Part shown: positions 1-64,000 of the stretch, piece after piece
Numbering within the stretch: the stretch's first letter is position 1
Layout of the letters: the number at the start of each line of letters is the position of its first letter
Source of the DNA: Rahnella aceris
Lineage (GTDB): Bacteria; Pseudomonadota; Gammaproteobacteria; Enterobacterales; Enterobacteriaceae
Direction of reading: 5' to 3'
DNA: 64,000 nt
NCBI RefSeq assembly: GCF_011684115.1
Contig: NZ_JAADJV010000001.1
Span: forward strand, 1,302,001 to 1,366,000
Notes under the pieces: generated by a model
What the model saw: the letters and a program-made list of their open reading frames with translations, nothing else
Database searches by the model: none
What the model was told of the DNA's origin: nothing
Program-made: the position numbers and the translations under genes

Positions 1-63
1 AGTGTGACGCAAATCCTCTATAAACTGGACTTCGCCGCACTTTCACTTTGTTTCTTTACGCTA

Positions 64-79
64 CTGATAACGTTTTCAC
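64..79. promoter_or_regulatory. Palindromic operator-like site upstream of araF
   Basis: The 16-mer CTGATAACGTTTTCAC is a near-perfect inverted repeat centred on CG, the layout of LacI/GalR-family operators. A sister site lies just after araH at 4004-4019. It lies about 70 bases before the araF start, within the expected promoter region. Which protein binds it is not known. Confidence 0.4.
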
Positions 80-146
80 GATTGCGGCAAACCACCAGAT
101 TTAAGACTGTGATTGTGAAAAACAACAATAAAAGTCGGAGAACATC

Positions 147-1133
147 ATGCATAAATTCACTAAGGCATTAGCGGCGGTCGGGTTAGCTGCCCTTATGTCA
201 CATTCAGCTATGGCAGCCGAGAATCCGAAGCTGGGCTTCCTGGTTAAACAACCGGAAGAGCCGTGGTTCCAGACTGAATGGCGGTTCGCAGATAAAGCCG
301 GTAAGGATCTCCACTTCGACGTCATTAAAATCGCCGTGCCGGATGGTGAAAAAACGTTGAATGCAATCGACAGCCTGGCGGCCAACGGCGCGAAAGGTTT
401 TGTCATCTGTACGCCGGATCCGCGTCTCGGCCCTGCCATCATGGCGAAAGCGCGCAGCTATGACATGAAAGTGATCCAGGTGGATGACCAGTTTGTGAAT
501 GCCAAAGGCAAGCCAATGGAAGAAGTGCCATTAGTCATGATGGCCGCGACCAAAATCGGCGAACGTCAGGGGCAGGAACTGTACAAAGAAATGCAAAAAC
601 GTGGCTGGAAAGTCGCTGATACCGGCGTGATGGCCATTACTGCCGATGAACTCGATACGGCGCGCCGCCGCACCTCCGGTTCAATGGAGGCACTGAAAGC
701 TGCCGGTTTCCCGGAAAAACAAATCTACAAAGTCCCGACTAAATCTAACGACATCCCGGGCGCACTGGATGCCGGTAACTCCCTGCTGGTGCAACATCCT
801 GAAGTGAAAAACTGGCTGATCATCGGCATGAACGACAACACCGTATTGGGTGGCGTGCGTGCAACCGAAGGTCAGGGCTTTAAAGCGGCTAACGTGATCG
901 GCATCGGCATCAACGGTGTGGATGCAGTGAATGAGTTGTCAAAAAGCGCCCAGACTGGCTTCTACGGTTCCCTGTTACCTAGCCCGGATATCCACGGTTA
1001 CAAAAGTATTCAGATGCTGAATGAATGGGTTACCAAAGGCGTTGAACCACCGAAATTTACCGAAGTGACGGATGTTGTCCTGATTACCCGCGACAACTTC
1101 AAAGAAGAGCTGAAGAAAAAAGGTCTTATGTGA
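147..1133 (+). CDS. araF: L-arabinose ABC transporter, periplasmic binding protein
   Basis: Periplasmic arabinose-binding component of the AraFGH high-affinity importer. The 328 residues match E. coli AraF (329 aa as I recall) nearly throughout, including the start of the mature protein (KLGFLVKQPEEPWFQTEW), the hinge region DELDTARRRTSGSMEAL and the C-terminal VVLITRDNF. Residues 1 to about 23 form a typical Sec signal peptide ending AMA. A ribosome site (GGAGA) lies about 7 bases before the ATG. It is first in an araFGH operon; the gap to araG (about 250 bases) holds a repeat element. Arabinose induction through AraC and CRP is expected from the family but was not resolved here. Confidence 0.97.
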   Translation: MHKFTKALAAVGLAALMSHSAMAAENPKLGFLVKQPEEPWFQTEWRFADKAGKDLHFDVIKIAVPDGEKTLNAIDSLAANGAKGFVICTPDPRLGPAIMAKARSYDMKVIQVDDQFVNAKGKPMEEVPLVMMAATKIGERQGQELYKEMQKRGWKVADTGVMAITADELDTARRRTSGSMEALKAAGFPEKQIYKVPTKSNDIPGALDAGNSLLVQHPEVKNWLIIGMNDNTVLGGVRATEGQGFKAANVIGIGINGVDAVNELSKSAQTGFYGSLLPSPDIHGYKSIQMLNEWVTKGVEPPKFTEVTDVVLITRDNFKEELKKKGLM

Positions 1134-1161
1134 TCTTCAGATGTGGTTGAAACAAGCAATA

Positions 1162-1283
1162 CCCCTAAATAATTCGAGTTGCAGGAAGGCGGCAAGTGAG
1201 CGAGTCCCGATGAGCTTACATAAGTAAGTGATTCGGGTGAGTAAGCGTAGCCAACGCATCTGCGACTTGAAGTATGAAGGGGA
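1162..1283. repeat. Palindromic intergenic repeat (YPAL/ERIC-like miniature element)
   Basis: About 122 bases between araF and araG whose ends are imperfect inverted repeats: TAATTCGAGTTGCAG on the left pairs with CTGCGACTTGAAGTAT on the right. The inner part is also palindromic around CATAAGTAAGTGATTCGGG. The sequence resembles a hairpin element I know from many Yersinia, Serratia and Photorhabdus intergenic regions. Being transcribed between araF and araG, it would fold in the mRNA and could uncouple araF from araGH expression. The family name is from memory and uncertain. Confidence 0.7.
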
Positions 1284-1384
1284 GAGACGCTGCTGCAGAA
1301 CGGACGACAGTTTTAAATAGTTTGAACTGTTTTCTGCTTTGCAGTGGCGTGCATCCATACTTACTCAACTTCCAGGTAGCCACT

Positions 1385-2971
1385 ATGACTCAGCAATCTT
1401 TCGATAATAAGACGCCTTTGCTGACACCGTCACTGACGGAGTTTGATGCGGCCAGGCCGTATCTGGAATTCCATGACATTGGCAAAACTTTTCCGGGCGT
1501 GAAAGCGCTGGACGGTATTTCATTCAATTGTTACGCCGGACAAATTCATGCGCTGATGGGCGAAAACGGAGCGGGGAAATCCACCCTGCTGAAGATCCTC
1601 AGCGGGAACTATCAGCCTTCCCAGGGCAATATTCATATCAAAGGCCAGCCGGTCGCGTTCAGCCATACCACGGATGCGCTCGATGCCGGTGTGGCGATCA
1701 TTTATCAGGAACTCCATCTGGTGCCGGAAATGACGGTAGCAGAGAACATTTATCTCGGGCAGTTGCCGAGCAAACACGGTTTTGTAAACCGTAAATTGCT
1801 GCGTTACGAAGCCAAACTTCAGCTTGAACATCTCGGGCTGGATATCGACCCCGATACACCGCTGAAATATCTCTCCATCGGCCAGTGGCAGATGGTGGAA
1901 ATTGCCAAGGCGCTGGCGCGCAATGCCAAAATTATTGCATTCGATGAACCTACCAGTTCGCTTTCTGCACGCGAAATTGAACAATTGTTCCGTGTTATCC
2001 GTGAGTTACGGGCAGAAGGGCGTGTGATTTTATATGTCTCACACCGTATGGAAGAGATCTTTGCATTAAGTGACGCCGTCACCGTTTTCAAAGACGGACG
2101 TTACGTTCGCACCTTTGACGACATGACACAGGTGGATAACAGCAAGCTGGTGCAGGCGATGGTTGGCCGTAATCTCGATGACATTTACGGTTACGCGCCG
2201 CGTCCGCACGGCGAAATTCGCCTTGAACTGGATGAGGTGAAAGCACCGGGCGTGAGAACGCCGGTCAGCCTGACGGTACGTCAGGGCGAAATCGTCGGCC
2301 TGTTCGGGCTGGTGGGTGCAGGGCGCAGTGAGCTGATGAAAGGATTATTTGGTGGTACGCGTATTACCGGCGGTACCGTCCGGCTGGACGGTGTAGCGCT
2401 GAATATTCGTAAACCGGCAGATGCGATCCGCCAGGGCATCATGTTGTGTCCGGAAGACCGCAAAGCTGACGGCATTATTCCTGTGCACTCGGTGCGCGAC
2501 AACATCAACATCAGCGCCCGTCGCAAAACGGTGAAGGCAGGGTGCCTGATCAACAACGCCTGGGAAGCGAAAAATGCGCGTAAACATATCGATGCGCTGA
2601 ATATCAAAACCCCCAGCGACCAGCAACTGATCATGAACCTTTCAGGGGGCAATCAGCAAAAAGCCATTCTGGGCCGCTGGTTGTCGGAAGAAATGAAAGT
2701 CATTTTGCTGGATGAACCAACGCGGGGTATCGACGTTGGCGCCAAGCATGAAATTTATAATGTGATTTATTCACTGGCAAAACAAGGCATTGCGGTGCTG
2801 TTTGCGTCCAGTGATTTACCGGAAGTGCTGGGTCTGGCCGACAGGGTGGTGGTGATGCGCGAAGGCGCAATCTCCGGCGAACTGTTGCATGACGACGCCA
2901 CCGAAGAAAAAGCGCTGGGGCTCGCTATGTTGCGCACGCCAGTTCTTGATTCTGCCCATGACGCTGCCTGA
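1385..2971 (+). CDS. araG: L-arabinose ABC transporter, ATP-binding protein
   Basis: Cytoplasmic ATPase of the arabinose importer, with two tandem ABC cassettes as usual for sugar (CUT2) systems. The first cassette has Walker [10 protein letters not shown] and Walker B IIAFDEP. The second has signature LSGGNQQK and Walker B VILLDEP, with the degenerate A site typical of the group. At 528 aa it is somewhat longer than E. coli AraG (504 aa), mostly at the N-terminus. The frame stays open upstream to 1274, but that part lies in the repeat element, so the ATG at 1385 is chosen; it sits about 16 residues before the conserved [18 protein letters not shown]. The ribosome site is weak. Confidence 0.96.
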
Positions 2972-2989
2972 CTGAGGAGCAAAAATATT

Positions 2990-3994
2990 ATGTCGAGTAT
3001 GACAACCAATTCAGCCAAACCGGATCAACCTTCAGCAGCCTCACGCGGCGGCCAGGGTCTGATGCGTATCTGGGACAGTTACGGCATGTTAGTGGTGTTC
3101 GCCGTGCTGTTTATCGCCTGTACCATTTTCGTGCCAAACTTCAGTTCTTTCATCAACATGAAAGGGTTGGGGCTGGCGATTTCGATGTCCGGCATGGTGG
3201 CCTGCGGGATGCTGTTCTGTCTGGCTTCCGGTGACTTCGATCTGTCTGTTGCATCGGTGATTGCCTGTGCGGGCGTTACCACCGCCGTGGTGATCAACAT
3301 GACCGAAAGCCTGTGGATCGGCGTTGCTGCCGGTTTACTGCTCGGGATGCTGACCGGTTTGCTCAACGGTTTTGTTATCGCCCGTCTGAAAATCAATGCG
3401 CTGATCACCACGCTTGCCACTATGCAGATTGTGCGCGGTCTTGCGTACATCATTTCTGACGGTAAAGCGGTGGGCATCGAAGACGAACGTTTCTTCACCC
3501 TCGGTTATGCCAACTGGCTGGGGCTGCCTGCACCTATCTGGCTGACGGTCGGCTGTCTGATCATCTTTGGTCTGTTGCTGAACAAAACCACCTTCGGGCG
3601 TAACACGCTGGCGATTGGCGGTAATGAAGATGCGGCGCGTCTGGCCGGTGTGCCGGTGGTGCGTACGAAAATCATCATCTTCGTGCTGTCCGGGCTGGTA
3701 TCAGCGGCGGCGGGGATCATTCTGGCGTCACGTATGACCAGCGGCCAGCCGATGACCTCACTGGGCTTCGAGTTGATCGTTATCTCTGCCTGCGTATTGG
3801 GTGGCGTTTCCCTGAAAGGCGGTATCGGTAAAATTTCCTATGTGGTTTCCGGGATCCTCATTCTGGGTACCGTGGAAAATGCCATGAACCTGCTGAACAT
3901 TTCTCCGTTCTCGCAATATGTGGTTCGTGGCTTGATCCTGCTGGCGGCAGTTATCTTCGACCGCTACAAACAGAAAGCGAAAAAGACCGTTTAA
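2990..3994 (+). CDS. araH: L-arabinose ABC transporter, permease
   Basis: Inner-membrane permease of AraFGH, 334 aa, with about ten hydrophobic segments and the conserved CUT2 loop GGNEDAARLAGV near residue 205. The N-terminal 25 residues are polar and cytoplasmic. A GAGGAG ribosome site lies 10-11 bases upstream, and only 18 bases separate it from araG, so the two are cotranscribed. E. coli AraH is 328 aa. It ends just before an operator-like palindrome. Confidence 0.96.
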   Translation: MSSMTTNSAKPDQPSAASRGGQGLMRIWDSYGMLVVFAVLFIACTIFVPNFSSFINMKGLGLAISMSGMVACGMLFCLASGDFDLSVASVIACAGVTTAVVINMTESLWIGVAAGLLLGMLTGLLNGFVIARLKINALITTLATMQIVRGLAYIISDGKAVGIEDERFFTLGYANWLGLPAPIWLTVGCLIIFGLLLNKTTFGRNTLAIGGNEDAARLAGVPVVRTKIIIFVLSGLVSAAAGIILASRMTSGQPMTSLGFELIVISACVLGGVSLKGGIGKISYVVSGILILGTVENAMNLLNISPFSQYVVRGLILLAAVIFDRYKQKAKKTV

Positions 3995-4003
3995 TCTGGT
4001 TTT

Positions 4004-4019
4004 GTGATAACGCTTTCAC
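4004..4019. promoter_or_regulatory. Second palindromic operator-like site, after araH
   Basis: GTGATAACGCTTTCAC repeats the motif at 64-79 with two mismatches. It lies between araH and araC, 10 bases after the araH stop. A related half, CGTTTTCAC, recurs at 4108-4116. Confidence 0.35.
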
Positions 4020-4031
4020 GCAATCATCACG

Positions 4032-4063
4032 CGGCATTTAACGCTATTACGGGTTAAATGCCG
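4032..4063. other. Perfect 11-bp hairpin between araH and araC
   Basis: CGGCATTTAAC (4032-4042) and GTTAAATGCCG (4053-4063) are exact inverted repeats around a 10-base loop. The hairpin probably ends araFGH transcripts or protects their 3' ends. It is followed by A residues rather than T on the plus strand, so it is not a classical intrinsic terminator. Confidence 0.5.
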
Positions 4064-4128
4064 AAAAAACGCGTGGTTGTTCACAATTTAGCAACCTTTA
4101 CTGGCAGCGTTTTCACTGCCGATTAGAA

Positions 4129-4145
4129 TAGATGAAAAGTCCATA
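4129..4145 (+). promoter_or_regulatory. Candidate AraC half-site upstream of araC
   Basis: TAGATGAAAAGTCCATA fits the E. coli AraC half-site pattern TAGC-N7-TCCATA (3 of 4, then 6 of 6), 26 bases before the araC start. The position suits autoregulation. The consensus is from memory, and no second half-site of equal quality was found next to it. Confidence 0.5.
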
Positions 4146-4170
4146 GTCCAGTGAAGTTTCAGGAGGTTCG

Positions 4171-5106
4171 ATGTATCACCGTATGATTCAGGATCAGCAG
4201 CAAAATCCGCTGTTACCGGGTTACAGTTTCAATGCCTATCTGGTCGCCGGTATGACACCTATCCTTGCTGACGGGCCACTGGATTTCGCCATCGACCGTC
4301 CGGGTGGAATGAAAGGCTACATTCTTAATTTGACGGTGAAGGGGCAGGGTAAAGTCTTCGACGGCGAAGACACGTTCTACTGCAATCCCGGTGATCTGCT
4401 GTTATTCCCACCGAAAGCCCGCCATCTTTACAGTCGTTCTGCCAACGCCGACTCCTGGTATCATCGCTGGGTGTATTTCCGCCCGCGCGCCTACTGGGCA
4501 GACTGGCTGGAATGGCACACCAAAACCCGCGATGTCGGGCGTCTTTCTTTACCGAATAATACCTTGTTGCTGGAATTTGACCGTCTGTTTGCCAACATCG
4601 AACAAACGCAAAAATCGGGGCGACGTTTTTGCGAAGAGCTGGGGATGAATCTGCTGGAACGTCTGTTGCTGCGAGCCATGGAAGAAGATCCGCAGAGTCC
4701 GCAGAAAATCATGGACCCACGTGTCATCGAAGCCTGCCAGTTTATTACCGGCAATCTGGCGGGTGAGCTGCGTATCGATGAAGTCGCGCGCCATGTTTGC
4801 CTCTCACCATCGCGGCTGGCGCATTTATTCCGCGAACAGGTCGGGATCAACATCCTGCGCTGGCGCGAAGATCAGCGGGTGATCCGCGCCAAACTTTTAT
4901 TACAGACGACGCAGGAATCCATCGCGACGATTGGTCGTGTGGTGGGGTATGACGATCAGTTGTATTTCTCGCGGGTCTTCCGTAAACGGGTGGGGGTCAG
5001 CCCGAGTGATTTCCGCCGCCGGAGTGTGGAGATTAACTATCCGGCCAAGCCGTATAAATCACATCCGTGGCCTGAGCATGAAAATGCCGTGGCGTATCAT
5101 TTTTGA
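4171..5106 (+). CDS. araC: Arabinose-responsive AraC regulator
   Basis: Transcription factor that senses L-arabinose and activates or represses ara genes. The 311 residues start with a cupin-like sugar-binding arm and barrel ([24 protein letters not shown] near residue 95). They end in two helix-turn-helix motifs of the AraC/XylS type (about 190-285), including [13 protein letters not shown] and [16 protein letters not shown]. coli AraC is 292 aa; the extra length is mainly a C-terminal tail. A strong AGGAGG site stands before the ATG. It lies in the same direction as araFGH, 176 bases downstream. araBAD is not in the window. Confidence 0.93.
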
Positions 5107-5158
5107 GTTTTTGCCTTGCTCTTCTCCCATAGCAGGGGAAAGTCAAAGCACTGAACTG

Positions 5159-5284
5159 CTCCCTCCCCTGCGAAGGGGAGGGTTGGGGTGGGGTATTAAG
5201 GTCAAATAAATAAGTTGAAGTTTGCTTTGGTATAGGTGTTAGCCTTTAAAACCCCCTCCCGTCCTCCCCCTTCGCAGGGGGAGG
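5159..5284. repeat. Double-hairpin GC-rich repeat, copy 1
   Basis: Two related hairpin units in opposite orientation. The left is CCCTCCCC-TGCGAA-GGGGAGGG (5161-5182) followed by a G-rich tail ending TATTAA. The right is CCTCCCCC-TTCGCA-GGGGGAGG (5263-5284) preceded by TTAAAACCCCC. About 45 bases of variable sequence separate them. It lies between the convergent genes araC and uxuA, like BIME/REP elements, and may act as a two-way terminator. Other copies are at 7391, 36363 and 54525. Confidence 0.85.
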
Positions 5285-5291
5285 TGCAAAA

Positions 5292-6476
5292 TTATTGATT
5301 AAAAAAACTCTGTTTCAAAGCCCGCTCCACACCCCGCAGTTCTGCCAGTCCCCGCAGACGTCCAATCGCCGAATACCCCGGATTGGTTTTCTTATGCAAA
5401 TCATCCAGCATCTGATGGCCGTGATCCGGACGCATCGGGATAGCGCGCAGATTGCCAGCGCGGCGACGTGTTTGTTCTTCCGTCAGAATCGCTTTGATAA
5501 CCGCCACCATATCCACATCACCATCTAAATGATCGGCTTCATGGAAGCTTTCCGGCACGTCTTCGCGCTGGGTGGCGCGCAGATGGATGAAGTGCACGCG
5601 GTCGGCGTAAGTGGTCATCATTTTCACCAGGTCATTATCTTCACGCACGCCGTAAGAACCGGTGCAGAAGCAAAAACCGTTGTGGATACTGTCGACCGTT
5701 TCTTTCAACCACTGCATATCTTCAATGGTGGAGATAATACGCGGCAGGCCGAGAATAGGGCGCGGTGGATCGTCCGGGTGAACTGCCAGACTTAAACCGC
5801 ATTGCTCGGCAACCGGCACAATGCTGCGCAGGAAATGCGCCATGTTTTCGCGCAGTTTGGCTTTGTCGATACCGTCGTAAGTCGCCAGACGCGCACGGAA
5901 CTGATCCAGCGTGTAGCCTTCTTCCGCACCCGGTAAACCGGCAATGATGTTAGACACCAGCTGATCTTTCTCCGCCTGCGTCATCGCCGCAAAGTATTCG
6001 GCTGCCTGTTTTTGCTCATCCGCGCTGTAATAAGACGTCGCGCCTTCGCGTTTCAGCAGATGCAATTCAAAGGCCGCAAATGCGATATGGTCAAAGCGCA
6101 GGGCGCGTGAACCGTCCGGCAGCAGATAGCCGAGGTCCGTGCGTGTCCAGTCGAGAACCGGCATGAAGTTATAGCAGACCGTATAGATGCCGCATTCCGC
6201 CAGATTACGGATAGATTGCTGATAGTTAGCAATGTGCTTTTCAACATCTCCGCTGCGGGTTTTGATTTCCTCATGCACCGGAATGCTTTCCACTACGGAC
6301 CACACCAGACCTTTGGCTTCAATTATCGCCTTACGTTTCTTTATCTCTTCTACCGGCCAGACTTCACCGTTAGGAATATGGTGCAGGGCGGTAACCACGC
6401 CGGTTGCGCCAGCCTGACGCACATCATCAAGTGAAACCGGATCGTTCGGGCCGTACCAACGCCATGTCTGTTCCAT
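5292..6476 (-). CDS. uxuA: Mannonate dehydratase
   Basis: Dehydrates D-mannonate to 2-keto-3-deoxy-D-gluconate in hexuronate breakdown. The 394 residues equal the E. coli UxuA length and begin with the family hallmark [26 protein letters not shown] (read in parts). The C-terminal half carries conserved metal-site segments such as [18 protein letters not shown] and RPDHGHQML. An AAGGAAAA ribosome site precedes the ATG. No uxuB, uxaC or kdgK lies beside it, so the remaining steps must be encoded elsewhere. It is divergent from a GntR-family gene that probably regulates it. Confidence 0.96.
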
Positions 6477-6567
6477 GTGTTTTCCTTAAAATTGTTAACT
6501 GACTGTCTGAATGTAGTTGACGCAGGGCCGGTGATAAGTTCAATCTTAATGCGCGGTCTGGTCAGGT

Positions 6568-6592
6568 GGTCTGCTGGTCAGGCCATCAGACC
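6568..6592. promoter_or_regulatory. Inverted repeat in the uxuA-regulator gap
   Basis: GGTCTGCTGG (6568-6577) and CCATCAGACC (6583-6592) form an inverted repeat (9 of 10), with a further GGTCTGGTCAGG just to the left (6555-6566). FadR-subfamily GntR proteins often bind TGGTnnnACCA-type palindromes, so this is the likely operator of the divergent pair. Confidence 0.5.
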
Positions 6593-6673
6593 GACATATG
6601 ATTCAGCATCAAACCGAACATTAATGTGACCGGGATAACAGATCTGGGATTCAGCATGAACACGGAGAAAATA

Positions 6674-7372
6674 ATGGCATTACCCACCCTTAAAGTTGAA
6701 CGGCTGTATCGCCAGATTTCTAATGTATTGATTAACTGCATTAATACCGGACAGTTTGCCCCGGGCGCGATGATCCCGTCTGAACGGGATTTGTCTAAAC
6801 AACTTGGCGTCAGTCGTTCATCTATCCGTGAGGCATTGATTGCGCTGGAGATCACCGGCTGGGTGGAAATCCGTACCGGCAACGGCGTGTACGTCAGCGA
6901 CCCGTTGCCGCAGGCCACACCTGCGGTGCAAACGGTAAGTACCGAAGAGGAATTCAGCCTGCAATCGCTGGTGAAAGCGCGTCAGGTTTATGAATCTATG
7001 ACAGCAGAACTGGCGGCGATTAACGGCACCGACGAACAGCGTGAAAAACTGAGAGCTATCGCCCGGGAATTAAACGAACTGAATGCTAATAACGACGCTT
7101 TTCTCGAAGCTGACCGCCGTTTCCATATGATGATCAGCGAAATGACCGGCAACGAAGTGCTGCACGATATGATGGGATATTTGTGGGATAAACGTCGTTC
7201 ACGTCGGTTTATGCGTCTGGAGAGTCATTACACCGAAGTGGATTTTGCCCGTGAAATGAATGCCGATCATCAGGGGATTTTAGACGCGATTCTGGCGCAG
7301 GATGGCGCAGGGGCGAAGGCAAGAATGAGCCGGCATTTACAGCATGTGTATGACCAGTTATTTGCGGAATAA
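6674..7372 (+). CDS. GntR/FadR-family regulator, probably of hexuronate genes
   Basis: DNA-binding repressor-type protein of 232 aa. Residues about 8-75 form the winged helix (MIPSERDLSKQLGVSRSSIREAL and the wing GNGVYV). Residues about 95-225 form an FCD effector domain with metal-site-like D and H residues (EADRRFHMMISEM; DHQGILDAI). The ATG at 6674 is chosen because a CGGAGA site lies 6-7 bases before it; in-frame ATGs at 6626 and 6656 lack one. It occupies the position of uxuR, but the sequence differs from E. coli UxuR and ExuR as I remember them, so no symbol is given. Divergence from uxuA suggests it controls uxuA in response to a uronate. Confidence 0.88.
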   Translation: MALPTLKVERLYRQISNVLINCINTGQFAPGAMIPSERDLSKQLGVSRSSIREALIALEITGWVEIRTGNGVYVSDPLPQATPAVQTVSTEEEFSLQSLVKARQVYESMTAELAAINGTDEQREKLRAIARELNELNANNDAFLEADRRFHMMISEMTGNEVLHDMMGYLWDKRRSRRFMRLESHYTEVDFAREMNADHQGILDAILAQDGAGAKARMSRHLQHVYDQLFAE

Positions 7373-7390
7373 ATGCAGAAAGACGGACAA

Positions 7391-7515
7391 CTCCCTCCCC
7401 TGCGAAGGGGAGGGTTGGGGTGGGGTATTAAGGTCAAAATCTAAACCTGAGGTTTACTCTTACCCGGTTCTAGCCCTTAAAACCCCCTCCCGTCCTCCCC
7501 CTTCGCAGGGGGAGG
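7391..7515. repeat. Double-hairpin GC-rich repeat, copy 2
   Basis: Same two-hairpin layout and orientation as the copy at 5159-5284, with nearly identical arms and a different central spacer. It lies between the convergent ends of the GntR gene and bcsG. Together the two copies bracket the uxuA-regulator pair as direct repeats. Confidence 0.85.
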
Positions 7516-7546
7516 AGCAAACCAAAACCTTGCTTACCGGTTTCAT

Positions 7547-9193
7547 TCAGCTCGGATACGGCACCCATCCCCCGCCATTCAGGCGAATATAGATTTTCCC
7601 CTGATATTCCATCACCACTGAGTTCTCATTTTCAGATACCAGCGGCGTTTGTGGCAGGTTCGAACCGAAGGTTTTCCAGTCCATCGTCGGGCTGGTAAAC
7701 ACTTTGCCATCGACTGCGCGGGCGACCATTTCTGAAATCGCCTGATAGCTGCTCTGGCCGTCAATTTTCATTGGTGATGGCGCGTGCGGTGCCTGCATCC
7801 CAAAGAATTTCACCCCGACAGGAATATGGGTAATGCCCGGACTCGGGATATCACGCAGACCCGAGATTTGCATCTTGTCGCCCACCAGCGCGGCGCCGTG
7901 TTCAGGCACCACCACCAGCATCACTTTGCGGCCGGATTTATCCAGCTGATCCATAAAGATATTCAGCTGATTCAGCAGAGTTTGCGCACGGTTATGATAA
8001 TCCGCGCCCTTATTGCTGCCCACGTAACGGTTGCCGTCATGCAGCGGAATCAGGTTAAAGAAGGTTGCGGTGCGTGCGGTACCGGCTTTCTCCTGATTCT
8101 CCAGCCAGCGGGAGAACAGTTGTCCGTCGTTGAAAATCGGTGAGCCATCAAAGGACGTCAGCTCATAACCCAGACCGGCCTGGGACATCAGCGGAACTTT
8201 CATGTCAGCATCATCACGCAGGTTACCGATGTAATTACCGAACACACCCGTATGGTCCATTGCCAGCTGAGGCGTGAAGCCCAGACGCGCGAGATCGTCA
8301 AACAGATAACACTGCTGACCGGCAGGCTGATACAAATCATGATGCGATGTCTGACCGCAACTGGCGCGCAGCAGGCGGATGGATGCCGGGCCGCTGTAGG
8401 CTGTGGCTGAATTGAAATTGCTGAACACAAAATCAAAACGCGACCACAGCGGTGAATTCGAAAGATTCACGGCGTCCAGATCTGACCAGGCCAGCGAACA
8501 GATGTTGATCACCAGCAGGTCAAACGGCTGTGCATCGGCAGGAAGTGCGTCGGGGAACTTCGTCGCCTTACGCCGTTCGTTTTGGTAGAACTGCTCTAAA
8601 TAAGCGTTCAGGTTGGCATTGGTTGGCGGGCCGTTCACGGTGTTATCAGTGGCTGATGGCGCAACGGTCACTGGTGTCGTTACGGCATTTTGGGCGATAA
8701 CCGGTGGCGGCGAATGTGCGAAAAACGGTGTGATCAGCCCGCTGAGGTTAAGCCACAGCAGCGCAATGACGGTAAACGTGGTCAGCCGGATCCACTGGGA
8801 TATAAACAGATAACCGACCAGCAAAGCGAAACCGATGGCAATCCACTGCCAGTTGATAAAGCGATCGGCCAGTTCGAGCAGATAACTGAAACTGAAGCCT
8901 GCTACGTCCGCCCCCTGATTGACAATTGAACGCCAGCCAGGCAGCCAGGTATCGTGATACAGCAACGCCAGCCCGAAAGGCAGGGCAATCCACTGTCTCC
9001 AGCGGTGCAGGCGCAGCGAACGTAACGGGAATAGCAACACGGCGGCAAAGACGACATTGCTCAGGGCATCAAAATTCAGATAACCCTGTGAAAGCAGAAC
9101 AAATTTGAGTAAAAAATAATAGTTCCAGGCACCGAGGCCGCGCCAGGATTGCCAGATCCGCAAACGCGGCGAAGAAGATTGCGATTCGTTCAT
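7547..9193 (-). CDS. bcsG: Cellulose phosphoethanolamine transferase
   Basis: Inner-membrane enzyme that transfers phosphoethanolamine from lipid to nascent cellulose. It has 548 aa (E. coli BcsG 559). Residues 1-160 carry about five membrane helices. The periplasmic alkaline-phosphatase-fold domain follows, with CSLAWSDLD, the YSGPASIRLL segment that holds the nucleophilic serine, and the metal-binding VPEHGAAL. Its start overlaps the bcsF stop by 4 bases. It is last in the bcsEFG operon, which diverges from bcsRQABC. Confidence 0.96.
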   Translation of the reverse strand: MNESQSSSPRLRIWQSWRGLGAWNYYFLLKFVLLSQGYLNFDALSNVVFAAVLLFPLRSLRLHRWRQWIALPFGLALLYHDTWLPGWRSIVNQGADVAGFSFSYLLELADRFINWQWIAIGFALLVGYLFISQWIRLTTFTVIALLWLNLSGLITPFFAHSPPPVIAQNAVTTPVTVAPSATDNTVNGPPTNANLNAYLEQFYQNERRKATKFPDALPADAQPFDLLVINICSLAWSDLDAVNLSNSPLWSRFDFVFSNFNSATAYSGPASIRLLRASCGQTSHHDLYQPAGQQCYLFDDLARLGFTPQLAMDHTGVFGNYIGNLRDDADMKVPLMSQAGLGYELTSFDGSPIFNDGQLFSRWLENQEKAGTARTATFFNLIPLHDGNRYVGSNKGADYHNRAQTLLNQLNIFMDQLDKSGRKVMLVVVPEHGAALVGDKMQISGLRDIPSPGITHIPVGVKFFGMQAPHAPSPMKIDGQSSYQAISEMVARAVDGKVFTSPTMDWKTFGSNLPQTPLVSENENSVVMEYQGKIYIRLNGGGWVPYPS

Positions 9194-9423
9194 AGTGAAG
9201 TTTTGGATTTTCCTGTAGCCGCAGAAGTTTCAGGCAAAGTAGCGGAGCGTTTGCGGTTCTTATTGATGCTGCTGATGGTCATGGGGGTTAAATAACGCGG
9301 CGACAGAAATCGCGTCGCAAAGCGGTTTTTCCAGCGCGGCAAACGGCTACGCAGGGCATATCCCAGCGGGATAAAAATCACCGCCGCCAGAATAAAGATT
9401 TCGATAATATCCTGAATATCCAT
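9190..9423 (-). CDS. bcsF: Cellulose synthase accessory membrane protein BcsF
   Basis: Small single-span inner-membrane protein that recruits BcsE and helps BcsG function. It has 77 aa, slightly longer than E. coli BcsF (63). Residues 2-25 match the family start (DIQDIIEIFILAAVIFIPLGY). The tail is basic and Ser/Thr-rich. A GGGAG site stands before the ATG. The stop overlaps bcsG and only 5 bases separate it from bcsE. Confidence 0.93.
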   Translation of the reverse strand: MDIQDIIEIFILAAVIFIPLGYALRSRLPRWKNRFATRFLSPRYLTPMTISSINKNRKRSATLPETSAATGKSKTSL

Positions 9424-9428
9424 CTCTT

Positions 9429-11027
9429 TTACTCCCGCGCCTGAATAACTGGCGTATCGCTCACGGCCAGCGTGATGGGAACGGGCTGATGAACCTGGGC
9501 ACGTTTTAAAGGTTCAGTTTTATGCGCCACAAAAGGCTGCGCTTCAGACACCGGATTTGCCATCGGCGGCCTGGCGGCCAGACGCAAAACTTCCGTGCGG
9601 ATATCCAGCTCCTGACTCCAGAACGTCTGGCTGGTGAACACTTCTTTGACCGGCAGATTAAACAGAAACGCCAGTACATTTTCGACGTCGCTGACCTGAC
9701 AGTTCGACAGGAACAGATACAGATGACGCCCGGTAACGGTCAGAATATCGCCGTCGCGGCGCAGAGAACACAAAGACATCGCCTGCTGCGGGCTGATCCC
9801 GGCGGCAGGGCGCAGCGAAATTAAAATGCCCCGGGATTCCGTCGCCAGCGCGGCGTGATTCCAGATATCGTGCATGACTTCGCAGAAAACCGGCAGTGGC
9901 AGATAACCCTTATGATGCGTGGGCAGACGGCTGTCGAGCAGCAGCCCGATATCATCCGGCACATGGCGGGTATAAGTGAGATTTTGCAGGTCATCGAGCA
10001 AGGTCAGAAAGTTGGAGAGGCGCGCTGCTTGTGGCACAACCAGATTCGCACCACAGGCCTGGAGCAGACGCTGATCGACATAGCGCAAAGAAGAATTCAT
10101 TTCGCGCACGACAATTTTTAAACCATTGCCACGCTGCATGCGTAAACGATGAACCTGACGGGCCAGCACTTCCACTTCGTCATTACCGGTGAGGGCGAAA
10201 ATGACCGTCGCCGATCGCGCATGTGCCGCGCGCTCGCTCAGCGCCTCATTATCATCGAACAGGAACCAGCGTTCTGAAAGTGCAGGTGCGCCTTCAAGCA
10301 CTGAGCGTTCGGCCAGCAGCATCCACTGATCATCGCCGGTTTGTTCGGAAACAGCGGCAGAGGCGTTCTTTTGAATTTCCCAGCCGGTCAGGCGGCGCGT
10401 CAGTGGATAAAGCGTATTAGCTTCTGCCCCCAAATTGTCATGCCACCAGGAAACGCCCCACTGGTTCGGTTCAACATCTGTTTTCAAATCCGCAAGACCG
10501 CATATATTGCGATGGTATAAATGAAGCTGAGTTTTAACCGCATTAATACCGGCTCCATAGCAGATAATAAGGATAGTTGCACCTTTATTATTGACACATG
10601 CGCTCATTTCACTCAGCCAGCGGACCCATTGTTTATCATTTACTGCCTGCCAGGTACTGACCGGAAGTAATAGAATCATTAATGAGGCTGAGTGAGCAGG
10701 CAAACGATTAATATCCGCTGCAAGAGAGAGAAATGCTTTCTTCCCATTCGCTAACAGGTAATAAAACGTTTTTTTCTGATATTTTTTTAAATAAGTGAGA
10801 AGGATATCATCGTCAGATAGCCTGTTTTCTTGTGCAGTGCAAATTAAATTGTGCTGTGGGAAAAAAACGTTGACCGGAACTTCACCTTGCTGAGCCTCAA
10901 CCGTTTGTCCGCAAAGATGATAAGCGGCTTCCTGACTTTCGGTGTTAACCCAGTAAAGCCCCTGAGCCTGCATCCGGGCTAATCCATTCCAGAATTGCTT
11001 CATGCCCAATGAAAAGGAGAGTGCCAT
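9429..11027 (-). CDS. bcsE: c-di-GMP-binding cellulose regulator BcsE
   Basis: Cytosolic protein that binds c-di-GMP and stimulates cellulose production. The C-terminal two thirds match the family: SVLEGAPALSERWFLFDDNEAL, then the GIL domain with RQVHRLRMQRGNGLKIVVRE, and SLRPAAGISPQQAMSLC. The N-terminal third is more divergent. The ATG at 11027 (532 aa) is preferred; the frame also opens from a GTG at 11078, but neither start has a clear ribosome site. E. coli BcsE is 523 aa. Confidence 0.92.
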   Translation of the reverse strand: MALSFSLGMKQFWNGLARMQAQGLYWVNTESQEAAYHLCGQTVEAQQGEVPVNVFFPQHNLICTAQENRLSDDDILLTYLKKYQKKTFYYLLANGKKAFLSLAADINRLPAHSASLMILLLPVSTWQAVNDKQWVRWLSEMSACVNNKGATILIICYGAGINAVKTQLHLYHRNICGLADLKTDVEPNQWGVSWWHDNLGAEANTLYPLTRRLTGWEIQKNASAAVSEQTGDDQWMLLAERSVLEGAPALSERWFLFDDNEALSERAAHARSATVIFALTGNDEVEVLARQVHRLRMQRGNGLKIVVREMNSSLRYVDQRLLQACGANLVVPQAARLSNFLTLLDDLQNLTYTRHVPDDIGLLLDSRLPTHHKGYLPLPVFCEVMHDIWNHAALATESRGILISLRPAAGISPQQAMSLCSLRRDGDILTVTGRHLYLFLSNCQVSDVENVLAFLFNLPVKEVFTSQTFWSQELDIRTEVLRLAARPPMANPVSEAQPFVAHKTEPLKRAQVHQPVPITLAVSDTPVIQARE

Positions 11028-11078
11028 ATAGTTAATCTGCTTGTATCGTTTTTGATTAAAAGTCTGCTTGGGACACAC

Positions 11079-11229
11079 TGAGAAATGTGAGTATAATAAA
11101 TTCTATCATTGCTACATTAAATAATCATAATACTTCACAATAATGTTTGATACTAAAAAGCCCAGACAGGTAAGCGCATTTTGGCTGTCGTGGTATCAGT
11201 ATTTAGATTGAAGCAGGGAGAAAGAATCG
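11079..11229. promoter_or_regulatory. Divergent promoter region between bcsE and bcsR
   Basis: An AT-rich 150-base gap separates the two divergently transcribed cellulose operons and must contain both promoters. Stretches such as TATAATAAATT around 11092 (minus-strand side) and TATCAGTATTTAG near 11194 are candidate -10 regions, but no site is clear enough to assign. Confidence 0.4.
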
Positions 11230-11430
11230 GTGGGAGCCAATATTGTAGACCCGGAGGAATCCGAACCGACGAAAGATGATGATTTCTTTGCACTGAGTCA
11301 CCTTTTTTCTTTGTCAGAATTAAATTATGTCGATATAGCCCGTAAAGAAAAGATTCCGCAACTAATGTCCCGCTGGCCGCTACTGGCTGAGCTGGCGCAA
11401 TACGGTGAACGCGGCGCGGAGAAAAAATAA
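11230..11430 (+). CDS. bcsR: Cellulose biosynthesis protein BcsR
   Basis: Short cytosolic partner of BcsQ that stabilises the synthase secretion complex. It has 66 aa; the family C-terminal motif (SRWPLLAELAQ) and the FSLSELNYVDIA segment are clear. E. coli BcsR (YhjR) is 62 aa. Translation starts at GTG, 10 bases after a strong GGGAGA site. It is the first gene of bcsRQABC, one base before bcsQ. Confidence 0.93.
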   Translation: MGANIVDPEESEPTKDDDFFALSHLFSLSELNYVDIARKEKIPQLMSRWPLLAELAQYGERGAEKK

Positions 11431-11431
11431 T

Positions 11432-12175
11432 ATGGCTGTCATTGCCTTACAGGGAATTCGTGGCGGTACGGGCACCACTTCAGTCACGGCTGCACTGGCC
11501 TGGGGTCTTGCGCAATTAAATGAAAAGGTTCTGGTCATCGACTTTTCACCGGAAAACTTACTGCGATTGCACTTTGGTATGCCTTTCGCTCAGGCTCGCG
11601 GATGGCGCTATGCGCACAATACAGGAGAGCCGTGGCAAAACTCCGCACTGCGTTACCACTCTCATCTTGATTTCCTGCCTTACGGGCATGCCACGACCGG
11701 CGACGCCAGTCAGCCGGATTTTGACTGGCAAAAGGCGATCACTCAGCTTAAAAATACCGGCGTATATGACTGGATCCTGATCGACTCTCCGGCAGCCGAT
11801 CCGCTTACCGCGCAAAAAATTGCCGACAGTACGGTAGTGCTTCTCCACGCCGATACCCAGTCACACACCCGTTTACATCAGTATGTGCTGCCAGCCAACG
11901 GGCGCTATCTGCTCAATCAGTTCATTCCTTCCAGTCAGTTACAGCAGGATATTTTGCTGTTATGGCAGGAAACTTTGCCCGTTTTGATTCCGGTAATTCT
12001 GCACCGCGACGAAGCCATGGCGGAGTCACTGGCGGCGAAACAACCGGCAGGGGAATGGAATAGTAACAGTAAAATCAGTCGCGAAATTAACACGCTGGCG
12101 AACTGGTTCCTGCTGCATTTGCGCCATTCAGGGGATGTGCATAGCCAGACAATGGGGCGGAGTCCGGAAAAATGA
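11432..12175 (+). CDS. bcsQ: Cellulose biosynthesis ATPase BcsQ
   Basis: MinD/ParA-like ATPase required for cellulose secretion and its polar placement. It has 247 aa (E. coli about 250). Its P-loop reads IRGGTGTTSVTAA, with threonine where MinD has the catalytic lysine, as in E. coli BcsQ. Other marks are VLVIDFSPENLLRLHF and the C-terminal LHRDEAMAESLAAKQPAGE. The start at 11432 follows GGAG in the bcsR tail; the frame opens earlier (11405) inside bcsR. It overlaps bcsA by 4 bases. Confidence 0.95.
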   Translation: MAVIALQGIRGGTGTTSVTAALAWGLAQLNEKVLVIDFSPENLLRLHFGMPFAQARGWRYAHNTGEPWQNSALRYHSHLDFLPYGHATTGDASQPDFDWQKAITQLKNTGVYDWILIDSPAADPLTAQKIADSTVVLLHADTQSHTRLHQYVLPANGRYLLNQFIPSSQLQQDILLLWQETLPVLIPVILHRDEAMAESLAAKQPAGEWNSNSKISREINTLANWFLLHLRHSGDVHSQTMGRSPEK

Positions 12176-14787
12176 ACCGCGTGCTCAACCTGTTTCTGGT
12201 GCCGCCGGTAGTTTTCGAATTACAAAACCGCTACCGGTACTATCGCGCCAGCCACTCCTCACGGACCGCCGCTGGCGTAATGATTTTCTGCGTGGCGCTT
12301 AGCTGGCTGTTTTTGCGTTTTGAATCCCCAGTCTGGCAGCGTGTTAAAGCACAACGCACCCGCTGGTATCCGCAAATTTCGCCGTCGCGCCCGCGTCTGG
12401 CCGATCCGCTGCGCTATATCGTGCAAAGCCTGTGGTTGCTGATCATCCTGCCTGCTGAAAGCCGGCGCGGGCGTGTGATTCACACCCGCTGGCCACAGCA
12501 GTTGCGCAAAAAAGTCCATTTGTGGCTCGAATTATTACCTGAACAGGTCACACACAGTCCGCTGGAAATTAAGGTCACGCGCCGTATCGGCAAAATGAGC
12601 CGTCTCGGTAAACGTATTCTGGTCTGGATGACCGCACTGGTGGCGCTCACCCTGGCGATGTTCTGTATTTCTCAGCCTTTTAGTTACATCGCACAGTTCG
12701 TCTTCGTGGTGCTGCTGTGGAGCATTGCGATGATTATTCGCCGTATTCCGGGCCGCTTCCCGGCGCTGATGATGATCGTGTTGTCGCTGACCATTTCCTG
12801 CCGTTATTTATGGTGGCGCTACACCTCAACGCTGAACTGGGAAGATCCGCTGAGTCTGATTTGCGGCCTGCTTCTGTTAGGTGCGGAAACCTATTCCTGG
12901 ACGGTGCTGGTGCTGGGCTATATCCAGACCCTCTGGCCGCTCAACCGTAAACCGGTGCCGATGCCTGCAGATGTCTCGACGTGGCCGACGGTGGATCTGC
13001 TGATCCCGACGTATAACGAAGATCTCAGCGTCGTGAAACCGACGCTGTACGCCGCGCTGGGTCTCGACTGGCCCCGGGACAAACTGACCATTTATCTGCT
13101 TGATGACGGCAACCGGCAGGAATTCGCCGATTTTGCCCATGAAATTGGTGTGAAATACATCGCCCGTGAAACGCGTGAAAATGCCAAAGCGGGCAACATC
13201 AATAACGCACTGAAACAGGCGAAAAGCCAGCTTGTGGCGATTTTTGACTGCGACCACGTGCCGACCCGTTCTTTCCTGCAACTGACGGTCGGCTGGTTCT
13301 TTAAAGATAAAAAACTCAGCATGTTGCAAACGCCGCATCATTTTTTCTCGCCCGATCCGTTCGAACGTAATCTGGGCCGTATGCGCCGCACGCCAAACGA
13401 AGGCGAACTGTTTTACGGACTGGTGCAGGACGGCAACGACCTGTGGGATGCCAGTTTCTTCTGTGGATCCTGCGCCGTATTGCGCCGCGATGTGCTTGAT
13501 GAAATCGGCGGTATCGCCGTAGAAACGGTCACTGAAGATGCGCACACGTCTCTGCGGATGCACCGCCACGGTTACACGTCGGCGTATATTCGTATTCCGC
13601 AGGCGGCGGGGCTGGCGACAGAAAGCCTCTCTGCTCACATCAGCCAGCGGATCCGCTGGGCGCGCGGCATGGTACAGATATTCCGCCTCGACAATCCGAT
13701 GTTTGGTAAAGGGCTGAAGCTGGCGCAACGGTTGTGTTACGCCAACGCCATGTTGCATTTTCTGGCCGGTATTCCGCGCCTGATCTTCCTCACAGCGCCC
13801 CTGGCGTTTCTGCTGCTGCATGCTTACATCATTTATGCACCGGCCGTTGCCATCGCACTGTATGTCTTGCCGCACATGATCCATGCCAGCCTGACTAACT
13901 CCCGCGTACAGGGCAAATACCGCCATTCGTTCTGGAATGAAATCTACGAAACCGTGCTGGCCTGGTATATCGCCAGGCCGACCACCGTGGCGTTGTTTAA
14001 TCCGCATGCCGGGGCTTTCAACGTCACGGCCAAAGGCGGCCTGAATAAGCACGCTTACGTTGACTGGAAAATCAGCCGCCCGTATCAAATCCTGATGTTG
14101 CTCAATCTGGCCGGTTTATTCTTCGGTGCCTACCGCATTGTCTATGGCCGCCCGGATGAAATCCTGACGGTGCTGGTGAGTATGGCGTGGGTGATTTACA
14201 ACATGATTATTCTGGGCGGGGCGATTGCCGTGGCGTTCGAATCCAAACAGGTGCGTCAGGCACATCGTGTAGAAGCCAGAATGCCCGCGTCACTGTTAAA
14301 ACCCGACGGACACATTTATGTCTGCACCATTCAGGACTACTCCGACAACGGTGTCGGACTGGAAACCCCGAGCGCAAGCCAGTTTCATGCCGGTGACAAC
14401 GTCACGTTACTGCTTCACCGTGGACAACAGGAATATACCTTCCCGATGCAGATCAGCCGCGTGTTTGGTGAAAACATCGGCATGCAGTTACTGCCATTAA
14501 CCACCCAACAACATATCGATTTCATCCAATGTACGTTTGCCCGGGCCGACAGTTGGGTATTACGCGAAGACAACTTCCCTGAAGACAAACCGATGGAAAG
14601 CCTGCGTGAGGTGCTGGGGTTGGGGATCCGTGGCTATCTGCGGATGCTGGACATCGCCCCGCAACGCTACCGTCCGCTGGCGTCCGGAACCCGAACGTTT
14701 GGCCGCTGGCTGCTGTCTTTCGCTCCGCGTAATCCGCCGCTTGCCGTTCAGCCTGATGAATACAACCTGATGATGACAAAACAATGA
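12172..14787 (+). CDS. bcsA: Cellulose synthase catalytic subunit
   Basis: Membrane glycosyltransferase (GT2) that polymerises UDP-glucose into beta-1,4-glucan and threads it through its own channel. It has 871 aa (E. coli 872). The N-terminal 150 residues are basic, followed by four membrane helices. The GT domain at about 270-520 has IPTYNED, FDCDHVP (DxD), TED and QRIRW. More helices follow, then a PilZ c-di-GMP domain from about residue 690 with an RxxxR arginine pair (RQAHRVEAR) and DYSDNGVG. It overlaps bcsQ and bcsB by 4 bases each, implying translational coupling. Confidence 0.98.
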   Translation: MNRVLNLFLVPPVVFELQNRYRYYRASHSSRTAAGVMIFCVALSWLFLRFESPVWQRVKAQRTRWYPQISPSRPRLADPLRYIVQSLWLLIILPAESRRGRVIHTRWPQQLRKKVHLWLELLPEQVTHSPLEIKVTRRIGKMSRLGKRILVWMTALVALTLAMFCISQPFSYIAQFVFVVLLWSIAMIIRRIPGRFPALMMIVLSLTISCRYLWWRYTSTLNWEDPLSLICGLLLLGAETYSWTVLVLGYIQTLWPLNRKPVPMPADVSTWPTVDLLIPTYNEDLSVVKPTLYAALGLDWPRDKLTIYLLDDGNRQEFADFAHEIGVKYIARETRENAKAGNINNALKQAKSQLVAIFDCDHVPTRSFLQLTVGWFFKDKKLSMLQTPHHFFSPDPFERNLGRMRRTPNEGELFYGLVQDGNDLWDASFFCGSCAVLRRDVLDEIGGIAVETVTEDAHTSLRMHRHGYTSAYIRIPQAAGLATESLSAHISQRIRWARGMVQIFRLDNPMFGKGLKLAQRLCYANAMLHFLAGIPRLIFLTAPLAFLLLHAYIIYAPAVAIALYVLPHMIHASLTNSRVQGKYRHSFWNEIYETVLAWYIARPTTVALFNPHAGAFNVTAKGGLNKHAYVDWKISRPYQILMLLNLAGLFFGAYRIVYGRPDEILTVLVSMAWVIYNMIILGGAIAVAFESKQVRQAHRVEARMPASLLKPDGHIYVCTIQDYSDNGVGLETPSASQFHAGDNVTLLLHRGQQEYTFPMQISRVFGENIGMQLLPLTTQQHIDFIQCTFARADSWVLREDNFPEDKPMESLREVLGLGIRGYLRMLDIAPQRYRPLASGTRTFGRWLLSFAPRNPPLAVQPDEYNLMMTKQ

Positions 14788-17123
14788 AAAGACTTCCGTT
14801 AACCACTTTTATGGCATCTGCCTTGATGACATTGGCGTTGGGTTCTGTGGCTCCGGCCTTCAGTGAACAGACGCCTGCACCGGTTGTACCGGGCAACGCC
14901 ACGCCTGCGCCTGAAGTGACCCTGCCGATGGTGGCGCCTGCGGTAAACCCGATGATTATTCCGGGTGCGCCGGTGCGCAGCGTGACATTACCGTTTGCCG
15001 ATGTGGCACCGCGGCCGGGTGCCATCACCTTGCGCGGTATTCAGCCGAACGGACAGATTGAGTTCGGTGTGCGCAGTGACGAAGTCGTGACACAGGCCAC
15101 ACTGAATCTCGAGTTCACGCCGTCGCCATCGCTGATCCCGGTTCAGTCGCATCTTAAGGTGTATCTCAACGACCAGCTGATGGGCGTTGAAGTGATTGAT
15201 AAAGACCAGCTCGGCAAGAAAAATCACCTGCAGATGACCATTGACCCGCGTTATGTCACCGACTTCAACCGCATCCGTCTGGAGTTTATTGGTCACTACC
15301 AGAACGTCTGTGAAAACCCGGCGAACACCACCCTGTGGCTGGAAATCGGCAAGGGCAGTTCGCTTAGCCTGCAATATCAGAAACTGCCGCTGAGCAACGA
15401 TCTGGCACATTTCCCGGTACCGTTCTTTGATGCGCGCGACAGTCGTCCGCTGAGCCTGCCGATGGTCTTTGCCACGTCTCCGGATGCCGGCCAGCAACAG
15501 GCAGCGGCGATTCTGGCCTCCTGGTTCGGCACCAAAGCCCAGTGGCGCGGGCAATCCTTCCCGACGTTGTATAACCAGTTGCCGGACGGCCACGCGGTGG
15601 TGTTTGCAACCAATGGCAAACGCCCTGATTTCCTCAAAGAATTGCCGCCGGTGAAAGGGCCGGTGGTGCAGATGATCAGCCGCCCGGATAATCCGTACAT
15701 CAAAATGCTGCTGATCCTCGGTCGTGATGATCAGGACTTACTGACGGCAGTAAAAGGCATTGCGCAGGGGAATATCCTGTTTCGTGGCGAAACGATCGGC
15801 GTCGATAAAGTGGACAGGATCCAGCCACGCCAGCCGTATGACGCGCCAAACTGGGTGCGTACCGATCGCCCGATGAATTTTGGCGAACTGAAACAGTATG
15901 CGGAACAGTTACAGTCTGACGGCATCCAGCCGAATCCGATCACGCTCAACATTAATCTGCCGCCGGATCTGTTCCTGATTAACAGCTCCGGTATCGATAT
16001 GCGGCTGAAGTACCGTTATACCTCGCCACAGCTGAAAAACACTTCTCGCCTGAGCATCAGCCTGAATAACCAGTTTGTGCAGGATCTGACCCTGAAAACC
16101 GGACACGATGAAGATTCACAATTACTGCATCTGTCCCTGTTACAGGGGCTGCTGGATGGCAGCAAAGACCTGAATATTCCCGCGCTGAAACTGGGTGCGG
16201 TTAACCAGATGCGCTTCGATTTTGACTACACCTCGCTGCTGGCGAGCGGCACCGAAGGGCGCTGTGAAACCTATAACACCGTGCCAAATCATGTGGTGAT
16301 AGATGACAGCTCCACTATCGACTTCTCCGGTTACCGCCATTTCATGGCGATGCCTGACTTGCGCGCCTTCGCCAACGCCGGTTTCCCGTTCAGCCGCCTG
16401 GCGGATTTATCCCAGACGCTGCTTGTGGTTCAGCCGCAACCGCAACCGGTTCAGTTAACTACGCTGCTTGATACGATGGGCAATATTGGCGCACTCACCG
16501 GTTATCCGGCGCTTGGCGTGGGGCTGACCGAAGATGCGGCAAAAGCAAAATCCACCGACGCCGATCTGCTGGTGATCGGCAATCTGCCTGCGGATTTGCG
16601 TGACGACAGCATGCGCGATGAGAAAAAGGCCAGCTTACTGATCGAGGCAGCGCGCGATGCGGTGAATACGCCAGTCCGCCAGACGTCGTTACCGGATAAC
16701 ACGGCACCGGCCAGCGATGCGCGGGTGGATGCCAGCGCGCAAATCAGTGCGCAAGGCCCGATTGCGGCGGTTGTCGGGTTACAGTCGCCGTACTTTGATC
16801 AGCGCAGCGTGGTCGCGCTGATGGCAAACGGTCAGCAGGGCTTCGAAATGCTGAACAAGTCGATGCAGGATAGCAAACAGAGGGCGCAGGTCTTTGGCTC
16901 GGTGGCGGTGGTGCGTGATTCCGGCGTCAGCAGTCTGAAAGTCGGTGATACCTATTATGCTGGCCATTTGCCGTGGTGGGAGCGGGTATGGAACGCCCTG
17001 GCGAACCATCCGGTATTGCTGGCGGTTATGGCGGTGATCGTGGTGATTCTGGCAGCAATCCTGTTGTGGACCGGTTTGCGTTCTCTGGCCCGTCGTCGTC
17101 TGTCTGATGATGACCAGGAATAA
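14784..17123 (+). CDS. bcsB: Cellulose synthase regulatory subunit BcsB
   Basis: Periplasmic, membrane-anchored partner of BcsA that guides the glucan across the periplasm. It has 779 aa, a signal peptide at residues 1-28, a Pro/Ala-rich linker, two carbohydrate-binding/flavodoxin-like repeats (SVTLPFADV and QYQKLPLSND regions), and a C-terminal helix around 742-764 that inserts next to BcsA. Length agrees with the family. It is followed directly by bcsC, with no bcsZ in between. Confidence 0.96.
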   Translation: MKRLPLTTFMASALMTLALGSVAPAFSEQTPAPVVPGNATPAPEVTLPMVAPAVNPMIIPGAPVRSVTLPFADVAPRPGAITLRGIQPNGQIEFGVRSDEVVTQATLNLEFTPSPSLIPVQSHLKVYLNDQLMGVEVIDKDQLGKKNHLQMTIDPRYVTDFNRIRLEFIGHYQNVCENPANTTLWLEIGKGSSLSLQYQKLPLSNDLAHFPVPFFDARDSRPLSLPMVFATSPDAGQQQAAAILASWFGTKAQWRGQSFPTLYNQLPDGHAVVFATNGKRPDFLKELPPVKGPVVQMISRPDNPYIKMLLILGRDDQDLLTAVKGIAQGNILFRGETIGVDKVDRIQPRQPYDAPNWVRTDRPMNFGELKQYAEQLQSDGIQPNPITLNINLPPDLFLINSSGIDMRLKYRYTSPQLKNTSRLSISLNNQFVQDLTLKTGHDEDSQLLHLSLLQGLLDGSKDLNIPALKLGAVNQMRFDFDYTSLLASGTEGRCETYNTVPNHVVIDDSSTIDFSGYRHFMAMPDLRAFANAGFPFSRLADLSQTLLVVQPQPQPVQLTTLLDTMGNIGALTGYPALGVGLTEDAAKAKSTDADLLVIGNLPADLRDDSMRDEKKASLLIEAARDAVNTPVRQTSLPDNTAPASDARVDASAQISAQGPIAAVVGLQSPYFDQRSVVALMANGQQGFEMLNKSMQDSKQRAQVFGSVAVVRDSGVSSLKVGDTYYAGHLPWWERVWNALANHPVLLAVMAVIVVILAAILLWTGLRSLARRRLSDDDQE

Positions 17124-17127
17124 GTCC

Positions 17128-20100
17128 GTGAACACACAGCGCACAAACCTGTTTTTGCGCGGCAGACTGGCCCTGACGATCGGGCTGGCCTTGCTGGCTG
17201 CGCCTGCGGTTGCAGCCCCCGTTGTTTCACCGGAACAATGGTTACTGGAACAGGTGCGGGTCGGTGAAGCCAGTCATCAGGACGATCTGGTGCGTCAGTC
17301 CCTGTTTCGCCTGGAATTAATGGATCCGCAAAACCCGAAAGTCATGTCCGCCCGTTTACGTTTGCTTCTCCGCGAAGGCGATCAGGCCAAGGCACAGCAG
17401 CAACTGGAAAAAATTAAACAGGTTTCGCCTGGTTCGGATGAATACCGGCAGGCGCAGCTGAGCCTGAAAATCGCCTCCCCGGAAATGCAGCAAAAACTCC
17501 AGCAGACGCGGTTACTGGCAACGGCAGGGCGGCTCGATGAAGCCAAAGCGCAATATGATGAGTTGTTTGGTGGCCAGCCGCCAACGCTGGATCTGGCAGT
17601 AGAATACTGGCAACTTATTGCGCGGCTGCCGGGGCAAAAAGCCCGTGCGCAGGCACAGCTTCAGGCGCTGAATAATCAGTATCCGGGTGATGTGCAGTTA
17701 CGTCTGCAACTGGCGCAGATGGCGTTTGACGAAGGGGATAACGCCAAAGCTGTCGGGCTGATTAAGCAAATCGCCGCCACCAATGAAGGGCGTTCTCCGG
17801 CCGCTGATTTATGGCTGCAGAAGATTAAGGACCAGACTGTGGGCAACCCGAGCGTCGATGCCTTGCAACAGTTTATCGCCACGTTCGACACCGGTCCGCA
17901 GGTGATTGCCGCGCAGCAGGAACTTCAGCGCCAGCAGGCGTTACTGGCCGATCCGCGTTATCAGGCGCGACTCCGTGGTCTGGCGCAGATTAATAATGGT
18001 GGTTCCACCGGCGCGATTGCGCCGCTGAAGCAGGCATTGCAGGCGCAACCTGACGATGCTGAAGTCCTCGGTGCGATGGGGCTGGCTTATTCCCGCGCCG
18101 GTAACCGCCAGCAGGCGCTGACTTTGTTTCAGCGGGCGAAAGCCGCCGAAACAGATGGCTATAACGCGGGTAAATGGAACAGCCTGATCCGGTCCAACAG
18201 CTACTGGCTGAAAATCGAGCAGGGCGATAAGGCATTGAAAACCGGGCTGCTTGATCAGGGCGAAGCGGCTTACAACCAGGCGCAACGTCTGGACTCCCGC
18301 GACCCGTGGGCGCAGATCGGGCTTGGGGATGTGGCGGTTGAGCGCAAAAATGACACGCAGGCGGAGCAGGCTTACCGCCGCGCACTGAAGCTGGAGCACG
18401 ATAACAGTAGCGCCCAGCGCGGGCTGGCGAATATCTATCAGCGTCAGTCGCCGCAAAAAGCGCTGGATTACATTAATTCATTGCCTGGTGCATCGCAGGC
18501 GAAACTCAGCGATAAACAGCGTGGACTGCAAAGTGACGTTGTCACTGCGCAGGCGCAAAAATATGCCGCCGAACACAACTGGAATCAGGCTGCGAACCGC
18601 TACGGCGAGGTGCTGAAACTCAATCCGGACGATGTCTGGACGACCTACCATTATGCCAGTGCCCTGCGTGAGGCGGGTGAACCGGCGCAGGCGGATGCGG
18701 CTTTTGCACAGTTTGCGGCGAAGCGTCCGGTGGATCCGCAACAGGTTTACGCTTATGCGTTGTATCTGTCCGGTTCCGATCGTGACGACGCCGCACTGCG
18801 CCATCTCAATACCTTGCCGCAGGCGAAATGGGACGACAACATGCGCGAAATGGCGCAGCGCATTCAGCTCGGTAAAACCCTGACCGCCATTGATACTTCC
18901 CTTGCTGCCGGTAATACCTCGCAGGCGAAACAGCAGTTGCAGCAGGCTGATCTGCATGAACTCAGCCTGAATCAGCAACGACAGGTCGCCATGGCCTGGC
19001 GTGATGTCGGTGAAACCACCAAAGCGGCGGCGCTGTTACAACCCTTGAAAACGGCTGCGCGTTCACAGCCGGACGGACAAGACAAGGCGCTGATTTATCG
19101 CAACGCCGCCAACCTTGAGCAGCAACTCGGACAGCCACAAACGGCGCGTCAGGATTACGCACAGGCGATGGTCGCCAGCGGCATCACCGGTAAAGTGCCA
19201 GAAGATAACGACAGCTATACGCGCCTGACCCGCAACAATGCCACGGATGACTGGCTGAAACGCGGTATCCGTTCAGACGCGCATGATCTGTACCGTCAGC
19301 AGGATGTGAATTTCACGCTGGACACCGATTCGTGGACATCAAGCGGCACGCCGGGGAAATCTGATCTCACGGCCAACACCACCATGTTGCAGGCGGATAT
19401 GCCGGTTTATCAGGGGCGCGGATTCCTGCGGGCCGACTGGGTGCGGATGGATGCCGGAACCTTTGATAACGAAGACGGTAATTACGAAGCCAGTTTCGGG
19501 ACCTGTAGCGATCAAAACTGCCGCCGTTACCGCAGCCAGAACGCCAATGGCGTCAGCCTTGGCGCAGGATGGGAAAATGACAAATGGAAAGGCGATTTAG
19601 GCACCACGCCACTGGGTTTCCCGGTTGTAGACTGGGTCGGCGGGCTGGCTTACAGCGGTGACTGGGGCGATATCGGCTGGACGACCACGGTGTCGCGCCG
19701 TCCGGTTTCCAGTTCGTTACTTTCTTTCGCGGGCGCAAAAGATCCGGGTACCGGCACCACCTGGGGCGGCGTTCGCGCGACCGGTGCCAGCCTGGGATTA
19801 AGTTACGATCAGGGGCAGGCTAACGGCGTGTGGGCTGATCTCAGCGCGCATCAGCTGACCGGTGAAAATGTCGAAGACAACACGCGCGAACGCCTGATGG
19901 GGGGCTATTACTACAAAGTCATTAACGAAGATAACCGCCGCGCCACGGTGGGGCTCAGCTCCATGCTCTGGCATTACCAGAAAGATCTCAGCGGTTACAC
20001 GCTGGGACAGGGCGGTTACTACAGCCCGCAGCAATACTTCTCACTCTCCGTACCGGTCAGTTATCGCCAGCGCACGGAGAACTGGTCATGGCAGCTTGGC

Positions 20101-20418
20101 GGTTCGGTCTCCTGGTCGCGCTCCTCAACCAGCGATCAGAAACGCTATCCGATCCAGAATCTGATCCCGGATTCATTACCGGATAAAAATGCCATCGAAA
20201 CTGGCAGCAGTAGATCCGGTTTTGGCTATACATTGCAGGCACTGCTCGAACGGCGCGTCAGTTCTCACTGGACCGTCGGCGGGGGGATTGATATTCAGCA
20301 GGCGAAGGATTACACGCCAAGCCACTTTCTGCTCTACGCGAGATATTCGATGAGCGGCTGGCAAGGGGATCTGGATATGCCGCCGGAACCGTTAGTGCCG
20401 TATGCGGACTTTAAATAA
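17128..20418 (+). CDS. bcsC: Cellulose export outer-membrane protein BcsC
   Basis: Exports cellulose across the outer membrane: a periplasmic TPR superhelix joined to an outer-membrane beta barrel. From the chosen start it has 1096 aa (E. coli about 1157). A signal peptide ends near AAPAVAA, TPR repeats span about 40-700, and the C-terminal barrel spans about 760-1096 (WTSSGTPGKSDL; LLYARYSMSGW) ending in F-K. The GTG at 17128 is preferred because AGGA lies 8 bases upstream; an in-frame ATG at 17107 would overlap bcsB. A hairpin terminator follows at 20416. Confidence 0.96.
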   Translation: MNTQRTNLFLRGRLALTIGLALLAAPAVAAPVVSPEQWLLEQVRVGEASHQDDLVRQSLFRLELMDPQNPKVMSARLRLLLREGDQAKAQQQLEKIKQVSPGSDEYRQAQLSLKIASPEMQQKLQQTRLLATAGRLDEAKAQYDELFGGQPPTLDLAVEYWQLIARLPGQKARAQAQLQALNNQYPGDVQLRLQLAQMAFDEGDNAKAVGLIKQIAATNEGRSPAADLWLQKIKDQTVGNPSVDALQQFIATFDTGPQVIAAQQELQRQQALLADPRYQARLRGLAQINNGGSTGAIAPLKQALQAQPDDAEVLGAMGLAYSRAGNRQQALTLFQRAKAAETDGYNAGKWNSLIRSNSYWLKIEQGDKALKTGLLDQGEAAYNQAQRLDSRDPWAQIGLGDVAVERKNDTQAEQAYRRALKLEHDNSSAQRGLANIYQRQSPQKALDYINSLPGASQAKLSDKQRGLQSDVVTAQAQKYAAEHNWNQAANRYGEVLKLNPDDVWTTYHYASALREAGEPAQADAAFAQFAAKRPVDPQQVYAYALYLSGSDRDDAALRHLNTLPQAKWDDNMREMAQRIQLGKTLTAIDTSLAAGNTSQAKQQLQQADLHELSLNQQRQVAMAWRDVGETTKAAALLQPLKTAARSQPDGQDKALIYRNAANLEQQLGQPQTARQDYAQAMVASGITGKVPEDNDSYTRLTRNNATDDWLKRGIRSDAHDLYRQQDVNFTLDTDSWTSSGTPGKSDLTANTTMLQADMPVYQGRGFLRADWVRMDAGTFDNEDGNYEASFGTCSDQNCRRYRSQNANGVSLGAGWENDKWKGDLGTTPLGFPVVDWVGGLAYSGDWGDIGWTTTVSRRPVSSSLLSFAGAKDPGTGTTWGGVRATGASLGLSYDQGQANGVWADLSAHQLTGENVEDNTRERLMGGYYYKVINEDNRRATVGLSSMLWHYQKDLSGYTLGQGGYYSPQQYFSLSVPVSYRQRTENWSWQLGGSVSWSRSSTSDQKRYPIQNLIPDSLPDKNAIETGSSRSGFGYTLQALLERRVSSHWTVGGGIDIQQAKDYTPSHFLLYARYSMSGWQGDLDMPPEPLVPYADFK

Positions 20419-20446
20419 TGCCAGACCGGGCATTAGGGCGGTTTTT
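20416..20446 (+). terminator. Terminator after bcsC
   Basis: TAATGCC (20416-20422) pairs exactly with GGCATTA (20429-20435), and a TTTTT run follows at 20442-20446. The hairpin begins inside the bcsC stop codon region, so it is placed to end the bcsRQABC transcript. Confidence 0.6.
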
Positions 20447-20540
20447 CGCTTGCAGCGAGGGCTTGATCGAGACAATTTCGGTTTATTAATAACGGCTATC
20501 ACTCTGCTTTGATCGCCGAAACCGACCAAAAGGGGCCATG

Positions 20541-20934
20541 ACGGGCCCCTCTTGGATCTCCCACGTCTTAAACTGCGCGCTATCGCGGGCACGACGGACA
20601 TGTTCATTAGCAACAGTGAGTGGCGTAAAATGTCATCGCTGCGCGATTCCCGAGTTTCAGGTTTCGAGCCTCGGGTCTCGAACCATTCACTCGGTGCCAT
20701 TTTTGAGCACGCCAATCAACTTATTAAAAAGACGAAAAACAGGCTGTCTTTGAATTTAAGATCGTGCGGGCGTTTCAGAAAGCTTGCTGAATGAGAGGTT
20801 GCAGACCTGAGGCTGCAATCCCGAAATGAAGGCACCGCGTAGCGGCAAGATTTCCAGCCTGTCACTGTGATACCTGAAACATGATTTACTAGCGATAGCG
20901 CGCAGTGAAAAAGCGCGGAGTCCAGAGGCCCGCG
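20541..20934. repeat. Inverted-repeat element (MITE-like) in the bcsC-hutG gap
   Basis: The 623-base gap between bcsC and hutG holds no convincing gene. It contains two imperfect inverted copies of a roughly 45-base unit, at about 20541-20586 and 20892-20934. The core ACTGCGCGCTATCGC (20572-20586) is exactly the reverse complement of 20892-20906. The enclosed 300 bases have small hairpins and no coding signal. A third, single copy of the unit lies at about 58883-58920. Such a layout suggests a non-autonomous mobile or palindromic repeat family; no target duplication was recognised. Confidence 0.6.
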
Positions 20935-21041
20935 CGTTACCGGGTCTCTGGTCGGTGTGGGCCGACGCCCACGGTCTTGACCTTAAGCCTAGTCTGGGTG
21001 GCAACCCAGGTTTTACCCTTAGCGGCCAGCGAAAAGCGAAA

Positions 21042-21878
21042 TTAAACAGCGCTTTGTTTATACCTGTCCGTCCCCCATCTCACCATTCCTTCCAGCAACT
21101 GTTTCAATAACACCTGCAATTCAGCCGCCTTATCAGGCGAGTAAGCAAATGGCTCCATCTCCTCCATGTAATTCACCTGCGCCAGCTCAAGCTGAACAGT
21201 GTGAATATCCACATCAGGCTGGCCGTAAGCCCTCGTGATATATCCACCCTTAAAACGGCCATTAAGCACATGGCTGAAGCGGGTTTGTTGCTGGCAGGTT
21301 CTCTCAAGGATTTCACTCAGCGCCGGTGAACAGCTTGCGCCGCTGTTGGTGCCGAGGTTGAGATCCGGTAACTGGCCGTCGAAAAGACGCGGGATCACCG
21401 ATGCAATGGAATGCGCATCAAACAGCAGTGCATAACCGAATTCCTGTTTCATGCGCGCCAGTTCTGACTGGATTTTCTGGTGATACGGTTGCCAGATTTG
21501 ATCCAAATATTGCTGGCGTTGGGTATTTGTCGGCGTCATGCCTGGTTTGAAGGTCGCGCGACCATCAAATAACGTCTCGGGATACAAACCCGTGGTGGCA
21601 GTGGTATACAGCGGTTTATCGTCGGAAGGCCGGTTGAGATCGATAACGAACCGTGAATACTGGCCGACCAGAATGCTGGCACCCAGTGAGCGCGCAAAAT
21701 CGTACAGTTGCGGGATATGCCAGTCGGTATCGGAAAGCGGCAGGGCGGCTTCGCTCAGACCGCTGGCGACTTCTGGCGTCAGATGTGTACCTGCGTGAGG
21801 GATACTGATCAGTAACGGCGCTGTCCCCTGGATAAAATGGTACGGTTCAGCGATAACATTGGCAGTTGAAAGGCTCAT
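21042..21878 (-). CDS. hutG: N-formylglutamate deformylase
   Basis: Hydrolyses N-formyl-L-glutamate to glutamate and formate, the last step of the five-step histidine pathway. It has 278 aa, as usual for the family. Metal-site segments typical of the FGase family are visible: [33 protein letters not shown] and FDAHSI. Its start overlaps the end of hutI by 4 bases. The presence of hutF shows that this HutG acts on the formyl, not the formimino, substrate. Confidence 0.95.
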
Positions 21879-23137
21879 GAACGGAACTCTCCTCGTACTT
21901 CTCCACGAAAAACAACAGTGCAGGGCAACTGACCGCCCAGCCAGTAAACCAGCCCGGCAGGACGCGACAGTGGCCAGTGTATAAAGTCAGCGACTTTGCC
22001 CGCTTCCAGCGTGCCGTGCGTGTCCTGTAAACCCAGCGCACGTGCACCATGGCAGGTGATCCCGGCCAGCGCTTCTTCAGGCGTCAGGCGGAACAAGGTA
22101 CATCCCATGTTCAGCATCAGACGCAAAGAAAGCGCAGGCGATGTGCCCGGATTGGCATCACTGGCCAGCGCCATCGGCACCCGATGTTTGCGGAACTCAT
22201 CCACCGGCGGGCATTGTGTTTCGCGCAGCAAATAATAGGCCCCCGGCAGTAATACGGCGACGGTGCCGCTGGCGGCCATTGCCTGAGCATCTTCTGCTGT
22301 GGCGTATTCCAGATGGTCGGCTGACAGCGCATGATGTCGTGCAGCCAGGGCGCTACCATGCAGGGAAGACAGTTGTTCGGCGTGTAATTTAACCGGTAAA
22401 CCTAAGGTTTTTGCGGCATTAAAAACCCGTTCAACCTGTGCCGGTGAGAACGCCAGATGTTCACAAAAGGCATCGACGGCGTCGGCCAGATTTTCACTGG
22501 CAACCACCGGCAATAATGTGTCGCAGATGAGGTCAATATAGTCATCAGCGCGTCCTTTGAATTCCGGCGGCAGGGCATGAGCGGCAAGGCAGGTGGATTT
22601 CACCTCGACTGGCAGCATGACACCTAACCGGCGGATCACCCGCAGCATCTTCAGCTCGCTCTCTACACTCAGCCCGTAACCCGATTTAATCTCAACACAG
22701 GTTACGCCTTCGGCCAGCAAGGGTTGTAAGCGGAACAACGCCTGAGCCAGAAGTTCATCTTCGGTGGCCTCGCGCGTGGCATTGACGGTGGAAAGAATTC
22801 CCCCACCGGCTGCGGCGATTTCTGCGTAGCTGACGCCGTTCAGCCGCTGTTCAAATTCTGCGCTGCGGTCGCCGCCAAATACCAGATGCGTATGGCAGTC
22901 AACAAAGCCCGGCGTGATGATCCCACCGCTGAATTCATGCTGTGTGGCGCCTGCGAAAACCGGACAATCTGCGGCAGGGCCGGTCCAGACGATTTTCCCG
23001 CCTGCGACAGCAATCGCCCCGTTTTCAATCAGGTTGTAATGGCCGTCCTGCATGGTGACCAGCGTGGCACCGCGCCATACGCTGTCACAACGGGAAGGGG
23101 GTTCGGAAGAAAAAGAAGGGGATATCGCTACCGGCAT
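21875..23137 (-). CDS. hutI: Imidazolonepropionase
   Basis: Opens imidazolone-5-propionate to N-formimino-L-glutamate, the third step of histidine breakdown. It has 420 aa in the amidohydrolase superfamily. Metal ligands are visible in CHTHLVFGG near residue 80, [16 protein letters not shown] and [11 protein letters not shown]. The ATG at 23137 is chosen: it follows TGGAG by 6 bases. The longer frame from a TTG at 23173 starts inside a HutC-type operator and is unlikely. It forms an operon with hutG. Confidence 0.95.
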
Positions 23138-23160
23138 GACAGGCTCCAGGCTGAATTCAT

Positions 23161-23174
23161 CTTGTATAGACAAC
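23161..23174. promoter_or_regulatory. HutC-type operator before hutI
   Basis: CTTGTATAGACAAC matches the shared palindrome CTTGTATAGACAAG at 13 of 14 positions, 24 bases before the hutI start and inside the gap after hutC. HutC in other bacteria binds sites built on TGTATA, so it should repress hutIG until urocanate accumulates. Confidence 0.75.
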
Positions 23175-23307
23175 TAAAGTCAACCTAACGCATAACCGTT
23201 AAACCGGCAAGGCACCCGGCGATAGTTTTTTCTTATTACGAGACGTCTTCCAAAATTTGAACGAAGAGATAGCGGCCGTACAAAGCCGCCATTAAGGTGT
23301 GCCGGAA

Positions 23308-24126
23308 TCAGCCGTGGCTGGTGAAACGTCCAAATAATTGATAGCGGGAACCCGGGTAAATCAGGCGCGCGGAAGTCACTACGCGGCTGCCGCTCCAGGT
23401 CCGGCGGTGGATCAGGAGACAAGGCTCATGTTCATTCAGTTGCAACAGCTCGCGTTGCTCATCGCTGGCACTGATGGCTTCAACGCGATGTTCACCCGCC
23501 GTCAGCGGCGCGATTTCCATCAGGTACGTATAGGGCGTCTGCTTGTTCAGCACCTGTTGCAGATAATCGGGTGCGGTTTCCGGGTTCACAAAACGGTCTT
23601 CAATCTGCACCGCGACGTTGTTTTCGTAATGAACAATTTGCGAATAAAACATCATCGTGCCAGTGGCGATACCCAGTTGCAGCGCCTGATCGGCATCCGC
23701 CAGCCGCGCTTCACACACCAGAATCTTGCTGTCATGGCGATGACCGCGCTGGGCAATTTCATCGGCAATGTTGTGTACTTCCAGCATCGGCGTGTAGGCC
23801 TTGGCTTCGGCCACAAACGTGCCGACACCCTGCATGCGGATCAAAAAACCTTCGCTGGTCAGTTCACGCAAAGCACGGTTGATGGTCATACGGCTGACGC
23901 CAATTTCATTGACCAGCTCACTTTCAGAAGGTACCCGCTGATGCGGTTTCCAGACGCCGGCGCGGATCTGGCTGATGATCGCCTGTTTCACCCGCTGATA
24001 AATCGGTGCGGGTGTATCGCTCATCGCGGCCGCCAGTTCGGACAATGTCTGCTGCGACACGCCCTGTTGTTGTGTGACCTGATGTGGCGCGGCACCATTT
24101 TGAGAAAGTGGTGTGGGCTCCGACAT
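23308..24126 (-). CDS. hutC: Histidine utilisation repressor
   Basis: GntR-family repressor of hut genes that releases DNA when urocanate binds. It has 272 aa. An N-terminal extension of about 35 residues precedes the winged helix (APIYQRVKQAIISQIRAGVWKPHQ read in parts; PSESELVNEIGVSRMTINRAL). The UTRA effector domain fills the C-terminal 150 residues (HNIADEIAQRGH; YPGSRYQLFGRF at the end). The ATG at 24126 follows GAGG by about 9 bases; in-frame starts at 24189 and 24024 are less likely. It lies between hutI and hutF, close to operator copies that imply autoregulation. Confidence 0.94.
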   Translation of the reverse strand: MSEPTPLSQNGAAPHQVTQQQGVSQQTLSELAAAMSDTPAPIYQRVKQAIISQIRAGVWKPHQRVPSESELVNEIGVSRMTINRALRELTSEGFLIRMQGVGTFVAEAKAYTPMLEVHNIADEIAQRGHRHDSKILVCEARLADADQALQLGIATGTMMFYSQIVHYENNVAVQIEDRFVNPETAPDYLQQVLNKQTPYTYLMEIAPLTAGEHRVEAISASDEQRELLQLNEHEPCLLIHRRTWSGSRVVTSARLIYPGSRYQLFGRFTSHG

Positions 24127-24286
24127 GTCTCTTACCTCACTCAATGAAATTCCAGAAATATTGGGAAAGCTTGCCTGTTCGCCCGGCATTTTCCATCAGT
24201 GGAAAGTAAACGGAAAGGGCGTGACGGAAAACTAAATTTATAAAAAAAGGGTTGTTGCAAGTTTACAGCGCAATCAGGCATATGTA

Positions 24287-24300
24287 TATGTATAGACAAG
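24287..24300. promoter_or_regulatory. HutC-type operator between hutC and hutF
   Basis: TATGTATAGACAAG keeps 12 of 14 bases of the shared site. It lies in the divergent gap between hutC (minus strand) and hutF (plus strand), so it can serve both promoters. Confidence 0.65.
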
Positions 24301-24375
24301 TTGGTTAAAAGTTTTGCAATTGTTTCCGTAAAATTGCATTTATGTTTCTTCTTACTGTTCAGGAATGATGCTGTT

Positions 24376-25749
24376 ATGCCTGCTTATTTTGCTTCACGCG
24401 CCTTACTTTCAGATGGCTGGGCGCATAACGTGCGGCTGGACGTCGATGCAGCCGGAATGCTGACTGCAGTGACCCCGGACAACGATGCGCAGGGGTGTCT
24501 TCCCCTTTCCGGCCCGGTGGTTCCGGGCATGCCGAACCTCCATTCGCACGCCTTTCAGCGGGTGATGGCCGGGCTGGCGGAAGTCGCCGGTGATCCGCAG
24601 GACAGCTTCTGGACCTGGCGTGACCTGATGTATCGCATGGTGCAGCGCCTCACACCTGAGCAGGTGGGTGTCATTGCCCGTCAGTTGTATATCGAAATGC
24701 TCAAAGGGGGTTACACGCAGGTGGCTGAATTCCACTATCTGCATAACGACATCAGCGGTCAGACTTATGCCGACCACGGTGAAATGACTGCCCATCTGAG
24801 TGAAGCCGCGTCACAAACCGGCATCGGACTGACCATGCTGCCGGTGCTTTACAGTTACGCCGGATTTGGCGCGCAACCGGCACAGGCCGGACAGAAACGG
24901 TTTATTCAGGATACGGACAGTTACCTCAAACAACAGGAAATTATCCGCAAACAACTCAGCGGTAAAAGCCTGCAAAATCAGGGATTGTGCTTCCATTCCC
25001 TGCGCGCAGTCACGCTGGAACAAATGCAGCAGGTGTTGCAGTCCGCAGATAAAAACCTGCCGGTGCATATTCATATCGCCGAACAACAGAAAGAAGTGAA
25101 CGATTGTCTGGGCTGGAGCGGGCAGCGCCCGATTTCCTGGCTGTATGACAATCTGGATATTGATTCCCGCTGGTGTCTGATCCACGCCACGCACGCTGAC
25201 CGTTTCGAGCTGGCGAGCATGGCAAACAGCGGGGCGGTCGCGGGGTTGTGTCTGACCACCGAGGCTAATCTGGGCGATGGCATTTTCCCCGGCGTCGATT
25301 ATCTGGCGCAGTCAGGTCGATGGGGGATCGGTTCCGACAGCCATGTCTCCCTGAACGTGGTTGAAGAACTGCGCTGGTTTGAATACGGGCAACGCCTGCG
25401 TGACCAGCGACGTAACCGGCTGACGACCTCTGCGCAAAATTCTGTAGGCGATGTGCTGTATACGCAGGCATTACAGGGCGGTGCACAGGCTTGCGGCGCG
25501 GCTATCGGGCAGCTTTCTGCGGGGTATCGTGCCGACTGGCTGGTGCTCGACGGGCAGGATCCCTATCTTGCCGCCGCAAAAAACAGTGAACTGCTCAACC
25601 GCTGGCTGTTCGCCGGTAATACCGGGCAGATCCGTGATGTGTATGTCGGCGGTATTGCGCGCATTGTGAACGGCCAGCATGAACAACAACAGGCTGCGGC
25701 GGCGGATTTCCTCGCGCTTCTCCGTCAGCTGGCGGGGGACGTTGCATGA
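24376..25749 (+). CDS. hutF: Formimidoylglutamate deiminase
   Basis: Converts N-formimino-L-glutamate to N-formyl-L-glutamate and ammonia, marking the Pseudomonas-type five-step pathway. It has 457 aa in the amidohydrolase superfamily. The metal and catalytic segments PNLHSHAFQR, HIHIAEQQKEV, LIHATHAD and GIGSDSHVSLN are all present. The ATG at 24376 is chosen after an AGGA site; the frame extends upstream to 24301 but covers the promoter. It overlaps hutD by 4 bases. Confidence 0.95.
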   Translation: MPAYFASRALLSDGWAHNVRLDVDAAGMLTAVTPDNDAQGCLPLSGPVVPGMPNLHSHAFQRVMAGLAEVAGDPQDSFWTWRDLMYRMVQRLTPEQVGVIARQLYIEMLKGGYTQVAEFHYLHNDISGQTYADHGEMTAHLSEAASQTGIGLTMLPVLYSYAGFGAQPAQAGQKRFIQDTDSYLKQQEIIRKQLSGKSLQNQGLCFHSLRAVTLEQMQQVLQSADKNLPVHIHIAEQQKEVNDCLGWSGQRPISWLYDNLDIDSRWCLIHATHADRFELASMANSGAVAGLCLTTEANLGDGIFPGVDYLAQSGRWGIGSDSHVSLNVVEELRWFEYGQRLRDQRRNRLTTSAQNSVGDVLYTQALQGGAQACGAAIGQLSAGYRADWLVLDGQDPYLAAAKNSELLNRWLFAGNTGQIRDVYVGGIARIVNGQHEQQQAAAADFLALLRQLAGDVA

Positions 25750-26327
25750 TTGCCTGGCAACATTTCACCTTCGATGACCTGCCGGTCAGCCCGTGGCGTA
25801 ACGGCGGTGGCGAAACCCGCGAAATCTTCAGTTTCCCTGCCGGTGGCCATGATTTTGACTGGCGCGCCAGTATTGCCACCATCGCACAGGATGGCCCGTT
25901 CTCGGCATTTCCCGGTATTGACCGTTCCATCACCTTGCTGAGCGGGGAAGGTGTGCATTTGCAGGCACAGCCTGATGTCGATCACTTACTCGTTGTCGCT
26001 GGTGAGCCTTTTGCCTTCAGCGGTGATACTGCGCTCCATGCCCGCCTGATGGGAGGAGTGACAACTGATTTTAACATCATGACGCGACGTACTGAATGTG
26101 CCGCACGGGTGATTGCCGCACGCGAGCACCTGACGGTGACGCGGGAAAAAGGTGGCGTGATTTATGTCATCAGCGGGATGTGGCAACTGGCGGATGGCCC
26201 GCTGCTGAGGGCGGGCGAGGGATATTACTGGTCTGAGACAGCGGCACAATCGCAACAGGGTTCCGTGAGTCTGACCCCAGTTGCTCAGCAACAGAGATGC
26301 CTGCTGTTGTGGGCGGCGATCACCTGA
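25746..26327 (+). CDS. hutD: HutD family protein
   Basis: Cupin-type protein of 193 aa whose start (PVSPWRNGGGETREI) is the HutD hallmark. HutD has been proposed to limit or govern hut activity by binding N-formylglutamate; its exact role is unsettled. It is translationally coupled to hutF through a 4-base overlap. A 250-base gap with a HutC site follows. Confidence 0.92.
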   Translation: MIAWQHFTFDDLPVSPWRNGGGETREIFSFPAGGHDFDWRASIATIAQDGPFSAFPGIDRSITLLSGEGVHLQAQPDVDHLLVVAGEPFAFSGDTALHARLMGGVTTDFNIMTRRTECAARVIAAREHLTVTREKGGVIYVISGMWQLADGPLLRAGEGYYWSETAAQSQQGSVSLTPVAQQQRCLLLWAAIT

Positions 26328-26478
26328 TAAATACCTTACAGGATTGCGCTAAAAGGGAGCATGGCGCGCACCGAATTGATTCATCAGCCCGCGCAAAACG
26401 TCCCATAACCGGCGCTGAATGTTGTAAAAGTGCATGTGCAGAAACTGGCATAAAGCTTGCTTAAATATTGTCGACTGA

Positions 26479-26492
26479 CTTGTATAGACAAG
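26479..26492. promoter_or_regulatory. HutC-type operator (perfect) before the hut ABC transporter
   Basis: CTTGTATAGACAAG contains exact 5-base inverted arms, CTTGT and ACAAG, and is the best copy in the window. It lies 83 bases before the substrate-binding protein gene and implies that the transporter is induced with the hut enzymes. Confidence 0.75.
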
Positions 26493-26574
26493 AATATACA
26501 GTAGCGTAATTTGCCTGCGGCTTTCACTGCCACAGGCATTTCCCCCGAGACAGATACTTTGGCAGGAGTGGCAG

Positions 26575-27555
26575 ATGAGCAACATGATTTCCAGGGCTGT
26601 ACTGAAGCGTTCGTTGTCTTTGTTAGGGCTGGCAGTGGCGCTGGGTAGTGTGACAGTCAGCGTGGCGCAAGCGGCGAATACGCCGGTTGCTATTGGTATT
26701 TCTGGCTGGACCGGTTTCGCACCACTGACCCTGGCAGACAAAGCGGGCATCTTTAAAAAGAACGGTCTGGATGTCACGCTGAAAATGGTGCCGCAGCAGT
26801 CGCGTCATCTGGCCATCGCTTCCGGTTCCCTGCAATGTGCGGCGACCACCGTGGAAACCTATTTAACCTGGAACGCCAGCGGGGTGCCGATCAAACAAAT
26901 CGTACAGCTGGATAAATCTTACGGCGCAGATGGTATCGCGGTGCGTAGCGGTATCAACAAGATTACCGATCTGAAAGGCAAAACCATCAGCGTGGATGCA
27001 CCGGGTACGTCTTCTTACTTCCTGCTGGCGTGGATCCTCGATAAAAACGGCATGACGATGAAAGACGTCAAACTCGCCACGCTCGGGCCGGATGCCGCTG
27101 CGCATGCCTTTATTGCCGGACAGAATGATGCGGCAGTGACCTATGAACCCTATCTTTCCAACATCCGTCAGAGCCCGGATAAAGGGAAGATTCTGGCAAC
27201 CACGCTGGAATATCCGATGGTGATGGACACGCTGGGCTGTACGCCAGACTGGCTGGATAAAAATCCTAAAGCCGCTCAGGCGCTGGTGAACAGCTACTTT
27301 GAAGCGCTGGATATGATCAGGAAAGAACCGGAGAAATCCAACGAGATCATGGGCGCAGCAGTGAAAGAGACCGGCAAACAGTTTGCAGAAGAATCCAGTT
27401 ATCTGCGCTGGCAGGATCGTGAGGCCAATCAGAAATTCTTCAGCGGTGAAATTGTGACCTTCACTAACGAAGCTGCGCGCCTGCTGACTGAGATGAAAAT
27501 TCTGCGTAAAACGCCGGATATCAATACGTTATATGACGCGAAGTACGTGAAATAG
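26575..27555 (+). CDS. ABC transporter substrate-binding protein (TauA/SsuA/ThiY family), hut-linked
   Basis: Periplasmic binding protein of 326 aa with a signal peptide at residues 1-33 ending AQAAN. The family fold is shown by GISGWTGFAPLTLADKAGIFKK and the VTYEPYLS segment. An AGGAG site precedes the ATG. It is first in a transporter operon with a perfect HutC-type operator upstream. By position the likely cargo is histidine, urocanate or a related imidazole, but the sequence alone does not fix the ligand, since the family also binds sulfonates, nitrate and pyrimidine precursors. Confidence 0.85.
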   Translation: MSNMISRAVLKRSLSLLGLAVALGSVTVSVAQAANTPVAIGISGWTGFAPLTLADKAGIFKKNGLDVTLKMVPQQSRHLAIASGSLQCAATTVETYLTWNASGVPIKQIVQLDKSYGADGIAVRSGINKITDLKGKTISVDAPGTSSYFLLAWILDKNGMTMKDVKLATLGPDAAAHAFIAGQNDAAVTYEPYLSNIRQSPDKGKILATTLEYPMVMDTLGCTPDWLDKNPKAAQALVNSYFEALDMIRKEPEKSNEIMGAAVKETGKQFAEESSYLRWQDREANQKFFSGEIVTFTNEAARLLTEMKILRKTPDINTLYDAKYVK

Positions 27556-27572
27556 CCATGAAGGACCGCGAT

Positions 27573-28454
27573 ATGAACAGCCCTGTCAGCCAGACAGCAG
27601 AACAACATATGACTTCGCAGTCAGCCTTACGCGAGCCGGCACCGTTGCCGGCAAGCAAAAAAGTCTGGCATAACCCGATGATGGTGCCTTTGCGTCCGGT
27701 CGCGTCGCGGCGTCGCTGGTTTCTCGGGTTCTGTTTCTTTGTGCTGTTTTTTGCTGTGTGGGCGCTGGTGACGTTTACCGGCCTTGTTTCCCCGACATTC
27801 CTCGCCAGCCCGGCGAGCATGTTGCAGGAAGGGATTTTACTCTTTACCGATTTTGATTTTACGACTGATATAGGCATGACGGTGATGCGCGTGCTGGGCG
27901 GCTTTATTCTGGCCTGCGCCATTGCCGTTCCGCTCGGCATCCTCATGGGGTCTTACAAACTGATCGAAGCTTTTTTCGAACCGTTTGTGTCCTTTTGCCG
28001 GTATCTGCCTGCGTCAGCGTTTGTGCCGTTGCTGATCCTGTGGGCGGGTATTGGTGAAATGCAGAAAGTTCTGGTGATTTTCATCGGCTCTTTCTTCCAG
28101 ATCACCCTGATGGTGGCGGTAACCGTGGGGGCAGCGCGGCGTGACCTGGTGGAAGCCGCGTATACGCTGGGCGCCACCAACCAGAGTGTGGTGCGCAGGG
28201 TGATCATTCCCGGTGCGGCACCGGAAATTGCTGAGTTGCTGCGCCTTGTGCTCGGCTGGGCATGGACTTATGTCATTGTGGCGGAGCTTATCGGATCCTC
28301 GAGCGGTATCGGACACATGATTGTTAACAGTCAGGCACTGCTCAATACCGGGCAAATGATCTTCGGCATTATTGTGATTGGTTGCATTGGTTTGCTCTCC
28401 GATCTGTTGTTCAAAGCGGCCAACCGTCGGCTGTTTGTATGGAGTTCATTGTGA
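27573..28454 (+). CDS. ABC transporter permease (TauC/SsuC family), hut-linked
   Basis: Inner-membrane permease of about 293 aa with a polar 45-residue N-terminus and six hydrophobic helices. The EAA loop EAAYTLGATNQSVVRRVIIPGA near residue 210 contacts the ATPase. The ATG at 27573 follows AAGGA by 7 bases; another in-frame ATG at 27558 has no such site. It overlaps the ATPase gene by one base. Confidence 0.88.
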   Translation: MNSPVSQTAEQHMTSQSALREPAPLPASKKVWHNPMMVPLRPVASRRRWFLGFCFFVLFFAVWALVTFTGLVSPTFLASPASMLQEGILLFTDFDFTTDIGMTVMRVLGGFILACAIAVPLGILMGSYKLIEAFFEPFVSFCRYLPASAFVPLLILWAGIGEMQKVLVIFIGSFFQITLMVAVTVGAARRDLVEAAYTLGATNQSVVRRVIIPGAAPEIAELLRLVLGWAWTYVIVAELIGSSSGIGHMIVNSQALLNTGQMIFGIIVIGCIGLLSDLLFKAANRRLFVWSSL

Positions 28455-29239
28455 TGAGCCATCCGAAACTGAGTGTCCGTCAGGTGGAACGTATTTTTAC
28501 CGGCCCGAAGGGCGAGAAAACGCAGGCGCTGTTGCCGGTGGATTATCGGGTTGATGAAAACGACTTCATCACCATTCTCGGGCCTTCCGGCTGTGGTAAA
28601 TCCACGCTGCTGCGCATTGTCGCCGGGCTGGATCAGCCAACGCGTGGCGAAGTGTGGCTCGATGGTGAACAGGTAGACGGCCCCGGTGCCGATCGCGGCA
28701 TGGTCTTTCAGAGTTATACCTTGTTTCCGTGGCTGACCGTTGAACAGAACATCCGTTTCGGTTTGCAGGAGCGTGGCGTGAGTAAGGCAGCGCAAAAAGA
28801 GCGCAGCGACTACTTTATTAATAAGGTCGGGCTGCGGGGTTTTGAGCAGCACTTCCCGCGTCAACTTTCCGGCGGGATGCAGCAACGCACCGCCATCGCC
28901 CGCGCACTGGCGAATGACCCGAAAATTTTGCTGATGGATGAGCCTTTTGGCGCCCTGGATAATCAGACCCGCGTGATGATGCAGGAACTGCTGTTATCGA
29001 TTTGGGAATCCTCGCGCAAAACCGTGTTGTTCGTGACACATGATATCGACGAAGCGATTTTCATGGCTAATAAGGTGGCGATTTTCAGTGCCCGGCCGGG
29101 GCGGATCAAAACCGAAGTGGCGGTTAATTTCCCGCATCCGCGGGACTACACCCTGAAAACGTCGCCGGAATTTATGGCGCTGAAAGCGCGGGTTACCGAA
29201 GAAATTCGTACCGAAACGATGCAGGCAATGGACCACTGA
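28454..29239 (+). CDS. ABC transporter ATP-binding protein (TauB/SsuB family), hut-linked
   Basis: ATPase of 261 aa for the preceding permease. Walker A is GPSGCGKST, the Q-loop FQSYTLFPWL, signature LSGGMQQRT, Walker B ILLMDEPFGALD, and the switch histidine lies in VTHDIDEA. The start overlaps the permease stop (TGATG), with GGAG 9 bases before it. The frame opens further upstream at 28382 inside the permease and is not used. Confidence 0.92.
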   Translation: MSHPKLSVRQVERIFTGPKGEKTQALLPVDYRVDENDFITILGPSGCGKSTLLRIVAGLDQPTRGEVWLDGEQVDGPGADRGMVFQSYTLFPWLTVEQNIRFGLQERGVSKAAQKERSDYFINKVGLRGFEQHFPRQLSGGMQQRTAIARALANDPKILLMDEPFGALDNQTRVMMQELLLSIWESSRKTVLFVTHDIDEAIFMANKVAIFSARPGRIKTEVAVNFPHPRDYTLKTSPEFMALKARVTEEIRTETMQAMDH

Positions 29240-29298
29240 TTTCACCGCCCCGCATCTGTACAGAATAGATTGTAGATTCGTCATGTAATGCGTAAATG

Positions 29299-29331
29299 CC
29301 CGGCGGGCTGCGTCCTTAGCCGGGTTTACTT
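29299..29331 (+). terminator. Possible weak terminator before hutH
   Basis: CCCGGC (29299-29304) pairs with GCCGGG (29319-29324), followed by TTTACTT. The stem is short and the T run broken, so termination may be partial. It separates the transporter operon from hutH. Confidence 0.35.
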
Positions 29332-29340
29332 CCGGTTTCA

Positions 29341-29354
29341 CTTGTCTATACAGG
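29341..29354. promoter_or_regulatory. HutC-type operator overlapping the hutH ribosome site
   Basis: CTTGTCTATACAGG is, on the other strand, CCTGTATAGACAAG: 13 of 14 bases of the shared site and identical to the copy at 42648. It ends 8 bases before the hutH ATG and includes part of the AGGA ribosome site, an unusually late place for an operator. Confidence 0.7.
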
Positions 29355-29362
29355 AATAGATT

Positions 29363-30913
29363 ATGGCTTCTTCATCCAATGCGTTAACCCTTTGCCGCCT
29401 GCAACCAGGTCATGTTGATCTGCCCATGCTGCGCAAGATTTATCAGGGCAATGTCCGCCTTGAACTGGCTGAGGAGGCGCGCGCTGGCGTGCTGGCGTCG
29501 CAGGAAACGGTCACCCGCATTGTTGAGTCGGGGAAAGTGGTCTACGGCATCAATACCGGTTTCGGCAAGCTGGCACAGACGCGTATTCCGGCGGCGCGTC
29601 TGGCGGAACTGCAACGCAATCTGGTGTTGTCGCACAGCGTCGGCATCGGCAAGGATTTGGCGGATAACGTGGTGCGTCTGGTGATGGCGACCAAAGTGCT
29701 GAGCCTGTCTCGCGGCCATTCCGGCATCCGCATTGAGGTGATCGATGCACTGATTACCTTGTTCAATGCCGGTGTTTATCCGTGTATTCCTGAGAAAGGC
29801 TCCGTGGGAGCGTCCGGTGACTTAGCGCCGCTGGCGCATCTCTCCCTGATGCTGATTGGTGAGGGGCAGGTCACGGCGCAAGGCGAAAAAATGTCGGCGA
29901 CTGAAGGTCTGGCGACGGCAGGCCTGAAGCCATTTGAACTTGGGCCGAAAGAAGGGCTGGCCCTGCTTAACGGCACACAGGTTTCCACCTCGCTGGCGTT
30001 GTCCGGTCTGTTTGAAGCCGAACGCGTATTTTCTGCCGGACTGGTGGCGGGCGCATTGTCGCTGGAAGCCATCAAAGGTTCCGTAAAACCGCTGGATGCA
30101 CGCATTCACGAAGCCCGCGGCCAGCAGGGTCAGATTGGGGTGGCGGCGGCACTGACCGAGATCCTGTCCGGGAGTGACATTGTCACGTCTCATGCGGATT
30201 GCGGCCGCGTACAGGATCCGTATTCCATCCGCTGTGTACCGCAGGTGATGGGGGCTTGTCTGGATAACCTGCACCACGCTGCCCGTATCCTGCGCATTGA
30301 AGCCAATGCCGCTTCTGATAATCCGCTGGTGTTTTCCGAAAACGGTGACGTGATTTCCGGCGGTAACTTCCATGCCGAACCGGTGGCTTTTGCTGCCGAT
30401 ATCATCGCGCTGGCCGTCGCTGAGATCGGCGCGATTTCCGAGCGTCGTATGGCGTTACTGCTCGATAGCGGGCTTTCCGGTTTACCGGCGTTTCTGGTCA
30501 ATGACGGCGGTGTGAACTCCGGCTTTATGATTGCGCAGGTAACCGCAGCGGCACTGGCGTCGGAAAACAAATCGCTGGCGCATCCGGGCAGCGTTGACAG
30601 CCTGCCGACCTCGGCGAATCAGGAAGATCATGTATCCATGGCAACCTACGCCGCCCGCCGTCTGGGTGACATGTGCTTTAACACCAGCGTGGTCGTGGGC
30701 ATTGAAGCGATGGCCGCCGCACAGGGTATTGATTTCCTTCGTCCGCTGCAAAGTTCAGCGACGCTGGAAAATGAAATGAAAGCTATCCGTGAAAACGTGG
30801 CGTTTCTTGAAAAAGACCGCCTGATGGCACCGGACGTTGAAATGATGCGTCTGTGGGCTTCCCGCGAGCATTGGCCTGCGGCGATTGAAGCGCTGCTGCC
30901 AAGCTTTGCCTGA
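29363..30913 (+). CDS. hutH: Histidine ammonia-lyase
   Basis: Deaminates L-histidine to urocanate and ammonia, the first step of the pathway. It has 516 aa. The self-made MIO cofactor comes from Ala150-Ser151-Gly152 in [14 protein letters not shown]. The active-site segments [20 protein letters not shown] and [12 protein letters not shown] are present. A ribosome site (AGGA) lies in the overlapping operator. It is followed by hutU after 54 bases, probably as one transcript. Confidence 0.97.
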
Positions 30914-30967
30914 TGACTTTTGTCCTGTAAAGATTGATTCAAACACCCTATTTCAGAGAAGGAAACG

Positions 30968-32659
30968 ATGATGAACGCTCCACAAAAAACGGCCATTGCC
31001 CGCGTTGTTCGTGCGCCACAGGGCACGGAACTGAGCTGCCAGAACTGGCTGATTGAAGCGGCATACCGCATGATCCAGAACAACCTCGATCCGGATGTCG
31101 CTGAGCGCCCGGAAGATCTGGTGGTTTACGGCGGCATTGGTAAAGCCGCGCGCAACTGGCCGGCGTTTGAAGGCATTCTTGACAGTTTACGCAAGCTGCG
31201 TGAAGACGAAACGCTGCTGGTGCAATCCGGCAAGCCGGTTGGCGTTTTCCGCACCCATACCGATGCGCCCCGCGTGCTGATTGCCAATTCCAACATTGTG
31301 CCGCACTGGGCAAACTGGGATCACTTTCACGAACTGGATAAAGCTGGCCTGATGATGTACGGCCAGATGACCGCCGGTTCCTGGATTTACATCGGTGCGC
31401 AGGGCATTGTGCAGGGTACTTATGAAACCTTCGCGGAAGCGGGACGCCAGCATTACAACAGCGACCTGCGCGGCAAATGGATCCTGACTGCCGGTCTGGG
31501 CGGCATGGGCGGCGCCCAGCCACTGGCGGGCGTGCTGGCCGGGGCCTGCGTACTGGCAATTGAATGTCAGGAATCGCGCATCGATTTCCGTCTGCGCACC
31601 CGTTATCTCGATTACAAAGCACACAGCATTGATGAAGCGCTGGCCATGATTGAAAAAGCCTGCGCCGAGAAAAAAGCCATTTCCGTGGGGCTGCTGGGCA
31701 ATGCCGCAGAGGTGATGCCACAACTGGTTGCCCGCGCAAAAGAAGGCGGTCTGCGCCCGGATATCGTCACTGATCAGACCTCGGCACATGACCCGCTGAA
31801 CGGCTATCTGCCGGAAGGCTGGAGCCTGGAAAAATGGCAGGATGCGCGACTGTCAGATCCGCAAGCGGTGGTGAAAGCTGCCCGTGCGTCGATGGCCAAA
31901 CACGTTCAGGCAATGCTCGATTTTCATGCGATGGGCATTCCGACGGTCGATTACGGCAATAACATCCGTCAGGTTGCCAAAGACGAAGGCGTGGAGAATG
32001 CCTTTGATTTCCCGGGTTTTGTGCCTGCCTATATCCGTCCGCTGTTCTGTGAAGGCAAAGGCCCGTTCCGCTGGGTGGCGCTTTCCGGGGACCCGGAAGA
32101 TATCTACAAAACCGACGCCAAACTGAAAGAACTGTTCCCCGACAACGCAAACCTCATTAACTGGCTGGACATGGCGCGCGAACGTATCGCTTTCCAGGGG
32201 TTACCGGCGCGTATTTGCTGGCTGGGGCTGGGAGAGCGCCATATTGCCGGTCTGGCATTCAATGAAATGGTACGTAACGGCGAGCTGAAAGCGCCGGTGG
32301 TTATCGGCCGCGACCATCTCGACACCGGTTCTGTTGCCTCACCAAACCGTGAAACGGAAGCCATGAAAGACGGTTCTGATGCAGTTTCCGACTGGCCGCT
32401 GCTGAACGCTTTGCTCAATACTGCGGGCGGCGCAACGTGGGTCAGTCTGCATCATGGTGGTGGCGTCGGGATGGGCTTCTCGCAACACGCCGGAATGGTG
32501 ATTGTGGCTGACGGTACCCGGGAAGCCGATGCCCGCCTTGACCGCGTGCTGTGGAACGACCCGGCAACCGGTGTGATGCGCCACGCAGACGCTGGCTATG
32601 AACAGGCAAAAGACTGTGCTGAACGTCATCACCTGAATTTGCCAATGCTCGCAAAGTAA
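30968..32659 (+). CDS. hutU: Urocanate hydratase
   Basis: Hydrates urocanate to imidazolone-5-propionate with tightly bound NAD, the second step of histidine breakdown. It has 563 aa, as in other bacteria. The glycine-rich [20 protein letters not shown] and the [17 protein letters not shown] region near residue 440 are family marks. AAGGA stands before a double ATG, of which the first is used. A terminator follows at 32707. Confidence 0.97.
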
Positions 32660-32706
32660 TAATGGTAAGTGATTAATTCATTGAGAAATTAAATTGAACA
32701 AACCTC

Positions 32707-32741
32707 ACGGGCAGTGGCGCAGGCCGTTGCCCGTTTTGTTT
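32707..32741 (+). terminator. Terminator after hutU
   Basis: ACGGGCA (32707-32713) pairs exactly with TGCCCGT (32728-32734), followed by a T-rich tract ending at 32741. It closes the hutHU transcript and suggests that the next gene has its own promoter. Confidence 0.7.
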
Positions 32742-32832
32742 CAAAAACATTCGGAAAATGCTGCAAAAAGTGGCGTAAAAATCCGCTGATTTACGGCATA
32801 CTCGGGAGCATATCTACAGTGTGAGGTAAGTA

Positions 32833-33999
32833 ATGGCTTCAGATCTGGCAGTTCTTGATTCGGCATTTAAAAAGCAGCAACAGCTTCTGAAAAATCTGGC
32901 AAGGCCCGGGGCGCGGTCACTGAGCGTTTATAACGCCGGGCTTTCGGCTGATGCTGTGCAAAAAAAATACGGCGTGACTCATATTGCCAAACTGGCCAGT
33001 AATGAAAACCCGCTTGGTGCCAGCCCGCAGGTGGTGGTGGCGTTAGAAGCGGATGCGCGTTTCAGTGCGATTTATTCTGATGCATCGAGTGCGGTGCTGC
33101 GTGACGCGCTGGCAGCGGATACCGGCGTGGCAGCCGAAAATATTGTTATCGGCAACGGTTCCGAAGACATTCTGCATATGCTGGCGCTGGCGTTTCTTAA
33201 CCCCGGCGACCGTGTTGTGACGCTGATCCCCTCGTTTGGTTTACACGAAATCTTCCCGCGCATGATGGGGGCGGATGTCACGATGGTCGGCGTGAATGCA
33301 CAGCAGGAATTTGATGTTGAAGCCTGGGAAACCGCACTGCGCGCACCGGCCAAAATGTTGATTTTCAGCAACCCGTCCAATCCGGTGGGCTGCATGCTTA
33401 ACCGGGAAGGATTCACCCGTATTATTAATGCTGCGCCAGCGGATTGCGTCCTGGTGATTGACGAAGCCTATTTCGAATATTGCGAAACCGACGCTGCCTA
33501 TCCGGACAGTCTGCTGGTGCTGGCTGAGCAGCCACGACCGTGGATTGTGTTGCGGACTTTCTCGAAAGCGTACGGGCTGGCCGGGCTGCGGGTGGGGTAT
33601 GGTTTAGCCAGTCACCCTGAACTGGTGAATTTGCTGGACAGGGTGCGGACACCTTTCAACATCAACCGTTCGGCGCAGGTGGCTGCCGTGGCGGCATTGC
33701 AGGATAAACAGCATGTCCGCGACAGCATTGCGCTGGTCACCGCACTGCGTGAGGACATGGCGGCCGAACTTACCGCGCTCGGTTTTAACGTCGCCTCATC
33801 CTATGCCAACTTCCTGTTCTTCGATTGCGGCCGCCCGGCTACGGAACTGGCACAACGCTTGCTTACTTATGGCGTGATTATCAAACCCTGGCGTGAAACC
33901 GGTTATGAAAACTGGATCCGCGTGTCCATCGGTCATGAACAGGATAACCGGCAGTTTATCGACAGCCTGAAACGTATCCTGACGGAGGAGGCGGAGTGA
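32833..33999 (+). CDS. HisC-like class I/II aminotransferase
   Basis: PLP-dependent aminotransferase of 388 aa in the histidinol-phosphate aminotransferase family. Visible marks are SNENPLGASP near residue 55, SNPSNPVG, VIDEAYFEY, and SKAYGLAGLRVGYG, which carries the PLP lysine. It sits after hutHU and overlaps the next gene by 4 bases, so it is not part of a biosynthetic his operon. By context it may transaminate histidine or a related imidazole amino acid to its 2-oxo acid. That is inference; HisC-like proteins also act on aromatic amino acids and other substrates. Confidence 0.85.
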   Translation: MASDLAVLDSAFKKQQQLLKNLARPGARSLSVYNAGLSADAVQKKYGVTHIAKLASNENPLGASPQVVVALEADARFSAIYSDASSAVLRDALAADTGVAAENIVIGNGSEDILHMLALAFLNPGDRVVTLIPSFGLHEIFPRMMGADVTMVGVNAQQEFDVEAWETALRAPAKMLIFSNPSNPVGCMLNREGFTRIINAAPADCVLVIDEAYFEYCETDAAYPDSLLVLAEQPRPWIVLRTFSKAYGLAGLRVGYGLASHPELVNLLDRVRTPFNINRSAQVAAVAALQDKQHVRDSIALVTALREDMAAELTALGFNVASSYANFLFFDCGRPATELAQRLLTYGVIIKPWRETGYENWIRVSIGHEQDNRQFIDSLKRILTEEAE

Positions 34000-35147
34000 A
34001 ACGTGCTGCGCTGAACATTGACGATCTGCGCCGGCAGGCGAAATGCGCCTTGCCCCGTTTTGCGTTTAGCTATGTTGAAGGCGGGGCGGATGATGAGCAA
34101 ACGCTGCAGGATAACCGTGAGGTTTTTGGCCGCTGGCGCTTTATTCCACCGGTACTGAACGATTCAAGCCAGCGCGATTTGTCCGTCACGGTGTGCGGGC
34201 AGCGGCTTTCTGCACCGTTACTGATTGCACCGACAGGCTATAACGGCATGTTGCGTTTCGGCGCAGATACCATGCTGGCCCGTACAGCGAAACGTGCGGG
34301 TATCGCCTATATCCAGAGCACGGTTTCAACCGCTTCGCTTGAAGAAATCGCGGCACAAAATCTGCCACAGCACTGGTTTCAGTTGTATGTGCTCAAAGAC
34401 CGGAGCGTCACCACCAGCCTGCTGGAGCGGGCCAGAGCAGCCGGTTGCACCACGCTGGTGGTCTCGGTTGATGCGGTGCATTTCGGTAACCGCGAAAAAG
34501 ATAAGCGTAATTACCGGCGGCCGATGAAGCTATCGGTGCTGAGCATGATTGATGTCGCGCTGCATCCGGGCTGGGTCTGGCGAACCTTAAAACCGGCAGG
34601 AATGCCTGGTTTCGGCAATCTCAAACCCTACGTTCCGGCAGATAAACAACGAGGAGCGGGCGGGGCGAGCTACTTTTCAGCGCAAATGGATACCCGTCTG
34701 AACTGGGAAACCCTGCGCTGGATCCGCAGCCAGTGGCAGGGCGCATTGTTGATCAAAGGGATCCTCGCGCCGGAAGATGCACGGCTCGCTTTTGCGAGCG
34801 GAGCCGATGGCATTGTGCTGTCAAATCACGGCGGGCGTCAGCTCGACGGTTCGGTAAGTGCACTGGAAGTGCTGCCGGAAATCCGCAAGCTGTGCGGTTC
34901 GCAGGCGACGATCCTCATCGACAGCGGTTTTCGCCGTGGCACTGACGTGGTGAAAGCCCTGGCACTGGGCGCGGATGCGGTGCTGCTCGGCAGACCGATG
35001 TTATATGGTATCGCCGCAGCCGGTGAGGCGGGCGCGCAACGGGCACTGGAGATTATTTTGCAGGAAGTTGACCGCACGATGGCGCAGCTTGGCTGCACGT
35101 CGGTTCGCCAGCTTGGGCCGCATTTGTTGCGTCAACAACCCTATTGA
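33996..35147 (+). CDS. FMN-dependent 2-hydroxyacid dehydrogenase (LldD-like)
   Basis: Flavoprotein of 383 aa in the lactate/glycolate oxidase family, which oxidises L-2-hydroxy acids to 2-oxo acids. Typical segments are SYVEGGADDEQTL near the N-terminus, PTGYNGMLRFGAD, QLYVLKDR, LIKGIL, and LSNHGGRQLDGS with the active-site histidine. Translation starts at GTG overlapping the aminotransferase stop, with GGAGG just upstream. With its neighbours it could link a 2-hydroxy acid such as imidazolelactate to the 2-oxo acid pool. The substrate is not known. Confidence 0.88.
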   Translation: MKRAALNIDDLRRQAKCALPRFAFSYVEGGADDEQTLQDNREVFGRWRFIPPVLNDSSQRDLSVTVCGQRLSAPLLIAPTGYNGMLRFGADTMLARTAKRAGIAYIQSTVSTASLEEIAAQNLPQHWFQLYVLKDRSVTTSLLERARAAGCTTLVVSVDAVHFGNREKDKRNYRRPMKLSVLSMIDVALHPGWVWRTLKPAGMPGFGNLKPYVPADKQRGAGGASYFSAQMDTRLNWETLRWIRSQWQGALLIKGILAPEDARLAFASGADGIVLSNHGGRQLDGSVSALEVLPEIRKLCGSQATILIDSGFRRGTDVVKALALGADAVLLGRPMLYGIAAAGEAGAQRALEIILQEVDRTMAQLGCTSVRQLGPHLLRQQPY

Positions 35148-35223
35148 TTTGAAGTAATAACAAAAGCATCTTCAGAGAATTTTCATCAGACCCGTCAAAT
35201 ACAAAAATCACGGAGAGGCAGTT

Positions 35224-36309
35224 ATGCAGGCACAGAATATTATCTTCCCGGCGCAAATCCTGCGCGGACCCGGCGTTATCTCTCAGCTTGGTGACATTTG
35301 CGCACTGCTGGGTACGCGTGCGCTGGTGATTGGTGGCCATCAGGCACTGGCCGCCGTGGGGGATAAAATCCGCCACCAGCTTGAGGGTTCCGCCGTGGAA
35401 CTGGTTGGCAGCGAATGGTTCGGCGGGGAAAGCAGTGAGGGCAATATCAGCCGCCTGGCTAAAATCGTTAAAGATAAAAAAGCCGATATCGTGATTGGTG
35501 TGGGTGGCGGCAAATCTCTTGATACCTGCAAAGCCGTTGGCGTGGAAACCAATGTGCCGGTTGTGACGATTCCGACGATTGCCGCGACCTGCGCCGCCGT
35601 CACGCCGCTGACCATCCGTTACCACGACGACGGTCATTTCCGGGATTTATTCCCGCTGCCACAGGCACCGGCTTCGGTGATCATCGACAGCGAAATTCTG
35701 GCTGTTGCCCCGTTGCGCTGGCTGGCTGCTGGCCTTGGCGACACGCTGGCAAAATGGTATGAATTCCGTGCCATCAGCAGTCATCACGGCCAGCTGAGCG
35801 GCGTCGCACGTTCTTCCAGCGCCAACAGCCGGATCTGCTATGACCTGATCGAATCTTACGGCCCTGTGGCCTGCGACGCCGTCCGCGCCGGTAAACCGAA
35901 CGCCGGGCTGGATCAGGTACTCGATGCTATTTTCATGTTTGCGGGCCTGACATCGCTGATGAGCAGCGGGGCACATGCCGCTGCTTCCCACGCTATTTAT
36001 GAAGGTTTCACGGTCTGTGATAAAACCCGTGAATTCGGCCACGGTCTGCTGGTCGGCTTCGGCAACCTGTGCCTGCTGGCGCTGGAGAACCGCAGTGATG
36101 AGGAACTGCTGGAAGCCGTCAGACTTGCGCAAGCCTGCGCTGTGCCGCTGCGTTTGAGTGAGATAGCCGATCTTAATGAGGATGAGCTGGAAAGTATTGT
36201 GCAGGCATCACTGCATGCGCCGGATATGGCGAATATGCCGGGACAGGTGACGGCGGAGGCGCTGTATGCGGCAATTGCAAGGGTGGAGGAAATGGGGGCG
36301 AGAATTTAA
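35224..36309 (+). CDS. Iron-containing alcohol dehydrogenase, HcxA/GldA-like
   Basis: NAD(P)-dependent dehydrogenase of 361 aa. The cofactor loop is GVGGGKSLDTCKA, followed by PTIAATCAAVTPL, which recalls E. coli HcxA (YbdH), a reductase of 2-oxo acids such as 2-oxobutyrate. Metal ligands are likely Asp in AGLGDTLAKWYE and histidines in AASHAIYEGF and EFGHGLLVGF. A GGAGAGG site precedes the ATG. It follows the FMN dehydrogenase by 76 bases, so the cluster can move a carbon skeleton between amino, oxo and hydroxy forms. Assignment to HcxA is by resemblance only. Confidence 0.8.
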   Translation: MQAQNIIFPAQILRGPGVISQLGDICALLGTRALVIGGHQALAAVGDKIRHQLEGSAVELVGSEWFGGESSEGNISRLAKIVKDKKADIVIGVGGGKSLDTCKAVGVETNVPVVTIPTIAATCAAVTPLTIRYHDDGHFRDLFPLPQAPASVIIDSEILAVAPLRWLAAGLGDTLAKWYEFRAISSHHGQLSGVARSSSANSRICYDLIESYGPVACDAVRAGKPNAGLDQVLDAIFMFAGLTSLMSSGAHAAASHAIYEGFTVCDKTREFGHGLLVGFGNLCLLALENRSDEELLEAVRLAQACAVPLRLSEIADLNEDELESIVQASLHAPDMANMPGQVTAEALYAAIARVEEMGARI

Positions 36310-36362
36310 GGATTTTTAGAGTTTCAGGTGTGTCGTGCAAGCTTTAACTTATTGGTTTTTCA

Positions 36363-36474
36363 TTAATACCCCCTCCCGGCCTCCCCCTTCGCAGGGGGAG
36401 GAGCAAAAGCCAATCCCACAAGCAACCCGGTCGGCTCCCTCCCCTGCGAAGGGGAGGGTTGGGGTGGGGTATTA
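36363..36474. repeat. Double-hairpin GC-rich repeat, copy 3 (units in swapped order)
   Basis: The same two hairpin units as at 5159 are present but in reverse order: TTAATACCCCC and CCTCCCCC-TTCGCA-GGGGGAGG come first, then CCCTCCCC-TGCGAA-GGGGAGGG and a G-rich tail ending GTATTA. The hairpins thus face inward and the TATTA ends outward. It separates the convergent HcxA-like and SDR genes. Confidence 0.8.
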
Positions 36475-36551
36475 CAGACAAAACAGTAACTTATGTACAC
36501 TCCGGTTGAACGCCGAGCTTGCACGGGGCCTGAGCCAACCCGTGTCTGACA

Positions 36552-37322
36552 TCAGATCCCCGCCAGATATCCCCCGTCCACATAGAGCACCTGCCCGGTG
36601 ATATACGCCGCGGCCGGGCTGCTCAGAAATACCGCTGCGCCGATCAGATCTTCCAGTTCGCCAAATCTTCCCAGCGGGATCTTTGCCTGCATCTGCCGGC
36701 ACCAGGCGGCGTTGTCATAAAACTCAGCGGTCAGGTCTGTTTTGAAATATCCCGGTCCGATGCCGTTCACCCGGATGTTTTTACCGGCCCATTCTGTTGC
36801 CAGAGTATGTGTCAGGCCGACCATCGCCGATTTAGATGCGCCGTAAGCAGCAGCGCCGGGCACGCCGACCTGGCTGGTCAGGGAGCACAGATTAAGGATG
36901 CTGCCACCGCCATTTTCAGCCATCAGCCGTGCTGCGGCCTGGGCGCAGAAAAATGCGCCTTTAAGATTGGTGGTCAGAATGCGGTCCCACAGCACTTCGT
37001 CGACATCCATCGACGGGCATAACTGTTCAGTACCGGCATTGTTAACCAGCACATCCGGCGGTGCGGGCAGGGAGGCGAAAGCGTCGGCAAAAGTGGCGGG
37101 CTGCGTGACGTCCAGTACCAGCGGCGTGGCGTCACCGCCTTGCTGGCGGATTTGTTCGCAAACGGCATTCAGCGTGGTGATATCACGCCCGCAGACAATG
37201 ACGCTGGCTCCGGCTTGTGCCATACCTGAAGCCAGGGCCTGACCAATGCCGCGTGAACTGCCGGTGATCAGTACCCGCCTGCCTTGCAGCGAGAAACGTT
37301 GCAGGGAGAAAGGAGAGGCCAT
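36552..37322 (-). CDS. SDR-family oxidoreductase
   Basis: Short-chain dehydrogenase of 256 aa. The cofactor motif is TGSSRGIGQAL, then NNAGTE, the serine in NLCSLTS and the catalytic YGASK; the C-terminus LYVDGGYLAGI is typical of the gluconate-5-dehydrogenase/FabG-like group. It overlaps the kinase-like gene and ends a six-gene minus-strand operon that starts at 42587. It probably oxidises or reduces an alcohol or ketone intermediate of that operon. Confidence 0.88.
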   Translation of the reverse strand: MASPFSLQRFSLQGRRVLITGSSRGIGQALASGMAQAGASVIVCGRDITTLNAVCEQIRQQGGDATPLVLDVTQPATFADAFASLPAPPDVLVNNAGTEQLCPSMDVDEVLWDRILTTNLKGAFFCAQAAARLMAENGGGSILNLCSLTSQVGVPGAAAYGASKSAMVGLTHTLATEWAGKNIRVNGIGPGYFKTDLTAEFYDNAAWCRQMQAKIPLGRFGELEDLIGAAVFLSSPAAAYITGQVLYVDGGYLAGI

Positions 37323-38644
37323 CAGGGTCTCCCCACAGGGCTTATCCGCGCCAGCCAGTCGCTGAACTCATCGGTATCTTCGACCGGTTCGCTGCCGAGC
37401 ATGACGGCCATTGCCAGCCCGAGGGCGGAACTGGTTGGCGTATGGCCGCTGAAACCTCCGGCGCGTAAATCCAGTACCAGCGTCGGGCAGCAGAACATGG
37501 CGAGCCGGAAGATCCGCTGCCAGTGGGGTGGCAGCCAGCCGTGGCGGGCGAGTTGCGTCAGTAACGGCTGCCAGTATTCCTCGCCTTTGTCGCGTAAAAA
37601 CGCTGCGCGCAGCGGGGTTAACTGCCAGTTATGATCGACATATAACGTGTCGCCGCGACGCATCACGGTCACTTTGTAAAGTTCGCCGCAGCGTGAAGGT
37701 TCATACAGCCACAGCGGATGGGCAAAAATGTTGTGGAATGTGGCTTTGATTTCCGCCAGTAGCGCCGGAATATTACGACCGGCAAACGCCGGGTCGAAGC
37801 TGACCAGTTGCGGGATTTCCTCCGTGGTGTCGTACCAGACGTTGGCATTATGCGCGTCACCGTGCGCGGTAATCACCCCGTGATCGGCCAGTGCCGCCGG
37901 TGCCAGGCGGACGCCTGCTTCACTGAATAGTTGGCGTAAACTGTGCTGATAAGCCACGCCGTTGATTACCCATCGCAGGTTGCTCAGCGTCTGCCATTCC
38001 AGTTCCTCATCTTCCAGCCGGAAGGTTTTACCGACGTAAAAACGGGCCACGCGACCACCAAAACCCGCGGTGATTTCCGGGTTTTCCGGAGAAATTAGCC
38101 GGTGATAGAACAACTGATGGACAGGTTCGGCCGCCACCGCACTGACTGAGCCGGGTTTCAGCGTCGGCAGGGTATGGGTCAGAATATCGCGGTCAGCGCG
38201 GCGCTGTGCCTCTTCGATTTCCGCTTCCTGGTCCCACGCCTGCTGCTGTTCGATATCGCGGCAGATGTCCGCCATGCGCCGGTCATGGCGCAGGGTGTAC
38301 ATCAGAATCTGACGCCCCGGCTCGCCGCAGGCATAGACAGGAACATCCACGCGAAAGCCGCTTTCACGCAGCAATTCTGCGTTGTAATACTCCTCGATGG
38401 TTTTATCTTCGCCTTCTTCATTGTGATATTTGAAGAACAGGGCGCGGCCATCCTCAAGGGTCACGGTGCCGTTGAGAGAGTTGAGGCTGTACTGATCGCG
38501 GTTGATGGTGAGCTGACCGGCAGCCACGCCGGTGACTTCGCCGATAAGCTGGCGCAAAACGTCTGCCGCCTGCTGCCATTCTCCCGCCTGCACTAACTGA
38601 CGCGCCTGCGCGGCCAGCGGTTCACTGCCCGTCATATTGCTCAT
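37322..38644 (-). CDS. Phosphotransferase-fold protein (APH/choline-kinase-like), unknown substrate
   Basis: Predicted small-molecule kinase of 440 aa. The kinase-like core has the Brenner motif HGDAHNANVWYD (His261, Asp263, Asn268) and the metal-binding aspartate in VSFDPAFAG (about Asp284), as in aminoglycoside and choline phosphotransferases. An FKYHNEEGED segment near residue 71 may hold the ATP lysine. I do not recognise a named family. It lies between the HisD paralogue and the SDR gene with near-zero spacing, so it probably phosphorylates an alcohol in the same pathway. Confidence 0.7.
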   Translation of the reverse strand: MSNMTGSEPLAAQARQLVQAGEWQQAADVLRQLIGEVTGVAAGQLTINRDQYSLNSLNGTVTLEDGRALFFKYHNEEGEDKTIEEYYNAELLRESGFRVDVPVYACGEPGRQILMYTLRHDRRMADICRDIEQQQAWDQEAEIEEAQRRADRDILTHTLPTLKPGSVSAVAAEPVHQLFYHRLISPENPEITAGFGGRVARFYVGKTFRLEDEELEWQTLSNLRWVINGVAYQHSLRQLFSEAGVRLAPAALADHGVITAHGDAHNANVWYDTTEEIPQLVSFDPAFAGRNIPALLAEIKATFHNIFAHPLWLYEPSRCGELYKVTVMRRGDTLYVDHNWQLTPLRAAFLRDKGEEYWQPLLTQLARHGWLPPHWQRIFRLAMFCCPTLVLDLRAGGFSGHTPTSSALGLAMAVMLGSEPVEDTDEFSDWLARISPVGRP

Positions 38645-38646
38645 CG

Positions 38647-39987
38647 TTACTGGCCTTTTTTGTTGATGATCTCAGTGCGTAAAGCCGATACCGCCAGCGC
38701 GTGGCCGGGGAATCCTTCATACAATGCAAAGGCGTGTGCTTTATCGGCCAGCGGCTGATAGCCTTCGCGGGTGACATAGCCTACGGAGATCCGTTTCATG
38801 TAATCGAACACAGACAGCGGCCCGACGGTTTTCGCTGCGCCATTGGTCGGCAGAACTGCGTTCGGTCCGAGGACGAAATTCCCCAGCGTGATCGGTGTGT
38901 AATTGCCCAGCAGGATTTCACCGGCATTGCGGATTTTGCCCATCACGGCCATCGGCTCTTCGGCCAGAATTTCCAGATGTTCCGGCGCGTACTGATTAAC
39001 AAATTCAACGGCTGCGGTGAAATCTGCTGTCAGCACCACGCCGCCGTGGGTTCCGCATAATACGGCCTGTGAGAATCCGGCCCGTTTTTCATCGAGCTGC
39101 GCCCAGTAACCGGGCAGTGCGGCGATGGCCTGTTCAGCGACCCGACGGCTGCTGGTGACCAGATACGCCGAAGAATCCGGGCCATGTTCTGATTCGATGA
39201 TCAGATCCAGCGCTGCCAGCGCACCGTCCACGGTGTCATCGGCGAGGATCAGGCTTTCGCTTGGACCGGCAGGAATGCCGGGGTCGATCAGATTCGAGAG
39301 TTGACGCTTGGCGGCCACCACCCACGGGCTGCCGGGGCCGACTATCTTCAGGCACTTCGGCACGGTTTCAGTGCCAAATGCCACGGCAGCGACACCCTGT
39401 GCGCCGCCGCATTTGTACACTTCGGTAATGCCAACCAGACGAGCGGCCACCAGCGTGGCGTCATCGACTTTGCCGTCGGGGCCAGGCGGGGTGATGACAA
39501 TGGCACGTTTTACACCTGCGACCACCGCCGGAATGGTGGTCATCAGTAACACGCTTGGGAATGAGCCTTTGCCGCGTGGCACGTAACAGGCTACGGAATC
39601 GATGGGCACATGGCGGTCACCGGCAAAGGCGCCGGGGCGGATTTCTTTCATCCACATGTCTTCCGGTTTTTGTGCTTCATGGAAGGCGCGGACGTTTTCG
39701 ACGGCGAAACGGATCGATTCCACCACCTGCGGATCGAGGCGTTCAAACGCCGTTTCGAATTCCGTATCTTCCGCCAGAATGCTCATATGCGGCGCGGTAA
39801 CGCCGTCGAAATCGCGGGCAAAACGGCGCAGGGCGGCATCGCCTTCGGTACGCACCGCTTCAATGATCGGCGCAACGCGCTCAGTGAAAAACGACAAATC
39901 GGCTTCCGTGCGTTTGAACAGCTCCGCTGGCAGTTCAGACGAATCACTCAAATCATGAAAAGTTACGGCTTGAAAAGGTGCAGACAT
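38647..39987 (-). CDS. HisD-family dehydrogenase, not a typical histidinol dehydrogenase
   Basis: NAD-dependent dehydrogenase of 446 aa related to HisD and to HpsN (sulfopropanediol 3-dehydrogenase). Against E. coli HisD (numbering from memory), the catalytic pair Glu326-His327 is kept as Glu336-His337, and zinc ligands His262 and His419 as His268 and His429. Gln259 is Glu265, Asp360 is Asn370, and the substrate histidine His367 is Ala377 (GNFVLGPNAV). Such changes argue against histidinol as substrate. The ATG at 39987 follows CGGAG. The gene belongs to an ABC-transporter operon with a HutC-type operator. Confidence 0.85.
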   Translation of the reverse strand: MSAPFQAVTFHDLSDSSELPAELFKRTEADLSFFTERVAPIIEAVRTEGDAALRRFARDFDGVTAPHMSILAEDTEFETAFERLDPQVVESIRFAVENVRAFHEAQKPEDMWMKEIRPGAFAGDRHVPIDSVACYVPRGKGSFPSVLLMTTIPAVVAGVKRAIVITPPGPDGKVDDATLVAARLVGITEVYKCGGAQGVAAVAFGTETVPKCLKIVGPGSPWVVAAKRQLSNLIDPGIPAGPSESLILADDTVDGALAALDLIIESEHGPDSSAYLVTSSRRVAEQAIAALPGYWAQLDEKRAGFSQAVLCGTHGGVVLTADFTAAVEFVNQYAPEHLEILAEEPMAVMGKIRNAGEILLGNYTPITLGNFVLGPNAVLPTNGAAKTVGPLSVFDYMKRISVGYVTREGYQPLADKAHAFALYEGFPGHALAVSALRTEIINKKGQ

Positions 39988-40003
39988 GGTCAATCTCCGG
40001 TTA

Positions 40004-40774
40004 TCAGGCCAGCGCAGCGCGGGGATGGCCGCTGCGGATAGTGTGCAGGACCTGGCGTTGCAGATCAGTGAATTCAGGGCTGGCGGTCAGTTCCTCACGG
40101 CGCGGACGCGGTAACGGCACGTCGTAAGTCGCCGCAATCGTGCCGGGACCCATCACCACAATGCGGTCAGAAAGGTATACCGCTTCTTCAATATCGTGGG
40201 TGACGAACATGACGGTCAGCCGGTGTTGCTCCCAGATGCCGGTCAGTAATTCCTGCATCTGATGGCGGGTCATGGCATCCAGCGCGCCAAAGGGTTCATC
40301 CATCAGCAGGATTTTAGGGCGGTAAGACAGCGCACGGGCGATGGCGACACGCTGTTTCATGCCACCGGAAAGCTCCGCGGGCCAGGCATCAGCAAACTGC
40401 GTCAGTTGCACCAGTTCGAGATGCTGACTGGCTTTTTCACGGCATTCCGCGCGGCTGAATCCGGCGGCTTTCAGCGCAAACTCAATGTTCTGACGCGCTG
40501 TCAGCCAGGGCAACAGGGTGTAAGACTGAAATACCACGCCACGGTCAATGCCCGCGCCGCGAATGGTTTTGCCATCCACCTGAACGTCGCCGCTGTCGTA
40601 ATCCTCAAGCCCGGCAGCAATCGACAATAAGGTGCTTTTGCCACAGCCGGATGTGCCAACCACCGAAACAAATTCATTGTCCGCCAGTGTCAGGCTGATG
40701 TCGTGCAGCACTTCGCGCGTTTGTTTGCCAACCTGAAAACTTTTGTGCAGATGGGAAATGGTTAACACCGACAT
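40004..40774 (-). CDS. ABC transporter ATP-binding protein (TauB/SsuB family)
   Basis: ATPase of 256 aa. Walker A is GTSGCGKST, Q-loop FQSYTLLPWL, signature LSGGMKQRV, Walker B ILLMDEPFGALD, switch VTHDIEEAV. It overlaps the permease by one base and is paralogous to the hut-linked ATPase at 28454-29239. It energises the importer encoded at 40774-42587. Confidence 0.93.
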   Translation of the reverse strand: MSVLTISHLHKSFQVGKQTREVLHDISLTLADNEFVSVVGTSGCGKSTLLSIAAGLEDYDSGDVQVDGKTIRGAGIDRGVVFQSYTLLPWLTARQNIEFALKAAGFSRAECREKASQHLELVQLTQFADAWPAELSGGMKQRVAIARALSYRPKILLMDEPFGALDAMTRHQMQELLTGIWEQHRLTVMFVTHDIEEAVYLSDRIVVMGPGTIAATYDVPLPRPRREELTASPEFTDLQRQVLHTIRSGHPRAALA

Positions 40775-41583
40775 CAGGCGCGCCTCTTGTTGTAGCGGAA
40801 CAGCACGCGCTCAAGTGCACGCATGATCTGATCGCTGATTAAACCCAGAATACCCAGCAGCAGGATGTAGCCGATGATGGTGTCAGTCTGGAAGAAACGT
40901 TGCGACACCACGATGCGGTAACCGAGCCCGGACGTGGATGCCACCAGTTCGGCCAGCACCAGCCACGTCCACGCCCAGCCGAGACTGATGCGCAGTGCGT
41001 CCCAGATACCCGGCAGTGCACCGGGTAAAACGATGCGGAACAAGATTTTGCGATCCGGCATGCCTAACGTGCGGCCTAAACCGACAAAATCGCCGGGCAC
41101 CCGTTTCACGGCGTCGATCACCATCAGAACCTGCTGGAAGAATGTGCCGATCCAGATAATCAGGAATTTCTGCACATCGTCGGTGCCGGTCCACAGAATG
41201 GTCAGCGGCACGAACGCCACCACCGGCATGTAACGGATAAAGTCCACCAGCGGTTCGGTCAGCGCTTTGAAGAAACCGTAACAGCCTGCCAGCACGCCAA
41301 TCACAATCGACATCACTGAGGAAATCGCGAAGGCGATACTGATGCGGTACAGGCTGCTTTTAATGTCGCTCCATAGCGTGCCGTCCTGCGCCAGACTGAC
41401 CATTTTCAGCCAGACATCGGTCAGTTTGGGCAGGAAAATCGGCGGGATCGCGCCGCTGCGGGTTGCCAGCCCCCAGGCAAGAAACAGAATCACGAACAGC
41501 GTGACCGCAATGCCGACGAACACTTTGCGCGACGGCAGGCGGCCAATCACCATCAGATTGAGCGGTTTACGACGCGAACTCAT
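40774..41583 (-). CDS. ABC transporter permease (TauC/SsuC family)
   Basis: Inner-membrane permease of 269 aa with six hydrophobic helices and the EAA loop GLGRTLGMPDRKILFRIVLPGALPG (read in parts). The first 30 residues are basic. It overlaps both neighbours (1 and 4 bases), so the three transporter subunits are translationally coupled. Confidence 0.92.
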   Translation of the reverse strand: MSSRRKPLNLMVIGRLPSRKVFVGIAVTLFVILFLAWGLATRSGAIPPIFLPKLTDVWLKMVSLAQDGTLWSDIKSSLYRISIAFAISSVMSIVIGVLAGCYGFFKALTEPLVDFIRYMPVVAFVPLTILWTGTDDVQKFLIIWIGTFFQQVLMVIDAVKRVPGDFVGLGRTLGMPDRKILFRIVLPGALPGIWDALRISLGWAWTWLVLAELVASTSGLGYRIVVSQRFFQTDTIIGYILLLGILGLISDQIMRALERVLFRYNKRRA

Positions 41584-42587
41584 GGCAGGCTGTTCACGAA
41601 GCTGGCGTCAATCACCCCGGCGGCGGTTACCGGTTTAGGAATAAGCCCGGCGGCGGTGGCGGCTTTGAGCACGTGGGCGAAGGTCTGGTCGGAGAAGGAA
41701 TGGCTGAGCACCTGTTTGTTTTCCGCCAGCGAGTAATATTTCACGCCATCAAACGCGGTTTCCAGATCTGCAGGCGTTGCGCCAACCGCTTTGGCAATGA
41801 TGGCGCGATCCGCTGTGGTATTGGCCTGGTAGTGGGTCAGGGCGGCGTCCCAGCTTTTAATCAGCGCAGCGATTTGCCCCGGTTTTTCTTTCAGTACGGA
41901 ATCACGGACCACCAGCACATCGCCAATCAGGCCGGGATCGGAAGAGCCGCTGTAGAGCATTTTCAGCGACGGGTCCTGTTTTTTCGCGGCAGAAATATAG
42001 GGTTCATAAGTGACGGCAGCAGTGACGCGTTTGGCAATCAGCGCGCTGCCCGCAGAATCGGCTGGCATCGGCACCGGTGTGATATCACTCCATTTCAGAC
42101 CTGCAGAATTAACGGCGCTGTGCAACAGAATGTCGCTGGTGGTGCCTTCTTCAAAGGCCACCTGCTTGCCTTTCAAATCTTTCAGCGTGGTGATGTTTTT
42201 GCCCACCAGCAGGGCGTCAGCGGTTTCACTTTGATCCAGTAACAGCACCACTTTGATCGGCAAACCGGCAGAGACCATCGCCATCGCGGTATGTGTGGCA
42301 ATGTTTGCGCCGTCAATCTGGCCGCTGGCTAAGGCGGCGTTGATGTCTTTATCTTCGGCGAAGTTAATGATATCGACCTTCTCCAGCCCCTGTTGTTTAA
42401 AAATGCCCTGACTTTGTGCGACGTGCCACTGGCCGTAACCCAGCCAGGGTTCAATGCCCATTTTGAACGTGCCCGCTTCGGGTGCAGCGGCGGAGGTGCT
42501 CAGGCTGAATGTGCTGAGTGCGCCAAGACAACAGGCCAGAGCCAGTTTGTTTTTGAAGAAACCCGTAAAGGTCTGAGAAGGTGACAT
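41580..42587 (-). CDS. ABC transporter substrate-binding protein (TauA/SsuA family)
   Basis: Periplasmic binding protein of 335 aa with a signal peptide at residues 1-34 (SLSTSAAA). The core starts FKMGIEPWLGYGQWHVAQSQG, and the VTYEPYIS segment is shared with the hut-linked homologue at 26575, although the two differ widely elsewhere. GAGGAA stands before the ATG. It opens the operon with a HutC-type operator 61 bases upstream. The ligand is not known; family members bind sulfonates, nitrate and N-heterocycles. Confidence 0.87.
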   Translation of the reverse strand: MSPSQTFTGFFKNKLALACCLGALSTFSLSTSAAAPEAGTFKMGIEPWLGYGQWHVAQSQGIFKQQGLEKVDIINFAEDKDINAALASGQIDGANIATHTAMAMVSAGLPIKVVLLLDQSETADALLVGKNITTLKDLKGKQVAFEEGTTSDILLHSAVNSAGLKWSDITPVPMPADSAGSALIAKRVTAAVTYEPYISAAKKQDPSLKMLYSGSSDPGLIGDVLVVRDSVLKEKPGQIAALIKSWDAALTHYQANTTADRAIIAKAVGATPADLETAFDGVKYYSLAENKQVLSHSFSDQTFAHVLKAATAAGLIPKPVTAAGVIDASFVNSLP

Positions 42588-42647
42588 AATTTCCTCGCTT
42601 GGTGTGGGAAGAGAAAAAGACGGCCAATAAAAATCCTAATGTGCAAC

Positions 42648-42661
42648 CCTGTATAGACAAG
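42648..42661. promoter_or_regulatory. HutC-type operator before the second transporter operon
   Basis: CCTGTATAGACAAG matches 13 of 14 bases of the perfect site at 26479 and equals the reverse complement of the hutH site. It lies 61 bases before the substrate-binding gene on the minus strand. This links the six-gene operon at 36552-42587 to HutC and urocanate. Confidence 0.7.
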
Positions 42662-42861
42662 TGGGTGAAGCAATTACTGCGCCACAGTTGAAATCGCAGA
42701 AGGAAATCATGCAGGGCTTTGATGTTATACATTTTTAGATAATTAATGAGAAGAAGGTAAATGAACTTATAATTAAAAGTGATAATCCGCACCACAACAT
42801 GACTTTCTTTGCACCTTCAGGGTGCAGAAAAACAGTGATATACAAAGGGTGCATAAGCCGG

Positions 42862-43842
42862 TCAGCTGGCTCTGGCTTCAGGAACGGGGATTAATGCCTG
42901 TTTAAGGGCGTTGTAAAATAACGTCATCACCGAATTAAACGGTGCGCCTTTTTTCAGTACAAGGCTGAACGGTGTGGCAATTTCAATATTCTCCGGCATC
43001 AGTGCGCGGAGTTTATTTCCGCCCATAAATGCACTGGCGTAATGTTCAGGCAGAAATCCGAGATAATTTCCCGTCATCAGCAGCATGGTGACGGCTTCGA
43101 CTTGCACCGCAATGGCGTGCGTGGAAGTGACATCCGAAAAGATATTTTTTTTACTGTGATTGGCGTAAAAATGATTCACCATGTGCGACGATTTGATCTG
43201 TGATTCTTTTATTTCAGCGGCAGGGACGCTGAACAGCGGATGTTTGTCGCCGCAATAAAGATAAGCCATTTCATGATAGAGGAAATAGTAATCAAACTCC
43301 GGTTTTTCCTGATACACCGGCATGATGCCACAGGTAAAACGTCCGTCGATAATCCCGCGTTCAATCTCGTCCAGCTGAGTGGCGTGCAGGCGAATACTGA
43401 CCTTCGGTGCCTGACGGTAAATCTCACCCAACGCACTGACTACGGGCGATTGCGGGTCAGTGATGGTGTTGTCGATGATGCCAATATTCAGCTCGCCAAA
43501 CAGTTCATGACGGGCGTGATTGAGTTTGTCGCGAAACTGATTGATGGATGAAAATAAATCAAGGCAGGCCTGATAAGCCACTTTACCGTGTTCGGTTAAA
43601 TAAAATCCTTCACGTCCTCGGGTGCAAAGTTTCATGCCAAAACGGATTTCGAGATCAGAAATTTGTTTACTGATCGCCGCCAGGCCAATATTCAGTTCAT
43701 TGCATGCGGCGGTAAAGCCACCGGCTTCCACCACGGTTTTAAAGACGCGCAAAAGTTTTAAATCGGCGACGCCAAGGCTGTGCTGGTTAATATCACTTTT
43801 TGCGGGTGATGTGTTTCCTGATTTGGAAAGTGGACTTTCCAT
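42862..43842 (-). CDS. LysR-family regulator of the adjacent ArgH-like operon
   Basis: Transcription factor of 326 aa. After a polar 25-residue extension comes the helix-turn-helix (LKLLRVFKTVVEAGGFTAACNEL read in parts; IGLAAISKQISDLEIRFGMKL). The effector domain spans about 110-315. It diverges from the ArgH-like gene across a 189-base gap, the usual arrangement for a LysR protein and its target. Its inducer is probably the substrate of that operon. AT-rich, lower-GC codons near its start differ slightly from neighbours. Confidence 0.88.
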   Translation of the reverse strand: MESPLSKSGNTSPAKSDINQHSLGVADLKLLRVFKTVVEAGGFTAACNELNIGLAAISKQISDLEIRFGMKLCTRGREGFYLTEHGKVAYQACLDLFSSINQFRDKLNHARHELFGELNIGIIDNTITDPQSPVVSALGEIYRQAPKVSIRLHATQLDEIERGIIDGRFTCGIMPVYQEKPEFDYYFLYHEMAYLYCGDKHPLFSVPAAEIKESQIKSSHMVNHFYANHSKKNIFSDVTSTHAIAVQVEAVTMLLMTGNYLGFLPEHYASAFMGGNKLRALMPENIEIATPFSLVLKKGAPFNSVMTLFYNALKQALIPVPEARAS

Positions 43843-44031
43843 AATTAATATTTACCCCCGCCTTTAAAATCTACACCATCAAATTCACGTAGCCTCACTC
43901 GTTATTACCTTGCAAGCCTCAGATTGTTCAGTGTCATTTGTCATGTTGCCGGAAGGGTTTTATTTTCTCTTACCGTCAGACATGCCACCGGATCCAGGTT
44001 TGCAACATTTATGCCATACAAGGAAAAAATT

Positions 44032-45459
44032 ATGTCGCAACAGCCAGAATTACTGTGGGGAGCACGCTTCAAACACGGGCCAGCCGCCGCATTAAGCGCA
44101 TTATCGCGCAGCCCGGAATATTATTTTTCCCTTGCCGAATATGATCTGGAAGGGTGCCGCGCCCATGCGTATGAATTAAGCCGCGCCGGTTTACTCGACG
44201 AAAATGAAACCGTCCTGATGGTGGAGGCCATTAAACAACTGGCGAAGGATTTCCGTGCCGGCGTTATTCAGCCGGTTCAGGGGGATGAAGACGTTCACAC
44301 GTTTATCGAACGCAGCCTGACCGAGCGGCTGGGCGAACTCGGCGGCAAGCTGCGCGCAGGGCGTTCACGTAATGATCAGACCGCTAACGATTTACGCCTC
44401 TACCTGCGCGACCACGCCCGCAAGATTGTGGCGGCATTGCTCGAACTTCAGACTGCACTGGTGAAGCAGGCGGAACAGCATATTCATACGCTGGCACCGG
44501 GCTTTACCCATCTTCAGCAGGCGCAGCCGATTGTGTTCGGGCATCAGCTGATGGCGCATGCGCAGTCCTTTTGCCGTGACATTGAACGCTTTCAGGACTG
44601 GGATAAGCGTTGCGCACTGTCGCCTCTGGGCGCGGCGGCGATGGCGGGTTCTGCGATTGCCCTGCACCCGGAACTCTCCGCCAAAGATCTCGGTTATGAC
44701 GGTGCCTGTGAGAACTCGATTGATGCCGTAGCCAGCCGGGATCACGTCGCAGAATTCCTGTTTGCGGGCAGTATGCTGAGCGTCAATCTTTCCCGCATCA
44801 GTGAAGAAGTGTGTCTGTGGGCATCGCGCCAGTTCCGCTGGGTTGAACTGGACGACGGCTACGCCACCGGCAGTTCCATCATGCCGCAAAAGAAAAACCC
44901 GGATATCGCTGAACTGACGCGCGGCAAAAGCGGACGGCTGATTGGCAACGTCACCGCCATGCTGACCACCATGAAAGGCCTGCCGCTTTCCTATAACCGT
45001 GACCTTATCGAAGACAAACGTAATGCGCTGGATACCGTCGAACAGTTGCTGTTAGTGCTGCCTGCGATGGCGGGCATGATCGATACCATGACCGTCAATG
45101 TTGAGCGTTTACGCGAACAGGCACCGGAAGGCTTTACGCTGGCGACTGAAGTGGCCGACTGGCTGTCGCGCCGTGGCGTGCCGTTCAAGGAAGCCCACGA
45201 AATCACCGGCAAACTGGTGCAGGTGTGTGAGCAACATAATCTGGCGCTGCACGAAGTCAGCGACGCGCAGTTACTGGCAGTAGATGCCCGCCTGAGCGCC
45301 GACGTGCGTGAATGCCTGACGCTGGAAGCGGCGATCAACGCCCGCAGCGGCAAAGGCGGCACGGCGCCGGTGCGGGTGGCGGAGCAAATTGCGCGGCTGA
45401 AAATTCGTCTGCAGGCGCAGGCGCACTGGGCTACAGGCTACGCTGGCTTGTCTTTATAA
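44032..45459 (+). CDS. Argininosuccinate-lyase-like C-N lyase
   Basis: Member of the aspartase/fumarase superfamily, closest in look to ArgH: 475 aa, beginning ELLWGARF and bearing GRSRNDQ (110-116), PGFTHLQQAQP with the base-type histidine (His160), and the signature GSSIMPQKKNPD (280-291). It differs from biosynthetic ArgH in GKLRAGRS, where HTGRS is usual, and in NRDLIEDKR for NKDMQEDKE. The ATG at 44032 follows AAGGA; the frame opens upstream to 43924. It heads an operon with an amino-acid transporter, which suggests catabolism. EDDS lyase and iminodisuccinate lyase are relatives with similar context. Confidence 0.85.
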   Translation: MSQQPELLWGARFKHGPAAALSALSRSPEYYFSLAEYDLEGCRAHAYELSRAGLLDENETVLMVEAIKQLAKDFRAGVIQPVQGDEDVHTFIERSLTERLGELGGKLRAGRSRNDQTANDLRLYLRDHARKIVAALLELQTALVKQAEQHIHTLAPGFTHLQQAQPIVFGHQLMAHAQSFCRDIERFQDWDKRCALSPLGAAAMAGSAIALHPELSAKDLGYDGACENSIDAVASRDHVAEFLFAGSMLSVNLSRISEEVCLWASRQFRWVELDDGYATGSSIMPQKKNPDIAELTRGKSGRLIGNVTAMLTTMKGLPLSYNRDLIEDKRNALDTVEQLLLVLPAMAGMIDTMTVNVERLREQAPEGFTLATEVADWLSRRGVPFKEAHEITGKLVQVCEQHNLALHEVSDAQLLAVDARLSADVRECLTLEAAINARSGKGGTAPVRVAEQIARLKIRLQAQAHWATGYAGLSL

Positions 45460-45477
45460 CCGGGCGGGAGAAGGCTT

Positions 45478-46350
45478 ATGACCCCTTATCAGAAAATGTC
45501 GGAAAGCGCGAAAAGCGCAGAGATTGATCTCAGCGAATATCACTACGTGCCGCAACGTTATTACGGCCGGATTTTTGCCTCGGTGGTGATCCTGCTGCTG
45601 CTGGCGTTGCTGGTGAATGCCTTTGCGCACGGCAAAATCGAATGGCAGTACGTGGCGCAGTTCCTGACCGCCAAAGCCATTCTGTTCGGGCTGGGCAATA
45701 CCATTGTGATGTCGGTGCTGGCGATGGCGCTGGGGATCGTGTTCGGCGTGATTATCGCCGTGATGCGCATGTCGCAAAACCCGGTCCTGCGCAGCGTGGC
45801 GATGGGGTATACGTGGATTTTTCGCGGCACTCCGCTGATTTTACAACTGTTGCTGTGGTTTAACCTGGCGCTGATTTTCCCGGTCATCGCCATTCCCGGC
45901 GTATTCAGCATTCAGACCGTCGATATCATGACGCCGTTCACCGCCGCGCTGCTCGGCCTGAGCATTAATCAGGGCGCGTACACCTCGGAAGTGGTGCGTG
46001 CCGGGCTGATCTCGGTCGATCTCGGGCAGTACGAAGCCGCGAAATCCATCGGCATGACCCGTCTGCATGCGCTGCGGCGGATTATTTTGCCCCAGGCAAT
46101 GCGGGTGATTATCCCGCCCATCGGTAACGAATTCATCAGCATGGTGAAAACCACCAGCCTTGCCAGCATGATCCAGTACTCCGAAGTGCTCTATAACGCG
46201 CAGACCATTTACTTCGCCAATGCGCGGGTAATGGAACTGCTGTTTGTGGCGGGCATCTGGTATCTGGTGGTGGTGACCGTGCTGTCGCTCGGGCAGAACC
46301 GTCTGGAACGTTATTTTGGCCGTGGCACCCGCCGCCGCACCAGCCACTGA
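45478..46350 (+). CDS. Polar amino-acid ABC transporter permease
   Basis: Inner-membrane permease of 290 aa in the HisM/GlnP (PAAT) family. The N-terminal 30 residues are cytoplasmic, then helices, the [13 protein letters not shown] motif near residue 120, and the EAA loop [22 protein letters not shown] near residue 190. A single permease gene implies a homodimer. GGGAGA precedes the ATG. It lies 18 bases after the ArgH-like gene. Confidence 0.93.
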
Positions 46351-46363
46351 CAGGAGCCTGACC

Positions 46364-47128
46364 ATGAAAAGTATTATCAAAGCCGTCAACGTCAATAAGT
46401 ACTTTGATCAGTTTCAGGCGCTGAAAAACGTCAATCTTGAGGTTAAACACGGCGAAGTGATGTGCATCATCGGGCCTTCCGGCTCAGGGAAAAGCACATT
46501 TCTGCGCTGCATCAATCAACTTGAGCGCATCGACAGCGGGGGCGTCTGGGTCGATGACGAACTGGTCGGTTACCGCATGGACGGCAAAAAGCTGTATCCG
46601 CTTAATGACCGGCAGATTGCCCGTCAGCGGCTGAAAACCGGCATGGTATTCCAGCGTTTCAATCTGTTCCCGGATAAAACCGCGCTGGAAAACATCATCG
46701 AAGGGCCGTGTCAGGTGCTGCTGCGTCCGGTGAAAGAGGCGACGCAGGAAGCGATGGCGCTGCTTGAACGCGTCGGGCTGGCGCATAAGCGTGATGCTTA
46801 TCCGCTGGAACTTTCCGGCGGCCAGCAACAGCGCGTGGCGATTGCCAGGGCGCTGGCGATGAAACCCAAAGTGATGTTGTTTGATGAACCCACCTCGGCG
46901 CTCGACCCGGAGATGGTGGGCGAAGTGCTGGCGGTGATGCGCGGCCTGGCGGCAGAAGGCATGACCATGATTGTCGTCACGCATGAATTAGGTTTCGCGC
47001 GGGAAGTGGCAAACCGCGTGGTCTTCATGGACGAGGGCGGAATTATAGAAAGTGGTAATCCGGAAGATATTTTGCTCAACCCGCAAAATCCACGGACGCA
47101 GAACTTTATTTCTGCCGTCCTGATCTGA
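46364..47128 (+). CDS. Polar amino-acid ABC transporter ATP-binding protein
   Basis: ATPase of 254 aa in the GlnQ/HisP family. Walker A is GPSGSGKST, signature LSGGQQQRV, Walker [17 protein letters not shown], switch VTHELGFA. An insert around residue 75 ([14 protein letters not shown]) is typical of some family members. The ATG at 46364 follows AGGAG; an earlier in-frame start at 46316 lies within the permease. It works with the permease just upstream. Confidence 0.94.
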
Positions 47129-47166
47129 CCCTTTTGACGTTAACTTTTGACTATGGGAATGCCTTC

Positions 47167-47988
47167 ATGAAAAAAACATTGTTGTCCCTCATTACCGCTG
47201 GCGTGCTGCTGAACGGCGCTGTTTCTGTCGCCAGCGCGGCGGAGCTGAAGCAAAAAGACGAAATTAAAGTGGCGATGATGCCGAACTATCCGCCGCTGGA
47301 ATTCAAAGATCCGGCCACCGGTAATCTGACCGGCATGGATTACGATCTGGGCATGGAACTCGGCAAACGCCTGAACCGCAAAATCAGCTGGCAGGAAATC
47401 GGCTTTGAACAGATGGTTAACGCCGTCGCCACCCATCGTGTCGATATGATTTTATCCGGTATGACCGACACCAAACCGCGTCAGGACATCGCCACGTTCG
47501 TCGATTACTACAACAGCGGACCGCAGTTCTATACCACCGTCGCGCACAAAGAAATCAATACCATGCTGGATTTGTGCGGCAAGAAAGTCGGCACCAGCCG
47601 CCGTACCACATTCCCGGCTGAAATTGCGGCCTGGAGTGAAGCTAACTGTGTTCCGGCAGGTAAGCCCGCCATCGTGGTGATTGGCGCGGAAGGCACGGCG
47701 GATGCGCGCACTCAGTTGCGTCAGGGGCGTATTGAAGGCGTGGTGCAGGGCAGCGAAACCCTGCCGTACATCATGAATCTGGAGAAAGACACCTATAAAC
47801 CGCTGGGCAAAGCTTTTGCCTATCAGGTGACCGGTATGGGGATCAGCAAGGACGATCAGCCGCTGATTGACGCGGTAAAAGGCGCACTGACCGACATGAT
47901 CGCCGACGGTACCTATCTGAAAATCCTCACCAAATGGGGTTTGCAGGATGGTGCAATCCAGGAAGTGACCATCAATAAAGGCAAATAA
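47167..47988 (+). CDS. Amino-acid ABC transporter substrate-binding protein
   Basis: Periplasmic binding protein of 273 aa, family 3. The signal peptide spans 1-25 (SVASAAE); the mature start is KVAMMPNYPPLEFKD, and the GMDYDLGMEL and SGMTDTKPRQDI segments contact the alpha-amino-acid group in family members. The ATG at 47167 follows GGGAA; the frame opens at 47134. With its partners it imports the compound that the downstream enzymes handle, probably an amino acid with an N- or side-chain substituent. Confidence 0.92.
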   Translation: MKKTLLSLITAGVLLNGAVSVASAAELKQKDEIKVAMMPNYPPLEFKDPATGNLTGMDYDLGMELGKRLNRKISWQEIGFEQMVNAVATHRVDMILSGMTDTKPRQDIATFVDYYNSGPQFYTTVAHKEINTMLDLCGKKVGTSRRTTFPAEIAAWSEANCVPAGKPAIVVIGAEGTADARTQLRQGRIEGVVQGSETLPYIMNLEKDTYKPLGKAFAYQVTGMGISKDDQPLIDAVKGALTDMIADGTYLKILTKWGLQDGAIQEVTINKGK

Positions 47989-48009
47989 CCTCAGGTGACG
48001 GACTGACTC

Positions 48010-48864
48010 ATGACGATTTCACAACAGGCGGCCAGTTTATGGCCGCAAAACAAACGCGGCTGCATGGCGCTGGCGTTTGACCTCGACGGCCCGACCGGTG
48101 ATGCGATGCTTAACGGCACCCTCTGGCAGAAAGCGGATTACTTTACCTTCGGCGCTTACGGACCCTACCGCGCGCTGGAGCGCATTCTTGATTTGCTTGA
48201 TGATCACCAGCTTCCGGCGACATTTTTCATCCCCGCGTGGGTCGTGGAGAACTGGCCGAAACAGTGTCAGGCGATTGTCGGACGCGGCCATGAAGTGGCG
48301 TATCACGGTTACCGTCATGAGTCTTTTTACGCCATCAGCGCGGAGAAACAGTTGTGGGTGATGCAGAAATCCCGCGAGATTTTCTGGCAGTTTCTGGGCA
48401 TCCGTGCTGAGGGTTTTCGCACGCCTTCCGGTGACTGGCATGCAGAAACCCCCGCCATGCTACTGGAGGCGGGCGTGACCTATTCCAGCAGTATGCGCGG
48501 CGACGACCGGCCTTATCTCATCAACGTTGCGGGGCATGATCGCCCGCTGGTGGAAATCCCGGGCCGCTGGGAAATGGACGATTACGCTTCTATTGCCTAT
48601 ACCCGCGAGCCGAATTTCCCCTCAGGCTTAGACCGTACCGCCAGCTATGAACTGACGCTGGATAACTGGTGTCGTGAATTCGATGGCGCAATGGATGAAG
48701 GGCTGAGCCTGACCACGTTGTTCCATCCAAAAATCAGCGGAAAACCCGGACGCATTATGCTACTTGACGCATTTTTTGCTCACCTGAAAGCGCGGGATGA
48801 CGTGTGGTTTGCACGTTGCCGGGACGTCGCGCACTGGTGGATGCAGGAGCATGCCAATGACTGA
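48010..48864 (+). CDS. NodB-fold deacetylase/amidohydrolase with intact metal site
   Basis: Polysaccharide-deacetylase-family enzyme of 284 aa with no signal peptide, so cytoplasmic and probably acting on a small molecule. Motif 1 reads AFDLDG (Asp24, Asp26), motif 2 HGYRHE (His99, His103), and motif 3 GFRTPSGDW. Asp26, His99 and His103 can hold the metal. The overall look recalls PuuE-type allantoinases and related N-acyl or cyclic-amide hydrolases. It overlaps the next gene, a paralogue without the metal histidines, by 8 bases. Confidence 0.82.
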   Translation: MTISQQAASLWPQNKRGCMALAFDLDGPTGDAMLNGTLWQKADYFTFGAYGPYRALERILDLLDDHQLPATFFIPAWVVENWPKQCQAIVGRGHEVAYHGYRHESFYAISAEKQLWVMQKSREIFWQFLGIRAEGFRTPSGDWHAETPAMLLEAGVTYSSSMRGDDRPYLINVAGHDRPLVEIPGRWEMDDYASIAYTREPNFPSGLDRTASYELTLDNWCREFDGAMDEGLSLTTLFHPKISGKPGRIMLLDAFFAHLKARDDVWFARCRDVAHWWMQEHAND

Positions 48865-49759
48865 ACAAAACTGGCCCGCAGGTTACCGCTCTGCGGTGGT
48901 GATTACTGTTGATTTCAATGATATTCACGGCATTCTCAGTCAGGTGCCTGCGGTGGCCGGACGCGAAAAAACGCTGTCCGTCTGGCGTTATGGCACGCTG
49001 CGCGGCATCGACAGGCTGCTGGGTTTGCTGGAGGAGAAAAACCTGCGCAGCTCGTGGTGTGTGCCGGGCATGGTGGCGGATGAAAACCCGCAGAAGATCC
49101 GTGATATAGACCGTGCCGGTCACGAACTGGCGAGCTGTGGCTATGAATTCGTCCATTTTGACGGCCTGTCGTTGCATCAGCAAACTGACAGCCTGCAACG
49201 GGGTAAAGCGGCGCTGAAAGCGCTGACGGGTAAAGTGCCACGCGGCTTTCGTTTGCCCGCCGGTAACTGGGCGCCGGGCTTTGCGGATGTGCTGGCGGAT
49301 GAAGGATTCAGCTGGACATCCGGCTGGCGCGGTGATGATTTACCCTATTTCCAGCCGATGCAGGATGGTCTGGCGTCGCGGCTGGTGGAACTGCCGCTGC
49401 ATTATGAAATGGAAGACGAGCCGTATTTTGCCTTTAACCTCAGCCCGGCGGTGCCTCCGGCGCAGTCGCGGATTGCCTCTTACCGCCATACCCTCGGCAA
49501 TATGAAGATGGATTTCGACGGCTTCCACCGTTTTGGCCTGTGTTACGTGCTGCGCCTGCATCCGGAAGTGATCGGCACGGCAGGGCGCATTGGTATGCTG
49601 GCGGAACTGCTGGATTACATCACTTCGCACCCGGACGTCTGGGTGGCGACGGCCGGCGAAGTCGCGGACTGGTGGTCGCAGAATCAGCCGCAAAACGAGG
49701 CGTCGCATCCGGCGCAAATCTGGATGCAACACACCGCGCCGGGAGTCAGCTATGAGTAA
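48857..49759 (+). CDS. NodB-fold protein lacking the metal histidines
   Basis: Second deacetylase-family protein, 300 aa. Motif 1 is VDFNDIHG (Asp19, Asp22) and motif 3 GFRLPAGNW, but the HxxxH of motif 2 has become CGYEF (Cys94, Phe98). It thus cannot form the usual metal centre. It may be a non-catalytic partner of the protein encoded just upstream, or use metal-free chemistry as reported for PuuE allantoinase. The ATG at 48857 follows AGGAG by 7 bases; the frame opens at 48797. It overlaps both neighbours by 8 bases. Confidence 0.8.
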   Translation: MTEQNWPAGYRSAVVITVDFNDIHGILSQVPAVAGREKTLSVWRYGTLRGIDRLLGLLEEKNLRSSWCVPGMVADENPQKIRDIDRAGHELASCGYEFVHFDGLSLHQQTDSLQRGKAALKALTGKVPRGFRLPAGNWAPGFADVLADEGFSWTSGWRGDDLPYFQPMQDGLASRLVELPLHYEMEDEPYFAFNLSPAVPPAQSRIASYRHTLGNMKMDFDGFHRFGLCYVLRLHPEVIGTAGRIGMLAELLDYITSHPDVWVATAGEVADWWSQNQPQNEASHPAQIWMQHTAPGVSYE

Positions 49760-51107
49760 TGTTTCACAACAGCAGGTTCTGGCCGGATTCGTGGTGAATA
49801 CCCGTTTTGAGGATTTGCCGCCACGGCTTGTTGAACGCGCCAAACGGCATATCCTCGACACGCTCGGCGCGGGGCTGGTGGGATCTGCCAGCGATGTTGC
49901 AAAACAGGTGGCGGCGATGATCCTCGGTGAAGGCGCATTGCCGCTTTCGTCGGTGTGGGGCTGTCGCGAACTGACGTCGCCACGCAACGCCGCGCTGCTT
50001 AACGGCGTGGCGGCGCATGCGCTGGAACTTGATGATACCGGCGGTTGCGATCATTCCGGCGCGGTGGTGATTCCGGCTTTGCTGGCAGTACTGCCGTTAT
50101 GCCCGCAACCGGTCAGCGGAAAAGCGTTTATCACTGCGGTCGTGATCGGTTATGACGTGGCGCGCCGCGTGCTGGAAGCCTGTGGCGGATATTCACCACA
50201 TAACGGCGCAGGCTGGCATTCGACATCCACCTGCGGCGTGTTTGGTGCGGCGGCGGCAGCCGGAAAATTAATGGGGCTGAATGCGGCGCAAATCAGTTCG
50301 GCGTTAGGCATCTCCGGCAGTTTCAGCGGCGGCTTGTGGGCGTTTATCCACGACGGTTCGCAGAGTAAAAAACTGCACGCCGGACGTGCTGCCGAAGGCG
50401 GTGTGCTGGCCGCGCTGAGCGCCAGGCAGGGCATCAGCGGCCCGTCGCAGTTATTCGGGGATAAATGGGGAGGATTCCTTTCCACGCTGGCCCCTGCCAG
50501 TGCAACGCCGGAAGCGCTGACCGCGCAACTGGGGGAAATCTGGAAGCTGGAACGTTGTTCCATCAAGCCTTACGCCTCCTGTCGTGGCACGCATTCAGCC
50601 ATTGACGCCACCGGCATTTTGCTGGAAAGACTGAATGCCGGCGCGGCGGATATCGAAAAAATCGTTGTGCGCTTGTGTCCGTTCCTCAACGGCATGTGCG
50701 GCGACAACGAAATCGCCACGCTGGCCGCCGCGCAGATGAGTATCCGCTACGCTATCGCCGCCCGTGTGGTCTTTGGACACGCAGGGCTGGCGGCGTATGA
50801 CGCTGATAAACGTCAGGATCCGGCCTTGCTGGAGATGATCCGCCGGATTGATTTGCGGGAAGACGACACCCTGAGCGCCGACGGCGAGCCGGATGTCACG
50901 CTCTTCACCCGTTCTGGCCAGTCGCAAACCCTGCGGGTTGATGTCGCGCTAGGTGCGCCGGGTAATCCGGTGTCAGATGAGCAACTTAAACAGAAGTTTA
51001 TCTCGCTGGCGACGCGGGTGATGTCGGAGGAAGGGGCAGAGAGGATATGGGAGCAGGGGATGCGGCTGGAACTGGCGCGAGATATTAATGCGTTCATCGG
51101 GCGGTAA
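49752..51107 (+). CDS. MmgE/PrpD-family protein (epimerase, dehydratase or decarboxylase)
   Basis: Protein of 451 aa in the MmgE/PrpD family, which includes 2-methylcitrate dehydratase, cis-aconitate decarboxylase and iminodisuccinate epimerase. Marks are DTLGAGLVGS near residue 32, HALELDDTGGCDHSG near 88, and KPYASCRGTHSAIDA near 275. Length is close to iminodisuccinate epimerase. The ATG at 49752 follows GGGAG; the frame runs upstream to 49590 inside the previous gene. It is last in the operon. With an ASL-family lyase in the same operon, epimerisation of an N-substituted aspartate-like compound is a fair guess. Confidence 0.83.
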   Translation: MSNVSQQQVLAGFVVNTRFEDLPPRLVERAKRHILDTLGAGLVGSASDVAKQVAAMILGEGALPLSSVWGCRELTSPRNAALLNGVAAHALELDDTGGCDHSGAVVIPALLAVLPLCPQPVSGKAFITAVVIGYDVARRVLEACGGYSPHNGAGWHSTSTCGVFGAAAAAGKLMGLNAAQISSALGISGSFSGGLWAFIHDGSQSKKLHAGRAAEGGVLAALSARQGISGPSQLFGDKWGGFLSTLAPASATPEALTAQLGEIWKLERCSIKPYASCRGTHSAIDATGILLERLNAGAADIEKIVVRLCPFLNGMCGDNEIATLAAAQMSIRYAIAARVVFGHAGLAAYDADKRQDPALLEMIRRIDLREDDTLSADGEPDVTLFTRSGQSQTLRVDVALGAPGNPVSDEQLKQKFISLATRVMSEEGAERIWEQGMRLELARDINAFIGR

Positions 51108-51137
51108 CTCCTTCCCCCTTCGCAGGGGGCGGTGCAA
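51108..51137. repeat. Single hairpin unit of the GC-rich repeat
   Basis: CTTCCCCC-TTCGCA-GGGGGCGG resembles the right-hand unit of the double-hairpin repeats but stands alone. It immediately follows the stop of the MmgE/PrpD gene and may serve as its transcript end. Confidence 0.6.
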
Positions 51138-51236
51138 AGAGACAGGGCAAATTTTTCACTTGTTCATCCTGCGTGGCTGGTGTCAAATCAGATGATTAGC
51201 CTCCAGCGGGTAAGACCGTTAAATAAAGGAAATCCT

Positions 51237-52283
51237 ATGACTCAGACCCTGCGTACCGGCCTCGTCGGCTACGGCTTCGCCAGTAAAACCTTTCATTCAC
51301 CCCTGATTGATGGCACGCCCGGCCTCGAGCTGGCGGTGGTTTCCAGCAGCGATGCGGGCAAAGTCCATGCGGACTGGCCCAATGTGGAGGTGGTAGATTC
51401 GCCGGAAAAGCTGTTTGCCGATGCGTCCATTGATCTGGTGGTGATCCCGACGCCCAATACCACCCATTTCCCGCTGGCGAAACTGGCGCTGGAAGCGGGT
51501 AAGCACGTTATCGTGGATAAACCCTTTACCGTAACACTTGAGGAAGCCCGCGAGCTTGACGCGCTGGCGCGTGAAAAAGGCAAGGTGCTGTCAGTATTTC
51601 ATAACCGTCGCTGGGATTCAGATTTCCTCACGGTTAAAACGCTGATTGAAGAAGGTGCGCTCGGCGATATCGTCTATTTCGAATCCCATTACGACCGTTA
51701 CAAACCGCAGGTTCAGCAGCGCTGGCGTGAAAGTGATGCGCCGGGCAGCGGCATCTGGTTCGATTTGGGTTCGCATCTTCTGGATCAGGCGCTGCAATTG
51801 TTCGGACTGCCGGAAACGTTGCAGGCGGATCTGGCTGTACTGCGCCCCGGCGGTAAGGCCGTGGACTATTTCAACGCGGTGCTGACCTATCCGCGCCGTC
51901 GCGTGGTGCTGCACAGTACGGTGTATGCGGTTGCCGAAACTGCGCGTTTTATCGTGCAGGGCGAAAAGGGCAGCTACGTGAAATTCGGGCTGGATCCGCA
52001 GGAGGACCGCCTGAAAGCCGGTGAACGTCTGCCACAGCCTGACTGGGGATTCGACAAGCGCGATGGTGTGATTACGCTGAGCCACGACGGCGTACTGGCG
52101 GAAAAATCGCTGCTGACCATTCCGGGCAATTACCCGGCTTATTATGCCGGGGTGCGGGATGCCATTAACGGACAGGGCGACAATCCGGTTCCGGCGGCGG
52201 ATGCTATCCGTGTGATGGAAATGCTCGAACTGGGGATGCAGTCCTCAGAACAACAGGCGACCCTGAAAGTCATCAAGAACTAA
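51237..52283 (+). CDS. ydgJ: Gfo/Idh/MocA-family oxidoreductase, YdgJ-like
   Basis: NAD(P)-dependent sugar or polyol dehydrogenase-like protein of 348 aa. The Rossmann start is RTGLVGYGFASKTFHSPLI, then DKPFTVTLEEARELD with the catalytic-type lysine, SVFHNRRWDSDFLT, and SHLLDQALQLFG. It matches E. coli YdgJ (346 aa) over its length, and ydgJ also lies near add in E. coli. Substrate is not established. The ATG at 51237 follows AAAGGA; the frame opens at 51132. Confidence 0.9.
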   Translation: MTQTLRTGLVGYGFASKTFHSPLIDGTPGLELAVVSSSDAGKVHADWPNVEVVDSPEKLFADASIDLVVIPTPNTTHFPLAKLALEAGKHVIVDKPFTVTLEEARELDALAREKGKVLSVFHNRRWDSDFLTVKTLIEEGALGDIVYFESHYDRYKPQVQQRWRESDAPGSGIWFDLGSHLLDQALQLFGLPETLQADLAVLRPGGKAVDYFNAVLTYPRRRVVLHSTVYAVAETARFIVQGEKGSYVKFGLDPQEDRLKAGERLPQPDWGFDKRDGVITLSHDGVLAEKSLLTIPGNYPAYYAGVRDAINGQGDNPVPAADAIRVMEMLELGMQSSEQQATLKVIKN

Positions 52284-52302
52284 CACGTCGTCTACGCTTC
52301 TT

Positions 52303-52331
52303 AAGTGTCACTTTGGTGGCACTTTTATTTT
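52303..52331 (+). terminator. Terminator after ydgJ
   Basis: AAGTGTCAC (52303-52311) pairs with GTGGCACTT (52316-52324) with one mismatch, followed by TTATTTTT. A classical intrinsic terminator in the 79-base gap before yfeH. Confidence 0.75.
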
Positions 52332-52362
52332 TCATTTGTTATTCACTTTGCAAGGAAGGTTC

Positions 52363-53382
52363 ATGTCCTGGTTACAACGTCTGAAAATCGACAAGTTTTT
52401 GCTGATCCTGGTTTGTGTTGTCGTGGTCGCCTCATTTTTCCCGTGTGAAGGCATTTATAAAACCTTCTTCGGTTACCTGACCACGGCCGCTATCGCGCTG
52501 CTGTTCTTTATGCACGGTGCGAAGCTTTCCCGTGAAGCGATCATGGCGGGTATCAGCCACTGGCGTCTGCACGTTGTGGTGTTCCTCAGCACCTTCGCGT
52601 TGTTCCCGCTGCTCGGTCTGGGGATGAAATGGCTGGTGCCGGTGGGGATCCTGACGCCGACGTTGTACTACGGTTTCCTGTATCTCTGCGCACTACCTGC
52701 GACCGTGCAGTCTGCGATTGCTTATACTTCGGTGGCGGGCGGTAACATTCCGGCGGCCATTTGCAGCGCGTCGGCATCCAGTATTCTTGGCGTGTTCCTC
52801 TCGCCGGTGCTGGTCGGCCTGCTGATGCATACACAGGGCGGCACCACTGACACCCTGCACGCCATCGGTTCTATTGTGCTGCAACTGATGGTGCCGTTTA
52901 TCATCGGGCATCTTTGTCGTCCGCTGATTGGCGGCTGGGTACAGCGTCACAAGAAAATCGTCAACGTCACTGACCGTTCATCGATTCTGCTGGTGGTATA
53001 TGTGGCGTTCAGTGAAGCGGTGGTGCAGGGGATCTGGCATCAGATCAACGGCTGGTCGCTGCTGGCGATCCTCGGCTGTTCTGTTGTTCTGCTCACTATT
53101 GTGCTGATCATCAATACTTACGTGGCGCGTCTGTTTGGCTTTAACACCAAAGATGAAATCACCATTGTGTTCTGCGGGTCGAAGAAGAGTCTGGCGAACG
53201 GTATTCCGATGGCGAACGTGCTGTTCCCGGCTGCCGCCGTAGGGGCGATGGTGCTGCCGCTGATGATTTTCCACCAGATCCAGTTGATGGTGTGCGCGGT
53301 ACTGGCCTCACGCTATGCCAAACGTGTGGCACGTGAAGAAGCCGCGGCACTGCTGAAGAAAGAAGAAGTAAAAACGGTTTAA
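52363..53382 (+). CDS. yfeH: Bile-acid:sodium symporter family transporter, YfeH-like
   Basis: Inner-membrane carrier of 339 aa with about ten helices. It matches E. coli YfeH in segments such as LTTAAIALLFFMHGAKLSREAI, CALPATVQSAIAYTS, and DEITIVFCGSKKSLANGIPMAN. The SBF/BASS fold cotransports sodium with organic anions; the ligand of YfeH is not known. The ATG at 52363 follows AAGGAAGG; the frame opens at 52336. Confidence 0.92.
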   Translation: MSWLQRLKIDKFLLILVCVVVVASFFPCEGIYKTFFGYLTTAAIALLFFMHGAKLSREAIMAGISHWRLHVVVFLSTFALFPLLGLGMKWLVPVGILTPTLYYGFLYLCALPATVQSAIAYTSVAGGNIPAAICSASASSILGVFLSPVLVGLLMHTQGGTTDTLHAIGSIVLQLMVPFIIGHLCRPLIGGWVQRHKKIVNVTDRSSILLVVYVAFSEAVVQGIWHQINGWSLLAILGCSVVLLTIVLIINTYVARLFGFNTKDEITIVFCGSKKSLANGIPMANVLFPAAAVGAMVLPLMIFHQIQLMVCAVLASRYAKRVAREEAAALLKKEEVKTV

Positions 53383-53401
53383 CAGGTTGAATCGAAAAGA
53401 A

Positions 53402-53430
53402 AAGGGCGGAAATTATTTCCGCCCTTTTTT
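53402..53430. terminator. Bidirectional terminator between yfeH and add
   Basis: AAGGGCGGAAA and TTTCCGCCCTT form an 11-bp stem with a 3-base loop. TTTTTT follows on the plus strand, and the minus strand has CTTTTCTTTTC after the stem. It can end both convergent transcripts. Confidence 0.9.
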
Positions 53431-53446
53431 ATTGTCACAGAAAGCG

Positions 53447-54445
53447 TTACGCCGATACTTTGTCGCGAATGGCCTGCTTTTCAGCGTCGGTCAGGAACGC
53501 CATGGTCAGGCCGTTTTCCTGTGCCTTGCGGATCTCGTCTGGCGTCAGCCCGGCAGCCGGTGCGGCGACGTTATATTCGTTAGCAATCTCAATGCCCTGA
53601 ACCGCCGGGTCATCGGTATTGATTGAAGCCAGCACGCCGTGACGCAGGAAAATCGCCAGCGGATGCTGTTCAAAAGAGGCCACGGTGCTGGTCTGTATGT
53701 TGGAAGTCAGGCAGGATTCGATACCAATCTGATGCTTCGCCAGGAAATCCATCAGTTGCGGATCCTGTGCGGCTTTCACACCGTGGCCGATACGCTCTGC
53801 GCCCAGCTCGCGGATCGCCTGCCAGATGCTTTCCGGCCCTGCGGCTTCACCGGCGTGCACGGTAATGCGCCAGCCTGCGTCACGCGCACGGTTAAAGTGG
53901 CTGAGGAACAGACTGCCGGGGAAACCCAGTTCATCACCGGCCAGATCCAGTGCGGTAATGCCGTCGCGGTGCGCCAGCAAACCCTCAAGCTCTTGCTGGC
54001 AGGCATCTTCACCAAAGGTACGGCTCAGAATGCCAATCAGACGCACATCGATATCATGATGTTGCTGACCTTCGCGGATCCCTTCAATCACCGCTTCCAC
54101 CACGCCAGCGACCGGCAGTTTGTGGTTCATCGCCATGTAATACGGGGAGAAACGCAGCTCGGTATAATGCAGACCGGCACGCGCCGCATCTTCAACGTTT
54201 TCTTTGGCGATACGGCGGCAGGCATCGAGATCGCCCAGCACTTTTACGCCCCAGTCGAGTTTCTGCAGAAAACTCACCAGATCCGGTTCGGTATGCATCA
54301 CCTGGACATGCGGGCGCAGGGCTTCAAGTTCATTGGCAGGCAAGGTCAGGTTAAACTGACGGCCTAAATCGAGAATGGTTTGAGCGCGGATGTTGCCATC
54401 AAGGTGGCGGTGAATGTCGGTCAGGGGAAGGCGTGTGTCGATCAT
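53447..54445 (-). CDS. add: Adenosine deaminase
   Basis: Deaminates adenosine and deoxyadenosine to inosine forms in purine salvage. It has 332 aa from the ATG at 54445 ([18 protein letters not shown]), which aligns with the E. coli start; a GTG three codons earlier is possible. Zinc and catalytic residues lie in [27 protein letters not shown] and [11 protein letters not shown]. The tail resembles E. coli Add throughout. Confidence 0.97.
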
Positions 54446-54524
54446 GGTGTGCACTCATTATTATTGAAATGTGCGGGGCATTATAACTGTATTTAGTTGC
54501 GCAACAAGAAGGGTTTTGAATTTG

Positions 54525-54649
54525 CTCCCTCCCCTGCGAAGGGGAGGGTTGGGGTGGGGTATTAAAGAAATATCAGGAGGTTGAAGTGTGAATCGACCAG
54601 GTGTTTGCCCTTAAAACCCCCTCCCGTCCTCCCCCTTCGCAGGGGGAGG
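54525..54649. repeat. Double-hairpin GC-rich repeat, copy 4
   Basis: Same order and orientation as copies at 5159 and 7391: CCCTCCCC-TGCGAA-GGGGAGGG, spacer, then CCTCCCCC-TTCGCA-GGGGGAGG. It lies between the start of add and the end of malY, both on the minus strand, four bases from the malY stop. Confidence 0.85.
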
Positions 54650-54652
54650 AGC

Positions 54653-55828
54653 TTAGACCAACTCCCTGATGGCATTGATTAATTTTTCAACACCCGCTTC
54701 CACCTTCGATCTCGGACAGCCAACATTCAGGCGCAGGAAGCCGTTGCCTTCTTCGCCGTAGGTATAACCCGGCATGATGGCGACTTTTTGATGTTCGATC
54801 AGCTCATTTTGCAGTTGATTATCGTCAAGCCCGAGCGGGCGCAAATCAATCCAGGCCAGATAGGTGGATTGCGGCGGCTGCCAGTTGAGCTGCGGGAAGG
54901 CGGCGTTCAGTTGTTCCGCAACGTATTGCAGATTGCCCTGTAAATATTCCCGCAGCGCGTCAAGCCAGGGTTCACCGTGATGATACGCGGCAACGTGCGC
55001 ATGAATGGCCAGCACTGCCGGAGACGATAAGCCATCGCAGGATTTTAGCTGCTGCAGATACGCCTCGCGCGGGGCCTGATGGCTGATCAGGCCGTAAGCG
55101 CCGGTCAGCGCCGGGATGTTGAAACTTTTCGAACCGGACGTCAGTAACGCCCATTCACCGCGTGCGACTTCATTCCACGGCGTATGGCGGTTTTCGCCCC
55201 AGACCATATCCATGTGGATTTCATCACTGATCACCCGCACGTTGTGGCGTTCGCAAAGTTCTGAGATGAGCGCCAGTTCTGTACGCGTCCAGACTTTACC
55301 GGTCGGGTTATGCGGGCTGCACAGCAACAGCAAAGTGCAGGCCGGTTGCGCCAGCAGACTTTCCAGATGTTCTGCGTCCAGCGCCCAGTCGTTAGCGTTT
55401 TTAATCAGCGGACAGGCCAGCATCTGGCGCTGATTGCCATCCACAACTTTGAAGAAGGCGTCATAGGCGGGCGTAAATGTCACCACGCCGTCGCCCGGCT
55501 GGCTCCACTGGCGGATCAGTTGCGCAACCATGTAAATCACTGACGGGCCGTAAACCACCATTTCGCGGTCAATCTGGCTGTTAAAACGTTGCTGATACCA
55601 GTGCGCCACCGCGCCGAGGAAATCATCGTGATGCCAGCGGCTGTAACCGAGCACGCCGTGTTGCAGACGTTTTTGCAGCGCATCGAGAATGCAGGGCGCG
55701 GCGGGGAAATCCATGTCGGAGATGGTAAATGGCAGTAAGTCTGCACTGCCGAAACGGTCAGCAACGTAATCCCACTGGGTGCACCAGGTGCCATGACGGT
55801 CGGTAACGGTGGAGAAATCAAAAGTCAT
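54653..55828 (-). CDS. malY: MalY: cystathionine beta-lyase-type PLP enzyme and mal modulator
   Basis: PLP-dependent beta C-S lyase of 391 aa (E. coli MalY 390). It also lowers MalT activity in E. coli. Marks are FDFSTVTDRHGTWCTQWDYV (read in parts), PFTISDMDFP, LLCSPHNPTGKVW, DEIHMDMV, and SGSKSFNIPAL with the PLP lysine. The ATG at 55828 follows GGAGTG by 8 bases; the frame opens at 55885. It is downstream of malX in one operon. Confidence 0.95.
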   Translation of the reverse strand: MTFDFSTVTDRHGTWCTQWDYVADRFGSADLLPFTISDMDFPAAPCILDALQKRLQHGVLGYSRWHHDDFLGAVAHWYQQRFNSQIDREMVVYGPSVIYMVAQLIRQWSQPGDGVVTFTPAYDAFFKVVDGNQRQMLACPLIKNANDWALDAEHLESLLAQPACTLLLLCSPHNPTGKVWTRTELALISELCERHNVRVISDEIHMDMVWGENRHTPWNEVARGEWALLTSGSKSFNIPALTGAYGLISHQAPREAYLQQLKSCDGLSSPAVLAIHAHVAAYHHGEPWLDALREYLQGNLQYVAEQLNAAFPQLNWQPPQSTYLAWIDLRPLGLDDNQLQNELIEHQKVAIMPGYTYGEEGNGFLRLNVGCPRSKVEAGVEKLINAIRELV

Positions 55829-55886
55829 TCTTTTCACTCCTTGAATAAAGCAGAAAAGGGCGACCGGAGTCGCCCTGTTAATCATA

Positions 55887-57500
55887 TTACGCGATAGCCG
55901 GTTCCGGCGCGGGCTGACTCGCCGCGGTGCGGATCAGGTAATCAAGTTCATCTTTCACTGATTGCACCTGCGGACCAATCACCACTTGCAGATTGTGTTC
56001 GTTAAGATGCACAACACCGATGGCGCGGTTGGCTTTCAGCGTGGCATCGTCGACCAGCGACATATCTGCCACGGAAAGACGCAGGCGGGTGATGCAGTTA
56101 TCCAGAGAAACGATATTACCGGCACCGCCCAGCGCGCTCAGAATAACCGGCACGTTGTAGCCAGATTTACTGGAAGACGGCACCGCTGCGGCAGCAGGCA
56201 TGTTCTCAGATTCCCGGCCCGGGGTTTTAATGTTAAAGCGGGTGATGGAGAAGCGGAAGATGGCGTAATAAGCCGCGAACCAGATAGCCGCCACAACCGG
56301 CACCAGATACCACTTGGTGGCAGTGCCGTGCAGGATACCGAAGACCACAAAATCGATGATGTTGCCGTCAGTATTGCCGATGGTCACACCCAAAACTGAC
56401 ATGATGGTGAAGCCCAGACCGGTCAGAATGGCGTGGATCACGTACAGAACCGGCGCAACAAACAGGAACAGGAATTCGATCGGTTCAGTGGTGCCGCCAA
56501 CCACACAGGCAACCACGCCGGAAATCAGCAGACCTTTAATTTTATGACGGTTTTCAGGTTTCGCGCAGTGGTACATCGCCAGTGCAGCACCCGGCAAGCC
56601 GCCGAGGAACGCAGGCATTTTGCCCTGAGAAAGGAACTGTGTCGCGCTTTCAGAAAAACCGTGCGTGGTCGGGCAGGAAAGCTGCGCCTGGAAGATGGTC
56701 AGCGCGCCGCTGACTTCGCGACCACAGACATCCAGCGTACCGCCAGCTTCGGTGAAGCGGATCAGTGCAACCAGAATGTGATGCAGACCAAAAGGTAACA
56801 GCAGACGCTCGCCGGAACCGAAAATCATCGGACCAAATACCCCTGCGCCCTGAATCAGACGGCCCAGACCGTTAATGCCAGCGGCGAAGAAAGGCCAGAT
56901 CAGCGGGATAAGCAAACCGACCAGACCGAGCACCACCGTGGTGACAATCGGGACAAAACGCGTGCCGCCGAAGAAGGCCAGCGCATCCGGCAAACGGATC
57001 GTGTTGTAGCGCTCGTGCAGGATGTACACGATGATACCGACAATCACTGCGCCCAGAATACCGGTATCGATAGACTGAATGCCGAGGATCATCTGGATAT
57101 TATTGGCTTTCAGCACCATCGGGTCGACGGTCGGCAATGTGCCGTTGGCGGTCAGGAAAAAGTTAATCGCCAGATTCAGCACGGCGAAACCGACGAAGCC
57201 GGAGAAAGCCGCCACACCTTTGTTTTCACGCGCCATGCCCAGCGGGATAGCGACCGCAAACATTACCGGCAGGAAGCTGAAGGCAAACGATCCGACTTTG
57301 CTCATCCAGACGAAAACCAGTTGCAGGATCGGATTCCCTAATGCGGGGATCAGCGTCACCACATCATGACTGCTTAACGAACTGCCGATGCCCAGCATGA
57401 TGCCGCAGAACGACAGCAGGGCGACCGGAAGCATGAAAGTTTTCCCCAGGCTTTGGAAGAATTCCCAAAGTGTGACACGTTGTTTTTTATTTGCAGGCAT
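55887..57500 (-). CDS. malX: PTS maltose/glucose-type transporter, EIICB
   Basis: Sugar phosphotransferase permease of 537 aa (E. coli MalX 530). The EIIC part spans about 1-420 with around ten helices and motifs GLHHILVALIRF and TEPIEFLF. The EIIB domain lies near the C-terminus, with the phospho-cysteine in VSLDNCITRLRL. The ATG at 57500 follows GGAGCGGG; the longer frame to 57644 covers the operator region. It forms malXY under MalI control. Confidence 0.95.
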   Translation of the reverse strand: MPANKKQRVTLWEFFQSLGKTFMLPVALLSFCGIMLGIGSSLSSHDVVTLIPALGNPILQLVFVWMSKVGSFAFSFLPVMFAVAIPLGMARENKGVAAFSGFVGFAVLNLAINFFLTANGTLPTVDPMVLKANNIQMILGIQSIDTGILGAVIVGIIVYILHERYNTIRLPDALAFFGGTRFVPIVTTVVLGLVGLLIPLIWPFFAAGINGLGRLIQGAGVFGPMIFGSGERLLLPFGLHHILVALIRFTEAGGTLDVCGREVSGALTIFQAQLSCPTTHGFSESATQFLSQGKMPAFLGGLPGAALAMYHCAKPENRHKIKGLLISGVVACVVGGTTEPIEFLFLFVAPVLYVIHAILTGLGFTIMSVLGVTIGNTDGNIIDFVVFGILHGTATKWYLVPVVAAIWFAAYYAIFRFSITRFNIKTPGRESENMPAAAAVPSSSKSGYNVPVILSALGGAGNIVSLDNCITRLRLSVADMSLVDDATLKANRAIGVVHLNEHNLQVVIGPQVQSVKDELDYLIRTAASQPAPEPAIA

Positions 57501-57547
57501 ACCCGCTCCATGAGTTGTTTTATTAAGCTGCTTTTGATGGCGGCTAA

Positions 57548-57563
57548 GATAAAACGTTTTACC
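57548..57563. promoter_or_regulatory. MalI operator 1
   Basis: GATAAAACGTTTTACC is a near-perfect palindrome and fits the E. coli MalI site GATAAAACGTTTTATC in 15 of 16 bases. It lies 48 bases before malX. Confidence 0.85.
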
Positions 57564-57572
57564 TAAATAATA

Positions 57573-57588
57573 CGTGTCGTACCTCACA
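57573..57588. promoter_or_regulatory. Possible CRP site between malX and malI
   Basis: CGTGTCGTACCTCACA has a perfect right half (TCACA) and a weak left half against TGTGA-N6-TCACA. It sits between the two MalI operators, where CRP activation of malX and malI is known in E. coli. Confidence 0.35.
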
Positions 57589-57625
57589 ATATTTAATGAT
57601 GCTTGCACTACGCTGGTGAAAGGAA

Positions 57626-57642
57626 GGTTAAACGTTTTACTC
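57626..57642. promoter_or_regulatory. MalI operator 2
   Basis: GGTTAAACGTTTTACTC carries the same AAACGTTTTA core, 78 bases centre to centre from operator 1. The spacing, about seven helical turns, allows one MalI tetramer or two dimers to control both divergent promoters. Confidence 0.75.
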
Positions 57643-57754
57643 AAAGGGTGGAATTAGGTATAACTGTCTGACCACGCTAATTATTCCAGCCTTCGAGTAA
57701 AGCGGGCGGGCAGGGATCCTGTTTCATGGCATTTCAAATCAACGGCAACACCCG

Positions 57755-58786
57755 ATGAACCCTAAAAAAATCACGATCGTAGATGTGGCGCAGCACGCGG
57801 GAGTGTCCGTGACCACGGTTTCACTGGTGCTCAGCGGCAAGGGACGGATTTCCCAGACAACCGCAGAACGGGTTAACCGGGCGGTTGATGCGCTGGGTTT
57901 TGTGCGCAACCGGCAGGCGAGTACGCTGCGCGGCGGAGAATCCGGCGTGGTCGGGCTGATAGTCCGCGATATCTGTGAACCGTTTTATGCCGAAATGACC
58001 GCCGGTCTCAGTGAGATGTTTGAAGCGCAGGGCAAAGTGTTATTTCTGCTGCAAAGCGGCCCGTCCGGTAAAGGGCTGATGCGTTGTTTCGATACGTTGC
58101 TGACCCACGGCGTGGACGGCATTGTGATCGCCGGTGGCGTGAATACCCTCGGTGGGTTGAGAGAAAAGGCGGAAGAACATGGCGTCCCGCTGATTTGTGC
58201 CGCGCGCTCCGGGGGTATTGAGGGGGTTGACGTTGTCCGTCCCGATAATATGCTTGCGGCGAAAATGGCCACGGAATATCTGATCAAACAGGGCCACAAA
58301 CAAATCGCCTATCTTGGCGGATTGAGCAATTCGTTAACCCGCGCCGAACGCCTCGGCGGCTTCTGCGCCACACTGCTGCAATACGGTCTGCCATTTCGCA
58401 CTGAATGGATTATTGAATGTGACTATCAGCAAAAATGCGCCGCCGATGCTGCCGAAATCTTATTATCCCGCTATCCGAAAATCAGCGCGATTGTCTGCCA
58501 TAAAGCTTCCGTCGCGCTGGGTGCCTATTTCGGCGTTCTGCGCACCGGCGCACAAGTCGGCGGCGGGGCAGTAGACAGTTTCTTCCAGCAAAAAATTGCC
58601 CTGATAGGCATGGAAGATGCACCGGAATCGGAGCTGACCGAGCCTCCGCTGACCTCCATTGCGAACTCCGCACGGGAAATCGGACACGCAACGGCCAGGC
58701 GCTTGTTGCTGAGGATTGGCGGGCAGAATCTGGAAGCGCAGAATATTATTGTGCCACCGGGGCTGGTGGAGAGGGAGTCGGCTTAG
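57755..58786 (+). CDS. malI: LacI-family repressor MalI
   Basis: Repressor of malXY, 343 aa. The helix-turn-helix is ITIVDVAQHAGVSVTTVSLVLSGKG (read in parts) at residues 6-30, followed by the hinge RNRQASTLRGG and a periplasmic-binding-fold effector domain. It is divergent from malX across a 254-base gap with two operators. The inducer of MalI is not established in E. coli. Confidence 0.95.
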   Translation: MNPKKITIVDVAQHAGVSVTTVSLVLSGKGRISQTTAERVNRAVDALGFVRNRQASTLRGGESGVVGLIVRDICEPFYAEMTAGLSEMFEAQGKVLFLLQSGPSGKGLMRCFDTLLTHGVDGIVIAGGVNTLGGLREKAEEHGVPLICAARSGGIEGVDVVRPDNMLAAKMATEYLIKQGHKQIAYLGGLSNSLTRAERLGGFCATLLQYGLPFRTEWIIECDYQQKCAADAAEILLSRYPKISAIVCHKASVALGAYFGVLRTGAQVGGGAVDSFFQQKIALIGMEDAPESELTEPPLTSIANSAREIGHATARRLLLRIGGQNLEAQNIIVPPGLVERESA

Positions 58787-58982
58787 CTGATGCCTGAGCG
58801 GGCACTCCGGGCGCTTTTAAATTTAAAATCCAGGACAAGGTCGTAGGTTGCTGCCCACAGCGGCCCAAAAAATTGGAAACGAACCCCCTGGAATCCTGCG
58901 TTTTTCTCACTGCGCGCTGTTGCCGGCGTTTATGTTCCAGCGAGCGGGGTGACAGACGCAAGCCCAGGGTGTTCGTCTGGAT
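58787..58982. repeat. Gene-free gap with one repeat unit
   Basis: No coding sequence is seen in the 196 bases between malI and the small membrane protein. Positions about 58883-58920 carry one copy of the unit found as an inverted pair at 20541-20934: the stretch TCTCACTGCGCGCTGT parallels TTCACTGCGCGCTATC there. The adjoining GACAAGGTCGTAGGTTG also has a counterpart near 20965-20985. Confidence 0.5.
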
Positions 58983-59354
58983 TTATTCCACCGTCGAATA
59001 TTTCACGTAGTGATTGGAACAGTTAAAGTGCGCGACATAACCCAGGGTGCCGTTCGGGCCTTTCGCGCTGAACGGGATGTTATAGGTCCCTTTGTCTTCT
59101 TTAGCGTCATCGCTGATGAAATTCAGAACCGGCACCGACGTGCCCATGTTGTCTTTATCATTGCCCCAGTTAGGGATACGGTTTTCCATGTAATCACGGG
59201 TGACCGTATCGATGGCATTGTCCTTGCTGATATCGGCACACGCGCCTTCTGTGGAGCGCTGCATCCACCACGGGTAGATATACACAGAGCCCAACATCAG
59301 CACCATCAAAACGAAAATGACTGAAACAATCCCGATCAAAACAACTTTACTCAT
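58983..59354 (-). CDS. Small membrane-anchored protein of unknown function
   Basis: Not recognised. 123 aa. Residues 5-28 (VVLIGIVSVIFVLMVLMLG onward) form one strong membrane helix near the N-terminus. The rest is polar, with two cysteines (about 38 and 111) that could pair in the periplasm. The ATG at 59354 follows AGGAG at 12 bases; a GTG four codons earlier is closer to it. It stands alone between malI and an oxidoreductase gene. Confidence 0.7.
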   Translation of the reverse strand: MSKVVLIGIVSVIFVLMVLMLGSVYIYPWWMQRSTEGACADISKDNAIDTVTRDYMENRIPNWGNDKDNMGTSVPVLNFISDDAKEDKGTYNIPFSAKGPNGTLGYVAHFNCSNHYVKYSTVE

Positions 59355-59511
59355 AATGCTTGCCACTCCTGAAAATTATCAGTCAAATCATAAGCTGCCT
59401 GAATAAATCAATATTAAACGCCAGGCGCGAAAGCGCGTATGTTACGCCACTTACTCAGCAGAGGTTAAGTAATATCAGCCTTTCTGTTGCATTCGCTTAC
59501 AGAAGCCAATG

Positions 59512-59531
59512 CCCCGGACAGCGCGCCGGGG
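59512..59531 (+). other. GC-rich hairpin in the leader of the beta-HAD gene
   Basis: CCCCGG and CCGGGG form a 6-bp stem, followed by a TTTTT run at 59540-59544, before the gene at 59577. It looks like a weak terminator or attenuator, although no plus-strand gene lies just upstream. Confidence 0.3.
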
Positions 59532-59576
59532 TGTTAGCCTTTTTACAACATACATTGTTTACGTAAGGAGTCAGGC

Positions 59577-60458
59577 ATGAGTCAGCAACAACCCACGGTC
59601 GCCGTACTGGGGCTGGGCGCAATGGGGCACGCGTTCGCCGCTAACCTGATCAAAAAAGGGTTCAATACCCGCGTCTGGAACCGGACGGCTTCACGGGGTG
59701 ATGATTTGGTGAAAGCCGGTGCGACACGCGGCCGGACACCGCGTGAAACCGCTGAAGGGGCGGATGTGGTGATTACAATGCTGTCCGATGGTAAAGCGTC
59801 CCTTGACGTTTATCAGGGTGACAACGGTTTGCTTGCCGGCCTGAAACAGGGCGGCATTATCGCTCAAATGGGAACGCTCGGCGTAGACGCGACGGAATCG
59901 TTGATGGCGCTGATTAAAACACTGCGTCCTGATGTGGTGTTCTTTGATGCGCCGGTTTCCGGGACGAAAGCACCGGCCGAGCAGGCGCAAATTGTGGTGC
60001 TGGCCAGCGGGGATCGCGAAGCGGGTGCGGCTATTGAGCCGGTATTTGCCGCCATTTCCAAAGCGACAAAATGGCTGGGCGAAGCCGGGCGTGCATCCAG
60101 AATGAAACTGGTGGTCAATGCCTGGCTGATTGCCATGATGGAAGGTATTGCAGAAACTACGCAACTTGCCGAAGCGCTGGGTTTCACCCCCGACGATCTG
60201 TGGAATGTGCTGGAAGGCGGTCCGCTTGCTGCGCCGTATATCAGGGGCAAAATGGAGATGTTCAAAAGCGGTGATTACACCCCGCAGATGCAGCTGACCT
60301 GGGCCCTGAAAGATATCAATCTGGCGCTGGAAGCGGGCAGTAATCTTGAACTGCCGGTGATGAAACGTATCAGTCAGACCTGGCAGAGTGCGGTCGATGG
60401 CGGTTATGGCGGGAAGGATCTGGCGGTGGTGTATCACTATCTTGGCAATAAGTCTTAA
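59577..60458 (+). CDS. 3-hydroxyisobutyrate-dehydrogenase-family oxidoreductase
   Basis: NAD(P)-dependent beta-hydroxyacid dehydrogenase of 293 aa. The Rossmann motif is VLGLGAMGHAFAANL, the substrate loop DAPVSGTKAPAEQAQ, and the catalytic-type lysine lies in MKLVVNAWL near residue 176. AAGGAG precedes the ATG by 8 bases. It stands as a single gene. Members act on 3-hydroxyisobutyrate, tartronate semialdehyde or succinic semialdehyde; which applies is not clear. Confidence 0.9.
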   Translation: MSQQQPTVAVLGLGAMGHAFAANLIKKGFNTRVWNRTASRGDDLVKAGATRGRTPRETAEGADVVITMLSDGKASLDVYQGDNGLLAGLKQGGIIAQMGTLGVDATESLMALIKTLRPDVVFFDAPVSGTKAPAEQAQIVVLASGDREAGAAIEPVFAAISKATKWLGEAGRASRMKLVVNAWLIAMMEGIAETTQLAEALGFTPDDLWNVLEGGPLAAPYIRGKMEMFKSGDYTPQMQLTWALKDINLALEAGSNLELPVMKRISQTWQSAVDGGYGGKDLAVVYHYLGNKS

Positions 60459-60628
60459 GTCATTAGAAATTTGTGAATAAATCAGCGGTCTGTCCACGGA
60501 AGGGCTGGCTGTTTTCTGCCTCTCATTCATAACCCTGAAGTATAAACCAGACCATCTGGCTATTGGTCTGTCATCCGGCAACCGTGATAGCGTTGATAAT
60601 TATTAATAACATCACGGCGGACTACGCG

Positions 60629-61657
60629 ATGAGTCAGACATCCCCCTCTATCCCTCTGATCGATTTCAGTCAGTTTTCTGCAACGCCCGGTCAGCGGGAA
60701 GCGTTCCTTGCGCAACTGCGTTATGCCGCGCGTGAGATTGGTTTTTTCTACCTGAAAAATCATGGCGTTGATGCGCAGTTACTGAAGGATGTTCAGCGGG
60801 TTGCCCGACAATTCTTTGCCCTGCCAGAGGAAGACAAACTGGCTGTGGCGATGATCAACTCACCACACTTTCGCGGCTATAACCGGGCCGCCTCGGAGAT
60901 TACCCGGGGTCAGCCGGACTGGCGCGAACAGTTTGATCTCGGTGCCGAGCGGCCAAAACTGCCGGTGACAGAGAGTACGCCTGCGTGGGCAAGATTGCAG
61001 GGGCCGAATCAATGGCCGGAAGCATTGCCGGAATTGCGCCCGTTGTTACTGCGCTGGCAACGGGAGATGACGGCCATGTCGCTGCGTCTGCTGCGGGCTT
61101 TTGCCCTGGCGCTGAAACTGCCGGAAGACGCGTTTGATCCGCTGTATGGCGAAAAGCCTAATGAACATATCAAACTGATTCGTTATCCGGGACGCACGGT
61201 GGGCGCCGGAAATCAGGGGGTCGGTGCGCACAAGGATTCAGGATTCCTCAGTTTTCTCTTGCAGGATGAACAGCGCGGTTTACAGGTTGAAGTGGAAGAA
61301 AACCAGTGGATCGACGCGTTTCCGGTCCCTGATACGCTGGTGGTAAATATCGGGGAGTTACTGGAACTTGCCACCAACGGCTATCTGCGCGCTACGGTAC
61401 ATCGGGTTGTCTCGCCACCGGAAGGCGGCGAGCGCTTGTCGCTGGCATTTTTCCTTGGCGCTCAGCTTGATGCTGTTGTGCCATTATTCCCGTTGCCCGC
61501 AGAACTGGCGCAGGAAGCGCGGGGAGAGGCAAGCGATCCGCTGAATCCGTTATTCCGCGATGTGGGTTTCAATTATCTGAAAGGGCGGCTGCGTTCACAT
61601 CCTGACGTGGCGCAGCGCTATTATTCCGATTTCCCCGGGGCTAATACTGCTGGCTGA
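60629..61657 (+). CDS. 2-oxoglutarate/Fe(II)-dependent oxygenase, isopenicillin-N-synthase-like
   Basis: Non-haem iron oxygenase of 342 aa. The N-terminal DIOX_N part starts IPLIDFSQFS and REIGFFYLKNHGV. The iron triad lies in GAHKDSGF (His, Asp) and ATVHRVV (His), and the co-substrate arginine in ERLSLAFF. Such proteins in enteric bacteria are mostly uncharacterised. The ATG at 60629 is chosen as the conserved start; the frame opens at 60563. Its 3' end meets the pseudogene on the other strand. Confidence 0.88.
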   Translation: MSQTSPSIPLIDFSQFSATPGQREAFLAQLRYAAREIGFFYLKNHGVDAQLLKDVQRVARQFFALPEEDKLAVAMINSPHFRGYNRAASEITRGQPDWREQFDLGAERPKLPVTESTPAWARLQGPNQWPEALPELRPLLLRWQREMTAMSLRLLRAFALALKLPEDAFDPLYGEKPNEHIKLIRYPGRTVGAGNQGVGAHKDSGFLSFLLQDEQRGLQVEVEENQWIDAFPVPDTLVVNIGELLELATNGYLRATVHRVVSPPEGGERLSLAFFLGAQLDAVVPLFPLPAELAQEARGEASDPLNPLFRDVGFNYLKGRLRSHPDVAQRYYSDFPGANTAG

Positions 61658-61863
61658 CCGGGGCCTGTGCAGTATCTACGCTGACCATGGTGGACATGCC
61701 CGGACGCAGACGGTTACTTTGCTGCTGTCCCGGTTCCAGTTCAATGCGCACCGCGATACGTTGTGAGATTTTGGTGAAGTTACCCGTCGCGTTATTTAAC
61801 GTCGGTGATATAGCCTGACACCTGGGGGCTGAGCAGGGTAACGTTGCCACGAATAATAACGAG
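61654..61863 (-). pseudogene. Remnant of an EmrA/HlyD-type membrane fusion gene with central deletion
   Basis: Two pieces of one family lie in different frames. Reading the minus strand, about 61863-61800 encodes RGNVTLLSPQVSGYITDV, the start of the beta-barrel/lipoyl part. Directly after, in another frame, comes LNNATGNFTKISQRIAVRI to TMVSVDTAQ, the C-terminal barrel (to 61654). Several hundred bases between them, including the coiled coil, are missing. No transmembrane start or partner permease is present. The MarR gene upstream on the same strand probably once controlled it. Confidence 0.75.
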
Positions 61864-61929
61864 TAACAAATCAGTAACGGAAGTGACTATTTCGGGCGGG
61901 AAAAGCTATAAAACGAGAAAAATCGCCAA

Positions 61930-62388
61930 TTAAAGCGCGGCGATATTGGCAGTAATACTGGCGAGAACACCCCGGGCGATATCCACATCATTTTGCGGAA
62001 TACCTTCCATGACGCGGATCAGAATGTCATCCGTCATGATGCGTACCTGGTTTGCCAGCTCAGTTCCGGTTTCTGTCAGTCTGATATCTTTCGAACGACG
62101 ATCGGTTTCTCCGGGGCAGCGTTCCAGCAGGCCCAGCTCGGCGAGGCTGTCAAACAGGCGAATGGCGGTAGGGTGTTCCACTTCCAGCAACGCGGTCAGT
62201 TCACCCTGAGGCAGGCGCCCGCTGGCGGCTTCAAGATGTAATAATACTTGCCCGCGAGCCAGTGTCAGACCAATGGTTTTGAAACGGGCATCACAATAAG
62301 TCCGCAACTGACGGCCGATATGAATGGTTTCAGGCAGGAAACGGACGGCGGGAGAGGTGGCTTCCGGGCGGCGGCGTAATATGGTCAC
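61930..62388 (-). CDS. MarR-family regulator
   Basis: Winged-helix regulator of 152 aa. The core has LTLARGQVLLHLEAASGRLPQGELT (read in parts), recognition region VEHPTAIRLFDSLAELGLLER and the wing ETDRRSKDIRLTETG. It lies just upstream of the broken membrane-fusion gene and probably regulated that efflux operon. With the target lost it may be an orphan. Confidence 0.9.
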   Translation of the reverse strand: MTILRRRPEATSPAVRFLPETIHIGRQLRTYCDARFKTIGLTLARGQVLLHLEAASGRLPQGELTALLEVEHPTAIRLFDSLAELGLLERCPGETDRRSKDIRLTETGTELANQVRIMTDDILIRVMEGIPQNDVDIARGVLASITANIAAL

Positions 62389-62589
62389 AGGAGATCCTCA
62401 ACGTCGGGGATTAGCAGGTTCTGAGACGTCAGATTAGCACGATAAGCAACATTTATCAGAAAAGGACGGGTGCCATTAACATTTTGAGACAAGTGGAAGG
62501 GTTATCTAAGTAAAGTTTCCGGAAACTATTTATGCTATCCGGAAAGCCATTTTACCTGTTTGCTTTATCCCTCTGACGGAGAAAATACA

Positions 62590-63003
62590 ATGCAACCTGT
62601 CATCAACATGATCACGCTGGGTGTTAAAGACCTGGCCGCTTCTACCGAATTTTATCAGCACGGACTGGGCTTTCCAAAAGTGGTTATCGATTCTGAAGGT
62701 GTCAGTTTTTTTGAACTGGCAGGTGCCTGGCTTTCTCTGTTTCCGTGGGACGAACTGGCAAAAGATGCGCAAGTCAGCCCGGCAGGGAATGGTTTTCGCG
62801 GTATGGCGCTGGCGCAAACGGTGGCCAGTGAAGCTAAAGTGGATGCCATTCTGGCTCAGGCAGTCAGTGCGGGAGGTAAAATGATTAAACCGGGACAGAA
62901 AGTGTTCTGGGGGGGATATTCGGGTTATTTCGCCGATCCGGACGGACATCTGTGGGAAATCGCCTATAACCCGTTTATGACCATCGGGCCGCAGGAGAAA
63001 TGA
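62590..63003 (+). CDS. VOC-family (glyoxalase-fold) protein
   Basis: Small metalloenzyme-fold or binding protein of 137 aa. Paired beta-alpha-beta units start MITLGVKDLAASTEFY and FWGGYSGYFADPDGHLWEIAYN, the usual C-terminal glyoxalase motif with a metal-type Glu. GGAGA precedes the ATG at 62590; the frame opens at 62560. Function is not assigned. Confidence 0.87.
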   Translation: MQPVINMITLGVKDLAASTEFYQHGLGFPKVVIDSEGVSFFELAGAWLSLFPWDELAKDAQVSPAGNGFRGMALAQTVASEAKVDAILAQAVSAGGKMIKPGQKVFWGGYSGYFADPDGHLWEIAYNPFMTIGPQEK

Positions 63004-63086
63004 CGTTCATTCCTGGACGGCGAAATAGATAATTAGTTACAACATACAGTGTATTTTATTAAAAATAGTGATCGTCTTTGACATAT

Positions 63087-63113
63087 AAAAAGACACCGCA
63101 TAAAGCGGTGTCT
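63087..63113 (-). terminator. Terminator of the GAPDH gene
   Basis: AGACACCGC (63091-63099) and GCGGTGTCT (63105-63113) pair exactly. On the minus strand the stem is followed by TTTTATATG, so it ends the GAPDH transcript. Confidence 0.85.
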
Positions 63114-63141
63114 GTCATTATTCTGGCAGGAAAAGAGGAGG

Positions 63142-64000
63142 TTATAAACCGCGTTTTTCCATTAACAGGGCCAGATCGACCAGGCGGTTTGAAAAGCCCC
63201 ATTCGTTATCATACCAGGCGAGAATTTTCACCAGCTTGCCGCCAATCACCAATGTTGAAAGCCCGTCAATAATGGATGAACGCGGATCACCGCGATAATC
63301 GCTCGACACCAGCGGCTCCTCGCTGTAACCCAGAATGCCTTTAAGCGGGCCGGATTCAGCCGCCTTACGAAACGCGGCGTTAATTTCTTCAACAGTCGCT
63401 TCGCGTTTAAGGTTAACGGTTAAATCGACGATGGAAACCACCGGCACCGGAACACGTAGTGAATAACCGGTCATGCGTCCGTCCAGTTCCGGGATAACTT
63501 TCCCGATCGCTTTCGCTGCGCCGCTGGAATACGGAACAATGGAAACCGCGGCCGCACGCGCACCCCGTAAATCTTTTTCAGGTTGATCATGCAACGCCTG
63601 GCTGTTGGTGTAGGCGTGAGTGGTGTTCATCAGGCCGTGTTCAATGCCGAAGGTCTGATGCAGAACCTGAGCGGCAGGGGCCAGACCGTTGGTGGTACAA
63701 CTGCCGTTGCTGACCACTTTGTGTTTTGCCGGGTCGTAATCGCTGTCATTAACGCCCATCACAATAGTAATGTCATCATTTTTGGCCGGTGCGGAAATAA
63801 TGACGCGTTTTGCTCCGCCCCGGGTGATGTGAACTTCCGCTTTAGCTTTTTCAGTAAAGAAGCCGGTAGCTTCAATAACGATATCAACGCCCACAGAGCT
63901 CCACGGAATTGCAGCGGGATCCCTTTCTGAGAAAACGCGTACCGGTTTTCCATCAACCCGTAATTCGCCTTCACCCGCTTCGACGTCAGCTTTTAACGTG
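63142..64000 (-). CDS. Glyceraldehyde-3-phosphate dehydrogenase paralogue (5' end outside window)
   Basis: Type I GAPDH, of which the C-terminal 285 or so residues are present; the start lies beyond 64000. The catalytic cysteine is in SNGSCTTNGLAP, where most GAPDHs read SNASCTTNCLAP, so the second conserved cysteine is glycine. RVPVPVVSIVDLTVNL and WYDNEWGFSNRLVDLA are typical. The divergence from E. coli GapA suggests an extra paralogue and not the main glycolytic enzyme. A strong terminator follows. Confidence 0.9.
   Translation of the reverse strand, partial: TLKADVEAGEGELRVDGKPVRVFSERDPAAIPWSSVGVDIVIEATGFFTEKAKAEVHITRGGAKRVIISAPAKNDDITIVMGVNDSDYDPAKHKVVSNGSCTTNGLAPAAQVLHQTFGIEHGLMNTTHAYTNSQALHDQPEKDLRGARAAAVSIVPYSSGAAKAIGKVIPELDGRMTGYSLRVPVPVVSIVDLTVNLKREATVEEINAAFRKAAESGPLKGILGYSEEPLVSSDYRGDPRSSIIDGLSTLVIGGKLVKILAWYDNEWGFSNRLVDLALLMEKRGL

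Follow-up and report, generated by a model that had tools for sequence, protein, structure and literature searches.

Among the described systems with which the operon reported here can be compared is the catabolism of the opines nopaline and octopine, which shares with it an amino-acid-type ABC importer, LysR control, and, in the nopaline-binding protein NocT, a solute-binding protein (SBP) without the amino-binding aspartate; arginase and ornithine cyclodeaminase, encoded near some of the operon clusters, are a further likeness. However, opine catabolism uses an opine oxidase, whereas the operon has a lyase instead, and to our knowledge NodB and PrpD proteins are absent from the known opine operons. 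Individual components also have described counterparts. (i) Argininosuccinate lyase (ArgH), of which 6IEM, presumably the Mycobacterium tuberculosis enzyme, is nearest, shares the fold, the family, and all catalytic residues checked with the operon lyase, which differs from it in its separate clade, in changed S29, D33, and Q328 positions, and in its clustering with an importer and hydrolases. (ii) PuuE allantoinase, a NodB-fold enzyme of the small-substrate branch, provides the best curated model for the two NodB proteins of the operon, although both fall far below its equivalog cut-off. (iii) HpPgdA (3QBU) is nearer in sequence to both NodB proteins than PuuE; we know of no importer or lyase setting for it. 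(iv) Iminodisuccinate epimerase and cis-aconitate decarboxylase share both MmgE/PrpD Pfam domains with the PrpD-like protein of the operon, at only ~130 bits, and an epimerase role of the latter is presumed. (v) The guanidinobutyrase GbuA and the guanidinopropionase GpuA are the nearest solved relatives of a ureohydrolase encoded near the cluster in Agrobacterium (L162).

The DNA analyzed, referred to as the window, is a stretch of 64,000 nt from Rahnella aceris (GCF_011684115.1, contig NZ_JAADJV010000001.1, 1,302,001 to 1,366,000). Open reading frames and profile searches place seven tightly spaced plus-strand genes at 44032-51107, divergent from a LysR gene, and bear out the coordinates, strands, and families given in an earlier note on this DNA. 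The features are as follows.

42862..43842, minus strand: divergent LysR-type regulator (Pfam HTH_1 and LysR_substrate; divergence kept in relatives)
44032..45459, plus strand: argininosuccinate-lyase-like C-N lyase, 475 aa (Lyase_1, ASL_C2, TIGR00838)
45478..46350, plus strand: amino-acid-type ABC importer permease (BPD_transp_1 and polar amino-acid permease models)
46364..47128, plus strand: ABC importer ATPase of the GlnQ/TcyN/EhuA class (profile models)
47167..47988, plus strand: periplasmic SBP (SBP_bac_3)
48010..48864, plus strand: NodB1, putative PuuE-like NodB-fold hydrolase with an intact Asp-His-His metal site (profiles, solved relatives, residues)
48857..49759, plus strand: NodB2, PuuE-like NodB-fold protein that lacks this metal site (profiles, residues, predicted fold)
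49752..51107, plus strand: MmgE/PrpD-family protein, presumed epimerase (MmgE_PrpD_N and C, conserved polar residues)

From the lyase to NodB1 the genes are separated by 18, 13, 38, and 21 bp, followed by two 8-bp overlaps (NodB1/NodB2 and NodB2/PrpD). A survey retrieved 159 loci, 80 of which were listed and form the basis of the order counts. Of these 80 loci, 58 contained all eight genes in identical order, only PrpD was missing in 13, contig ends interrupted another 7, and just the NodB pair or fragments were found in 2. This conservation of gene order, which the earlier note had proposed to check, is far beyond chance. In a wider sample of 35 regions from 34 genomes, the core consisted of the LysR regulator, the lyase, and the amino-acid-type importer, to which NodB and PrpD genes are added in some lineages; 23 of the 35 regions contained this core without NodB, PrpD, or ureohydrolase. 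The seven-gene module proposed earlier is thus real and conserved in order, but its NodB and PrpD genes are accessory to the core. Several neighbors were also noted: a YdgJ-like oxidoreductase and an SBF-like transporter downstream only in three Rahnella loci, and, as recurrent genes, an Fe-alcohol dehydrogenase (nine enteric loci) and a YdeE-like MFS gene (Pseudomonas loci). None of the recurrent neighbors, these included, fixes the substrate.

The operon lyase matched TIGR00838 with 538 bits (cut-off, 279.5), compared with 690 bits for the separate argH of the same genome (L003), whose neighbor we read as argB; the two lyases share 39% identity. With the operon lyase as query, the best solved relative was the ArgH 6iem (491.3 bits), whereas 6g3d, listed as argininosuccinate lyase and taken by us to be EDDS lyase, reached 219.7 bits; by bit score the operon lyase is close to ArgH and far from the EDDS lyase that the earlier note had brought in for comparison. 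In a phylogenetic tree, for which the tool warned of long branches, 30 operon lyases formed one clade (support, 100/98). This clade joined the single mycobacterial ArgH row (100/100), and the remaining ArgH rows were separate from it. The operon lyase falls outside the proteobacterial ArgH rows, those of its own phylum; neither this placement nor the gene order, on which the refuting conditions of the earlier note bear, refutes the interpretation given there. The mycobacterial row is itself biosynthetic. Judged from its sequence, the operon lyase is not the ArgH of its genome and belongs to a clade of its own.

To compare active sites, residues (duck numbering) of 85 operon lyases, a set that leaves out the L096 lyase, were aligned with 35 canonical rows, in which the genome's own argH is counted twice (L003, L103) and which otherwise comprise Pseudomonadota and four solved structures. 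Every catalytic residue checked was present: T161, H162, S283, K289, N291, S114, R115, N116, Y323, K331, D89, and E296 were kept in 85/85 operon lyases. S29, D33, and Q328, which we take to be contacts to the arginine half of argininosuccinate, were present in 35/35 canonical rows. In the operon lyases, D33 was found in 0/85 (Y in 79, F in 6) and Q328 in 0/85 (S in 64, I in 10, A in 10, V in 1), and S29 was kept in 21 and lost in 64. In the lyase of the window, S29 is retained, and D33 and Q328 are replaced by Y and I, respectively. No active-site assignments for argininosuccinate lyase were found in the open-licence papers searched. Two loci (L094 and L095) carry in the same cluster a second ArgH lineage, as seen from tree and residues, in which D33 and Q328 are kept.

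The SBP, NodB, and PrpD counts use length and identity thresholds, by which weaker relatives are left out. All 133 operon SBPs have the carboxylate-binding arginine and none the amino-binding aspartate, which is replaced by glycine in 133/133; accordingly, the SBP of the window keeps R77 and has Gly for D161, the residues presumed to have these two roles. The genome's 22 other SBPs of the family have the arginine in 22/22 and the aspartate in 13/22, so that it is absent in nine. NocT aligns with a serine at the aspartate position.

For NodB1 and NodB2, the PuuE model (TIGR03212) scored 81.0 and 82.2 bits, respectively, against a cut-off of 424.6, and their solved relatives were 3rxz, HpPgdA, 1z7a, 3s6o, and PuuE. 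The Asp-His-His metal site is intact in 90/90 NodB1 proteins; PuuE has only the first metal His, whereas NodB1 has both. NodB2 proteins have the metal Asp in 2/92, the first His in 4/92, and the second His in 71/92; the predicted NodB2 structure has a NodB-type fold with solved relatives that include PuuE. The earlier description of two PuuE-like NodB-fold hydrolases is therefore upheld as to PuuE being the best curated model and qualified by the loss of metal-binding residues from NodB2. Neither protein carries a signal sequence by our reading. In the literature, PuuE is described as non-metal-dependent and 1z7a and 3s6o as possibly PuuE-like allantoinases (PMC10967932), the PuuE substrate as a small cyclic imide, and HpPgdA as a soluble peptidoglycan deacetylase with a reduced cavity (PMC3084791). 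The PrpD-like protein matched both MmgE/PrpD domains (213 and 109 bits), and its nearest solved relatives were iminodisuccinate epimerase (132.0 bits) and cis-aconitate decarboxylase (131.3 bits). It is not clearly nearest to the former within the family; the likeness to iminodisuccinate epimerase suggested earlier holds at the family level and extends equally to the decarboxylase.

Arginase-family ureohydrolases were encoded near the cluster 6 times in the 35 regions, compared with 0.37 expected from 92 copies (tblastn). They were found in 6/12 regions with PrpD and 0/23 without (5/11 PrpD regions when L203, found via NodB1, is left out). Five were agmatinase-like and one was an arginase. The guanidino-acid assignment, which concerns only the L162 protein, is uncertain since this protein and that of L089 pass the curated agmatinase model (193 and 192.5 bits; cut-off, 174.3). 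Neither the window nor its genome contains a GbuA/GpuA-type enzyme, and a genome search found no arginase-family gene, which leaves this organism without that means of splitting a released guanidino acid. In L093, L098, and L193, arginase and ornithine cyclodeaminase genes are close to the cluster.

In the open-licence papers searched, we found neither a published description of the operon nor a pathway with this gene set, as the earlier note had stated, but only expression data from Sinorhizobium meliloti. The wild type of this species is assumed to carry argH2, and argH2 and SMb21095-97 are presumably the genes of locus L086, whose record is unannotated. According to one report, argH2 was down 20.7-fold on arrays and 4.5-fold by PCR in a tolC mutant, SMb21095-97 were down 10- to 17-fold, and its authors tie these decreases to lowered NtrC (PMC2912261).

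Taken together, the operon probably serves the uptake of a small, nitrogen-rich, argininosuccinate-like compound, its ring opening, and its split into fumarate and a nitrogen-containing remainder. The substrate and every reaction below are what we infer from the genes. In the reading that we favor tentatively, at somewhat less than an even chance, an N-amidino- or N-carbamoyl-type aspartate is imported, ring opened, epimerized, and eliminated to fumarate. The importer would take up a guanidino- or ureido-succinate, an argininosuccinate-like compound, in both its open and its cyclic, hydantoin-like form. Inside the cell, ring opening would fall to the PuuE-like NodB hydrolases and any inversion required at the succinyl carbon to the PrpD protein, whereas the lyase would eliminate fumarate and release a guanidino or ureido compound. 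In about half of the sampled PrpD-bearing relatives, an added ureohydrolase could then split this compound into urea and an amine. This reading draws on (i) a lyase that keeps its catalytic residues and has lost D33 and Q328 throughout, (ii) an SBP with Arg and without Asp, as in NocT, (iii) PuuE as best curated NodB model, PuuE-like solved relatives, and the absence of a signal sequence, by our reading, from both NodB proteins, (iv) the tie of ureohydrolases to PrpD regions and the guanidino-acid relatives of the Agrobacterium one, (v) the arginase and ornithine cyclodeaminase neighbors and the second ArgH lineage, and (vi) the reported S. meliloti expression changes (PMC2912261). Counting against it are the lack of a ureohydrolase in the genome of the window, the agmatinase scores of L162 and L089, the proximity of the reported deacetylase HpPgdA to the NodB proteins, the nine other SBPs of the genome without Asp, the core that occurs alone in 23 regions, the non-diagnostic neighbors, and the presumptive nature of the roles assigned to S29, D33, and Q328 in the lyase and to R77 and D161 in the SBP. 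We keep as a variant that urea or guanidine itself is the small leaving group, which would suit a genome without ureohydrolase, but the ureohydrolase examined is nearest to guanidino-acid enzymes.

The same gene content could alternatively serve an N-(1,2-dicarboxyethyl) amino acid or aminopolycarboxylate, such as succinopine or succinamopine and their lactams, aspergillomarasmine-type compounds, iminodisuccinate, or EDDS; the NodB proteins would cleave off an amide or open a lactam ring, followed by epimerization by PrpD and release of fumarate and an amino acid by the lyase. The absence of the amino-binding aspartate from the SBP, as from the opine-binding NocT, the loss of the presumed arginine contacts from the lyase, the membership of iminodisuccinate epimerase in the family of PrpD, and the genome without ureohydrolase all fit such a substrate. 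Homology does not favor it, since the lyase is far from 6g3d (220 versus 491 bits to ArgH) and PrpD is equidistant from epimerase and decarboxylase (132 versus 131 bits), and the ureohydrolase association in relatives also argues against it. It was for these bit scores that the aminopolycarboxylate was lowered from lead reading to one that we consider unlikely. Of the catabolic interpretation in the earlier note, a single module running from hydrolase via epimerase to a fumarate-releasing lyase is retained, with a ureido/guanidino-type N-substituted aspartate as the likely substrate.

Somewhat less probable still is argininosuccinate itself. This compound forms rings, and its spontaneous cyclic anhydrides could be opened by the NodB proteins and corrected in stereochemistry by PrpD before the lyase releases arginine and fumarate as nitrogen and carbon sources. 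Such a route agrees with the high TIGR00838 score, the ArgH-type lyase that independently serves the cluster in L094 and L095, and the arginase and ornithine cyclodeaminase genes of L093, L098, and L193, and it needs no ureohydrolase in the genome of the window. The non-canonical D33 and Q328 positions in 85/85 lyases, and that of S29 in 64/85, argue against it, as do the 5/6 sampled ureohydrolases of agmatinase/guanidino-acid rather than arginase type and the fitness defects that, according to one study, the arginine-biosynthesis genes, argH1 among them, show as a group in wild-type S. meliloti (PMC5929573). It appears improbable that the NodB proteins instead deacylate an imported N-acyl amino acid ahead of the lyase: the metal site known from carbohydrate esterase family 4 is complete in NodB1, and HpPgdA is by sequence the closer relative, but PuuE is the best curated model, NodB2 lacks the site, the carbon-nitrogen hydrolase and amidohydrolase neighbors in L251 suggest carbamoyl-type chemistry, and HpPgdA itself reportedly did not turn over the small compounds tested in vitro (PMC3084791). 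Least of all do we expect an ordinary second arginine-biosynthesis copy beside an unrelated transporter. Public records do label the operon lyase argH, and its nearest row is the biosynthetic mycobacterial one; against this very improbable reading stand the separate clade, the changed pocket, the conserved clustering with importer and hydrolases, and the genome's own argH elsewhere.

The operon is a conserved, uncharacterized bacterial gene set, and its annotation as argH means that a probably catabolic enzyme is read as one of arginine synthesis. The compound and pathway seem not to have been described so far. It is a possibility, albeit a rather doubtful one, that the operon represents a widespread pathway by which nitrogen is scavenged from guanidino- or ureido-succinates in both their cyclic and their open forms. 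Its successive steps would be carried out by a lyase that derives from ArgH and has a remodeled leaving-group pocket, by two hydantoinase-like NodB proteins, one with and one without metal site, and by a PrpD-family epimerase, and the compound class would be one so far unrecognized as a bacterial nutrient. If true, argininosuccinate-like compounds and their ring forms would be a new substrate class, PuuE-like NodB enzymes and the MmgE/PrpD family would each gain a new role, and plant- and soil-associated bacteria would have a nutrient that is directly testable in laboratory strains.

The operon and its divergent regulator occupy the following positions in the window.

44032-51107, plus strand: seven-gene operon (lyase; permease; ATPase; binding protein; two NodB-fold proteins, NodB1 and NodB2; MmgE/PrpD-family protein, here PrpD)
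42862-43842: LysR gene, transcribed away from the operon

The coordinates and gene families given in an earlier note were upheld. The operon genes are separated by gaps of 18, 13, 38, and 21 bp, followed by two 8-bp overlaps. In a consensus scan, promoter-like sites were rarer and terminator-like sites no commoner than in shuffled sequence, so the limits of the transcript cannot be inferred from it. Past the LysR gene lies a separate minus-strand ABC importer (40004-42587) with a nitrate/sulfonate-type look in the ORF list. A YdgJ-like Gfo/Idh/MocA oxidoreductase and an SBF-like transporter (51234-53382) look unrelated to the operon, since they follow it only in the three Rahnella loci.

A scan with the NodB2 alignment, using one genome per species, found 159 places, and the counts that follow cover the best 80 of them. 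All eight genes were present in order in 58 of these 80 loci, 13 lacked PrpD only, 7 lay at a contig end, and 2 comprised NodB genes or fragments only; the gene order is thus conserved across genomes. Carriers among these best 80 included Rahnella, Rouxiella, Serratia sp. M24T3, Acerihabitans, Erwinia/Pantoea/Winslowiella, and many Pseudomonas; NodB2 shares 95% identity with the R. perminowiae protein. In an even sample of the phylum (398 genomes, including the window's own), 9 genomes encoded the lyase at ≥59% identity and 16 a related binding protein; at this lyase threshold, the congener G374 gave no match. Lyase relatives at an E value of ≤1e-150 occurred in 23 of 248 genomes of one family. 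Yields were lower in one order, with 4 of 297 genomes, and in the class of that order, where 1 of 289 genomes had the NodB1 type. Two further genes recur in these surroundings. One, in L016 (12818-13918) and eight other enteric loci (Enterobacterales), encodes an Fe-type alcohol dehydrogenase resembling glycerol dehydrogenase but scoring below the model cutoff; the other, in L162 (2581-3054) and seven more loci, encodes GNAT acetyltransferases that fall into a single loose similarity cluster.

We sampled 35 regions, 34 around lyase matches and one (L203) around a NodB1 match. All 35 contained the lyase plus the three genes of the importer, and only 12/35 contained NodB and PrpD, always together; LysR, lyase, and importer hence form the core, with hydrolase and epimerase as extensions. 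Plasmid relatives show other arrangements: in Rhizobiaceae (L086, L088, L090, L099, and L162) a single NodB lies downstream of PrpD; in Ensifer/Rhizobium/Ochrobactrum (L094 to L096) the importer, NodB1, NodB2, and PrpD precede a lyase of only 38 to 41% identity; and the Paracoccus region L093 has no lyase. In the Sinorhizobium meliloti 1021 record, the PrpD match (L086:12120-13426) is split over two overlapping frames, which may reflect a broken gene or a misreading in that record; the match is full-length and single in other S. meliloti records. Regions L251 to L254, from one genus with large genomes (6.7 to 8.8 Mb), contain an importer of the same type with two binding proteins and neither lyase nor PrpD; NodB is present in L251 to L253. 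In L251 (7258-15387), importer and NodB sit with an amidohydrolase and a carbon-nitrogen hydrolase, which to us resembles N-carbamoyl-D-amino-acid hydrolases and for which no curated model scored above its cutoff. This arrangement is perhaps a hydantoin or carbamoyl-amino-acid variant. In L257 (6586-11591), this importer type is found together with an arginase-family protein and a 300-amino-acid protein that matches no Pfam model.

Besides the operon lyase, the genome encodes four Lyase_1 proteins, one of which is an ordinary ArgH (690 bits; the adjoining gene we read as argB) with 39% identity to the operon lyase. A tree of 88 rows placed the 30 operon lyases in one supported clade (100/98), joined to the single mycobacterial ArgH row, and the remaining ArgH rows, including the genome's own, elsewhere. 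The mycobacterial link is insecure, since the program flags a meeting of long branches at this point. The Ensifer/Rhizobium lyases arise separately, on a long branch within the other ArgH group, so the cluster seems to have recruited an ArgH-type enzyme at least twice. This second ArgH-type lyase of some Alphaproteobacteria accompanies the same importer/NodB1/NodB2/PrpD cluster at these positions.

L094, 11158-12531: second ArgH-type lyase
L095, 11150-12523: second ArgH-type lyase
L256, 1188-2561: second ArgH-type lyase

All catalytic and fumarate-side residues checked were invariant in 85/85 operon lyases. S29, D33, and Q328 (duck numbering), which from delta-crystallin work we take to interact with the substrate's arginine moiety, a role not stated in those parts of the literature searched for active-site assignments, were all present in 35/35 canonical rows (34 distinct; four are solved structures). 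In the operon lyases, D33 is replaced by Tyr (79/85) or Phe (6/85) and Q328 by Ser, Ile, Ala, or Val; 21/85, among them the window's protein, retain S29. This residue pattern is consistent with a conserved elimination reaction and a different amine. The Ensifer/Rhizobium lyases (L094 and L095) keep D33 and Q328, with S29 replaced by C and Y323 by F.

Among 133 binding proteins (second copies within some clusters counted), Arg, presumably the ligand-carboxylate contact, was kept in 133/133, and Gly occupied in 133/133 the position of the Asp that we take to contact the ammonium group in amino-acid binders. The genome's 22 other members of this family had Arg in 22/22, Asp in 13/22, and another residue in 9/22 (Gly in 2), so the loss of Asp is not unique to the operon protein. 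NocT, whose ligand is an N-substituted amino acid, likewise lacks the Asp (Ser). An N-substituted aspartate would fit as ligand of the predicted importer.

NodB1 and NodB2 share 30% identity. By sequence, the nearest solved relative of both is the mycobacterial structure 3rxz, followed by HpPgdA, 1z7a, 3s6o, and PuuE for NodB1 and by 3s6o, 1z7a, HpPgdA, and PuuE for NodB2; a structure predicted for NodB2, with a mean pLDDT of 79.6 and low confidence at 23-46 and 192-205, ranked 3rxz, 3s6o, 1z7a, PuuE, and HpPgdA, in that order. PuuE was the top curated model for both, with scores far under its cutoff. The sections consulted describe PuuE as an alternative, non-metal-dependent allantoinase and question whether 1z7a and 3s6o are also PuuE-like (PMC10967932); those of another article report a small cyclic imide as PuuE substrate, reduced and obstructed cavities in PuuE and HpPgdA, and peptidoglycan deacetylase activity of HpPgdA on crude material, with none on the compounds tested, allantoin included (PMC3084791). 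The Asp-His-His site is complete in 90/90 NodB1 proteins and kept in 15/15 single NodB proteins of the Rhizobiaceae type. In NodB2, Asn replaces the metal Asp in 88/92, the first His is present in only 4/92, and the base Asp is kept in 88/92. Since the metal site is lost and the base Asp kept, NodB2 would either work without a metal, as PuuE does, or serve NodB1 as a partner.

PrpD has both MmgE/PrpD family domains and is equally far from iminodisuccinate epimerase and cis-aconitate decarboxylase. Aspartase-type lyases are stereospecific and hydantoin-like rings racemise readily, and for these reasons we chose a presumed epimerase; it might instead be a decarboxylase or dehydratase. An Asp/Glu/hydantoin-racemase-family gene lies near the cluster in three relatives (L087, L170, and L172; Pfam run on the L087 protein).

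Arginase-family ureohydrolases were found downstream of the cluster and in its orientation in L098, L099, L162, L173, L174, L195, and L203 and near the cluster in L089 and L200; L093, L098, and L193 have arginase and ornithine cyclodeaminase nearby. The sampled regions contained 6 ureohydrolases (five agmatinase-like, one arginase) versus 0.37 expected (92 copies, 34 genomes), namely, in 6/12 regions with PrpD (5/11 with L203 omitted) versus 0/23 without; related genomes are not independent in these counts, but the six come from four families and five genera. The Agrobacterium enzyme scored 285 bits for guanidinopropionase, 259 for guanidinobutyrase, and 202 for agmatinase and also exceeded the curated agmatinase cutoff (193 versus 174). 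A leaving amine of the guanidino type that lacks an alpha-amino acid terminus would match the lost D33. As a point against this, a genome-wide search found no arginase-family member in the window's own genome, where the released compound must therefore be used or exported otherwise.

Taken together, the operon is real, widely shared, probably catabolic, and apparently undescribed, as no published description was found in the open-licence literature searched. It likely imports an N-substituted aspartate and eliminates it to fumarate. A guanidino- or ureido-type substrate with ring opening is a tentative lead reading, with the chances slightly against it. We take S. meliloti argH2 and SMb21095-97 to be the genes of L086. 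In a tolC mutant, according to the portions consulted of PMC2912261, argH2 was down 20.7-fold (arrays) or 4.5-fold (PCR) and SMb21095-97 were down 10- to 17-fold, and the authors ascribed the fall in nitrogen-compound transport to lower NtrC. This drop in expression agrees, indirectly, with a function in nitrogen scavenging.
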